From Bacteroidales bacterium (lineage in GTDB: Bacteria; Bacteroidota; Bacteroidia; Bacteroidales; VadinHA17), in assembly GCA_024763075.1 (NCBI GenBank), contig JANTGF010000040.1:1-38712 (forward strand): DNA of 38,712 nt, written 5' to 3'. Below the pieces are notes generated by a model, which worked only from the letters and a program-made list of their open reading frames with translations, was not told the origin of the DNA and did not search any database. Positions 1-38,712 of this stretch are shown here, in pieces. A program made the translations under genes and the position numbers. The number at the start of each line of letters is the position of its first letter. Positions within the stretch are counted from its first letter, which is position 1.

Positions 1-8
1 AACTGATT

Positions 9-1754
9 TTATTCAATATCCCCAATAAACTTTGCCAGGTCCTCATTGCTTTGCAAATGCAGTTTTTCACGAAGACGGTGGCGGGATCCTTTTACACTGT
101 TGGGTGACAAGTTAAGTACTGAAGCGGTTTCTTTAATGTTTAGTCGCAGTTTTATCAGGGCTGCCAGCCGGAGATCGTTTTGACTAAGCTCCGGATTAAT
201 TGCTTTTAGTTTTTTAAAAAAAGTCTTATTTACCTGCTCAAAGTAAAGCTTAAATACTTCCCACTCTTTTTCAGAATGGATGCTTCGCTTGATCTGGTGC
301 TTAATACTGTTCAAATATTTTGGAATGTTCTCTTTTTCTTTGGGAATTTCCTTCAGTGATTCTAGCAGCGTCTGCAACATTTTATTTTTCTGCATCATCA
401 TAAGGGCCTGGGAAGCCAGTTGCCTGTTTTGATAACGCAACTCTTCATCCACTTTTTCCTTTTCTGCTTTCAGCAAATCCTTTTCAACTTTACTTTGTTT
501 TTTACGCTGATAAATCCCATAAATAATAAATACAAGTAAAAAAGCAAGAAATGCTATTCCCAGCAACAATATTGCCTTTAAACGTTGATCGGCTTTTTGT
601 TTTATTTTTAGCTTTTGGATGAGTATTTTATTTTTATCATTCTGATATTTTTCTTCCAGTCGTGCAATGGTGGTTTTTGTCTCCTTATTGTCAATGGTAT
701 CTTTAAAAGCAAGGTATTTTTGAAAATGGTCAATTGCCTCAGATAAGCGGTTTGTCTGTTTGTTGATTCTGAACAATTCAAAATGGGCCTGCATCTGGCC
801 GCTCAGATCTTCAGAACTTTCTGCCGCAGACAGCGATTTGCTGAAGGCATTCCTGCTTTCATTATACTTTTTCTGTTGTTTTTTTAGCAATCCAAGACTG
901 TAATACAATTCAATCAAGGAATTGGGATCATATTTTTTTGCAAGTTCAATGCCCCGGTTAATATAAATAAGTGCCGAATCTCCTTTTTCCAGCCGGAATC
1001 CATATAAATTACCCATACTCTGATATAGAATGGGAATCGCATTTAATATATTGTCGGATTTATATTCATTCAGGGCTTTGCGGTAATAAAGCAAAGCACT
1101 GTCGTTTTGCTGAAACTCTTTATAACAGATTCCGATATTACTGTATAAAAATCCCTTATTATGATCCAGATGATTATTTTCAATGAGGGCAATTGCTTTT
1201 TTATAAAACTCCATCGCCTTACTATAGTCCTCCAGTTTCATATAAAGGAAACCGAGATTATTATAGGCAGCCACCATGCCTTTCTTATCGTTTTGCAATT
1301 CATAAATCTCAATTGCTTTATACAAAATTTTAATGGACTTAAGATACTGACCGCTTTCACCATAAATGCCTGCCAAAAAATTATACGAATCTGCCAGGTT
1401 CGCAGTGTCTTTTATATTTTCCTGTAGTTGTATCGCCTTTTGTAAGTAATCTTCAGCATCAAAATATTTGCCAGTGTAGAAATAATACAGCCCGAGGGAA
1501 GAATGGGCAAGAGCGATATATTTATTGTTGTGGGCTTTTAGAGCAGATTCCTTCAAGAGGGTAAGATAGTAAAAACTGCTGTCCAGGTCATTGTTTATAT
1601 AGTAGTCAGCCAATGCTTCACAGACCTGAAGTTTTTCAACTCCTGAGGCCTTAGGGAGATATCTTTTCAGGCTGTCAACAGAAGTTTTACCTGACACGGG
1701 AGAGAGTAAGGTAGAAATTAATAATATTGAAAGAATCAGCTTGTATATTTTCAT
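9..1754 (-). CDS. TPR-repeat, membrane-anchored LuxR-type HTH regulator
   Basis: This is probably a one-component transcriptional regulator anchored in the inner membrane. From the ATG at 1754 (581 aa) there is a signal-like hydrophobic N-terminus. Tandem TPR units follow over about residues 80-345, each with the A/G-Y pattern such as NNLGFLYMKLEDYSKAMEFY. Next come one membrane helix at about 394-414, a charged coiled-coil stretch, and a C-terminal HTH at about 523-575 (NIKETASVLNLSPNSVKGSRH). The frame stays open to 1823, but a perfect -7 box (1784-1791) lies inside that extension and the 1754 start gives a proper signal segment, so I prefer 1754. TPR, one TM helix and a LuxR-like HTH is a common Bacteroidota architecture. 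TPRs outside and HTH inside is inferred. It diverges from the small protein/FISUMP genes and may bind the phased repeats between them. The signal it senses is unknown. Confidence 0.85.
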   Translation of the reverse strand: MKIYKLILSILLISTLLSPVSGKTSVDSLKRYLPKASGVEKLQVCEALADYYINNDLDSSFYYLTLLKESALKAHNNKYIALAHSSLGLYYFYTGKYFDAEDYLQKAIQLQENIKDTANLADSYNFLAGIYGESGQYLKSIKILYKAIEIYELQNDKKGMVAAYNNLGFLYMKLEDYSKAMEFYKKAIALIENNHLDHNKGFLYSNIGICYKEFQQNDSALLYYRKALNEYKSDNILNAIPILYQSMGNLYGFRLEKGDSALIYINRGIELAKKYDPNSLIELYYSLGLLKKQQKKYNESRNAFSKSLSAAESSEDLSGQMQAHFELFRINKQTNRLSEAIDHFQKYLAFKDTIDNKETKTTIARLEEKYQNDKNKILIQKLKIKQKADQRLKAILLLGIAFLAFLLVFIIYGIYQRKKQSKVEKDLLKAEKEKVDEELRYQNRQLASQALMMMQKNKMLQTLLESLKEIPKEKENIPKYLNSIKHQIKRSIHSEKEWEVFKLYFEQVNKTFFKKLKAINPELSQNDLRLAALIKLRLNIKETASVLNLSPNSVKGSRHRLREKLHLQSNEDLAKFIGDIE

Positions 1755-1783
1755 TCTCCTGAAAGTCGCAGGCTTTGGTGAAA

Positions 1784-1791
1784 CAAATGTA
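1784..1791 (-). promoter_or_regulatory. -7 promoter box of the TPR-HTH regulator
   Basis: On the minus strand this reads TACATTTG, a perfect match to the Bacteroidota -7 consensus TAnnTTTG, 29 nt ahead of the ATG at 1754. I see no clear -33 TTTG at the usual distance. It supports the 1754 start over 1823. Confidence 0.45.
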
Positions 1792-1951
1792 GTAAGAAAT
1801 CTGTGACTTTGTTTATTTCTCATAAGGTATAATCGAAAAATATATCTCAGGCATTACCGGTTCTCTTTTTAAACGATAAAATGAGCTCAGGGTTTAAAAA
1901 ACAGGCTTTAATTTTGTATCATTTAGATTTACAGAGCATTAGAAAATGGAA

Positions 1952-2004
1952 TGATACCTAAATGCTACCTGGTTTCACACCTGGTGCTACCTGAATGCTA
2001 CCTG
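1952..2004 (+). promoter_or_regulatory. 11-bp-phased direct repeats, candidate operator
   Basis: TGCTACCTG occurs exactly at 1963-1971, 1985-1993 and 1996-2004. A variant TGATACCTA sits at 1952-1960, and a degenerate TCACACCTG at 1975-1983. Apart from a 1-nt slip in the degenerate copy the starts are 11 bp apart, about one helical turn, so bound protomers would line up on one DNA face. The array lies between the divergent TPR-HTH regulator and the small-protein/FISUMP genes, just before the first plus-strand gene. It is probably a tandem binding site, with the neighbouring regulator the obvious but unproven candidate. Confidence 0.55.
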
Positions 2005-2053
2005 TTTTATTTGTGTGGGTTCGATATGCGAGTTTATTTTACAATAAAAAGCG

Positions 2054-2311
2054 ATGGGCAGAAACCTTCAAACTAATAAAGAAGAAATTAACGTTTTGGT
2101 TTATACCAGCTACAACGAAATCTATTTTGTTGCTTCCTCCGTAATCAGGCAGGGGCTGTTGACCATTAGGGAACCTGATGAGAGCATTGTTTATCAAAAA
2201 GCCATATTAAATTCAAATTATGAACACATCACTCTTCCGATTGAAATTAAAAAGGTAATTGTGTATATCCTTTCTGATGAAATTAATTATGAAAAAACAT
2301 TAATGCTATAG
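2054..2311 (+). CDS. Small hypothetical protein, possible DUF3244-like fold
   Basis: An 85-residue protein without signal peptide or membrane segment. It alternates short beta-like stretches (INVLVYTSY, GLLTIRE, KKVIVYIL) and includes an ESIVYQK segment. That pattern faintly resembles the small Ig-like DUF3244 family, whose members are usually longer and secreted, so the assignment is weak. It ends 25 bp before the FISUMP lipoprotein on the same strand and follows the phased repeats, so the two are probably co-transcribed. Base composition is AT-rich like the start of its neighbour. It could also be the remnant of a longer secreted protein that lost its N-terminus. Confidence 0.5.
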   Translation: MGRNLQTNKEEINVLVYTSYNEIYFVASSVIRQGLLTIREPDESIVYQKAILNSNYEHITLPIEIKKVIVYILSDEINYEKTLML

Positions 2312-2336
2312 TATTTTATTACGTAAATCTTTAATT

Positions 2337-4661
2337 ATGAAAATAAAAAACTATTTTATTCTTACTGCAACTTTACTTCTTTCATTTTTGCTGGCAACCC
2401 AGCAATCTTGCAAAAAAGAAAATGAGCCGGAGTCTCCCAACAATGATGAGTTCTCTATCCCTAAAACAACAAAGGTGATTGACCAAAATACCTGGAACAG
2501 TTATTTTGTCGCTCTTGATTCTTCCAATTATACCTTTACATTTAAAAAGGATATAACGAATAAAATACCCATAAATACTGGAGATATTATTGTTTCAACA
2601 GATGGCTATGGATATTTAAGGAAAGTGACAAGCACAAAAGAAGAGGGAGAAAATATGAAAGTTTACACCTCTTTTGCAAGTCTTACTGAAGCTGTTGAAA
2701 AAGGGAACTTTTCACTTAACACAGTTCTTTCTGAACAAAAAATAGATAAAGTAAACTATTTGAAGAAAGGTGTTATTCTTGATATTTCCAGTTTAAAAAG
2801 CACAGAACAAACAGCCATGGAATACAATATTGACACCTATCTTGACAATGATAATAAAGTTCGTTTAAAAGGCTCGTTTGTTCTTATGCCAACAGTAAAT
2901 GCAGAGTTGGATGTTGAAATGTTTAGCGTAAAAAAACTGAAAGTGGAATTTGTTGTTGACGAGAAAGTTAACATTGAAAATACAATAGAGCTGTTAAATA
3001 TTCAATATGATAAAGAAATTCAACTGGCACAGATTAATTTTAATCCTATTGTAGTAATGATTGGTACAGTACCTGTGATTATTGTGCCGCAACTGGAAAT
3101 ATTTGCCGGTGTATCGCTTGAGGTTAATTCTACAGTTACTACCAGTGTTGAACAAACACTTAACTACACAGCCGGTATGCTCTATGAGAATAGTGGATGG
3201 ACAAACTATAAAAAACTTACCAAACAACTGAATTATCAGCCTCCTACGCTTAACGCAACAGCAGATGCAAAAGCCTATATTAAGCCGCAGATGAACCTTT
3301 TATTTTATGGCTCTCTTGCCCCATATCTGGCCGGGGAATTATATGGCAGAATTCATGCTGAACTACAGGCAAACCCGTGGTGGGCACTTTATGGAGGTGT
3401 AACCATAGGGGCGGGTGCTAAAATGGAAATATTTGAGGAGGAACTTTTGGATTATTATACTGATCCTCCCGTTATTAAATACGAAAAACTAATTATTGAT
3501 GCCAACACCGCAGGTGTAAATCAGGCACCTACACTGCCTGCTAATCCGGAACCTGCAAATAATGCGGCTGACCAATCCGTTAATATGAATGTTTCATGGA
3601 CTTGTTCCGACCCGGAAAATGACCCCCTGTCTTATGATGTCTATTTCGGTCTGACAACATCTCCGGGACTGGCCACTTCAAATATTACAAATCCTACATT
3701 TAACCCGGGTGGTTTGGATGATAATACTACCTATTACTGGAAAATAATTGCCAAAGATGATCATAACAATACCACAGAAGGCCCTGTATGGCAATTTACA
3801 ACCCACAATAGTAACCAGCCCCCTGCAGTACCTTCAAATCCTGAACCGGAAGACGGGGATTCAACATGCCAGTCAGACTTGCATTGGAAATGTAGCGATC
3901 CTGAGCAGGATCCGTTAACTTATGATATCTATCTTGCAAAAATTAATCCGCCTACCATTGCAGCAACAGAACTGTCGGATACATTATTTGAGCCGGATAA
4001 TTTAGAAGAGAATACTCAGTACTACTGGAAGGTTGTAGCCAAAGATGACCATGGTAATCAGACGGAAGGGCAGGTTTGGACATTTACAACAAAAAATTCC
4101 AACACTTTTACCGATCCCCGCGATGGCCAAACCTATAAGGTAGTAACCATTGGCAGCCAAACCTGGTTTGCCGAAAATCTGAATTATCAAACTGCAAATT
4201 CATGGTGGTATGATAACAACCCGGCCAACGGCGATGTTTACGGAAGGTTATACACTTGGAATGCAGCCATGACAGCCTGTCCGGCTGGCTGGCATCTGCC
4301 AAGTGACGATGAGTGGAAAACGCTGGAGATGTACCTGGGCATGAGCCAAAGCGAAGCTGATTCCTCTTATAGATTTCGCGGAACCGACGAAGGCAATAAA
4401 ATGAAAAGCACAAGCGGGTGGTACGAAAACTATGGCACCAATACCAATTGTTTTAGTGCCCTCCCCGGGGGTGCCCGTAGGACTGATGGGGTTTACATTC
4501 TCCTTGGCTATGGCTGCTGGTTTTGGACGAGTAATGATCGTTGGTTCCCGAATGGTGACCATTTTGGGTGGGATCGAAGTCTTTATTACGAGGAAAGTAG
4601 GGTGTCCCGGGCCACCGATAGCCGGGAAGCAGGTTTAAGTGTACGTTGTATCAAGGACTGA
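2337..4661 (+). CDS. Lipoprotein with two Fn3-like repeats and a FISUMP domain
   Basis: A 774-residue predicted surface or periplasmic lipoprotein. The hydrophobic N-terminus ends in ATQQSC, placing the lipidated Cys at residue 25, followed by a KKENE-rich tether. Residues about 40-390 are unassigned beta-rich sequence. Two tandem repeats follow, at about 394-490 and 491-588, each with an NPEP opening, a WxCSDPExDPLxYD core and a TxYYWKxxAKDDH segment, resembling the Fn3-like modules of Bacteroidota surface proteins. The C-terminus (about 590-774) is a FISUMP (Fibrobacter succinogenes major paralogous) domain: TIGSQTWFAENLNY, GRLYTWNAAM, CPAGWHLPSDDEW, SGWY, LPGGARR and SVRCIKD are its typical landmarks. 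FISUMP domains resemble sulfatase-modifying/C-type-lectin-like folds; their ligand is generally unknown. The next gene starts 80 bp downstream on the same strand. Confidence 0.85.
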   Translation: MKIKNYFILTATLLLSFLLATQQSCKKENEPESPNNDEFSIPKTTKVIDQNTWNSYFVALDSSNYTFTFKKDITNKIPINTGDIIVSTDGYGYLRKVTSTKEEGENMKVYTSFASLTEAVEKGNFSLNTVLSEQKIDKVNYLKKGVILDISSLKSTEQTAMEYNIDTYLDNDNKVRLKGSFVLMPTVNAELDVEMFSVKKLKVEFVVDEKVNIENTIELLNIQYDKEIQLAQINFNPIVVMIGTVPVIIVPQLEIFAGVSLEVNSTVTTSVEQTLNYTAGMLYENSGWTNYKKLTKQLNYQPPTLNATADAKAYIKPQMNLLFYGSLAPYLAGELYGRIHAELQANPWWALYGGVTIGAGAKMEIFEEELLDYYTDPPVIKYEKLIIDANTAGVNQAPTLPANPEPANNAADQSVNMNVSWTCSDPENDPLSYDVYFGLTTSPGLATSNITNPTFNPGGLDDNTTYYWKIIAKDDHNNTTEGPVWQFTTHNSNQPPAVPSNPEPEDGDSTCQSDLHWKCSDPEQDPLTYDIYLAKINPPTIAATELSDTLFEPDNLEENTQYYWKVVAKDDHGNQTEGQVWTFTTKNSNTFTDPRDGQTYKVVTIGSQTWFAENLNYQTANSWWYDNNPANGDVYGRLYTWNAAMTACPAGWHLPSDDEWKTLEMYLGMSQSEADSSYRFRGTDEGNKMKSTSGWYENYGTNTNCFSALPGGARRTDGVYILLGYGCWFWTSNDRWFPNGDHFGWDRSLYYEESRVSRATDSREAGLSVRCIKD

Positions 4662-4741
4662 GTCGGGCATTGGCAAGTTGTTATTTACAATATAAATAGG
4701 AAAACAAGTTTAATTTATCATCATTTAAAAATTTTAGCATT

Positions 4742-6514
4742 ATGAAAACAAATTTATTTCTATCACTTATACTGGCAGCCTTGTTAAGTTTTAACGGGGT
4801 TGCACAGGAAAAAGAACTTTGGGGGCTTGCCCCAACCTCCGGCTACATTTACAAATTAGACCAAAACGGCGAAAACAAAGAGATTGTTTATAACATATCC
4901 GGAGCAAACGGATATGGTCCGGGGTCGGGCGGCAGCCTGCTTCAGGCCTCCAATAAAAAACTTTATGGAATGACTTCAAACGCCGGCGAAAACAACATGG
5001 GCACCTTGTTTGAATATGATATTGCCCAGCAACAATTTACTACCCTCATTGTTTTTGACGGTACCATAGGCAAGAATCCCGAATCCAACAACCTTATTCA
5101 GGCTTCGAACGGTAAACTATACGGCATGACACCGGAAGGCGGCAGCCATAATGCCGGGATAATATTTGAATACGACCTGTCATCTAGCACCTTTAATAAG
5201 CTGTTTGATTTCCACGATACCCTGGGGAAAGGACCTAATGGTGATTTGTACCAGACTGATAATGCCGACAGCATTATTTTTTACGGGATAACAACTGAAG
5301 GAGGTAAAAATAATGGAGGAACACTATTTAAATACAACCTTACCGACAGTAGTTACAAGGTTGTTATAAGTTTTGACGGATATTACCAACACGAGCACGG
5401 CACTCATCCCTATGGAAGTGTAATGCAGGCCGATAACGGGAAATTATATGGACTCACTTATCAAGGAGGAACAACTGCTGATAATGGCGTGATGTTTGAA
5501 TATAATCCCGAAACCGGCGAGTTTTTTAAAAAAGTTGATTTCATAAACAACGAAACCGGCAAAAGGCCAAAAGGAAGTTTAATACAAGCATCAGACGGTA
5601 AATTATACGGAACAACCGTTTACGGTGGTGTAAGTAATGCCGGAACGGTTTTTTCGTATGATATAGCTAATGATACGCTTATTCAACGAGCAAGCCTGGG
5701 TGATGGAGCAGGTACCTATCCGTTGGGAAGTTTGCTCCAGGCCTCTAATGGAAAAATGTATGGAACCACTTATTTGGGAGCCTGCAGTTCAGGCGGAGTT
5801 TTTGAATTTGATCCGGTAAACGATAGCATCAGGCGAACTGCCTGTAATGGTTATCCCAACGGGAATCTGATAGAGATTGAGGCCATCTGCCTGGAAACTT
5901 CCGATTCCATAATAGAAACAGCCTGTGGAAGTTACATCTCTCCAAGCGGAAACTATACATGGACTGCAAGCGGAATTTATACGGATACCATTCCCAATGT
6001 TTGCGGTGGAGACAGTATCATTAAAATAAACCTCACTGTGAACACGGTTGATGTTTCCGTAACACAGGATGGAATAAACCTTTCTGCAGATTTAGCCGGG
6101 GCCTCTTATCAGTGGCTGGATTGTGATAACGGGAATGCACCTCTCAGTGGTGATACCAACCAGGTTTTTACGGCCACGACCAATGGAAATTATGCAGTAG
6201 CTGTAACCCAGGATAACTGTGCGGATACATCTGCATGTTACAGTATAACCACTGTTGGAATTGATGGAAATGCTTTTGACCCTGAAATTAAACTGTACCC
6301 GAACCCTGCATCAGAAGATGTTACAATTGAGTCTGTGGACCTGACAGATGTAATTATTTCAGTATTTAACATTACCGGCAAAAAAGTTTATTCTGTTGAG
6401 AATAAAAACAAAGAGAAAGTTATCATTCCGGCTTCGGAGTTCTTGCCGGGAGTATATTTTGTAAAGATTCAGAACAATAAACAGGAGAGAATAATAAAAC
6501 TGATCAAACAGTAG
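4742..6514 (+). CDS. T9SS-exported protein with GloVer tandem repeats
   Basis: A 590-residue secreted protein. A signal peptide (cleavage near residue 21, after GVAQ) precedes six repeats of about 50-60 residues, each built on a QASNGKLYG(M/T)T core and a GGxxNxGTLFEYD-type end. This is the GloVer tandem-repeat family, probably a beta-propeller-like fold. Residues about 385-440 form an Ig-like module (ACGSYISPSGNYTW, CGGDSIIKINLTV) common in Bacteroidota surface proteins. The last 75 residues are a T9SS type A sorting domain, with LYPNPASEDV, ITGKKVYS, LPGVYFVKI and a basic IIKLIKQ end. Export through the type IX system and attachment to or release from the cell surface follow from family knowledge. 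It is probably co-transcribed with the FISUMP gene and ends at a clear terminator. Ligand or substrate unknown. Confidence 0.9.
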   Translation: MKTNLFLSLILAALLSFNGVAQEKELWGLAPTSGYIYKLDQNGENKEIVYNISGANGYGPGSGGSLLQASNKKLYGMTSNAGENNMGTLFEYDIAQQQFTTLIVFDGTIGKNPESNNLIQASNGKLYGMTPEGGSHNAGIIFEYDLSSSTFNKLFDFHDTLGKGPNGDLYQTDNADSIIFYGITTEGGKNNGGTLFKYNLTDSSYKVVISFDGYYQHEHGTHPYGSVMQADNGKLYGLTYQGGTTADNGVMFEYNPETGEFFKKVDFINNETGKRPKGSLIQASDGKLYGTTVYGGVSNAGTVFSYDIANDTLIQRASLGDGAGTYPLGSLLQASNGKMYGTTYLGACSSGGVFEFDPVNDSIRRTACNGYPNGNLIEIEAICLETSDSIIETACGSYISPSGNYTWTASGIYTDTIPNVCGGDSIIKINLTVNTVDVSVTQDGINLSADLAGASYQWLDCDNGNAPLSGDTNQVFTATTNGNYAVAVTQDNCADTSACYSITTVGIDGNAFDPEIKLYPNPASEDVTIESVDLTDVIISVFNITGKKVYSVENKNKEKVIIPASEFLPGVYFVKIQNNKQERIIKLIKQ

Positions 6515-6528
6515 TTGTTTAGCAGGAA

Positions 6529-6560
6529 AAAAGTAAGGTTGTAGCCAGCCTTACTTTTTT
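6529..6560 (+). terminator. Intrinsic terminator after the GloVer gene
   Basis: AAGTAAGG (6531-6538) pairs with CCTTACTT (6549-6556) around a 10-nt loop and runs into seven T residues. It starts 15 bp after the GloVer stop codon and ends the 2.05-6.5 kb transcript. Confidence 0.75.
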
Positions 6561-7002
6561 TATTTTGCCTGAACACTGGTCGGACCACCCGGTTCCATAT
6601 CCAATCCTATAGCGTAAGTGCGATAACAGGCCTGCACGCAAAAGGGCCGGACCTCCCCGTCATGACAGAGTAGGTCATGACACCTCTCCTTGAAAAAAGG
6701 AGGGGAATTTATACGTAGCCTGCCAGGATTTGCAGACAATTTTATATGGAAATGGCTATCTATTAAAAATCATTATTATGGCATCACGCGAAAGGATTCG
6801 CGCGATATCCTGGGATATCCGTGTTGTATTCCGCCCTGAAAGGGCATTTTAATTTAGCCCCGACTTTCAAGTCGGGGATTAAAAGACCAAACACGAAACC
6901 CCGGCGCAATGAAATGCCATGTAAAAGAATATTGCCATGCAGCGCCGGAATGAAAGAGTGGTGGCACGCCGATTGCGGATCGAACCCATCAGAAATTCCG
7001 GG
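6561..7002. repeat. Gene-free spacer with a cluster of palindromes
   Basis: No credible gene lies here. Palindromes and hairpins follow one another: GTCATGAC twice (6659-6666, 6674-6681); an imperfect CCTCTCCTT/AAAGGAGGGG hairpin (6683-6705); CGCGAA/TTCGCG (6787-6802); GATATCC/GGATATC (6804-6819); GCCCT/AGGGC (6833-6845); and a perfect 9-bp CCCCGACTT/AAGTCGGGG stem with a 2-nt loop (6858-6877). The G+C content is higher than in nearby spacers. The pattern suggests remnants of REP-like or other short mobile palindromic repeats, though some stems may act as terminators. Confidence 0.5.
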
Positions 7003-7905
7003 TCAGGTCTGATGTGACTGATCGTAATTTGCGATTTTCATTTTAACCATAACTTCGGCATCGTCATACATTTCCCTTATAAAATCATCGTTGAAATGAA
7101 AGATACGCTCTTCAAAGCTTAAAGAATCCAGCCTGTCGAACAACATTGACCTGGCCCTTTCGATATCCTTACCGTAGATATGGTATGAATCTGCCTGCCA
7201 GTTCAATCTACCCAGTTTCACTGTTTTCCCGGTGCGTTTTGCAATTTCATCTGCTATTACCTCCTTGTTAAACTGAATGAACCCAAACATATTCATAAAA
7301 CTGGCACCCCAGGCATCGTTGCTTCTGAACCGGATATTTGAGTTTAGCCATTGTACACCTTCTTCATCTTCCAGTATCCGGTACCAGCAGGATTGCAGGC
7401 AGGGAGGATCATACACCTTCAGATCCACATTGGGCATCCAGGTAATCATCTGTGCCTGCCGGGTAAAAGGTTGTTCTATAAGTTTCTGTATCACATGTTC
7501 GATCTGATTTACACTAAAACCTGCTTCATGCGAACCGGTTTTATTCTCCACATCCTTCCACTCCTTCCATGAACCATAGTTAGCCAGCCTTCCATGGTAT
7601 GTGTATTCCCACCTTGTATCATCAGGATCATTCATATTTTTCACCCAATGGTCCTTAAATCCCTTTAATTCCATTACATATTCTTTCAAATCTTCAATCC
7701 CACCCGGGAATGCCTTGTGGATCATAGGATCCGTTTCCGGCTCAAGTATTGTGATATTAGCTGTACAGTCAAGACTCAAAGGATCACCAGGCTTATCATA
7801 TTGGGTTTCAAATTCAACTCCTTCGTTGTAAAGTCTGATCAGTGCATTTTCATAGGCTTTTGCCAGGGTTTTTTCGGCAACAGTAAGGACAGGAATATTT
7901 CGCAT
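7003..7905 (-). CDS. Divergent thymidylate synthase-fold (ThyA-like) protein
   Basis: A 300-residue protein of the ThyA/pyrimidine hydroxymethylase fold. In E. coli ThyA numbering the catalytic Cys146 matches C169 (YDPPCLQSC), Arg166 and Asp169 match R194 and D197 (RFRSND), the dUMP-binding Asn177 matches N205 (D+8, FMNMF), and His207/Tyr209 match H242/Y244 (DSYHIYGKD). Asn rather than Asp at the base-reading position favours a uracil over a cytosine substrate. Differences are large: the N-terminal RTGxG phosphate loop is not recognisable, the paired Arg126-Arg127 appear as R149-Q150, and PCH is PCL. Length is somewhat above ThyA (264 aa). It could be an archaeal-like thymidylate synthase, a nucleotide hydroxymethylase, or an enzyme of modified nucleotides. 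It diverges from the ketosynthase-ketoreductase gene 209 bp away, so a shared pathway is possible but unproven. Confidence 0.75.
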   Translation of the reverse strand: MRNIPVLTVAEKTLAKAYENALIRLYNEGVEFETQYDKPGDPLSLDCTANITILEPETDPMIHKAFPGGIEDLKEYVMELKGFKDHWVKNMNDPDDTRWEYTYHGRLANYGSWKEWKDVENKTGSHEAGFSVNQIEHVIQKLIEQPFTRQAQMITWMPNVDLKVYDPPCLQSCWYRILEDEEGVQWLNSNIRFRSNDAWGASFMNMFGFIQFNKEVIADEIAKRTGKTVKLGRLNWQADSYHIYGKDIERARSMLFDRLDSLSFEERIFHFNDDFIREMYDDAEVMVKMKIANYDQSHQT

Positions 7906-7951
7906 TTTAATAGATTTATATATTAATTTTTATCAGGTTAAAATTATCATA

Positions 7952-7959
7952 TATTTTTG
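7952..7959 (+). promoter_or_regulatory. Possible -7 box in the ThyA-like/ketosynthase spacer
   Basis: TATTTTTG fits the Bacteroidota -7 consensus TAnnTTTG, with only a T-rich stretch at the -33 distance. It is 155 bp upstream of the plus-strand gene at 8115, so it would imply a long leader. The spacer is very AT-rich and chance matches are likely. Confidence 0.25.
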
Positions 7960-8114
7960 ATTCTCCATAAATTCAACTGCTATTTTTATTCTATAAGAGA
8001 CCGGTTAGTAAAAGATTTTTAAATCCCGGAAAACATAATAAGGGAATTATTTTAAAAAAATATTTAATAATTAGGAAAGTATCACTAAAATTACACGGTA
8101 AAAAACAGAGGACA

Positions 8115-9974
8115 ATGTATAAAAACTTTATATTTTCAGGAATTGGCCATGCTTATGGTGATCATGATGCCACAAATGAAATCCTTGAAGAAGCCGTAAA
8201 AGACGGAAGACTGGATGGTTTTGATGAGGAAAGGATAAAAGAAAACGAACATTACCAAAAATACCTGGGAAGTCATCCGGGAACCTCTCCTTTTGACTAT
8301 TTTGCCGGAGTTGTAATGGGATTCAGTAACCGGAAACACGTTGCCCCATTTTTGTCCACAAGGAAGAAAATCCTGGATTCAGATACCTCCGTGGACCTGG
8401 CAGTGAAAGCAATTGATATGGCACTGGATGATGCAGGTATCCATCCTGAAAACATCGGTGCCTGGTTTGTGAGCTCCGGCACTCCCCCCTTGCAGGCTCC
8501 AGGCATTTCCTCGGTAATAAAAGGTTATTTTACCGTCTGGGATAATCTTACTCTTACTTCAACTTTAACTTCAGCCTGTGTGGGCTTTAATATTAATTTA
8601 CAGCGGGCTATGGAATTTATAAAATGCAATCCGGAAGTTCAGCATGTAGTCATTGCCCATGCAGATGTACTCTCCAGCCTGCTCACCGAAACCACCGGTT
8701 TTATTCCACATGCAACATTCGGAGACGGAGCTGCAGCAGTCGTCCTTAGCCAGACCAAAGGAAAAGAGAAAGAAGGGGTTATTTCCATTGTAAACAATGA
8801 GGATCTGAGTATGCTGGGAAACCTGGGAGCCGATAAAAAAGGGAATTTATATATGAATCCGGGTAATGTAAAAAATACGGCAGTTTTTGATATTGTTACT
8901 TCCACAAAAGAAACCCTGAAACAAACCGGATGGACCATAGAGGATATTGACCTTTTTATCCCTCATCAGACCGGGAATGCCATTGTTTATGACTCAGCAT
9001 CTGAACTGAATATTCCAACGGATAAAATTTATGTTGAGGTACAAAAAAAGACAGGCAATATTTCCGGAGCTTCGATCCCGGCAGCCTTATCGGAATTAAA
9101 ACAGAATTCTAATCTCCATCCTGGTATGAAAATCCACACAGCCACAGCGGGACTTGGGGGTGAATTTGGAGCTTTTACCTATATCGTACCTGAAAATTCG
9201 CGTTTGAAAACTCCCAGGGTAAATCCTTTTCACGGGAATATTGTATTTGTTACCGGAACAACCGGAGGTCTTGGCTCTGAAGTAGCAAAAAACCTTGCAG
9301 GAAAAGGTGCAGAACTGATCCTGCATTACAACTCAAATGATGAAAAAATGCATGCACTGGGCGGAGAATTGGACCGGATGAATGCAAAATACAGTTTTGT
9401 TAAATCTGATTTTTCAAATCCGGAAGATGTAAAAAAAATGCTTGATTACATGAATCAGAAATATGATCGTATTGATTATTTGGTTCATACTGCTGCCATA
9501 ACCGGGAGTCTGAACAGGGCCGGTGATGTTACGGATGCAGAAGTCAGAAAAGTTGCACAGGTTAACCAGCTGGCCCCCGTAATGATTACCAAAGCATTGA
9601 TTGAAAAAGTCAAAAAAGCCATTCTTTACACCGGATCAGTTGCTGAAGATGCACAGTTTTCCGGATCTTCTTCCTATGTCTCATCCAAGCAGGGACTTCA
9701 TGGCTTTGCAGCCAGCTTTGCCGGTGAAGCGCACAGCCTGGGAATCCGGAGTATTTATTATATGATTGGTGTAATGGATGGGGGAATGGCTGAAATACTT
9801 ACAAAGGAACAGATTAAAAAAGTGATGATGTCCATAGGACAAAAAAAGCTTTACAGTCCGGAAGTTACTGCTGAAAGAGTAGCAAACTCTCTGATCCGGC
9901 CAAAAATTATGAACACATATGATACAACGGAAGGGGTCTTACTTGTAAGGAGAGATGGCTATAAATGGAGGTAG
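8115..9974 (+). CDS. Ketosynthase III-ketoreductase fusion protein (copy 1)
   Basis: A 619-residue two-domain enzyme. Residues 1 to about 365 are a KAS III (FabH-like, thiolase fold) domain with the full triad: C155 (TSACVGF), H284 (IPHQTGN) and N315 (TGNISGAS), plus the C-terminal glycine-rich GLGGEFGAF. Residues about 372-619 are a short-chain dehydrogenase/reductase: TGTTGGLG NAD(P) loop at 380-387, N484, S508 (YTGSVAE) and the YxxxK pair Y521/K525. Each half has roughly the length of a free-standing FabH or FabG. KAS III enzymes condense an acyl-CoA starter with malonyl-ACP and FabG-like reductases reduce the 3-oxo product, so one polypeptide could yield a 3-hydroxyacyl thioester. The N-terminal SGIGHAYGDHD segment and an insert near 40-70 are unlike housekeeping FabH. 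A paralogue follows at 10391. No ACP gene is present. Substrate chain unknown. Confidence 0.85.
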   Translation: MYKNFIFSGIGHAYGDHDATNEILEEAVKDGRLDGFDEERIKENEHYQKYLGSHPGTSPFDYFAGVVMGFSNRKHVAPFLSTRKKILDSDTSVDLAVKAIDMALDDAGIHPENIGAWFVSSGTPPLQAPGISSVIKGYFTVWDNLTLTSTLTSACVGFNINLQRAMEFIKCNPEVQHVVIAHADVLSSLLTETTGFIPHATFGDGAAAVVLSQTKGKEKEGVISIVNNEDLSMLGNLGADKKGNLYMNPGNVKNTAVFDIVTSTKETLKQTGWTIEDIDLFIPHQTGNAIVYDSASELNIPTDKIYVEVQKKTGNISGASIPAALSELKQNSNLHPGMKIHTATAGLGGEFGAFTYIVPENSRLKTPRVNPFHGNIVFVTGTTGGLGSEVAKNLAGKGAELILHYNSNDEKMHALGGELDRMNAKYSFVKSDFSNPEDVKKMLDYMNQKYDRIDYLVHTAAITGSLNRAGDVTDAEVRKVAQVNQLAPVMITKALIEKVKKAILYTGSVAEDAQFSGSSSYVSSKQGLHGFAASFAGEAHSLGIRSIYYMIGVMDGGMAEILTKEQIKKVMMSIGQKKLYSPEVTAERVANSLIRPKIMNTYDTTEGVLLVRRDGYKWR

Positions 9975-10390
9975 GAAATGGGAAATGCCTAAAATTCAAA
10001 ATTACAAAATGAGTAATAAAACGTTTTAATATTAACTTCTTCATTTTTATGAATTTTTTCACTTTAGGATTTTATTATAATAAATTAAAGATTCATAGAT
10101 AAAATAATTGGATACAATATACTGTTATTAAGTTTGTTAAGCTTAGTGAATCCTTTGTGATATCCTTTGAGACCTTTGTGGTTAAAATTGGATTTTCTTT
10201 ATTACCACTTCCGAAGGAATGCCTGTGGCGAAAGGAACACTAAGGAATGCACAAAGAACCGCAAAGTAAATAGTTAAAAAATGAAATTATTAAGTAATTA
10301 ATTATCAGGCATATAATAAAACTATTGATTTTGTAACTGATTAAATATGATTTAACTAACTTTTAAATGCGAAACATTAGTAATAAATAG
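9975..10390. repeat. Spacer with imperfect CCTTTGTG repeats
   Basis: This 416-bp spacer has no gene. CCTTTGTG occurs at 10152-10159 and 10073+100=10173-10180, with CCTTTGA at 10164-10170 between them. The complementary CACAAAG and related AAAGGAACAC/CGCAAAG words appear at about 10229-10266, giving a loose inverted repeat around 10200. Such CTTTGTG-rich spacers occur in other Bacteroidota genomes as far as I recall; function unknown. Confidence 0.35.
10108..10136 (+). promoter_or_regulatory. Candidate promoter of the second fusion gene
   Basis: TTG (10108-10110), an 18-nt spacer and TAAGTTTG (10129-10136) fit the Bacteroidota -33/-7 arrangement. The start codon is 254 bp further on, so the leader would be long and cover the CCTTTGTG repeat region. 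It would allow copy 2 to be expressed independently of copy 1. Confidence 0.35.
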
Positions 10391-12262
10391 ATGAACGAAA
10401 ATATTATTTTTAGCGGAACGGGACATGCTCTTGGAAAATATTCGGTGGACAATAAAGAAATTCAACATGCCATTGAAAAAGGGAATCTAAAGGGATTTAA
10501 TGCGGAACGGGTCAGGAAGAGTAAAAATTACCAGGCATTTCTGGAAAAGAACCCGGGAGTTAGTCCGTTTGAATATTTTGCCGGACACAAAATGGGGTTT
10601 CATACACGGAGTTATGTTACACCATTTCCCCCGAACAGGAACCATATATCCACTCAGACTGCACTTGATCTGGGAGTTGTTGCCATTGAAAATGCCCTGC
10701 TCGATGCTGATATTCATCCCAAAGAAATTGGTGCATGGATTGTCAGTACGGTATCTCCACATGAGCAGGCGCCAGGCATTGCGGCCACTATTAAGGCCTT
10801 TTTTACAAAATTCGACAATTATACAACCACTTATACACTGGCTTCCGGATGCAGTGGTTTTGCTATAAATCTGCAGCGCGGAATTGAGTTCCTGAAATGC
10901 AATCCAAAGGTTCAGCATGTGGTTGTGGCCCATACCGAGACCATGTCGAGTTTTTTGACAAAACTTACTGATTTTGTTCCGTTTGTAACTTTTGGAGACG
11001 CTGCTACTGCTGTGATTCTTTCAAGAAAAAACGGACCTGAAAAAGAAGGAATTATCTCCATTGTGAATTACCACGACCTGAAAATGGTGGATTATGTTGG
11101 AGTGGATAAAGACTGGAACCTGTACATGAACAGCGGTGTGGTGAGGGAGCGCGCTACCATTGATATTGTAAAAGCTTCCAGAGATGTGCTGGAAAAATCT
11201 GAATGGGGAGTGGATGACATTGATATTTTGATTCCTCATCAGACGGGTAATGCCATTCTTCTTGCTGCCTGTGAGGAACTGGGTTTCCCAAAGGAAAGGC
11301 TTTACCGAGAGGTTCAAAAAAGGTATGGTAATGTCTCCGGGTTGGGTATTCCACTTGGTTTTTCACTTCTGAAAAATTCCGGTGGTCTGAAAAAAGGTAT
11401 GAAGATTTTGAGTCCGGCTGCTGGTGTGGGAGGTGAGTATGGCGCTTTTACCTACGTAGTACCTGAAGAACAACAAAGATCAAACAATTATGCAAAGCTA
11501 TCAGGAACTGAACTGAAAGGAAAAACCGCACTTATTACAGGGGCTACCGGTGCCCTGGGAAGTGAAATTGCCAAAACCCTGGCTGGCAGGGGTTGTGGAT
11601 TAATCCTGCAATATAATTCCAATGATACAAAGGCAGCGGAACTGGAAAATGAATTACTGAGCAAGGGAGTTGTGTATTCGTTTTTCAAAGCGGATTTTAG
11701 CGACAGGGAACAGGTTAATGCCTTTATTTCCGGATTTAAGAATAAATACCAAAAGATTGACTATCTCGTTCACACGGCTGCTGTTACAGGAAGTTTAAGC
11801 AGGGCTACGGAGGTCACACATGAGGAGTTGACAAAAGTAATGCAAATTAATCAGTTCTCAGCAATCGTTATCACCAAAGAGATAAAGGATCATATCGTAA
11901 AGGGAGGGACTATTATTTACACAGGATCGGTTGCTGAAATTGCTCAATTTAATGGTTCTTCTGCTTATGTTGCATCAAAAAAGGGACTTCACGGTTTTGC
12001 TGCCAGCTTTGCCGGAGAAGCCAGAAGTGCAGGAATAAGAAGTATATATTATATGATCGGCCTGTTTAATGGCGGCATGACCGGCAAGCTTAATCAAAAA
12101 CAAATTGATGCGGTAATGACAGCCATAAACCAGGAACAAATTGACGATGCAAAAGCTGTAGCCGAAAGGATTGTACGTTCACTTTACATTCCGAAAGTAA
12201 TCAATACGCAGGATAAGGAAGAAGGCGTATTGGTAGTCAGAAAGGATGGGTTTTATCTTTAA
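10391..12262 (+). CDS. Ketosynthase III-ketoreductase fusion protein (copy 2)
   Basis: A 623-residue paralogue of the preceding fusion; roughly half the residues match by eye along the whole length, so this is a duplicated two-domain gene. The KAS III triad is C154 (ASGCSGF), H283 (IPHQTGN) and N314 (YGNVSGLG). The reductase half has TGATGALG at 383-390 and S513, Y526, K530 (YTGSVAE, SAYVASK). The linker (about 358-376) is longer than in copy 1. Pocket-lining segments differ: copy 1 has TSACVGFNI where copy 2 has ASGCSGFAI, and SSGTPPLQAPG where copy 2 has STVSPHEQAPG. Different acyl starters or successive cycles are therefore plausible, though this is inference. Its last 26 bp overlap the convergent flavoenzyme gene. 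Confidence 0.85.
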   Translation: MNENIIFSGTGHALGKYSVDNKEIQHAIEKGNLKGFNAERVRKSKNYQAFLEKNPGVSPFEYFAGHKMGFHTRSYVTPFPPNRNHISTQTALDLGVVAIENALLDADIHPKEIGAWIVSTVSPHEQAPGIAATIKAFFTKFDNYTTTYTLASGCSGFAINLQRGIEFLKCNPKVQHVVVAHTETMSSFLTKLTDFVPFVTFGDAATAVILSRKNGPEKEGIISIVNYHDLKMVDYVGVDKDWNLYMNSGVVRERATIDIVKASRDVLEKSEWGVDDIDILIPHQTGNAILLAACEELGFPKERLYREVQKRYGNVSGLGIPLGFSLLKNSGGLKKGMKILSPAAGVGGEYGAFTYVVPEEQQRSNNYAKLSGTELKGKTALITGATGALGSEIAKTLAGRGCGLILQYNSNDTKAAELENELLSKGVVYSFFKADFSDREQVNAFISGFKNKYQKIDYLVHTAAVTGSLSRATEVTHEELTKVMQINQFSAIVITKEIKDHIVKGGTIIYTGSVAEIAQFNGSSAYVASKKGLHGFAASFAGEARSAGIRSIYYMIGLFNGGMTGKLNQKQIDAVMTAINQEQIDDAKAVAERIVRSLYIPKVINTQDKEEGVLVVRKDGFYL

Positions 12263-13226
12263 ACCTTTTTGTTGCCTCCAGAAACTCTTCTTTCAGGGTT
12301 TGAATTATACCGGCCACGGGTTTTATTTCCTTTATTAGCTCAACGGATTTACCGGCAACCCACAGATTATTGTAATTACCGGGTTGAATTGATTTTTCCA
12401 GCATTTTTATGCCCTTCTCCATCTTTTCCATTTTGGTCTCAGGGCTTTTCTCTGAAATTTTGTCTTCTTCTTCCAGCTTTTTGTAATATGGTGTATTAAT
12501 AATGGAAACGGGGGCTCCGGATAGTCGGTTCGTCATAACAATATCTTTCATTCCTGAGCGAATGATAGAATCTTTGTATTCCTTACTTACTTTAGATTCC
12601 TTACTGGCAATAAACAGGGTGCCAATTGATACCCCTGCAGCTCCTAAAGACAGCATAGATAAGATCCCGTCGCCATTGGCAATTCCTCCTGCTGCAATAA
12701 CAGGCATCTCCGGAAAGTGCTTTTTCAATGCCGGAATCAGAAGTTGATTCGGGAAAGTGCCTGAATGCCCGCCGGCACTGTCACTTACCGCAATAAATCC
12801 TTCTACCCCCAAATCAAAAACACGTTTTGCATGTTTCAGATTGGTAACATCGCTAAAAACAATGGCACCGTATGTTTTTACCTTGTCAATTACTTCCTTC
12901 GGGCTGCCCAGGGAGGTGATATAAAAGGGTACTTTTTTGCGGATACAGATATCAAGGTGCTCCTTTAATTTGGAATTGGTTCCCTGAACTATCAGATTGA
13001 CCCCGTAACTACCTTTGTTTTCCCTGCTCCTGTAAAAATCATTTAAGCGGTCAATAGCCTCTTCCAGTTCACTGTTGGTTCTGAAATTCAGGGAAGGAAT
13101 TACGCCCGCAATACCATTTTTCATCCCTTCAATAAGCATTTCCACATTCGACACAAGAAACATGGGGGCCATGATGACCGGGAATTCAATATTCATGTAA
13201 TCGTTTAACTGTTTAAACTTTCTCAT
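12237..13226 (-). CDS. FMN-dependent NMO/FabK-family flavoenzyme
   Basis: A 329-residue TIM-barrel flavoprotein of the nitronate monooxygenase/enoyl-ACP reductase II (FabK) family. Landmarks are an N-terminal FPVIMAPM strand, the conserved His at 154 (DSAGGHSGTFPN), and the FMN phosphate-binding AAGGIANG (178-185) followed by LGAAGVSIGTLFIAS. Sequence alone does not separate nitronate oxidation from 2,3-enoyl thioester reduction. The neighbours (ketosynthase-ketoreductase fusions, crotonase, acyltransferase) favour a FabK-like enoyl reductase; this is inference. It is last in the operon that starts with the aldo/keto reductase, and its first 14 bp overlap the end of the acyltransferase gene, suggesting translational coupling. 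It converges on the second fusion gene with a 26-bp overlap and no visible terminator. Confidence 0.82.
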   Translation of the reverse strand: MRKFKQLNDYMNIEFPVIMAPMFLVSNVEMLIEGMKNGIAGVIPSLNFRTNSELEEAIDRLNDFYRSRENKGSYGVNLIVQGTNSKLKEHLDICIRKKVPFYITSLGSPKEVIDKVKTYGAIVFSDVTNLKHAKRVFDLGVEGFIAVSDSAGGHSGTFPNQLLIPALKKHFPEMPVIAAGGIANGDGILSMLSLGAAGVSIGTLFIASKESKVSKEYKDSIIRSGMKDIVMTNRLSGAPVSIINTPYYKKLEEEDKISEKSPETKMEKMEKGIKMLEKSIQPGNYNNLWVAGKSVELIKEIKPVAGIIQTLKEEFLEATKRFKDKTHPF

Positions 13227-14100
13227 TTCCCTTATTTCTTTTATGTTTCCAGCGTTTGTGCGACCAAAGCCAGTGTTCGGGTTTTTCTGTAATGATTTTC
13301 TCCAGGGTTTGCATATACAATCCGGTTACCTCCCCGGGCTTTGCTCCTTCGGGATTCTCCATTATCTCTTTGATTGTAAGGGTGTAATAGCCTCTTTTTA
13401 CTCTTTGTACATCAAAATAAACCAGGGGTGTATTGTATTTTATTGAATAATATTCTGGTCCGTAGTTACAAGGAGTATCCCTGTTAAAGAAATCTACCCA
13501 GACCGTTTTTTTAAGGCTTACCGGACTTTGATCGGCTGCCATAATAATCAGGGCCGGATCATCCTTTGCCTCTTCAAAAGATTTTCTGGTCTCATACAGA
13601 GGAACCAAAAACATTCCTCCCTTTTTTCTTTTTTCCCGCAGATACCTATCAATATATTTATTCTTAATGGGTTGGTACAATGCCAATACCCTGTGCTTAA
13701 AAACTCTTGCCACCGTTTCAATACCCCATTCCCAGCTTTCGTAATGGCTGGCCAGTGCAATTACCGTGCGACCCTGATCCATATACTTTTCTGCTATTTC
13801 AGCTCCTGTGACCCTGTATCTTTTTGCAAAGCTCTTTTCACTCATGGAATAACCTTTTACTCCCTCCACAAATATCTCGCTGAGATGCTTATAGAAACGT
13901 TTTGAAATAAGCTGTATTTCCCTTTTGGATTTTTCAGGGAATGACTTTTGTAAATTATCATAAACAACTGTTCTTCTGTATCTGACAACATAATACATAA
14001 AGAAAAACATCAAATATGCAAGACCATACAATAAAAAGAATGGTATAAATCTTAACAAAACCAGTGAACCCCTGAATATGTAATAGTTGATTTTTTTCAT
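13213..14100 (-). CDS. LpxL/HtrB-like lysophospholipid acyltransferase
   Basis: A 295-residue inner-membrane acyltransferase. The frame is open to an ATG at 14220, but that overlaps the crotonase gene by about 120 bp. The ATG at 14100 lies one base after the crotonase stop and begins a normal anchor (MKKINYYIFRGSL, hydrophobic at about 11-39), so I choose it. The LpxL-family HX4(D/E) catalytic pair is H119/E124 (ASHYESWEWG), followed by GGMFLVPLY and AADQSPVSLKKTVWVDFF, which correspond to the acyl-acceptor and phosphate-binding blocks. Such enzymes transfer acyl groups from acyl-ACP or CoA to lipid A or other lipids, and homologues occur in flexirubin and aryl-polyene clusters. Here it may take the product of the nearby acyl elongation enzymes; lipid acceptor unknown. 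Confidence 0.85.
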   Translation of the reverse strand: MKKINYYIFRGSLVLLRFIPFFLLYGLAYLMFFFMYYVVRYRRTVVYDNLQKSFPEKSKREIQLISKRFYKHLSEIFVEGVKGYSMSEKSFAKRYRVTGAEIAEKYMDQGRTVIALASHYESWEWGIETVARVFKHRVLALYQPIKNKYIDRYLREKRKKGGMFLVPLYETRKSFEEAKDDPALIIMAADQSPVSLKKTVWVDFFNRDTPCNYGPEYYSIKYNTPLVYFDVQRVKRGYYTLTIKEIMENPEGAKPGEVTGLYMQTLEKIITEKPEHWLWSHKRWKHKRNKGNEKV

Positions 14101-14101
14101 C

Positions 14102-14884
14102 TCAATTTTTGGAAGGGTTGAAATCAGGGGTTCTTTTTTCTTTGAATGCTTTAACTCCTTCTTTAAAATCATCTTTACCAAAGCACTTTTCAAATTCGTC
14201 CATTTCGACCCTGAAACCATCCTGATCAGAGAAGTAAGCGTTGATACTTTTGATTATGGCACGCACAGAAACTCCGGAGCTTCCGGCTATTTTTTTTAGA
14301 ATTTCCATACTGGCGGGAATCAGTTGTTCCGCTTGAACCACTTTGTTCACCAATCCGATTTTTACGGCTTCCGTTGCGGTAACCGGTTCTCCTGTCAGGG
14401 CAAGTTCGTAGGCTTTTCCTTTTCCAACCAGTTGTACCATACGTTGAATTCCCCCCATGCCTGTAATAATTCCAAGTTTTGCTTCCGGTAAAGCAAATTG
14501 TGCATTATCTGAAGCAATCCGCAGATGACAGACCATTGCCAGTTCAATTCCACCACCGAATGCAATGCCATTTATTGCTGCAACAATGGGTTTGGGAAAA
14601 TTCTCGATATATTTCATTAAATCATTGGCCTGAGTCGTCAGAATATGTGCAGTTTCAGGATTCAGTCCTGCTATTTCATCAATGTCCCCGCCCGATACAA
14701 AAGCTTTATATCCTGAACCGGTAATGATCAGCCCGGCTGTTCCGGGATCCTCTTCTATCTTCTCGAGAATTCCTTTCAACTCCAGCAGTGAAGCAGAATT
14801 TAAAGCATTCAGACATTCAGGCCGGTGAATTCTTATTATGGTGATATTGTTTATCGGTTCAATCAGCCAGTATTTTGTATTCAT
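14102..14884 (-). CDS. Enoyl-CoA hydratase/isomerase (crotonase) family protein
   Basis: A 260-residue crotonase-fold enzyme. The ATG at 14884 is chosen over an upstream TTG at 14899. The oxyanion-hole segment is SGGDIDE (64-70). Both catalytic glutamates of classical enoyl-CoA hydratase are present 20 residues apart: E114 (GGGIELAM) and E134 (LPEAKLGI), followed by TGMGGIQRM. Hydration/dehydration of 2-enoyl or 3-hydroxyacyl thioesters is therefore likely. In this operon the reverse, dehydrating direction acting on the 3-hydroxyacyl product of the ketosynthase-ketoreductase fusions would make sense, but degradation is equally compatible with the sequence. It sits 27 bp after the aldo/keto reductase and one base before the acyltransferase ATG, so the operon link is strong. 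Confidence 0.88.
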   Translation of the reverse strand: MNTKYWLIEPINNITIIRIHRPECLNALNSASLLELKGILEKIEEDPGTAGLIITGSGYKAFVSGGDIDEIAGLNPETAHILTTQANDLMKYIENFPKPIVAAINGIAFGGGIELAMVCHLRIASDNAQFALPEAKLGIITGMGGIQRMVQLVGKGKAYELALTGEPVTATEAVKIGLVNKVVQAEQLIPASMEILKKIAGSSGVSVRAIIKSINAYFSDQDGFRVEMDEFEKCFGKDDFKEGVKAFKEKRTPDFNPSKN

Positions 14885-14911
14885 TTTATTGATTTTCAAT
14901 TAAAACGGAGA

Positions 14912-15835
14912 CTATATGTATAACAATTGCTGATGTTCGTTTATTTCCTCAAAGTTTGCCATGGCAACTGCGGCAGCATCAACCCAGGGTTTATCCAACA
15001 CCCATTTTACTGCTTTTTCAAAAGTAGCCGTTTCATTTTCACCTGAAGAATAGGGACCCGCTGAACAGGTTTTCATGGCAATTATTCCCATATTATTTTT
15101 ATGGGCTTTTTTAAGTTCAGCCTCCAATGCCTGTTGATCCCATTCACCCTTATGGCCATATTTTGAGTGAATAAACATGCCTTCATGATTATAAGCAACC
15201 ATTACCACATCGTAACATCTGCTCTCATTTACGGAATTCAGCATTTTATCCTGATTTTTATGAGAGGAAAAGCCACAGGCCCGTATCTTTCCGGCTTTTT
15301 TTGCTTCGGCAAATACTTCCAGAACAGTTTCATGTTTAAGCATCTCAATTCTTGATGGCCTGTGAAGTAACCATATATCAATGTAATCGGTTTGCAAGGC
15401 TTCCAGACTTTCGTGAAGAGACTTTAACATGATCTTTCTTATCTTTGTTTTTACCTTATCTGTCATTAAAGCTTCTCCTTCTTCACCAGGCTCCACCATC
15501 ACCTTCGATTGTATCACAAGATTTTTCCGGATATCTTTTATTACCTTACCGACCATTACTTCATTCTGCCCATTCGCATAGGATCTCCCTGTATCAATAA
15601 AATTAATTCCACTGTCAATAGCAGCACGGGTCAGTGCCGGGCTTTGTGTACGTGATGCCCCGAAACCAACCGGTGAGATTTCTATTCCGGTTCTCCCCAA
15701 AATACTTTTGAGGGGGTTTTTCTGAACTTCCCAGAAGGATAAGGGTTTGTTTGCCAGAATTCCGGCTCCCATGATACCCGCAGATGATTTCTTTAAAAAC
15801 TCTTTTCTTGTGATGGGTGTTATTTTCTTTTTCAT
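14912..15835 (-). CDS. Aldo/keto reductase with Tat-like leader
   Basis: A 307-residue aldo/keto reductase. The AKR tetrad is visible: D81 and Y86 (DTGRSYANG), K111 (IQSKVMV) and H158 (WLLHRPS). The N-terminus TRKEFLKKSSAG followed by a hydrophobic IMGAGILA stretch resembles a twin-arginine leader with RK in place of RR; export is possible but uncertain. The C-terminus ends soon after DAAAVAMANFEEI and lacks the ferredoxin-like extension seen in some Tat-leader AKRs. First gene of the minus-strand operon that continues with crotonase, acyltransferase and FabK/NMO-like enzyme. It may reduce a carbonyl intermediate of the same pathway, though a periplasmic location would argue against direct coupling to cytosolic acyl elongation. 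Confidence 0.85.
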   Translation of the reverse strand: MKKKITPITRKEFLKKSSAGIMGAGILANKPLSFWEVQKNPLKSILGRTGIEISPVGFGASRTQSPALTRAAIDSGINFIDTGRSYANGQNEVMVGKVIKDIRKNLVIQSKVMVEPGEEGEALMTDKVKTKIRKIMLKSLHESLEALQTDYIDIWLLHRPSRIEMLKHETVLEVFAEAKKAGKIRACGFSSHKNQDKMLNSVNESRCYDVVMVAYNHEGMFIHSKYGHKGEWDQQALEAELKKAHKNNMGIIAMKTCSAGPYSSGENETATFEKAVKWVLDKPWVDAAAVAMANFEEINEHQQLLYI

Positions 15836-15869
15836 AAGGATCAGGTAAAGAATCCATTATTTTAAAAGA

Positions 15870-15900
15870 CGAAAATAGTGCTAATATTACAATTGTGCAA
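15870..15900 (-). promoter_or_regulatory. Promoter of the AKR-crotonase-acyltransferase-flavoenzyme operon
   Basis: On the minus strand, TTG (15900-15898), a 20-nt spacer and TATTTTCG (15877-15870, one mismatch to TAnnTTTG) precede the AKR start codon by 34 bp. Spacing fits Bacteroidota sigma-ABfr promoters. Confidence 0.4.
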
Positions 15901-15995
15901 TTTATATATATCTGCGGATTTCAACCACCTGGATGAGGTTAAAAGCATGAACAATTAGGTTATAAACAACTTTGCTAAAACACTTTTATTGATAA

Positions 15996-16028
15996 GAAAA
16001 AAACCTCCTCCGGTAAAGAAGAAGGTTT
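15996..16028 (-). terminator. Terminator of the 16.1-18.9 kb TonB receptor gene
   Basis: On the minus strand AAACCT (16028-16023) pairs with AGGTTT (16006-16001), extended by G-T and A-T pairs, and runs into a run of seven T residues. It lies about 40 bp after the receptor stop codon. Confidence 0.65.
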
Positions 16029-16067
16029 ATCAAAGTAAAAACCAAATCTATATTATGAGAAGTTTGG

Positions 16068-18860
16068 TTACAAAGAGTAGTTAAAGCCAAAGGAAAATGA
16101 CCTTCCCAGCTTGAAAGAGGAATAATTATAATCCTTGCCTCTGTAGGAATATGTTTTGACAAAGCTTTCATTCAATATGTTTCTTGCTTTAAAGCTAATT
16201 GTAAATTTAGAACCTACTTTTTTCTTAAAGATAAAATCCAATGAATTATGAGGCAGTTCGTAAACGTTGGGTGTGCCACCCTGTACAACAATAGAAAGGC
16301 GAGGCCCGTTGACATTGTAAACCAGACGGGTATCTAGACCTATGTCATTGTTTTTATAGTTCAAATAAGTATTTATTATATAGGGTGCCTGTCCGTACAT
16401 ACTGCGGTAAGATGCAGCAGATGGGTCTGTCGCATGAATAACATCGAGTTCGTCTGAAGGAATGTTTACGATGGAATTTATTAATGCTACGTTTAGTCCG
16501 ATCTTCATATTTTTTAAAGCATTAATAAAGTCAAGATTTTTTCTGATTTCAAACTCCATTCCGAACAAATCTGCTCTGTCTGAATTCATAAAAGTAAGTT
16601 CGTTATTCCCGGCAGTTGTAACAAATGTTCGTTCGATAGGATCAATAAAACCTTTGTAAAACAGATCAAAAGATATAAGTTCTCCGGGTTTCATGGCATA
16701 CTCAAAACGCAAATCAACATTGTCAATCAGTGTGCGTTTCAGGTTTTCATTTCCTAGAAGGGTATAATCACCGGCAAATTCAAATGAGGCATAAGGTGCA
16801 AGCTCACGGAAGGAAGGTCGTGCCAAAGTACGAGTATAAGCTGCCCTAAAGTTCATATTTTTATTAAGTCTATAGGTCGTATTTATCGCGGGGAGAAAAT
16901 CTATGTTTTGAAGCTTTCCTTCGGGGTTTTCAGGATTGGCACTTTGCAAAAAGATGTCTGTTAATTCCATCCTTATGCCATAAATCAATTGTAATTTACT
17001 TCCAAACATTTGATTAGCAAGCAGATAGGCGGCAACAAGATTTTGGTAAGCGTCATAAGTGTTTGACAGCTGGGTAGCATCCTGTACATATACTCCATAT
17101 TTATCTGGATATTCAGGGATACTTTTCCCTATATTACTGTCATCGAGATATTCCGGTACAGAGCCCTGAAAGGATTCATTATTATCCACGATATCAAATC
17201 TGCGTTCTGAAAAATTTCTGTCTTTGATCATAAATTTTCCACCAAACATTAACTTTTCTTCCTGCCCGTTTCGAATATAGGGTAGTGTAATATCTAGTTT
17301 ACCGTCGTAATTTGTTTCTTTCATAAAACGCCAATAACGTGCAGGAACACTTTGTTTGGCAGGATCAATAACATAAACTTCTTCACCGTAGCTATTACTA
17401 TCAACTATATTGGTAAAGAACCTTAAATCGGGTTCATCCTGTCTCGAAACAGAATGAGAAAGTTGCCAATTAACTTTTAGATTATTTAAAGTGTTGATGG
17501 TATGCTCCCCTAATAGTTGCTCTGCTGAAAACGATCGTTGACTATATTTTAAGGTTCGGGTTTGAATATTTACTTCATGATAATCATTCCAACCCTCCTG
17601 GTAACGGGCAACTGAACTGCCTCCCTGATTTCTTAAAAGATTAAGGCTTATAGTAGAGTTTTTACTCAACTGTATGGATGCGCTGCCCATCAAACCCCAC
17701 AGCACATAATCGATGCCACGACGGTCGCTGTATTGAAGGTCTTTCTGTAAAAAGTCAGACGATTTATTGGTCAGGCTATACCTTCCATTTTCTCCGTTTT
17801 CGTAATAACGGTAATCGTGGTTATAGGAATAGCTGAAAAGATAACCGAACTTTTTTCCGAATAACTTCTTGTTGTCACCTAAAGAAATCTTAAATTCATG
17901 ATTCATCGGTGCTGCCCTGGTTGAAGGCTCCATTACCTTATTGAAGGAACGTGTAATATTATCTAATTTATCGTCATTCTCATAGCGAAATGGGATATAT
18001 CCCCGAGCCTCTCCGGGTATAGCTCTTGTTCCATCATCAAATCCAAGAAAATCCGTTTTTCCACCCTGATAGCTAAGGTAGTTATTATTTAAAGTAGCCT
18101 GGGTATTGTAACCTGCCGACGCAGAAATGTTAAGCATAAATTTTTCAGGAAACTTTTTGGTAACAATATTTACATAGCCTCCTGCATAATTGGCTGGTAA
18201 CTGCGGTGAAAATGTTTTATATACCATTATATTATCAATGATATTGCTTGGAAAAAGGTCGAGTTCAATATTGTTTTTTTCAGGGTCCATCGAAGGAACA
18301 ATTGAACCGTTAAGATCAGTACGCGAATAACGGTCGCCAAGACCACGAACGTAAACATATTTGCCATCCTGAATGGTAATACCACTTACTCTGCGAAGTG
18401 ATCCGGCAGCAGTTTTATCGCCATTCATAACAATTTCTTTGGCAGAGATACCATTAACACTGGTGGCAGATTTCATCTGAATGCTCACAATTGCATTTTC
18501 TGAATTGGTAATGGCCCGGGTTTTTATGACAACTCCATCAAGTCCCACAGCTGAGGGATTTAATTTAAAATTATATTCCAAAGTTTCATTGCCTTTTACC
18601 GTGATGGACCTGGAGATAGAAGTATATGAAATAAAGGAGCAAATAAGCTCATATTTTCCGGGCTTAACATCGCTTATCAAATAGTTACCATCTAAATCTG
18701 CGGTCGCACCAATAATTGTTCCCTTAAGCATCACATTGGCTCCAATCAAGGTTTCTCCCGTCTTTTGATCAATTATTTTTCCTTTTATAATAGCCTGTGA
18801 AAAGGTCAGATTACTCATTAAAAAGATCAATATGCTAGATAAATAATATTTTTTCATCAT
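16068..18860 (-). CDS. TonB-dependent outer-membrane receptor (CarboxypepD_reg-plug-barrel)
   Basis: A 930-residue outer-membrane transporter. A signal peptide (cleavage after TFSQ, about residue 22) precedes a carboxypeptidase-regulatory-like Ig domain (GKIIDQKTGETLIGANV, DLDGNYLI), then a plug domain with KTAAGSLRRVSGI, YVRGLGDRYSRTDLNG and YAGGYVNIVTKKFPE, then a 22-strand-type barrel ending in the aromatic-rich SFSFGFNYSL. The VRGLGDRYS plug subtype is frequent in Bacteroidota and uses TonB/ExbBD energy to import a ligand. Start choice between two adjacent ATGs is immaterial. It follows the beta-helix-like lipoprotein gene with an 84-bp gap that holds a strong hairpin with T-run, so it is probably made at a lower level from the same transcript. 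Given the Pho-box-like repeats upstream of that lipoprotein, uptake of a phosphorus-containing compound is the leading inference. Confidence 0.92.
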   Translation of the reverse strand: MMKKYYLSSILIFLMSNLTFSQAIIKGKIIDQKTGETLIGANVMLKGTIIGATADLDGNYLISDVKPGKYELICSFISYTSISRSITVKGNETLEYNFKLNPSAVGLDGVVIKTRAITNSENAIVSIQMKSATSVNGISAKEIVMNGDKTAAGSLRRVSGITIQDGKYVYVRGLGDRYSRTDLNGSIVPSMDPEKNNIELDLFPSNIIDNIMVYKTFSPQLPANYAGGYVNIVTKKFPEKFMLNISASAGYNTQATLNNNYLSYQGGKTDFLGFDDGTRAIPGEARGYIPFRYENDDKLDNITRSFNKVMEPSTRAAPMNHEFKISLGDNKKLFGKKFGYLFSYSYNHDYRYYENGENGRYSLTNKSSDFLQKDLQYSDRRGIDYVLWGLMGSASIQLSKNSTISLNLLRNQGGSSVARYQEGWNDYHEVNIQTRTLKYSQRSFSAEQLLGEHTINTLNNLKVNWQLSHSVSRQDEPDLRFFTNIVDSNSYGEEVYVIDPAKQSVPARYWRFMKETNYDGKLDITLPYIRNGQEEKLMFGGKFMIKDRNFSERRFDIVDNNESFQGSVPEYLDDSNIGKSIPEYPDKYGVYVQDATQLSNTYDAYQNLVAAYLLANQMFGSKLQLIYGIRMELTDIFLQSANPENPEGKLQNIDFLPAINTTYRLNKNMNFRAAYTRTLARPSFRELAPYASFEFAGDYTLLGNENLKRTLIDNVDLRFEYAMKPGELISFDLFYKGFIDPIERTFVTTAGNNELTFMNSDRADLFGMEFEIRKNLDFINALKNMKIGLNVALINSIVNIPSDELDVIHATDPSAASYRSMYGQAPYIINTYLNYKNNDIGLDTRLVYNVNGPRLSIVVQGGTPNVYELPHNSLDFIFKKKVGSKFTISFKARNILNESFVKTYSYRGKDYNYSSFKLGRSFSFGFNYSL

Positions 18861-18888
18861 TTTAATTTGGTATTTTACTTCGATATTT

Positions 18889-18931
18889 AAAAAGGGAAAA
18901 TACAGAGCTTCTCACCCCTCTGTATTTTCCC
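18889..18931 (-). terminator. Strong intercistronic hairpin with T-run
   Basis: A perfect 14-bp stem: GGGAAAATACAGAG pairs with CTCTGTATTTTCCC (arms 18894-18907 and 18918-18931) around a 10-nt loop. On the minus strand the stem is followed by TTTTT. It sits between the lipoprotein stop and the receptor start, so it should end or attenuate the lipoprotein transcript or protect its 3' end. Confidence 0.8.
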
Positions 18932-18944
18932 TGTATTATTATAA

Positions 18945-20363
18945 TTAGTTTTGAAAAAGTAAAGTCCAGCCCTCTGCCCAGTTACTACCCGAAGGATCAA
19001 AAGCACCTTTGTAGTTAACGCTTTCGAAACCTGACGGATAACTTGCTAAATTATCAGACACATTCCCTGTAGGAATGGGGTTAAAGTTTGGGTTGGAAGC
19101 AGTTGGATAGGTTATTCCGGGATCTTGATCAACCGTATTGTTAGCGGTAATAATATAAGCATCCAAAGCAGCCTGGGCAGTTGCCTCATCTTCATTAGAT
19201 ATACCATCTTTAGCATGAATTTTAAAAATTCCTGCACTGGTATTGTCAGCTACGTTAAAGAAAATATTATTTTCAACTTTTAATTCACCATCAATAAATC
19301 GTTTATAGCTGCAATCAGCAGTTAATCCATCTTTTAGTTCGATGTCAACACCTTTGGTTTGGTTAACAAATATCGAGTTGTAAAAATATCCTCCACCATT
19401 TGCACGGAAAGTCATAACCTTTGAACCGGCATCAGGCCCGCGGCCAATCCATGAGGCGTTGAAAACCATCCCACCGCCAAGTGGGGTTCCGTCCTCCGGT
19501 TCATCAGCACCATCAAGTTCTCCCATACGGTCTCCTGCATCAGGATCTTGAACAACCAACCAGAACTGGCCATTTCCACGGTATCCCTGGTCCCAGTCAA
19601 AGCCATCGTCTTTACAATAAGCAGAAATCATATATTTGGTATGAACGGTTCCGCCAAACCATTCATAACCATCGTCGTTGTTAGCGTAAACCTCAATATG
19701 TTCAATAGTTGTCCCGTCTCCTACAGCGCCAAATGTAAGTCCATTGATTTCATTGTCGGCTCCGATGTTTGTTCCTCCATGACGGATTGAAACATATTTC
19801 AATATGCCGGAATTATCATGGTCATCATCACCACCGTATTCACCTCTGGGCTCAGTTGTGGGTATGCCTTCTATGTTTTTAACATTGGGTACTGTGTTGA
19901 TTTTAGCATTACCCAGAAGAATTACACCACCCCAGAGACCTCTGTCATTTTTAGCTACAGAACCATTCAGGTCATCGGCCTCAGCAGTGAAGATAATGGG
20001 ATTCTGATTAGTCCCCTCAGCCATAATTTTGGCACCACGTGCAACAATCAATGCACTGGCATCTTCACCTTGTCCGGGCTTACCTTTAATTACAGTACCT
20101 GCCTCAATACTAAGTGTTTGTCCCTGGTTTACAAAAACCATGTGATTGAGTACCCATGTTTTGTCTTTGGTCCATTTCATTGTTCCTGTACCTTTACCAT
20201 GATCCGTAACAGTTACTGTGTTTCCATCAGTTACATATTCAGTATCATTTGGGTCTGGTTGCGGTCCGGGATCACTTTTTTTACAAGAACTTAAACCAAT
20301 GGCGAATGTCATTCCGCCTATTAACACATTTAATAAAAATTTCTTTGTCTTCATCTTTTTCAT
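18945..20363 (-). CDS. Lipoprotein, probable right-handed beta-helix, partner of the receptor
   Basis: A 472-residue predicted lipoprotein: hydrophobic leader ending GLSSC, with lipidated Cys at residue 27 and a KKSDPGPQPDPN tether. The body is repetitive and Gly/Asp/Asn-rich with recurring turns such as VRARGAKIM-like IVARGAKIMAEGT, GGVILLGNAKI, LKYVSIRHGG and IEVYANNDDGYEWFGG, which suggests a parallel beta-helix. Many Asp residues (GDDDHDNSG, DPDAGDRMGELDG) could bind metal. Homologues are sometimes labelled multidrug transporter, which the sequence does not support. Gene order lipoprotein-receptor suggests a surface ligand-binding partner of the TonB receptor. Promoter region carries five 11-bp TTAAG repeats resembling a Pho box, implying induction under phosphate limitation. 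Specific ligand unknown. Confidence 0.8.
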   Translation of the reverse strand: MKKMKTKKFLLNVLIGGMTFAIGLSSCKKSDPGPQPDPNDTEYVTDGNTVTVTDHGKGTGTMKWTKDKTWVLNHMVFVNQGQTLSIEAGTVIKGKPGQGEDASALIVARGAKIMAEGTNQNPIIFTAEADDLNGSVAKNDRGLWGGVILLGNAKINTVPNVKNIEGIPTTEPRGEYGGDDDHDNSGILKYVSIRHGGTNIGADNEINGLTFGAVGDGTTIEHIEVYANNDDGYEWFGGTVHTKYMISAYCKDDGFDWDQGYRGNGQFWLVVQDPDAGDRMGELDGADEPEDGTPLGGGMVFNASWIGRGPDAGSKVMTFRANGGGYFYNSIFVNQTKGVDIELKDGLTADCSYKRFIDGELKVENNIFFNVADNTSAGIFKIHAKDGISNEDEATAQAALDAYIITANNTVDQDPGITYPTASNPNFNPIPTGNVSDNLASYPSGFESVNYKGAFDPSGSNWAEGWTLLFQN

Positions 20364-20424
20364 AATTTTATTTTAGCATGATTAATTCAAATTGATAATG
20401 CAAAGAAATGTTGAAGTTTTTTCA

Positions 20425-20479
20425 TAATTATTAAGTTAATATTAAGTATGTATTAAGTTTATGTTAAGAAGATGTCAAG
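20425..20479 (-). promoter_or_regulatory. Pho-box-like array of five 11-bp repeats
   Basis: On the minus strand five consecutive 11-mers read CTTGACATCTT, CTTAACATAAA, CTTAATACATA, CTTAATATTAA and CTTAATAATTA, with TTAAG/TCAAG plus-strand starts at exactly 20431, 20442, 20453, 20464 and 20475. PhoB and PhoP response regulators bind 11-bp direct repeats (CTGTCAT units in E. coli, TTAACA units in Bacillus). The array ends 61 bp before the lipoprotein ATG, with a weak -7-like TTTCTTTG (20408-20401) between them. PhoB/PhoP control is inferred. Confidence 0.6.
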
Positions 20480-20583
20480 TGAATTAACCTGCATTAATAA
20501 GAATATACTTACAGATTTCCACCCCATTTATTTGCTTAAAGTCGAAAGCCTGAAAAATACAGGTTATTGTATGCCACTTTTCG

Positions 20584-20591
20584 TATATTTG
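20584..20591 (+). promoter_or_regulatory. -7 box of the 20.6 kb TonB receptor gene
   Basis: TATATTTG matches TAnnTTTG perfectly, 16 nt before the ATG at 20608. A -33 element at standard spacing is not obvious, so an activator may help. Confidence 0.4.
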
Positions 20592-20607
20592 ATACGAAGT
20601 ATTTTGG

Positions 20608-22872
20608 ATGATGAAAACCCTGATTGCTTTTCTGTCTGTAATTGTATTGAACTGCGGTGTTTTGTTTTCTCAGAATAAGGGAGTCATAAAAGGAAGTGTA
20701 TCTGACTCAAAAACGGGGCTACCTTTGCCGGGTGCAAATATATTCATTGATGAAAACACCGGAGTCACTTCAGACAGAAATGGAAATTTCGAAATGATTC
20801 TATCTCCTGGAAATTATAATTTTCATATTAAATATATTGGTTATCAGGATATTATAAGGGCGGTTAGTCTAAAGGAAAATGATTCCCTGAGTTTGGATAT
20901 TTCCCTGGTCCCGGCAATAGAGTTTTTACAGGAAATTGTTGTGAGCGCCGAAAAATCTGAACAAAAGCTTGCTCATGTTACCGTTTCAATGTCTTTGCTT
21001 AAGCCCAAACGTATTCTTGAAGATAACACTACATCACTCGATCAGGTTTTAAATAAAATGTCGGGGATTAATATTCTCGACGGGCAACCGAGTATCAGAG
21101 GAGGAGGCGGGTACAGCTATGGTGCCGGAAGCAGGGTCCTTGTTCTGGTAGATGGGCTGCCCTTAAAATCAGCTGATGCAGAGCATATTAAGTGGAGTTT
21201 TCTGCCTCTTGAAACACTCTCCCAGGCTGAAATCATCAAAGGTGCTTCTTCCGTTTTGTATGGGTCATCGGCATTGAACGGGGTGATAAATTTACGAACC
21301 AAAAATCCCGGAGCAGATCCGGAAACCATTTTCAAAGGATTTGGGGGATTTTACCTGAAACCAAAGCGAAAAGAAATGATATGGTGGGATTCACCCCGCT
21401 GGTTTGCCGGAGCTTCGTTCTCCCATGCAAGAAAGATAAAAAATCTGGATCTTACCATTGGAGCAAATGTATTTCAGGATAAAGGATACCGAGAAAATGA
21501 ATACGAAACACGGGGAAGGTTTGATCTGAAATTAAATCACAGGTCACAAAAGGTGAGAGGATTGTCTTATGGATTTAATGCAAGTACAATGATAACGAAG
21601 GAAGATGATTTTTTCCTTTGGCAGAACGCCGATTCCGGGGCTTACCGGCAAAACATCGCCGGAACTTCTTACTTGAACGGATTCCGGCTTTATGTTGATC
21701 CACATATCAGCTATTTTACCCAAAACGGAACCCGGCACAGCCTAAAAACCAGGTACTTCACCAACACCAATGATATCCCTGATAACCCGGATAAAAGCAA
21801 CCACTTTGATCTTTTTCTAGGGGAGTATCAGTTCCGGAAGAAGTTTTCGGAAAGCATCAAATGGACAATAGGTACCTATTTCAGTTTTTCTAAGGTTAGG
21901 GCAAACCTTTTTGGGGATCATAACCGAAACGAAACGGCAATTTTTACACAGTTGAGTGGCACATTATTCTCAAAACTAAAATATAATTTTGGTTTTAGAT
22001 GGGAAGGCTTCCGGTTAAACGAACTAACTGAAATATCACGTCCCCTGTTCAGAGCCGGGCTGAATTATCAGGTTTTCTCACATACGTTTCTCAGAGCTTC
22101 CACAGGGCAGGGTTACCGTTTTCCATCCATTGCGGAAAAGTTTGCCACAACCCAGGTAGGAGCATTGAATATTTTCCCTAATCCCGATCTGCAGTCAGAG
22201 ACCGGCTGGAGTGCTGAAATTGGTGCAATGCAGGGGTTTAAAACAGGAAAATGGACCGGTTATCTGGACCTTGCCTTTTTCAGGAATGAGTATAAAAATA
22301 TGATCGAATATACTTTTGGAGCTTATCCACCCGACTCCGTTCTGGTTCCGGGACTCGAAGACATAGGTTTTAAAGCATTGAATGTAGGCAATGCCCGAAT
22401 AACAGGTATTGAAATCATTGGAAATGCCGGTAGAAATTTTGGAAACCTTAAAGCAGATGTGCAGGCAGGATATACCTACATGAATCCGGTTGATTTAAAC
22501 ATTCCTAAAACAGATTCTACAAATAATATACTGAAATACCGGTTTCGCCATTCCCTGAAAGGGGATTTGAACGTTCAATGGAAAAGATGGGCAACCGGAA
22601 CAACAATTGTCTATAACAGTTTTATGGAACGGGTAGATTCGGTTTTTACGGACCCGCTTTTGGGCAACCTGATCCTGCCGGGATATCCTGATTACCGAAA
22701 AGAACATCAAACCGGATACCTCGTGTTTGATTTAAGGCTTTCCTGCCAATTATCCCAGGCCGCTCACCTGTCTTTTGTTGTAAAAAACCTGTTTAATGTT
22801 GAATATATGGGAAGGCCGGGAGATATTCTACCTCATAGAAACATTACCCTGCAATTTCTTTTGAAAATCTAA
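20608..22872 (+). CDS. TonB-dependent receptor (CirA/BtuB-like)
   Basis: A 754-residue outer-membrane receptor. A signal peptide (cleavage after LFSQ) is followed by a carboxypeptidase-regulatory-like domain (GSVSDSKTGLPLPGAN, SDRNGNFEM), a TonB-box-like EIVVSAEKSEQ near residue 110, and a plug with LDQVLNKMSGI, PSIRGGGG, VLVLVDGLPL, IIKGASSVLYGSSALNGVINL. The barrel contains YRFPSIAEKF and ends with VKNLFNVEYMGRPGDI and an aromatic-poor QFLLKI terminus. Its length and plug resemble siderophore/cobalamin receptors more than SusC-type receptors (about 1000 aa), so import of a metal complex or vitamin is likely; ligand undetermined. It diverges from the lipoprotein/receptor pair and converges with the T9SS protein, leaving only 8 bp between stop codons. 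Confidence 0.9.
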   Translation: MMKTLIAFLSVIVLNCGVLFSQNKGVIKGSVSDSKTGLPLPGANIFIDENTGVTSDRNGNFEMILSPGNYNFHIKYIGYQDIIRAVSLKENDSLSLDISLVPAIEFLQEIVVSAEKSEQKLAHVTVSMSLLKPKRILEDNTTSLDQVLNKMSGINILDGQPSIRGGGGYSYGAGSRVLVLVDGLPLKSADAEHIKWSFLPLETLSQAEIIKGASSVLYGSSALNGVINLRTKNPGADPETIFKGFGGFYLKPKRKEMIWWDSPRWFAGASFSHARKIKNLDLTIGANVFQDKGYRENEYETRGRFDLKLNHRSQKVRGLSYGFNASTMITKEDDFFLWQNADSGAYRQNIAGTSYLNGFRLYVDPHISYFTQNGTRHSLKTRYFTNTNDIPDNPDKSNHFDLFLGEYQFRKKFSESIKWTIGTYFSFSKVRANLFGDHNRNETAIFTQLSGTLFSKLKYNFGFRWEGFRLNELTEISRPLFRAGLNYQVFSHTFLRASTGQGYRFPSIAEKFATTQVGALNIFPNPDLQSETGWSAEIGAMQGFKTGKWTGYLDLAFFRNEYKNMIEYTFGAYPPDSVLVPGLEDIGFKALNVGNARITGIEIIGNAGRNFGNLKADVQAGYTYMNPVDLNIPKTDSTNNILKYRFRHSLKGDLNVQWKRWATGTTIVYNSFMERVDSVFTDPLLGNLILPGYPDYRKEHQTGYLVFDLRLSCQLSQAAHLSFVVKNLFNVEYMGRPGDILPHRNITLQFLLKI

Positions 22873-22880
22873 CCGGAATT

Positions 22881-23645
22881 TCAACGGGATTTAACCAGTT
22901 TATTATTGATGATTTGATCTTTATGGATTACAGAATAGAGATAAACCCCCGGTGGAAGCATATTCCCGGTAAATTTGAAGAAATTCCTGCCTGGTAAGTC
23001 CTTTCCTTTTTCTTGCCAGACCATGCGGCCCAGCATATTATAAACAAGCAGTTCAATTTCTCCAGGTGTACTCAGGGAATATCCTATCTGCGTGCTTTCC
23101 CTATAGGGATTGGGAAATGCGGCAAATACCCTGAACCCGTTGTTGTTAGTCAATTCTGAAAGGGAGGGAGCTTCAATCCGGATAAAGATGGAAGTATCAT
23201 CTACAACTGCAGGCATGGCAACAACATTTCCCAAAATATCAATAAAAGGAGTTACGGTAATACCCAGGTAAAATGTACCGGTGTCCGTTGGGGTACCGCT
23301 TAATGAAATACAATACACGGAATCGGGGAAAAACTCCCCGTACTCAGATTCGTAAATAATACCAGGGGGCATATTTAACACTGTATCAAGCCTTACTTTA
23401 ACCAGTGGTGTCGATACATCACCAATACCAGCTGAATCGGGTGAAATAATGGTAATGATCTCCTCATAGGGAACTCCCTGCATCCCGGAAGGAAGAGTAT
23501 CGGGACAAATTTCCCCGGGATTTCCTATATCTTCACAATTTGCCGTATCCGGAATACATTGTGAAAAACTGGTATAAGATGTTCCAATAATTAAAATAGG
23601 AACAAAAAAGCGAATCAAAAAAAAACTAAATACATCTCTTTTCAT
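22881..23645 (-). CDS. Small T9SS-sorted surface protein with Ig-like domain
   Basis: A 254-residue secreted protein. The ATG at 23645 is used rather than an upstream TTG at 23660: it gives MKRDVFSFFLIRFF, a normal signal peptide cleaved after FSQ. The middle contains a putative Ig/He_PIG-like module, with GVPYEEIITII at its start and LSGTPTDTGTFYLGITV at its end. The last 75 residues are a type IX sorting domain: FAAFPNPYRESTQIGY, LLVYNMLGRMVWQ, LPPGVYLYSV and NNKLVKSR. Export through T9SS and surface display follow from the family. It faces the CirA-like receptor, so no operon link is implied. Function unknown beyond being a small surface adhesin-like or structural protein. Confidence 0.82.
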   Translation of the reverse strand: MKRDVFSFFLIRFFVPILIIGTSYTSFSQCIPDTANCEDIGNPGEICPDTLPSGMQGVPYEEIITIISPDSAGIGDVSTPLVKVRLDTVLNMPPGIIYESEYGEFFPDSVYCISLSGTPTDTGTFYLGITVTPFIDILGNVVAMPAVVDDTSIFIRIEAPSLSELTNNNGFRVFAAFPNPYRESTQIGYSLSTPGEIELLVYNMLGRMVWQEKGKDLPGRNFFKFTGNMLPPGVYLYSVIHKDQIINNKLVKSR

Positions 23646-23649
23646 ATAC

Positions 23650-23657
23650 CAAATATA
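23650..23657 (-). promoter_or_regulatory. -7 box abutting the start of the T9SS protein gene
   Basis: The minus strand reads TATATTTG, a perfect TAnnTTTG, only 4 nt before the ATG at 23645. If used, transcription would begin at or near the start codon, giving a leaderless mRNA. Confidence 0.35.
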
Positions 23658-23815
23658 CAAAAAAGGTCTAAAAAAAAGAATACTCGCAGATTCTCCTAAG
23701 CATAATCATATTTTAAAAACATTAAAATACCAAATAAGGACCCTGGAATCTATTGATATACCATAAACTTATTTGTTTAACACTGATCAAATACATATAA
23801 CAGCTCATTTTTTCA

Positions 23816-23959
23816 TCAACCGGAAAAATATGGGCCAGTCCATCTGTATATCTCATCAGGTCCAGGCCCGGTATTAACCAGTTTCTTTATGAACTTTCCG
23901 TTTGTTGAAAATTTACAGACACCATCTTTGTTATAAGCTAATATATATTTATCAGGGAC
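23816..23959 (-). pseudogene. Fragment of a 6-bladed beta-propeller protein gene
   Basis: A 47-codon stretch between stop codons translates to a recognisable piece of the Bacteroidota 6-bladed beta-propeller (DUF4934/NHL-like) family: it runs YILAYNKDGVCKFSTNGKF and then IKKLVNTGPGPDEIYRWTG. The pattern of a strand, a D/NG turn, GKFI(R/K)K and GxGPxE is typical of one blade. No start codon, signal peptide or further blades can be read in any frame nearby. It lies between the NmrA gene and the T9SS protein gene and looks like a deletion remnant. Confidence 0.5.
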
Positions 23960-23972
23960 TCACCTATTGTAA

Positions 23973-24854
23973 TTACAAATTAAATACGTAGCTAAAGATA
24001 TGAGAAAATTCTTTAATGTCTGTTGGAGTAGTATTCTCCTCATTTCTTTCAGAAACGAATATTTCTCCGGCATTTAATCTTACCAAAAATTCGTTCATTT
24101 TGTCCGCTACACCTTCTGATGCTCCCATTCCCATGAAGGCAACTTTAAAATCGGCATATGGAAATTGAACATATTGCAAATCAGGTTTACCAATAGCAGT
24201 TCCGTAAACTTTTGCAATTTCTGCATAAGTTACATTACCTGCCCCTAATAAATCCTGGTGATTATTTCCGGCAAAATCCAAAGCCAGCAATCTTTTTGCG
24301 GCATAATCAGCAATGTCTTTTGTTGCAATTACCGGAAATGATAAGTCCGCTTTAATGGGAGAGCCCATTATGCCGGTTTCCTTAATCATACCAATCATAC
24401 TTAAAGTGTTTTCCATAAAATAGGCTGGTCGAAGATTAAGGGTATTCAAACCTTCAATCCCGTTAAATCTCTCTTCCATATTGTGCAAACCTAAAATTAT
24501 ACCGGAATTGCCGGATAAATGTGCCCCCTGACTACTCAGAGCAACTACATTTTTAACATTGCAGGTTTCCATGGCCTCTGCAATTGCATTTACGTGTTCC
24601 CTCTGAAATGCGGTGTAATCGACTGCTTGCATATTCATTGGAATGACAACATAAACGGCTCTTGCTCCGGCAAATGCCTTTTTTAGCAATTCTACATCAT
24701 TAGTGCTTCCCTGAAATAATTCGGCACCTTTTTCGATGAGGTCCTTTGCCTTTTCAGTGTCTCTTGCAATTATTCTTACTTTTTTACCTGCTTCAAGTAG
24801 TGTTGAAGCAATCACTTTACCGGTATTACCGGTAGCTCCTGTTATTACATACAT
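23973..24854 (-). CDS. NmrA-like NAD(P)-binding protein (atypical SDR)
   Basis: A 293-residue Rossmann protein of the NmrA/QorB-like atypical SDR group. The dinucleotide loop is TGATGNTG (5-12), followed by KVRIIARD after strand 2, a basic pattern often linked to NADP. Then come YVVIPMN, VVALSSQGAH and LRPAYFMEN, the typical family blocks; the YxxxK pair of classical SDRs is absent. Such proteins are quinone oxidoreductases or redox sensors. Last gene of the Rrf2-methyltransferase-NmrA operon, 22 bp after the methyltransferase, so it probably responds to the Rrf2 regulator, perhaps in redox or electrophile stress. Substrate unknown. Confidence 0.85.
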   Translation of the reverse strand: MYVITGATGNTGKVIASTLLEAGKKVRIIARDTEKAKDLIEKGAELFQGSTNDVELLKKAFAGARAVYVVIPMNMQAVDYTAFQREHVNAIAEAMETCNVKNVVALSSQGAHLSGNSGIILGLHNMEERFNGIEGLNTLNLRPAYFMENTLSMIGMIKETGIMGSPIKADLSFPVIATKDIADYAAKRLLALDFAGNNHQDLLGAGNVTYAEIAKVYGTAIGKPDLQYVQFPYADFKVAFMGMGASEGVADKMNEFLVRLNAGEIFVSERNEENTTPTDIKEFSHIFSYVFNL

Positions 24855-24876
24855 AATTTTTGATTTTAATTAACGA

Positions 24877-25488
24877 TTATCTATTTATTATTTCCAATTG
24901 AGCAAAACCGTGCATGACAATCTGCGATTCATATTTCAATTTATTTTTGATTGCAAATAGCTTCAGGTATTGGTTCTTTGACCAAAGCAAAGCACGATTT
25001 TTCGTAGCACGGTACCAAACATAAATGCCTCTGTTTTCTATAGAAAAGAAACGTCTGGTTAGCTCTATAATATTCCCTTTTCCGGTAGGTGTAAGGATGA
25101 TCAATTTACCATTATCTTTCAAAACCTGTAAAGAATCCATGAGCATATGATTTATTTCTTTCTCTTTCATGTGAAATAATACGCTGCAAATAGTCACATA
25201 ATTAAAGCTGCCTTTCTCAAAGGGATATTTTTCCCCGGCAGAAATATGATGTAGTTTGGTACGCGTATTTATCAACTTCTCTTCAGCTTCTCTAAGCATG
25301 TCAGAGTTTGTATCTGTTCCTGTACCGCTCACGTTTTTTTCCCGGGAAAGAATTTCCAGCATTTTTCCCGAGCCTGTTCCAATATCCAATAGATTTGAGC
25401 CGTTTTCAATTTCATCTATTACAGGATTCAGAAATTGCCTGTACCAGGGTGCCTCCTGTAAGTTTGAGAAGAATTTAGAAAATTTCAT
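24877..25488 (-). CDS. Class I SAM-dependent methyltransferase
   Basis: A 203-residue methyltransferase. Motif I is LLDIGTGSGKML at about 34-45, followed by TGTDTNSDML (motif II region), YPFEKGSFNYVTICSVLFHM (motifs III-IV) and LIILTPTGKG (motif V). The C-terminus ESQIVMHGFAQLEIINR is short. It resembles the UbiE/Methyltransf_11 small-molecule group; acceptor unknown. It lies between the Rrf2 regulator (43 bp upstream) and the NmrA gene (22 bp downstream), with its own copy of the shared operator-like motif in the upstream gap. Confidence 0.85.
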   Translation of the reverse strand: MKFSKFFSNLQEAPWYRQFLNPVIDEIENGSNLLDIGTGSGKMLEILSREKNVSGTGTDTNSDMLREAEEKLINTRTKLHHISAGEKYPFEKGSFNYVTICSVLFHMKEKEINHMLMDSLQVLKDNGKLIILTPTGKGNIIELTRRFFSIENRGIYVWYRATKNRALLWSKNQYLKLFAIKNKLKYESQIVMHGFAQLEIINR

Positions 25489-25497
25489 AGTTTTTAC

Positions 25498-25522
25498 GAT
25501 ATATCATGTATATTTAGTTTGC
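25498..25522 (-). promoter_or_regulatory. Operator-like motif before the methyltransferase gene
   Basis: The plus strand contains GATATATCATG followed by TATATTTAGTTTGC. The same TATATTTAGTTTGC 14-mer, also preceded by GATATA, occurs before the Rrf2 gene at 25974-25987. ATATACATGATAT on the minus strand is a near palindrome. Binding by the Rrf2 protein is inferred. Confidence 0.5.
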
Positions 25523-25531
25523 TCAAAAAAA

Positions 25532-25960
25532 TTATTCGTTCATTTCAATTAATATTTCTTCTATGGTCTTTCTTGATAATTCCTTTTTTAGCTTATTTTC
25601 AGCATTTGTTAAAATATTTTTTATTGATTTTTGGGCATTATCAGGTCTTTTACCTTCTGCTAAAATGTTAAACGAAGTATGAAACAAGGGCTTCCCCTTT
25701 TCCATGGCTTCTAAAATTTCCAATACGGTAATTTTAGATGGGTCTTTCAATAATCTGATTCCACCTTGCTTCCCTTCTTTGGTTTCAATAATTTTAGCCA
25801 TGTACAGGTTTTGTAGAATCTTTACTAAAGTAGGTTTCGGAATGCTTAAATATTTTGAAATATCTGCCGTTGACAAAAATTCAAATTGATTATGTCTGAT
25901 CTTATCAGAGATAAAGATGACTACAAGTATCGATTTAGTAAAGGATAATGAATAACTCAT
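25532..25960 (-). CDS. Rrf2-family transcriptional regulator (cysteine-free)
   Basis: A 142-residue winged-helix protein of the Rrf2 family: FTKSILVVIFIS helix 1, then FLSTADISKYLSIPKPTLVKIL (recognition helix about 36-50), the wing ETKEGKQGGIRLLKDPSKI, and VLEILEAMEKG dimer helix, all in standard order. It contains no cysteine, so it cannot carry the three-Cys Fe-S cluster of IscR/NsrR and belongs with YwnA-like members that sense differently. First gene of the operon with methyltransferase and NmrA protein. A promoter with embedded operator-like sequence precedes it and is repeated before the methyltransferase, suggesting auto-repression and control of the operon. Confidence 0.88.
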   Translation of the reverse strand: MSYSLSFTKSILVVIFISDKIRHNQFEFLSTADISKYLSIPKPTLVKILQNLYMAKIIETKEGKQGGIRLLKDPSKITVLEILEAMEKGKPLFHTSFNILAEGKRPDNAQKSIKNILTNAENKLKKELSRKTIEEILIEMNE

Positions 25961-25964
25961 ACGT

Positions 25965-26000
25965 GATATACAATATATTTAGTTTGCAAATATATACAAA
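25965..26000 (-). promoter_or_regulatory. Promoter/operator of the Rrf2 operon
   Basis: On the minus strand TTTG (26000-25997), a 19-nt spacer and TATATTG (25977-25971, one base short of TAnnTTTG) make a Bacteroidota-type promoter 10 bp before the ATG. The -7 region lies inside GATATACAATATATTTAGTTTGC-like sequence (25965-25987), shared with the gap before the methyltransferase gene, so a bound repressor would block the promoter. Confidence 0.5.
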
Positions 26001-26099
26001 TTTTTTTACCCTGCAAGTTTTTTGCTTTTTCATAGTTTGTCTTTTGGCTTTACCGTTGGCTTGCGCGAATTGTTAATGTGTCTGGCTGTGTGTGCCGGC

Positions 26100-28454
26100 T
26101 TAAAAAATCCCTGATTTTTCACCTTCTTCCTTAAAACTTTTCTTTTCTTTCTGTTTATGTATTTTCCCTTTATTGAATCTATAGTTTACCTTGAACAATA
26201 TGATGTTTTTCAGAAAGCTAATATCTGTTTCCTGAGTTCTTGAATAATCTGGTGTTTTTATATAATTCTCCGATTTGTAATCAACTAAAAAATCAATTGG
26301 CAACACATAACCAATCATAATATTTAATCTCTTTTTCATAAAAGGTTTACTGAGAAATATCATCCAAAAATCATTGGCACTAGTATTGTATCCTTGAGCA
26401 ATTATATTTTTACTCATGTTTTTTTGAAATAACAATCCTGCTACATTACCATTGTTTTTGTCGGCATAAATTAATTGTGTAGAGTTCGTCCAGTCAATAA
26501 GGCTATTCATTGTTTTATTATATTCAATCTTGCTTTTGTAAACATCAAAGCCGGATTGTAGAATAATCTTTTTAGAGAATGGTATTGTCAGGTTGAGTTT
26601 TAGTCCAACATTTTGAAAACAGGCACCATTGTCATAGCTGTATGCAAAAATACTATCATTCAAAGTTTCCCCTATTTCTACAATATAATCATTTGAGAAA
26701 CTAAAATATGGTTCAATAGCAATTAATCCGTGATAAATTGTTGACCTTAGCGACAAGCGATTATAAACATAAGGTTTTAATTTAGGATTACCATATTTGA
26801 TTGTATTTGGATCAATGATTATTGCATTTGGGTCTGTTTGTTTCATTGTTGGGTAGTTACCTTTCGACCTGTATTTTAAAGTAAGTTTGAAGTTTTCTGA
26901 TACTGAATAGAAAAAATCCAAATGTGGCTGAAATATTGAATAGTTCTGCTTGTGTTTCTCATCTGTTTTAATGCTATTCTCCGCTGACAAACCTGCTTTT
27001 ACAGATAAAGATTTATTTAATTTCCACGATACATAGGAATAAAATAAATGTCTGGTTTCTTTTGTATAGTAATCTTGTTTTTGTATGGAACTTAAAGTAT
27101 TGTCCATTGTGTAATTATGCCTAATATCATACCATTTGGTTCCATAACCAAGTTGTAAATTAAGGTTTTTTCTAAGAGTACGGTTATATTCAAAAAATGA
27201 GTTGATGCGGTAGTTTTTACTATATAGAAATTCATTTGTTATTGAATGGTCTTTTGTTATAGTATTATCATAAATGTTATCTTCGTTGGAAAAATTAAAA
27301 CTTACTTCAAGTCTGTCGTTTTTACTTAGGTTCCCCGTGTAAAAGAGTGAACCATAAAGATTTTTACTCTTTTTTGTATTGGTGTTGATATAGGCGTAAG
27401 AATCAGTTGTTAAACTATTTTGAGTAGTAGTTGAATTATATTCTGTGGAATTCTCAAATATCAGCGGATAATCAGAATAATTACCTTCAAAACTTATTGT
27501 GTGTTTTGGGTTTATATAATAATCTGCACCAACAGTATAGGAGTTTCCAATTTCGTGAATAATTGTATTTGGCTCATTTTTATTCAGTGCTTTTTCACTT
27601 ATTGCATAATCGGAATATTCAGTTACTGATGATGAAATGAGGTGAAAATCGTTGTAATAGTTTTTAAATTGACCGTAAGCATTAATTTTATTATAAGTGT
27701 AGTTATAAGTAATATCAATATCATTCAAAGGTAAAAGATATTTACCGCCGTCAAGGTCTAAAAGTACTTTGTCATTAATATAAAGCTCGTTTCCCTGATA
27801 ATCGTTTCTTAATATGATATTTATTATTGCATAATATCCTTCCAAAGCATATCTCCCTCCAGGATCTCTAAGCACTTCAATTTTTTTTATCCTGTCAGGT
27901 GATAGGTTTTGAATATAATCCTTGTTTTTCTCAAGACCATTTACCAGAAAAACAATATTACTGCGGTTGTCAACTTTTACTAAATTATTAAACCTATCGT
28001 AGGATATTCCATTTAACCTTTCTAAAAGTTCTTTGGTATTTGATGTTCCCGCTTTTTCTTTTACTGTAGCAATAAAAACATCTTTATCAATTTTAAAAGT
28101 TTTACTGGAAGCTGATATTACTACTTCCTGAAGTTGTTTTGAGTCAGGTTTTAAACGTATATTACCTAAAAAAACATCTCGATTTAAAACATCGACTGAT
28201 GTAGTGTCGCTAACATATCCAACATAACTACAAACCAAATTATAACTCCCGTTATTTAAAGGAATATTGAAGTACCCTTTGCTATTTGTAACCGCACCTG
28301 TAATTAAACTGTCACTTTCAGAAAGAACTGTTATTGTAGCATATTCAATATTATTGTTTGATTTTGCTTCTTTTATATGACCTGATAATGTAATCTTTTG
28401 TGCGAATGACAAAAAACCAATTCCAGCTAATACAATTGTAATTATTAATCTCAT
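26100..28454 (-). CDS. Outer-membrane beta-barrel protein (TonB receptor-like, OMP_b-brl_3 type)
   Basis: A 784-residue outer-membrane protein. A signal peptide (cleavage after LSFAQ) is followed by a carboxypeptidase-regulatory-like domain (SGHIKEAKSNNNIEYATI, NSKGYFNIPL) and a plug-like domain: LQEVVISASSKTFKID, KELLERLNGISYD, NIVFLVNGLEK and IKKIEVLRDPGGRYALEG. The barrel starts at about 230. The LERLNGIS and PGGRY pattern fits the Bacteroidota OMP_b-brl_3 subgroup rather than SusC. The C-terminus has an unusual basic tail (KGKIHKQKEKKSFKEEGEKSG) after the last barrel strand, which would project into the periplasm. It is divergent from the 7TM LuxR gene and shares a 44-bp upstream element with the 29.5-34.9 kb operon. 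A peptide or lipid ligand is possible but unsupported. Confidence 0.85.
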   Translation of the reverse strand: MRLIITIVLAGIGFLSFAQKITLSGHIKEAKSNNNIEYATITVLSESDSLITGAVTNSKGYFNIPLNNGSYNLVCSYVGYVSDTTSVDVLNRDVFLGNIRLKPDSKQLQEVVISASSKTFKIDKDVFIATVKEKAGTSNTKELLERLNGISYDRFNNLVKVDNRSNIVFLVNGLEKNKDYIQNLSPDRIKKIEVLRDPGGRYALEGYYAIINIILRNDYQGNELYINDKVLLDLDGGKYLLPLNDIDITYNYTYNKINAYGQFKNYYNDFHLISSSVTEYSDYAISEKALNKNEPNTIIHEIGNSYTVGADYYINPKHTISFEGNYSDYPLIFENSTEYNSTTTQNSLTTDSYAYINTNTKKSKNLYGSLFYTGNLSKNDRLEVSFNFSNEDNIYDNTITKDHSITNEFLYSKNYRINSFFEYNRTLRKNLNLQLGYGTKWYDIRHNYTMDNTLSSIQKQDYYTKETRHLFYSYVSWKLNKSLSVKAGLSAENSIKTDEKHKQNYSIFQPHLDFFYSVSENFKLTLKYRSKGNYPTMKQTDPNAIIIDPNTIKYGNPKLKPYVYNRLSLRSTIYHGLIAIEPYFSFSNDYIVEIGETLNDSIFAYSYDNGACFQNVGLKLNLTIPFSKKIILQSGFDVYKSKIEYNKTMNSLIDWTNSTQLIYADKNNGNVAGLLFQKNMSKNIIAQGYNTSANDFWMIFLSKPFMKKRLNIMIGYVLPIDFLVDYKSENYIKTPDYSRTQETDISFLKNIILFKVNYRFNKGKIHKQKEKKSFKEEGEKSGIF

Positions 28455-28479
28455 TATGTATGATTTAGTTTATTTGCAA

Positions 28480-28487
28480 CAAAAATA
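28480..28487 (-). promoter_or_regulatory. -7 box of the outer-membrane barrel gene
   Basis: Minus-strand TATTTTTG, a perfect TAnnTTTG, 25 nt before the ATG at 28454. The CCCC end of the shared 44-bp element begins exactly 23 nt upstream of it, the same distance as in the 34.9 kb promoter. Confidence 0.5.
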
Positions 28488-28510
28488 TTGTGGCAGGTAC
28501 TCTAAATTAA

Positions 28511-28554
28511 CCCCTAAAAGGGTGATTTGTAAAAATCCATACTTATGGGGGGTG
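28511..28554. promoter_or_regulatory. Shared 44-bp promoter element, copy 1
   Basis: Begins CCCCTAAAAG and ends ATGGGGGGTG, with an internal AAATCC and ACTT. An ungapped alignment to 34947-34990 matches at about 30 of 44 positions, including both ends. The ends are roughly complementary (CCCCTAAAAG versus CTTATGGGG), suggesting a dyad. It lies in the divergent spacer and could serve both the barrel gene and the 7TM LuxR gene. Confidence 0.6.
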
Positions 28555-28606
28555 AAATTTTGGAGTTTTTATAAAAGATAAATTTCAGAAGAAGGTAAAA
28601 ATCAAG

Positions 28607-28614
28607 TAGTTTTG
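28607..28614 (+). promoter_or_regulatory. -7 box of the 7TM LuxR gene
   Basis: TAGTTTTG, a perfect TAnnTTTG, ends 4 nt before the ATG at 28619; a TTTC (28583-28586) lies at -33 distance with a 20-nt spacer. The mRNA would be leaderless or nearly so. Confidence 0.4.
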
Positions 28615-28618
28615 CACC

Positions 28619-29557
28619 ATGAATTTATTTATAACAATTTCAATGGTTCTTACCCTTGTTGTAAGTTTTATACCGATTATATTAATCGTTTATAAAAAAC
28701 AACAACATGAGAAATTATCCAAAACACTTTTGAGTACAATTATTTCGTTTAACTCAATTTGGTATACTGTTTTATTAATCGAATTTGCACAATCAATTCT
28801 TACATTTAATTTGAATTCAGAAACAGCTGTAAATGTTATCTCTGTAACCCTAATGTTTATAATAAGGTTTATATATCTTTATTATTTTATGAAATTATTC
28901 CAATTACTATTAGATTTAAAACTTGCGAAAGGTTCTAAAAACGCTTTTTTAATATTTGGTATTGCTGTACTTGGCATATGGATTCTTGGCTTGTTGGAAT
29001 TTTTTATTTTAGGCAGTCATGTGCTTACAAGCAATCTTCTTTTATACACAGATATTTTGATTTTCTTTATCGTCATAATTTCAAGCGTATACATAATATA
29101 TCAAACGAAGTTTATTTATGAACAAAATTTTAGAAAAGCGATTAAATTATTAGTATTAATTTTTCTTATTCCAATGGGTTTGGGCTTTTTAAAATGGCTT
29201 GCCGGAAATATTATTGATGAGAGTACCTTTATCGAAAAATTAAGCATTCCTTTCCTTGTATTTTTGATGAACGGAATGATGATCATTTGGCTAATATTTT
29301 ACAGTAACAAGGTCAATAATTTTAAAGTATTGGGAAATGAAAAATCAGAAAATAAAACTGAAGATTTAATCCAGAAATATGGTATTTCAAAACGTGAAAT
29401 GGAAGTAATTGAATTAATATGCGAAGGCTGCTCTAATAAAGAAATTGCTGACAGGTTATTTATTTCTGTAGATACTGTTAAAGACCATAATTCGAGAATT
29501 TACCTTAAAACAGAAGTTAAAAACAGAACTCAATTGGCAAAGCTATTTTTGGAATAA
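28619..29557 (+). CDS. Seven-TM membrane-embedded LuxR-type transcription factor
   Basis: A 312-residue one-component regulator. Seven hydrophobic segments at about 3-24, 37-60, 71-98, 109-131, 140-161, 173-193 and 208-228 are followed by a cytoplasmic linker and a C-terminal LuxR/GerE HTH (about 253-312): [27 protein letters not shown] and [23 protein letters not shown]. The HTH follows the family pattern closely. No receiver, kinase or autoinducer domain is present, so the membrane region itself probably senses a ligand or envelope state. It diverges from the beta-barrel gene and converges on the six-gene operon, overlapping its last gene by 15 bp. The shared 44-bp element upstream of both targets is its most likely binding site (inferred). 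Confidence 0.88.
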
Positions 29558-29932
29558 ATTTGATTTTCTCATAAAATAGATAAGCATGGGAATGCTTGCT
29601 AATATAAATACTGCCCTATGCTCACCAGCTGTTCTTATATGTTTGGGGTCGAACTTTAAAACCCCCAAAACCAAAGCGGCAGGAACAGAAAGAATGGCAT
29701 GAATTATCCAACTTACCGGAACTGCTAATATTTTAAAAATAAGGCTTGCCTTTTTTTGAAAAGTAAAAATCATTAGTGCAATAAACAAAAACAGGATAGT
29801 GGTGTTTATCCACCATTCTGTAATAGATGAATATAAAAATATCTTTGCACATTTAGTATTGATTGTTAGTAATATAAAATATGAAACAATAAAGATGGTT
29901 TGATTTCTCATTTTTGTTTCAATCCATATCAT
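29543..29932 (-). CDS. Small polytopic membrane protein
   Basis: A 129-residue membrane protein with hydrophobic stretches at about 12-25, 40-56, 64-92 and 108-121, joined by short loops including GEHRAVF and ending in RKSNLFQK. I do not recognise the family. The ATG at 29932 overlaps the isochorismatase-like gene by 14 bp; an ATG at 29911 ([12 protein letters not shown]) would start 7 nt after that stop and is equally plausible. Last gene of the six-gene operon, with its end overlapping the convergent 7TM LuxR gene by 15 bp. Confidence 0.65.
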
Positions 29933-30623
29933 GGTTGTATGTTAATGCAAGGCTATCCATACAAACAAGTTGTGCTCCCCGTTTTTCGAATTCAATAAAC
30001 ATACTATCTTTCATTTCAATTGATTCGGACAAAACAGCTTCCCTTATTAAACTGATTTTATAGTTCCTGTTTTGAGCAGCTTGTGTCGTAATATTAATAC
30101 AATGAGCTGCGTCAAGTCCAACTATATACAGTTTATTTATTTTTTTGTTAACAAGGATTTTATCAAGATTTGTATATGCAAATGCATCATTTCTGCTTTT
30201 AACAATTTCAATATTTGTTTGCATTTCCAGTCGTTTATCAAACTTTGAGCCTATGCTTCCTTTGGCATATGAGTTATTTAATAAGTTAATCAATGGATTT
30301 GAGATTTCACTTCTAATATAAATAATAGGCAGATTATGCTCATTGAAAAACCTTGAGACCTTATTAATATTATCGATGGACTTATCTGATTTATCAATAT
30401 AATGCTGATTAAGGGAAACCGTTCCTGTGGTAGCCTCCTGAATGTCAATAACAAGCAGTGCAGGGTGGGCAACTTCACCTTGTTCAATGGGTATTCCTTC
30501 AGAAATTTTTGATGCATTTTTTTCAAAAATTATCAGGTTAATTATCAATATTAAAATAAATAGGATAATTGCTCCGACAGTGCTTAAAATTATTTTTATA
30601 ATTATTCCTTTCTTCTTTGCCAT
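29919..30623 (-). CDS. Membrane-anchored isochorismatase-like cysteine hydrolase
   Basis: A 234-residue protein of the isochorismatase-like (cysteine amidohydrolase) family with an N-terminal membrane anchor at about 7-33. The catalytic triad is D60 (ALLVIDIQ), K142 (VKSRNDAF) and C175 (GLDAAHCINITT), with the TTQAAQNRNY helix after the Cys as usual. Family members hydrolyse isochorismate, nicotinamide or N-carbamoyl compounds; substrate cannot be read from the sequence. The ATG at 30623, one base after the CMD stop, is preferred to an upstream TTG at 30644. The anchor is unusual for a normally cytosolic family. By the positive-inside rule (AKKKG before the helix) the catalytic domain would lie in the periplasm. 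Confidence 0.8.
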   Translation of the reverse strand: MAKKKGIIIKIILSTVGAIILFILILIINLIIFEKNASKISEGIPIEQGEVAHPALLVIDIQEATTGTVSLNQHYIDKSDKSIDNINKVSRFFNEHNLPIIYIRSEISNPLINLLNNSYAKGSIGSKFDKRLEMQTNIEIVKSRNDAFAYTNLDKILVNKKINKLYIVGLDAAHCINITTQAAQNRNYKISLIREAVLSESIEMKDSMFIEFEKRGAQLVCMDSLALTYNHDMD

Positions 30624-30624
30624 T

Positions 30625-30942
30625 TTACAAGTTTTTTTTGTCAAAAATTTCTAAAGCCTCAGGCAAATAGTTACTAATTCCTTTTAATCCATTTACCGTT
30701 AAAGATAGTATTATTGTATCTTTAATCTCATCCCTGGTTGCCCCGGCTGCTTTGGCCATAGGAACATGATATTTAATGGCATTTCTGTCATCGGTTACAA
30801 CCTTCATTGCAATATAAATTAGTTGTTTGGTTTTGGCATCAAGGCCATTTGATTCAATTAATGCATTTATAACTTCTGCATAAGCTTTTTGCACATTAGG
30901 AGCTTCTTTTTTGAAGATTTCTATTGGATTTTTCTTGTTCAT
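30625..30942 (-). CDS. Carboxymuconolactone decarboxylase-family protein lacking CxxC
   Basis: A 105-residue all-helical protein of the CMD/AhpD-like superfamily: LDAKTKQLIYIAMKVV, then YHVPMAKAAGATRDEIKDTIILS, the standard helix-turn pattern, ending near VNGLKGISNYLPEAL. The AhpD-type CxxC before the conserved His is replaced (DDRNAIKYH), so thiol-dependent peroxidase activity is unlikely; decarboxylase-like or binding roles remain possible. Third from the end of the operon, 48 bp after the aspartyl protease gene and directly before the isochorismatase-like gene. Confidence 0.8.
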   Translation of the reverse strand: MNKKNPIEIFKKEAPNVQKAYAEVINALIESNGLDAKTKQLIYIAMKVVTDDRNAIKYHVPMAKAAGATRDEIKDTIILSLTVNGLKGISNYLPEALEIFDKKNL

Positions 30943-30990
30943 GATGATATTTTTTGTTAATAAAAATTAAAAATAGAGAATAAGTCATGA

Positions 30991-32238
30991 TTAAAATAGA
31001 TTATAACTTATAAGTATGAATTCTCTGCTTTTTCCTGCTTTTTCTATCCTTAATTTAAGCATTCTATCTTTATTTAATTCCGGCTCTGAAATTTTATAAA
31101 TAAGTTTATTTAAATCTTCTGTCGTAAGTGAACTGATCTTAATACCATCAACAGCAATAATATTATCGTCAATATTAAGTCCTTCTCTCGCTGCCAATGA
31201 ATTATTAAAGATTGACTTTACGAACAGTTTGCCATTCTTTACTTCGCAAGTGAACCCAAAAGTTCTTTTATTAGAAGGCAAATTGAAATTGTTTTGTTCT
31301 TTCAAATAAATGTTGTTGTCCAGCCAATCAATTGTTGTAATAAAATTTTTCATAAACCCAATTCCAATAGAACCTTTGGATTCTTGCTTGATTATTTTAG
31401 GATTGTATGCTATTATTGGAATATGATAGTACTTTTTATTTCCAATTAGTATGGAATCCAATAGAACATAATAGTGTGTTTCAATGCTGTCCAGGTCTTG
31501 TCTGTTTATTGGTATTGCAAGTTTAATTGTCCATGGAACCGCATCTCCATTTTCAATTTTCTTTTCTATTGATGGTGAAATAGCATTGATAAATCCATCA
31601 TTTCCGGTATCAAATTCTGCATTAACCGTGTCATTATTTACCATTAAAAAAGTATTTGGTGAACCTTGAACAGGTTTGGGGGTAAATTGTAGTTTAATGG
31701 CATTTTCAATATTTTCAAGTCCTTCTTTTTCATTTGTTATGGTTAGTAAAGTATCCTTGAAACCAAATTGCCAAATACATTTCTTCATTAGATTTGCTCC
31801 AAGAATACCATCAATTTTGTACTTTAATAATGGATTTGAATTATCTGACTTCATTGACATAGCACCAATATCAAGGAAAATTACACTACCAAGCCTAATA
31901 GTATTGAATTTAGGATATACAGGAAGGAAGAATGTTTTTTCAAAAGCTTTGCCTAACTGTGCACTTCTGTCTAAAGTATCAGGTTTTATTTCGTTTAAAA
32001 CATAATCGTAAAATAAACAAGGTGAATATGTATCAACTAATAATTCATAATCTTTACCTGCGATATTAGAATTTATAAAGATTCGGTTCTCCGAAAGTTG
32101 AAATTTTACTTTGTCCGTAAAATTACTGGATTGTACAGATCCGCCATCCAGTCTTTGCATAAAATCGGGGAGTTGGGCCTTGCAAATGGTTGATATTAAT
32201 AAGCTCAGGCAAATAATTATTTTAAATAAATATTTCAT
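30991..32238 (-). CDS. Exported retropepsin-like aspartyl protease with PDZ domain
   Basis: A 415-residue exported protein. A signal peptide (MKYLFKIIICLSLLIS, cleavage near KAQ) precedes two clan AA aspartyl protease-like lobes: D69 in LLVDTYSPC, with DGILGANLM after it, and D210 in NAEFDTGNDGF. The first motif has DTYS instead of DT(G/S)(A/S), the second a good DTG, so activity is likely but not certain. A PDZ domain at about 325-412 contains VKSIFNNSLAAREGLNIDDNIIAVDG. Location periplasmic or outer membrane. It follows the S41-like protease with a 7-bp gap and is third in the operon, so the two proteases probably act on the same substrates. Confidence 0.82.
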   Translation of the reverse strand: MKYLFKIIICLSLLISTICKAQLPDFMQRLDGGSVQSSNFTDKVKFQLSENRIFINSNIAGKDYELLVDTYSPCLFYDYVLNEIKPDTLDRSAQLGKAFEKTFFLPVYPKFNTIRLGSVIFLDIGAMSMKSDNSNPLLKYKIDGILGANLMKKCIWQFGFKDTLLTITNEKEGLENIENAIKLQFTPKPVQGSPNTFLMVNNDTVNAEFDTGNDGFINAISPSIEKKIENGDAVPWTIKLAIPINRQDLDSIETHYYVLLDSILIGNKKYYHIPIIAYNPKIIKQESKGSIGIGFMKNFITTIDWLDNNIYLKEQNNFNLPSNKRTFGFTCEVKNGKLFVKSIFNNSLAAREGLNIDDNIIAVDGIKISSLTTEDLNKLIYKISEPELNKDRMLKLRIEKAGKSREFILISYNLF

Positions 32239-32245
32239 GTTTCCC

Positions 32246-33937
32246 TTAATTTTTTAAATTGATTTCTATCTTTTCTATCATCTTTTGAGCATTCGAATTG
32301 TCTGGATTTAACTCAAGTGACTTTTTGTAATACTTCAAAGCAATTTCATAATCTTTCTTGTTCAAATACCATTCAGCAAAACTATCCCACACATTATACG
32401 ATTGCGGAAAAAGCATAGTGTTAAGCTTAAACAATTCATAAACTTCATCCATTTGTCCATTGTTCAAATACCTATATCCTGCGTTGTTAATATTGCTTTC
32501 CAAATTTTCCTTTTGTAAAGGTATCCACCATTTGTATTGCCCGTATTTACCTTTCAGTTCCAGCAAGTGTATTTTCCCCTTTTCAGCTCCGTATTTTGCA
32601 GTATATTCCTCAACCGATAAATAATCTCCCTTTAAAGCAACTTCCAAAGCAGGGTCTTTTCCCGTGAAATAATTTTCGCTTGAAAAAGGTGCGGGGATAT
32701 TTGGTGAGAAATATTTAGTTCGACTACTCCATGCATTATCAATTTGTCTTGATGCAATACCAAGGTTTGCTCCGGAATTAGGAAGGTTTCCTACAAGTAT
32801 CTGGTCGCTAAAGAAATTAAACGGACTTGAAGGGGGTGTGCCTACAAAAATAGCATCTGTGTGAACAGCCAATTCGGTCATAAAAATAACAGCAGCGCTA
32901 CATGTTCTGTTACCAACAAGTATGTACAAGTTTTTGCCGTTACAGAATCGATCTCTTTTAATAATTTCATTAATAAACGGAATCATCGTACGGCCATTGC
33001 CGCCATCGTTATATCTAATATCAATAATTAGTTTTTGAATATTATGTTTATCAATGTACTTCCATATTCTTTGTGTGAATTCATTCCATGATTCACCCGC
33101 ATTTGGTTGTGTTGCCCAAACCTGATTGTATTGAAAGTAAAGAGCATTTTCTTTCTTCAAATGCTTGAACCAGTAAAACAAAAAATTCTCATCTTGTTTT
33201 TGTAAATGAAGCGGTAGTTTGTATTTGATATTTGTTGAAGCATTCACATAATTCCCTTTTGCAGGAGCCATTTCCACCCTGTTGGACCATATTATCGGGC
33301 TATTTTCTAAAACTGATTTTATAATGAATTCTTTCTGCCTACCATTCTTTTCAATTTTTAATCTCATTTGGTTTTCATCAGAAATAATTCCCAGTCCCCC
33401 AAGGGTTTTGGCAAAAGTAATATCCTGTACGGATGGGCGAATTCTTCCAAAATCGGTGTCCATATTCGTTATTTCAGCAGTTCTTTTCAAGACTTCATCT
33501 ATCGGCATTCCATCGATGCTAATAATCTTTGCTCCAAGGTATTTCTGATAATCATCTCTTATTACTGTAATAAAAACACCATCCGTAAATTTGTCAAGCC
33601 TAAAAGGGAATCTTAAGTTTTCAATACCCAAAAATTCATTATCCCAAATCTGTGTATGTCCGTCCTGAATTTTAGCTACGACTCTTTTTAAAGCCATAAA
33701 TGCTTCCAAATCACTCTTTGAATTTTGAATTTCATTTTCAGCAATACAAATGGCCTTTTGGAATTCTTTTTCGGAACATCGGTAATACAAATGTGGATGA
33801 TTCTGTTTGAGCATATCAACCAGATATTCCAAATCTTCAATCCATTGTGCTTTTGTAAGCATAGTAGATTGTGCTTCAACACATATCGGTTGAGAAGTTA
33901 TCAAAATCAAAAAAACTATTTTTAGAAGATCTTTCAT
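32246..33937 (-). CDS. Exported S41-like serine protease with C-terminal TPR
   Basis: A 563-residue exported protein. A signal peptide (cleavage after CVEAQ) is followed by an S41-like N-terminal region with IQDGHTQIW (90-98), a PDZ-like YLGAKIISIDGMPIDEVL segment, and the S41 core: KLIIDIRYNDGGNG (302-315) and VGNRTCSAAVIFMTEL, whose S347 is the probable nucleophile. The general-base Lys of classical C-terminal processing proteases is not evident, so it fits the tricorn-like/IRBP-like side of the family. Residues about 495-560 form a TPR pair ending YKKSLELNPDNSNAQ. Second gene of the operon, 5 bp after the PD40 lipoprotein. Periplasmic peptide processing is the likely role. Confidence 0.84.
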   Translation of the reverse strand: MKDLLKIVFLILITSQPICVEAQSTMLTKAQWIEDLEYLVDMLKQNHPHLYYRCSEKEFQKAICIAENEIQNSKSDLEAFMALKRVVAKIQDGHTQIWDNEFLGIENLRFPFRLDKFTDGVFITVIRDDYQKYLGAKIISIDGMPIDEVLKRTAEITNMDTDFGRIRPSVQDITFAKTLGGLGIISDENQMRLKIEKNGRQKEFIIKSVLENSPIIWSNRVEMAPAKGNYVNASTNIKYKLPLHLQKQDENFLFYWFKHLKKENALYFQYNQVWATQPNAGESWNEFTQRIWKYIDKHNIQKLIIDIRYNDGGNGRTMIPFINEIIKRDRFCNGKNLYILVGNRTCSAAVIFMTELAVHTDAIFVGTPPSSPFNFFSDQILVGNLPNSGANLGIASRQIDNAWSSRTKYFSPNIPAPFSSENYFTGKDPALEVALKGDYLSVEEYTAKYGAEKGKIHLLELKGKYGQYKWWIPLQKENLESNINNAGYRYLNNGQMDEVYELFKLNTMLFPQSYNVWDSFAEWYLNKKDYEIALKYYKKSLELNPDNSNAQKMIEKIEINLKN

Positions 33938-33942
33938 TTTAA

Positions 33943-34878
33943 CTATTTTAATTTTTTTGTTCCTAAATTTTCTAAATATTTGATACTAACCCAGTAAATA
34001 TCAAAATTGCCACGTTTATCACTTGAGAAAAAGAAGTACTTACCATCGCTTGATACATTTGGACAGGTTTCATGTCTTTTAGTATTAATCAAATTCCCCA
34101 TATTTATTGGACTATTCCATTTGCCAGTTCTATCTTTAAATGAAATAAACAGGTCGCCATTTTTCATATTATCATCAATCATCTTTGTGAATATCAGGTA
34201 GCTTTCATCCGTGGCAATGAAACTATTGTAAATTGTGTTCGCAGAATTAATAATCGTATCCAGCTTCACTGGTTTTCCAAATGTTCCATCATTGTAATTC
34301 GCAAAAAATAATGCCGGGATGTCTTCTTTGGTATAATACATTTTATCTTTCGTAAAAGTAGTATGACACACTCTGCTAAATGGAGCTTTTAGCATCTGTG
34401 GTTCACTCCATTTATCGCCAATTTTTGTAATAACCCATGTTTCCCAATGTCCGGTTTTTGTGGTATTATTTTGTGGCCTGTTAGAGTTAAAAAAAAGTTG
34501 CTTTCCATCTTGAGTGAAAAAAGGCTCGACTTCTCCATATTCAGAGCAAAACCATGCTTTTTCTGGTTTTGTCCAAACGCCATTTTTAATTTCGGAATAG
34601 AAAATATCATAATCGTAATCTTCGTTATTTCCTGTTTTTGTCCTTGAAAAGAACAGTTGTGTTCCATCTGGAGAGATTGTCAAATCCCTATCGTTATATT
34701 CAATTGTGGAAATAATATCATGTGCAAATAGCATAGGGGTTGTGCCAGGTGGTTTCTGACCTAAATATTCACCTGTTAGTAAAGGAAAATCATTTGTTGC
34801 TTTAAAGTCATGTAAACATGATGCAGTTGAAAGGATGGCAACTGATATAAGAAATAATATAGAATTATTTTTTCGCAT
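33943..34878 (-). CDS. PD40 beta-propeller lipoprotein
   Basis: A 311-residue predicted lipoprotein: leader ending STASC, with Cys at residue 21. PD40 (WD40-like) blades recur: LTISPDGTQLFFSRT, EPFFTQDGKQLFFNSNR, TTFTKDKMYYTKE, FIATDESYLIFTK and PNVSSDGKYFFFSSDKRGNFDIYWV. Each blade has the xSxDGxxLFF(S/N) strand-turn signature, as in TolB and the Bacteroidota PorE-like proteins, but no OmpA domain follows. Envelope protein-binding scaffold is the likely role. First gene of the six-gene operon, behind a promoter that carries the second copy of the 44-bp element shared with the barrel/LuxR spacer. Confidence 0.85.
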   Translation of the reverse strand: MRKNNSILFLISVAILSTASCLHDFKATNDFPLLTGEYLGQKPPGTTPMLFAHDIISTIEYNDRDLTISPDGTQLFFSRTKTGNNEDYDYDIFYSEIKNGVWTKPEKAWFCSEYGEVEPFFTQDGKQLFFNSNRPQNNTTKTGHWETWVITKIGDKWSEPQMLKAPFSRVCHTTFTKDKMYYTKEDIPALFFANYNDGTFGKPVKLDTIINSANTIYNSFIATDESYLIFTKMIDDNMKNGDLFISFKDRTGKWNSPINMGNLINTKRHETCPNVSSDGKYFFFSSDKRGNFDIYWVSIKYLENLGTKKLK

Positions 34879-34915
34879 TTTAAGTTTATAATGAATCCCC
34901 TAAACTTTAATACTG

Positions 34916-34923
34916 CAAAACAA
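34916..34923 (-). promoter_or_regulatory. -7-like box of the six-gene operon
   Basis: Minus-strand TTGTTTTG, one mismatch to TAnnTTTG, 37 nt before the PD40 gene ATG. The CCCC end of the 44-bp element begins exactly 23 nt upstream, the same spacing as before the barrel gene's -7 box. Confidence 0.4.
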
Positions 34924-34946
34924 TACTTAAAATGTATAGGAATAAT

Positions 34947-34990
34947 CCCCTAAAAGTAGGTTTATATTAAATCCCAACTTTCGGGGGGGG
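34947..34990. promoter_or_regulatory. Shared 44-bp promoter element, copy 2
   Basis: Begins CCCCTAAAAG and ends in a run of eight G, with AAATCC and ACTT between, aligning without gaps to 28511-28554. A half-site CCCCTAAAC also occurs at 34897-34905, downstream of the -7-like box, which could be a repressor-type site. Confidence 0.6.
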
Positions 34991-35077
34991 TATTCCAATT
35001 TTGTTGGATAACTGATGTTGAGAGCTTTTCAATATTATTACTTAAAATGTTTTATCGGAAAAACCATTGCATTCTGA

Positions 35078-35467
35078 TTGGTGGCAAATACACTCTTTTG
35101 CAAATTTGATTTGTGCGATTTGCAAATGTGTGCAATGTGTGTTGGCTTTATTCAAAAAGGATCGAGAAAAAAGATAAGTCCGGGTATTGTAGAACCTGCC
35201 ATTGAATCAGTTCAAGGGTTCGATAAGGTTGCAATCAAACTCGAACAACAGTTAGCACTGCGTGGCCAGAGTAAAAGTACACTTCAAAATTACATCCGCC
35301 GCATTGCTTTATTGTGTTTGCACTTTGGAGAGTTGCCCGAACTTCTTGACCAGGAAGAAATCAATGAATATCCGGTTGCCCTTGCCCGGGACCCCGGGGC
35401 GCCATCGCGCTCCAGCTTCAAGCATATGGTTTATGGGCTGCGCACCTACTACCAATTGAAGGAATGA
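35078..35467 (+). pseudogene. Tyrosine recombinase, N-terminal SAM-like domain (frameshifted)
   Basis: A 129-codon frame. From about residue 45 it matches the core-binding SAM-like domain of phage-type integrases: LEQQLALRGQSKSTLQNYIR, then LPELLDQEEINEYPVAL and FKHMVYGLRTYYQLKE. The first 40 residues, with several Cys, look unrelated, and the true start is unclear. The frame ends in a TGA overlapping ATGA; the continuing integrase sequence lies in the next frame, so a one-base shift near 35460 split the gene. Confidence 0.6.
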
Positions 35468-36021
35468 ACAAAAAGGCCATTGCCCTGCCCTCTCTGAAAC
35501 ATGATACCAGGCTTCCGGTTATTTTAAACCGGAAAGAATTGAGGGACTTATTTAGAGCACCTGCCTTACTTAAGCACCGTATTGTACTTACACTGATATA
35601 CTCTGCCGGTTTATGCAGACAGGAAGTCATTAACCTGAAAATATCAGATGTTGATTTTGAGTGGATGACTATTCATATACGTCAGTCTTAATATAAAAAA
35701 GACCGCATTTACCTGGGTCAATACTCCCACCGGGTGGCCATTAGCAACGACCGCATTATTTCAATGAGCGATCCGCATGTTACTTTTATCGCCAAAGACT
35801 ACCGCGAGCGTGCCCAAAACAAGCCTGTAAAAATGACCGGGCTTGAGTTCCTGCACCGGTTTTGCCTGCATATTCTCCCCAAGCGCTTTGTGAAGATCCG
35901 ACGCTATGGCATCTTCAACCACACCACAAAGCGAAGTAAAACAGACCTTGGTTTATCCGAAGACACAATCTCACCTTTCCCAACAGATAAAAAACATGCA
36001 AACCTCTCGATAAGTGCATAG
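35464..36021 (+). pseudogene. Integrase catalytic start fused to IS91 transposase tail
   Basis: One frame with an in-frame TAA at 35689-35691. Codons before it read LPVILNRKELRDLF, LIYSAGLCRQEVINLKIS and MTIHIRQS, the start of an integrase catalytic domain; Cys stands where the first catalytic Arg is expected (GLCRQE instead of GLRxxE). After the stop it reads YKKDRI, then from about 35713 switches to the IS91-family Y2 transposase: YLGQYSHRVAISNDRI, HVTFIAKDYRE, FLHRFCLHILPKRFVKIRRYG. The integrase HxxR and Tyr region and the transposase catalytic N-terminus are missing. Confidence 0.65.
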
Positions 36022-36067
36022 AAACCCTAAACCCGGCATGTAGTTCAACACCTACTCTTCGCTGGGT

Positions 36068-36083
36068 TCCCGCCATAGCGGGA
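36068..36083. repeat. Small perfect hairpin downstream of the element
   Basis: TCCCGC, a CATA loop and GCGGGA form a perfect 6-bp hairpin. The 36022-36130 spacer holds no gene. It may be a dispersed palindromic repeat or mark the end of the decayed element. Confidence 0.35.
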
Positions 36084-36130
36084 CAGGCATTGCAGACCGC
36101 TCATAGTACTATTTATTGTATGCTGGCTTT

Positions 36131-36565
36131 TTATATTATTTCCCATTCTTCAACGCCTCCTTCAATTACAATAAAAATAGGATGAACTTCGATTTTTTTT
36201 ATACCCATCTTTAGTTTTTTGGAGCGATTTATATCTCTGATTTTTAACTTATTGAGCAAATGCTGCCATTCGTATTCTATTTGTCCTTTTGTAACGGTTA
36301 ATTTTAACGATTTTTCTCCTCCAAAAATGAATTTGTTTTTGTTAAAATTATAACTTCTTGTAAGAGATTCCCGATAAACTTCTGCCAAATATAAATTGAT
36401 GGCAAGTAAAGGATCGGCAGCATTTTTGAAACGTATTAATTGCGGATGATTCTTGTATCCTTTTGTGTTTCCTGCGAGCACATTTTTTGCCAATAAAGTT
36501 TCGCGCCAGAGGGCAACCAGACCTTTAGCATCCAGATATTTCGGATGTACAGACCAAATCCTCAT
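36131..36565 (-). CDS. Pyrimidine-dimer DNA glycosylase/endonuclease V-family protein
   Basis: A 144-residue protein of the Pyr_excise/MSMEG_6728-like family related to T4 endonuclease V (DenV). The N-terminal MRIWSVHPKYLDAKGLVALWRE, then KGYKNHPQLIRFKNAADPL, are the hallmark blocks; they correspond to DenV's DNA-contact and active-site region, although the Thr2 nucleophile of DenV is Arg here, so activity is not assured. Residues 115-144 form a short beta-like tail. Last gene of the DegV-DUF1295-peroxiredoxin operon, 8 bp after the peroxiredoxin; the link with oxidative-stress defence suggests DNA repair. Confidence 0.75.
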   Translation of the reverse strand: MRIWSVHPKYLDAKGLVALWRETLLAKNVLAGNTKGYKNHPQLIRFKNAADPLLAINLYLAEVYRESLTRSYNFNKNKFIFGGEKSLKLTVTKGQIEYEWQHLLNKLKIRDINRSKKLKMGIKKIEVHPIFIVIEGGVEEWEII

Positions 36566-36573
36566 AAGCGAAA

Positions 36574-37314
36574 TTAATTTAATTCTTTCAATACTTTTAA
36601 CGCTTCATCTACATGCTTTTCGACTTGAATCTGCGAATTAAACATATAAACCACTTCTCCTTTTTTATCGACAACATAGGTAACCCTTCCGGGCAACAAA
36701 CCAAATAAATTAGTGGGAACACCAAATAATTTACGCACTTTGTTACCAGAATCGCTTAGCAAAGTGTAATTCAACCGGTATTTTTGTGCAAAAGCTAGAT
36801 GACTTTCCACAGATTGAGCGCTAATTCCAATGATCATGGCATCGGCATCGGCAAACACTTCAAACTGGTCGCGAAAAGCGCAGGCTTCTTTTGTACAACC
36901 CGGACTATCGTCTTTGGGATAAAAATAAATCACCAGATTTTTTTTGTCAATTACGTCTTCTATTTTGAAAAGATTAGCGTTTTGGTCCTTTAATTCAAAT
37001 TTTGGAATCTTACTTCCGATTTCAACTTTTTTCATTTTCTCAGAATTTGTATTAAAAATTAAATAAGCAACAAATAATAATAAATAAACAGCCAAATAAA
37101 ACAGATAGAAGTTTCGAAACTTTCTGTACTGAAGGTTATCAGGATAAATGTTCCCAAAAAGCCCCTTTATTTCTTTCCAAAAAACCGGTTTTATGTTGAT
37201 TACCCAACTATCGGTTTGGTACACCATTTTACGGAATTTGCTTCGGTAGTAGCCCAGAGGCAAGCCCCAGACTACGAAAAGAATGAACCAGATATTTTTT
37301 GTGATAAAATCCAT
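36574..37314 (-). CDS. Membrane-tethered BCP-type peroxiredoxin
   Basis: A 246-residue protein: two TM helices (about 6-22 and 68-87) separated by a basic loop (YRSKFRK, QYRKFRN), then a BCP/AhpC-TSA peroxiredoxin domain from about 95. YFYPKDDSPGCTKEACAFRD gives the peroxidatic C140 and the resolving C145, five residues apart as in BCP; TYVVDKKGEVVYMF follows. Free-standing BCPs are about 150 aa, so the N-terminal 90 residues are an addition. The positive-inside rule puts the loop in the cytoplasm and the peroxidase in the periplasm. An internal ATG at 37035 (MKKVEIG) could yield a soluble form. It sits 6 bp after the DUF1295 gene. Confidence 0.85.
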   Translation of the reverse strand: MDFITKNIWFILFVVWGLPLGYYRSKFRKMVYQTDSWVINIKPVFWKEIKGLFGNIYPDNLQYRKFRNFYLFYLAVYLLLFVAYLIFNTNSEKMKKVEIGSKIPKFELKDQNANLFKIEDVIDKKNLVIYFYPKDDSPGCTKEACAFRDQFEVFADADAMIIGISAQSVESHLAFAQKYRLNYTLLSDSGNKVRKLFGVPTNLFGLLPGRVTYVVDKKGEVVYMFNSQIQVEKHVDEALKVLKELN

Positions 37315-37320
37315 GCTGTA

Positions 37321-38094
37321 TTATTTTTTAAGAAACCAGGGGAAGAAAGCGTTTGTTTTTTGAATGTACTCTTTATACTGAGGTTTCGAATTGTTTAAGG
37401 TTTTTTCGAGCAGTGTAACGCCCGACACTTTTATGATCAATAGGGTCATAAAAACCGAACCAATAATTTGCCAGTAACTTCCGGCTGCCATGCTAAAAAT
37501 TGCATAGGCCCACCACACGGCCGAGTCGCCAAAATAATTCGGATGGCGGGTATATTTCCAGAAACCTGTGTCCAGAACTTTTCCTTTGTTTGCCGGGTTT
37601 TTCTTAAAGCGCGCCAATTGAAAATCACCGCCTGCTTCAAAAGAAAAGCCTGCCAGCCAAACCACAATTCCGATGTAGTCCAATACATTCAGTTCACTGG
37701 AATCTGTTCTCGAACTAACCCCTAATAAAGGCAAAGAAACAATCATAATCAAAGCCCCTTGTAACAAAAAAGTTTGGAAGTAACTAACCCACCAATACCG
37801 TTCAGGGCCATAACTTCTTCTAAATTTCTGATACCTGAAATCCTCTCCTTTTCCTATATTTCTCCACGCAAGATAAATGGAAAGCCGAAGCCCCCAAATG
37901 GTCACCAGGGCAAGAATCAATATTTTTCGGCTTGTTAGTTCGCCCGACATAAAAACATAAAAGGCATTGACAACCACAAAGCCAAGGCCCCAAAAAAGGT
38001 CGACGATACTTACATTTATTATGATAACACTCCAAATCCAAAGTAGTGTAACAAGAACTAAAATGATTAAGGATGCCTGTAAAAATAAAGTCAT
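37321..38094 (-). CDS. DUF1295 membrane protein (steroid 5-alpha reductase-like)
   Basis: A 257-residue polytopic membrane protein with about six or seven hydrophobic helices. The family signature lies near residue 180: GFWKYTRHPNYFGDSAVWW, the cofactor-binding TRHPNY block of steroid 5-alpha-reductase/isoprenylcysteine methyltransferase-like enzymes. Preceding blocks SIVDLFWGLGF, WGLRLSIYLAWRN and EDFRYQKFR are typical of DUF1295. Such proteins probably reduce or methylate a hydrophobic substrate. It overlaps neither neighbour but sits 7 bp after the DegV gene and 6 bp before the peroxiredoxin gene. Confidence 0.85.
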   Translation of the reverse strand: MTLFLQASLIILVLVTLLWIWSVIIINVSIVDLFWGLGFVVVNAFYVFMSGELTSRKILILALVTIWGLRLSIYLAWRNIGKGEDFRYQKFRRSYGPERYWWVSYFQTFLLQGALIMIVSLPLLGVSSRTDSSELNVLDYIGIVVWLAGFSFEAGGDFQLARFKKNPANKGKVLDTGFWKYTRHPNYFGDSAVWWAYAIFSMAAGSYWQIIGSVFMTLLIIKVSGVTLLEKTLNNSKPQYKEYIQKTNAFFPWFLKK

Positions 38095-38101
38095 GATTTA
38101 G

Positions 38102-38712
38102 TTATTTATTGTCATATAATAATGAAACGGCAATGGCCCCATTGCCGGCATGCATGCCAATTACGGGAGAGATATTTACCACCGACACCGGCTTTTTTCC
38201 TGTCATTTCAAGCATTTTATCACCTGCCAGCCGGGCACCTTCCGCATTGTTAGCGTGCAAAATGATGTAGTTCCAAATGGTTTTTCCACGTCTTGTTTTT
38301 TCAATATGCTTAAATATTTTGTTCAAACTGGCCTGCTGGCTGAAGGTTTTTCCGAACAACATCGAATTACCTTTTTCATCCATCGAAATCACCGGGTTTA
38401 AACCCAGCGCTTTGGCGATTGTTCCTTTGGGTTTGGAAACCCTTCCGCCATTTATCATCGATTGCAAATCGCGAACACTAACAAATATCTTTGATTGAAG
38501 AACATCCTTTTTAAGTGTTTCAACAATTGATTCCACCGGCATACCGGCTTCAATATTTTTAGCTGTTTTTAGCACCAGTAAACCCAATGCTCCCGATAGA
38601 TTCTTTGAGTCGATAACATAAACCGGTTTGTTAAACTCTTTCGCAATGCGTTCACCTGCTTTCACACTATTGGCATAGGTTCCGCTAAACCGGCTGGTTA
38701 AATGAACGGCAA
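38102..38712 (-). CDS. DegV-family fatty-acid-binding protein (5' end outside window)
   Basis: About 203 codons of a DegV protein; the start is beyond the window edge because the frame remains open through 38712. The visible N-terminal part has HLTSRFSGTYANSVKAGE, which is the DegV ligand-binding (S/T)SxLSGTYxxA block, followed by VYVIDSKNLSGALGLLV, FVSVRDLQSMINGGRVSK and LGLNPVISMDEKGN. The C-terminus (SPVIGMHAGNGAIAVSLLY) is the usual DegV end. Family members bind fatty acids, and FakB-type members deliver them to FakA kinase. First visible gene of the minus-strand operon. Confidence 0.85.
   Translation of the reverse strand, partial: AVHLTSRFSGTYANSVKAGERIAKEFNKPVYVIDSKNLSGALGLLVLKTAKNIEAGMPVESIVETLKKDVLQSKIFVSVRDLQSMINGGRVSKPKGTIAKALGLNPVISMDEKGNSMLFGKTFSQQASLNKIFKHIEKTRRGKTIWNYIILHANNAEGARLAGDKMLEMTGKKPVSVVNISPVIGMHAGNGAIAVSLLYDNK

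Follow-up and report, generated by a model that had tools for sequence, protein, structure and literature searches.

Two candidate operators at identical promoter spacing beside a predicted seven-helix LuxR-type regulator of the Bacteroidales

Contig JANTGF010000040.1 of a Bacteroidales bacterium (assembly GCA_024763075.1), whose full 38,712 nt are here called the window, carries two similar elements, A and B, each upstream of a minus-strand promoter box, and the gene for a LuxR-type regulator lies between them on the plus strand. This arrangement raises the question of whether A and B are operators of a single regulator and, if so, which protein binds them. The features concerned are as follows.

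26100-28454, minus strand: outer-membrane beta-barrel protein with a CarboxypepD_reg-like domain (Pfam PF14905, PF13715), presumed target of A
28480-28487, minus strand: -7 box TATTTTTG for the barrel gene, downstream of the 40-nt core by 24 nt and of GGGG by 23 nt (TAnnTTTG consensus, from the promoter statements of PMC7366714)
28512-28551, minus strand: candidate operator A, two-armed 40-nt core of 28511-28554, upstream of the barrel gene (alignments, genome uniqueness)
28607-28614, plus strand: -7-like box TAGTTTTG of the regulator gene, 4 nt before its ATG, found at the same place in relatives L023 and L026
28619-29557, plus strand: predicted 7TM-LuxR regulator, 312 aa, seven long hydrophobic helices and then a GerE/LuxR HTH at residues 257-309 (Pfam PF00196, 6.3e-17; AlphaFold2)
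29543-29932, minus strand: 129-aa protein, last gene of operon B, no family assigned (no Pfam match at 0.01, no NCBIfam match at 0.001)
29919-30644, minus strand: isochorismatase-like hydrolase (Pfam PF00857), 61% identical to a Prolixibacter gene
30625-30942, minus strand: carboxymuconolactone decarboxylase-family protein (Pfam PF02627)
30991-32238, minus strand: PDZ-domain protein (Pfam PF00595)
32246-33937, minus strand: S41-peptidase-like protein with TPR (Pfam PF03572, partial; TPR matches below cut-off)
33943-34878, minus strand: PD40 beta-propeller protein, first gene of operon B (Pfam PF07676)
34916-34923, minus strand: -7-like box TTGTTTTG of the six-gene operon, at the same spacing as at A, not a full TAnnTTTG
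34948-34987, minus strand: candidate operator B, in front of the six-gene operon; 40-nt core taken from 34947-34990 (alignments, genome uniqueness)

The six genes of operon B are close together or overlapping and run from 34878 down to 29543. Beyond site B lie two fragments, one of a transposase and one integrase-like but below cut-off.

Two elements in one genome

The first-pass annotation had aligned 28511-28554 with 34947-34990 by eye, and a scripted count of the ungapped alignment returned the same figure, 30 of 44 positions being identical. The placement was also as described, with the CCCC end 23 nt from the minus-strand -7 box at both A and B; the spacers (28488-28510 and 34924-34946 respectively, read on the minus strand) are 23 nt each. 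Box A agrees with the Bacteroidota sigma-ABfr -7 consensus TAnnTTTG, while box B is a weaker match that deviates at its second base. The regulator gene has a possible leaderless start from TAGTTTTG.

The genome to which the window belongs was scanned as 4,592,003 bases in 197 contigs. The pattern that had been proposed for such a scan, CCCCTAAAAG-N26-34-GGGGG, matched twice, at A and at B, and the reversed control gave 0 matches. A looser pattern, CCCCTAAA-N20-38-GGGG, was uninformative, yielding 3 matches (A, B and one other) against 4 + 3 in the control. A model built from A, B and two orthologous sites scored A and B at 56.7 and 55.5 bits, by construction, and the best other place in this genome reached 15.7 bits among the 150 of 2,999 candidates that were scored. 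A motif frequent across the genome had been named as grounds for discarding the idea of a common activator; what was found was two copies by pattern and no strong further model match. Over the four sites, the element is an imperfect inverted repeat, with ∼61% of positions paired about one common axis.

Predicted architecture of the regulator

The regulator had been described as a 7TM protein, and as a prediction this description holds: the AlphaFold2 model (mean pLDDT 69.9) has seven long helices, spanning residues 2-231, followed by the HTH. The helices are hydrophobic, with best 19-residue hydropathy means of 1.58-2.69, and would insert in the membrane. The GerE HTH scored 61.4 bits in Pfam against a curated cut-off of 23.5, and was nearest to the HTH of LiaR (4wt0, 52% over 54 columns) and VraR. 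No receiver domain was detected in the regulator by Pfam at E up to 0.01, at which only GerE and a below-cut-off Sigma70_r4_2 match were returned, and the N-terminal part gave no Pfam or NCBIfam match of any kind at the thresholds applied, the autoinducer-binding domain of quorum-sensing LuxR proteins included. Foldseek matches of the model to GPCR/rhodopsin structures had E values of 0.08 and above and were not accepted as homology.

With predicted transmembrane segments and an HTH in one chain, the modelled protein has the make-up of a membrane-bound one-component regulator. Its HTH is alike in sequence and fold to those of the NarL/FixJ-type regulators LiaR, VraR and DosR, the structures of VraR and DosR being matched, but it differs from these proteins in having seven hydrophobic helices where a receiver domain was looked for. 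In ToxR and CadC an OmpR-type winged helix sits at the N-terminus and the chain crosses the membrane once, whereas in the window regulator the GerE HTH is C-terminal, behind the seven helices. Further seven-helix sensors of bacteria include the 7TMR-DISM/HD receptors. A DNA-binding domain and a membrane anchor within one chain, as predicted here, are features of ToxR and CadC, and also of VtrA/VtrC (PMC9214523). BtsS is likewise a bacterial seven-helix sensor (PMC10653868); BtsS is, however, a histidine kinase, while the seven helices of the window regulator are joined directly to the DNA-binding domain. The GerE HTH, the TAnnTTTG promoter (promoter statements of PMC7366714) and membrane-bound one-component regulators are already known; among the papers listed in searches of open-licence PMC literature, none was on a regulator family that joins seven helices to a C-terminal LuxR HTH and uses such an operator.

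Occurrence of the element beside regulator homologues

Relatives of the regulator were found in Prolixibacter bellariivorans (L023, 51% identical, genome-collection scan) and in G155 (41% identical, scan of 393 genomes of the order). Single-protein searches at 1e-30, with few candidates scored per genome, gave matches in at least 2 of the 393 order genomes and at least 1 of 396 class genomes, the own genome included. In Prolixibacter and G155 a pair of M28 peptidase genes runs divergently from the regulator, and the element lies in the gap, in the arrangement GGG(G)-N23-TAnnNTTG, which is the 23-nt spacing of the window. Pairwise comparison of the four sites gave 25-31 matching positions in the 46-nt element and 5-9 of 23 in the spacer, the latter near chance. 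The four-site model scored its own sites at 54.3-56.7 bits (by construction); among the 150 candidates scored in each of the three genomes no other match exceeded 20.1, and the highest of these others was the reverse strand of those sites.

A further, weak Prolixibacter candidate, CCCAACTTTAGTGGG-N23-TATTCTTG (16.3 bits, E 0.003), retains little of the left arm. It sits upstream of the isochorismatase-like gene that is the counterpart of the one in operon B, which suggests that this gene is a regulon member common to Prolixibacter and the window. Prolixibacter encodes two paralogous regulators, each with a differently spelt element; the second has its own site, with a box at 24 nt and a 71-codon frame between the site and a DUF975-like gene.

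Among 99 relatives, regulator homologues at 1e-15 were present in 20 genomes, the own genome included. Nineteen distant homologues were found, and a degenerate element was located upstream in all 12 of those with a full-length gene and upstream region, with leave-one-out scores of 11.3-42.9, whereas 30 shuffles per locus never exceeded 10.2. No site was detected at the other seven (L004, L005, L006, L013, L014, L016 and L021), at which the loci were truncated, rearranged or at contig ends; in L013 both the regulator and the divergent gene are complete, yet the element is missing between them. When the relatives were scanned with CCCC-N24-40-GGGG, the matches (in L009, L010 and L014) all differed from the element, and it was the degenerate model that recovered the sites.

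The association was then read in both directions over 295 genomes. From motif to gene, a 16-site model at E up to 1e-5 matched at least 13 genomes, a lower bound, as 16 candidates were scored per genome under stricter filters, and all 13 encode the regulator beside the site. Nine of them contributed no training site; 12 also appear in the protein-scan list, and G130, which does not, has the regulator gene next to its site as well. From gene to motif, 16 of the 295 genomes had the regulator protein at 1e-40, and in all 15 with a full-length gene a model match adjoined it (weakest E 0.018, in L107); beside the truncated 215-aa frame of G018 no model match was found.

Twelve loci lay outside the training set, 11 of which were also found by the protein scan and two of which (L101 and L098) have a training locus in their own genus. 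With a matrix restricted to the 40-nt element they scored 20-39, and their shuffles reached 11.4 at most. All 12 have a full TAnnTTTG, starting 24 nt after the element in 10 and 25 nt after it in 2, and the box starts nowhere else within 0-72 nt at these loci, where the background is 0.00047 per position. Among the 16 training sites the exceptions are L010 and L019, with boxes TATATTTG and TATCTTTG at 26 nt, and B with its TTGTTTTG. In 9 of the 12 loci 58-64 nt lie between the element and the target ATG (range 15-89, earliest-ATG starts), and the fixed distance to the -7 box is therefore not fully independent of gene layout. Lack of conservation at orthologous loci had also been named as counter-evidence; orthologous and distant loci alike keep the motif, and its distance to the promoter is unchanged or almost so. 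By computation, then, A and B are two sites, unique in their genome, set at a near-fixed distance from a promoter box and linked to one regulator family.

Operator arms, target genes and mode of action

The family-wide occurrence of the element, its two-arm structure and its usual DUF975-like partner are observations beyond the first-pass annotation. Ten of the 12 distant homologues carry ACTWWAGT, within one mismatch, in both arms, 26-27 bp apart. Two ACTWWAGT-like arms are present in 22 of 24 relatives outside the clade of the window, and L010 and L019 have one of the pair. The same word within one mismatch was absent from the 230 nt upstream of the window regulator and occurred once each in L023 and L026. 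The family arms resemble ACTWWAGT, the core of the DosR motif in PMC2275270, and also ACTAAAGT in a VraR test oligonucleotide, which contains ACTAAAGTAT (PMC11323011). On this likeness, the usual arms resemble what the LiaR/VraR HTH class binds, with two per operator.

The window, Prolixibacter L023 and G155 combine C/G-rich arms with the recognition helix [VI][DE]TVKDHN. Elsewhere the helix reads LQTVKDH[TSI] in 22 of 24, VQTVKDHI in L107, and in L105 it did not fit the pattern. The three regulators group together with 100/100 support, so that the C/G-rich arms and the helix change possibly arose in one event; we propose as a hypothesis that the two are linked.

In distant relatives the divergent gene encodes a membrane protein related to DUF975/GPDPase_memb/UPF0259, and 2 of 6 such proteins scanned with Pfam exceeded the curated cut-off. 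A profile built from the divergent proteins of 11 training relatives (L020 left out) was matched, at 1e-75 or better, by the corresponding protein of Prolixibacter and of all but two of the 12 loci outside training. It did not match the protein of L097, that of L104 (299 aa) or the barrel protein of the window. No DUF975-like homologue was found at 1e-5 (one query) in the own genome or in G155, in line with an exchange of targets. The best reading is that in the window lineage the DUF975-like partner was replaced by the outer-membrane barrel gene and the six-gene operon.

Rarity in the genome and conservation at orthologous and distant loci support, at the level of sequence, the earlier proposal that one regulator acts on A and B, and together with the LiaR/VraR-type HTH they make the product of the gene at 28619 the best candidate for the protein that would bind both. 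We consider it likely that A and B are operators from which the 28619-29557 protein activates the barrel gene and the six-gene operon. The regulator would be anchored by its seven transmembrane helices with the HTH in the cytoplasm, and would bind both arms of each element, probably as one HTH dimer on each. The element immediately precedes a TAnnTTTG-type promoter, and from this fixed position the regulator would activate the barrel gene from A and the six-gene envelope/hydrolase operon from B, perhaps in response to a membrane or envelope signal. The -33 TTTG of the sigma-ABfr promoter is present in a single one of the 16 spacers, which leaves no evident -33 element; in the promoter statements of PMC7366714 it was likewise not identifiable in F. 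johnsoniae. The near-fixed phase to the -7 box, the position of the element just upstream and this scarcity of TTTG would argue for contact with RNA polymerase and for activation.

That the regulator instead represses, or both represses and activates, for example by autoregulating its own divergent gene, seems unlikely, though it has some points in its favour. Core A is 67 nt from the regulator ATG, a third arm lies 20 bp nearer the regulator start in 8 of the 27 regulators examined, and head-to-head layouts are common in autoregulation; a repressor could, moreover, occupy the same position upstream of the -7 box. Against repression, in the sites examined 24-26 nt separate the end of the element from the target box, which it precedes and does not overlie, its distance to the regulator start varies between 40 and 127 nt in the 12 loci outside training, and a -33 element is not evident. 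It is more improbable still that another factor binds A and B and that the regulator is a co-regulated neighbour. Site B does lie away from the regulator start, but the strong matches adjoin this regulator family in 13 of 13 genomes and in the own genome, and each Prolixibacter paralogue has an element of its own spelling. The C-run and G-run ends, which form the imperfect inverted repeat, and the transposase and integrase-like fragments beyond B might suggest a dispersed repeat, a mobile-element end or a terminator-like hairpin, a reading that was rejected as scarcely credible given two copies in 4.59 Mb, a near-fixed -7 spacing across loci and an unconserved spacer.

The broader picture is one that we favour by a narrow measure: a Bacteroidota family of seven-helix receptor-LuxR HTH proteins, so far undescribed, would act as sensors of the membrane or envelope and, from a fixed operator that takes two dimers, switch on the adjacent promoter. 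Operator and spacing would be kept, and what changes would be the target, be it a DUF975-like membrane protein, a 299-aa protein, M28 peptidases or an outer-membrane barrel; the recognition-helix change and C/G-rich arms would have arisen together in the window lineage, coexisting with the usual pair in Prolixibacter as an insulated second channel. An apparently uncharacterised family of receptor-transcription factors would thereby gain a defined DNA target and a small regulon. This opens the question of how transcription might be activated by a membrane protein of seven helices that uses neither a kinase nor a second messenger, and the paired systems of Prolixibacter offer a natural test of the co-divergence of regulator and operator specificity.

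The start of the regulator gene

A box matching the Bacteroidota -7 promoter consensus TAnnTTTG ends exactly 4 nt 5' of the ATG of three regulators, that of the window (box at 28607-28614) and those of L023 and L026, relatives carrying regulator homologues. As the box ends so close to the start codon, the regulator transcript is suggested by the sequence to be leaderless in all three. In loci L007, L008, L009, L012, L017, L020, L099 and L103, an additional, third ACTWWAGT-like arm (at most one mismatch) was found 20 bp nearer the regulator start, and this arm possibly serves autoregulation.

Loci lacking the operator and fragments beyond site B

The operator-bearing region between the head-to-head genes was missing, as assembled, from four relatives' loci. 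In L005, L006 and L014 the operator and the coding heads of both genes were absent and the remaining parts of the two genes abut, while in L013 the operator was absent between two genes, each of which was complete. The missing region represents either a true deletion or an assembly artefact in these loci.

Two fragments were detected in the window just past site B, the operator copy at 34948-34987 (minus strand):

within 35078-36021, phage-integrase-like fragment (Phage_int_SAM_4, below cut-off)
within 35078-36021, transposase fragment (Y2_Tnp)

Two modules in Prolixibacter bellariivorans

The genome of Prolixibacter bellariivorans harbours a canonical-type module and a C/G-rich derived module together (L023 and L109). 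The canonical-type module consists of a regulator, TACT-type arms and a DUF975-like gene located past a 71-codon frame. The two modules constitute a natural pair with which to test specificity.
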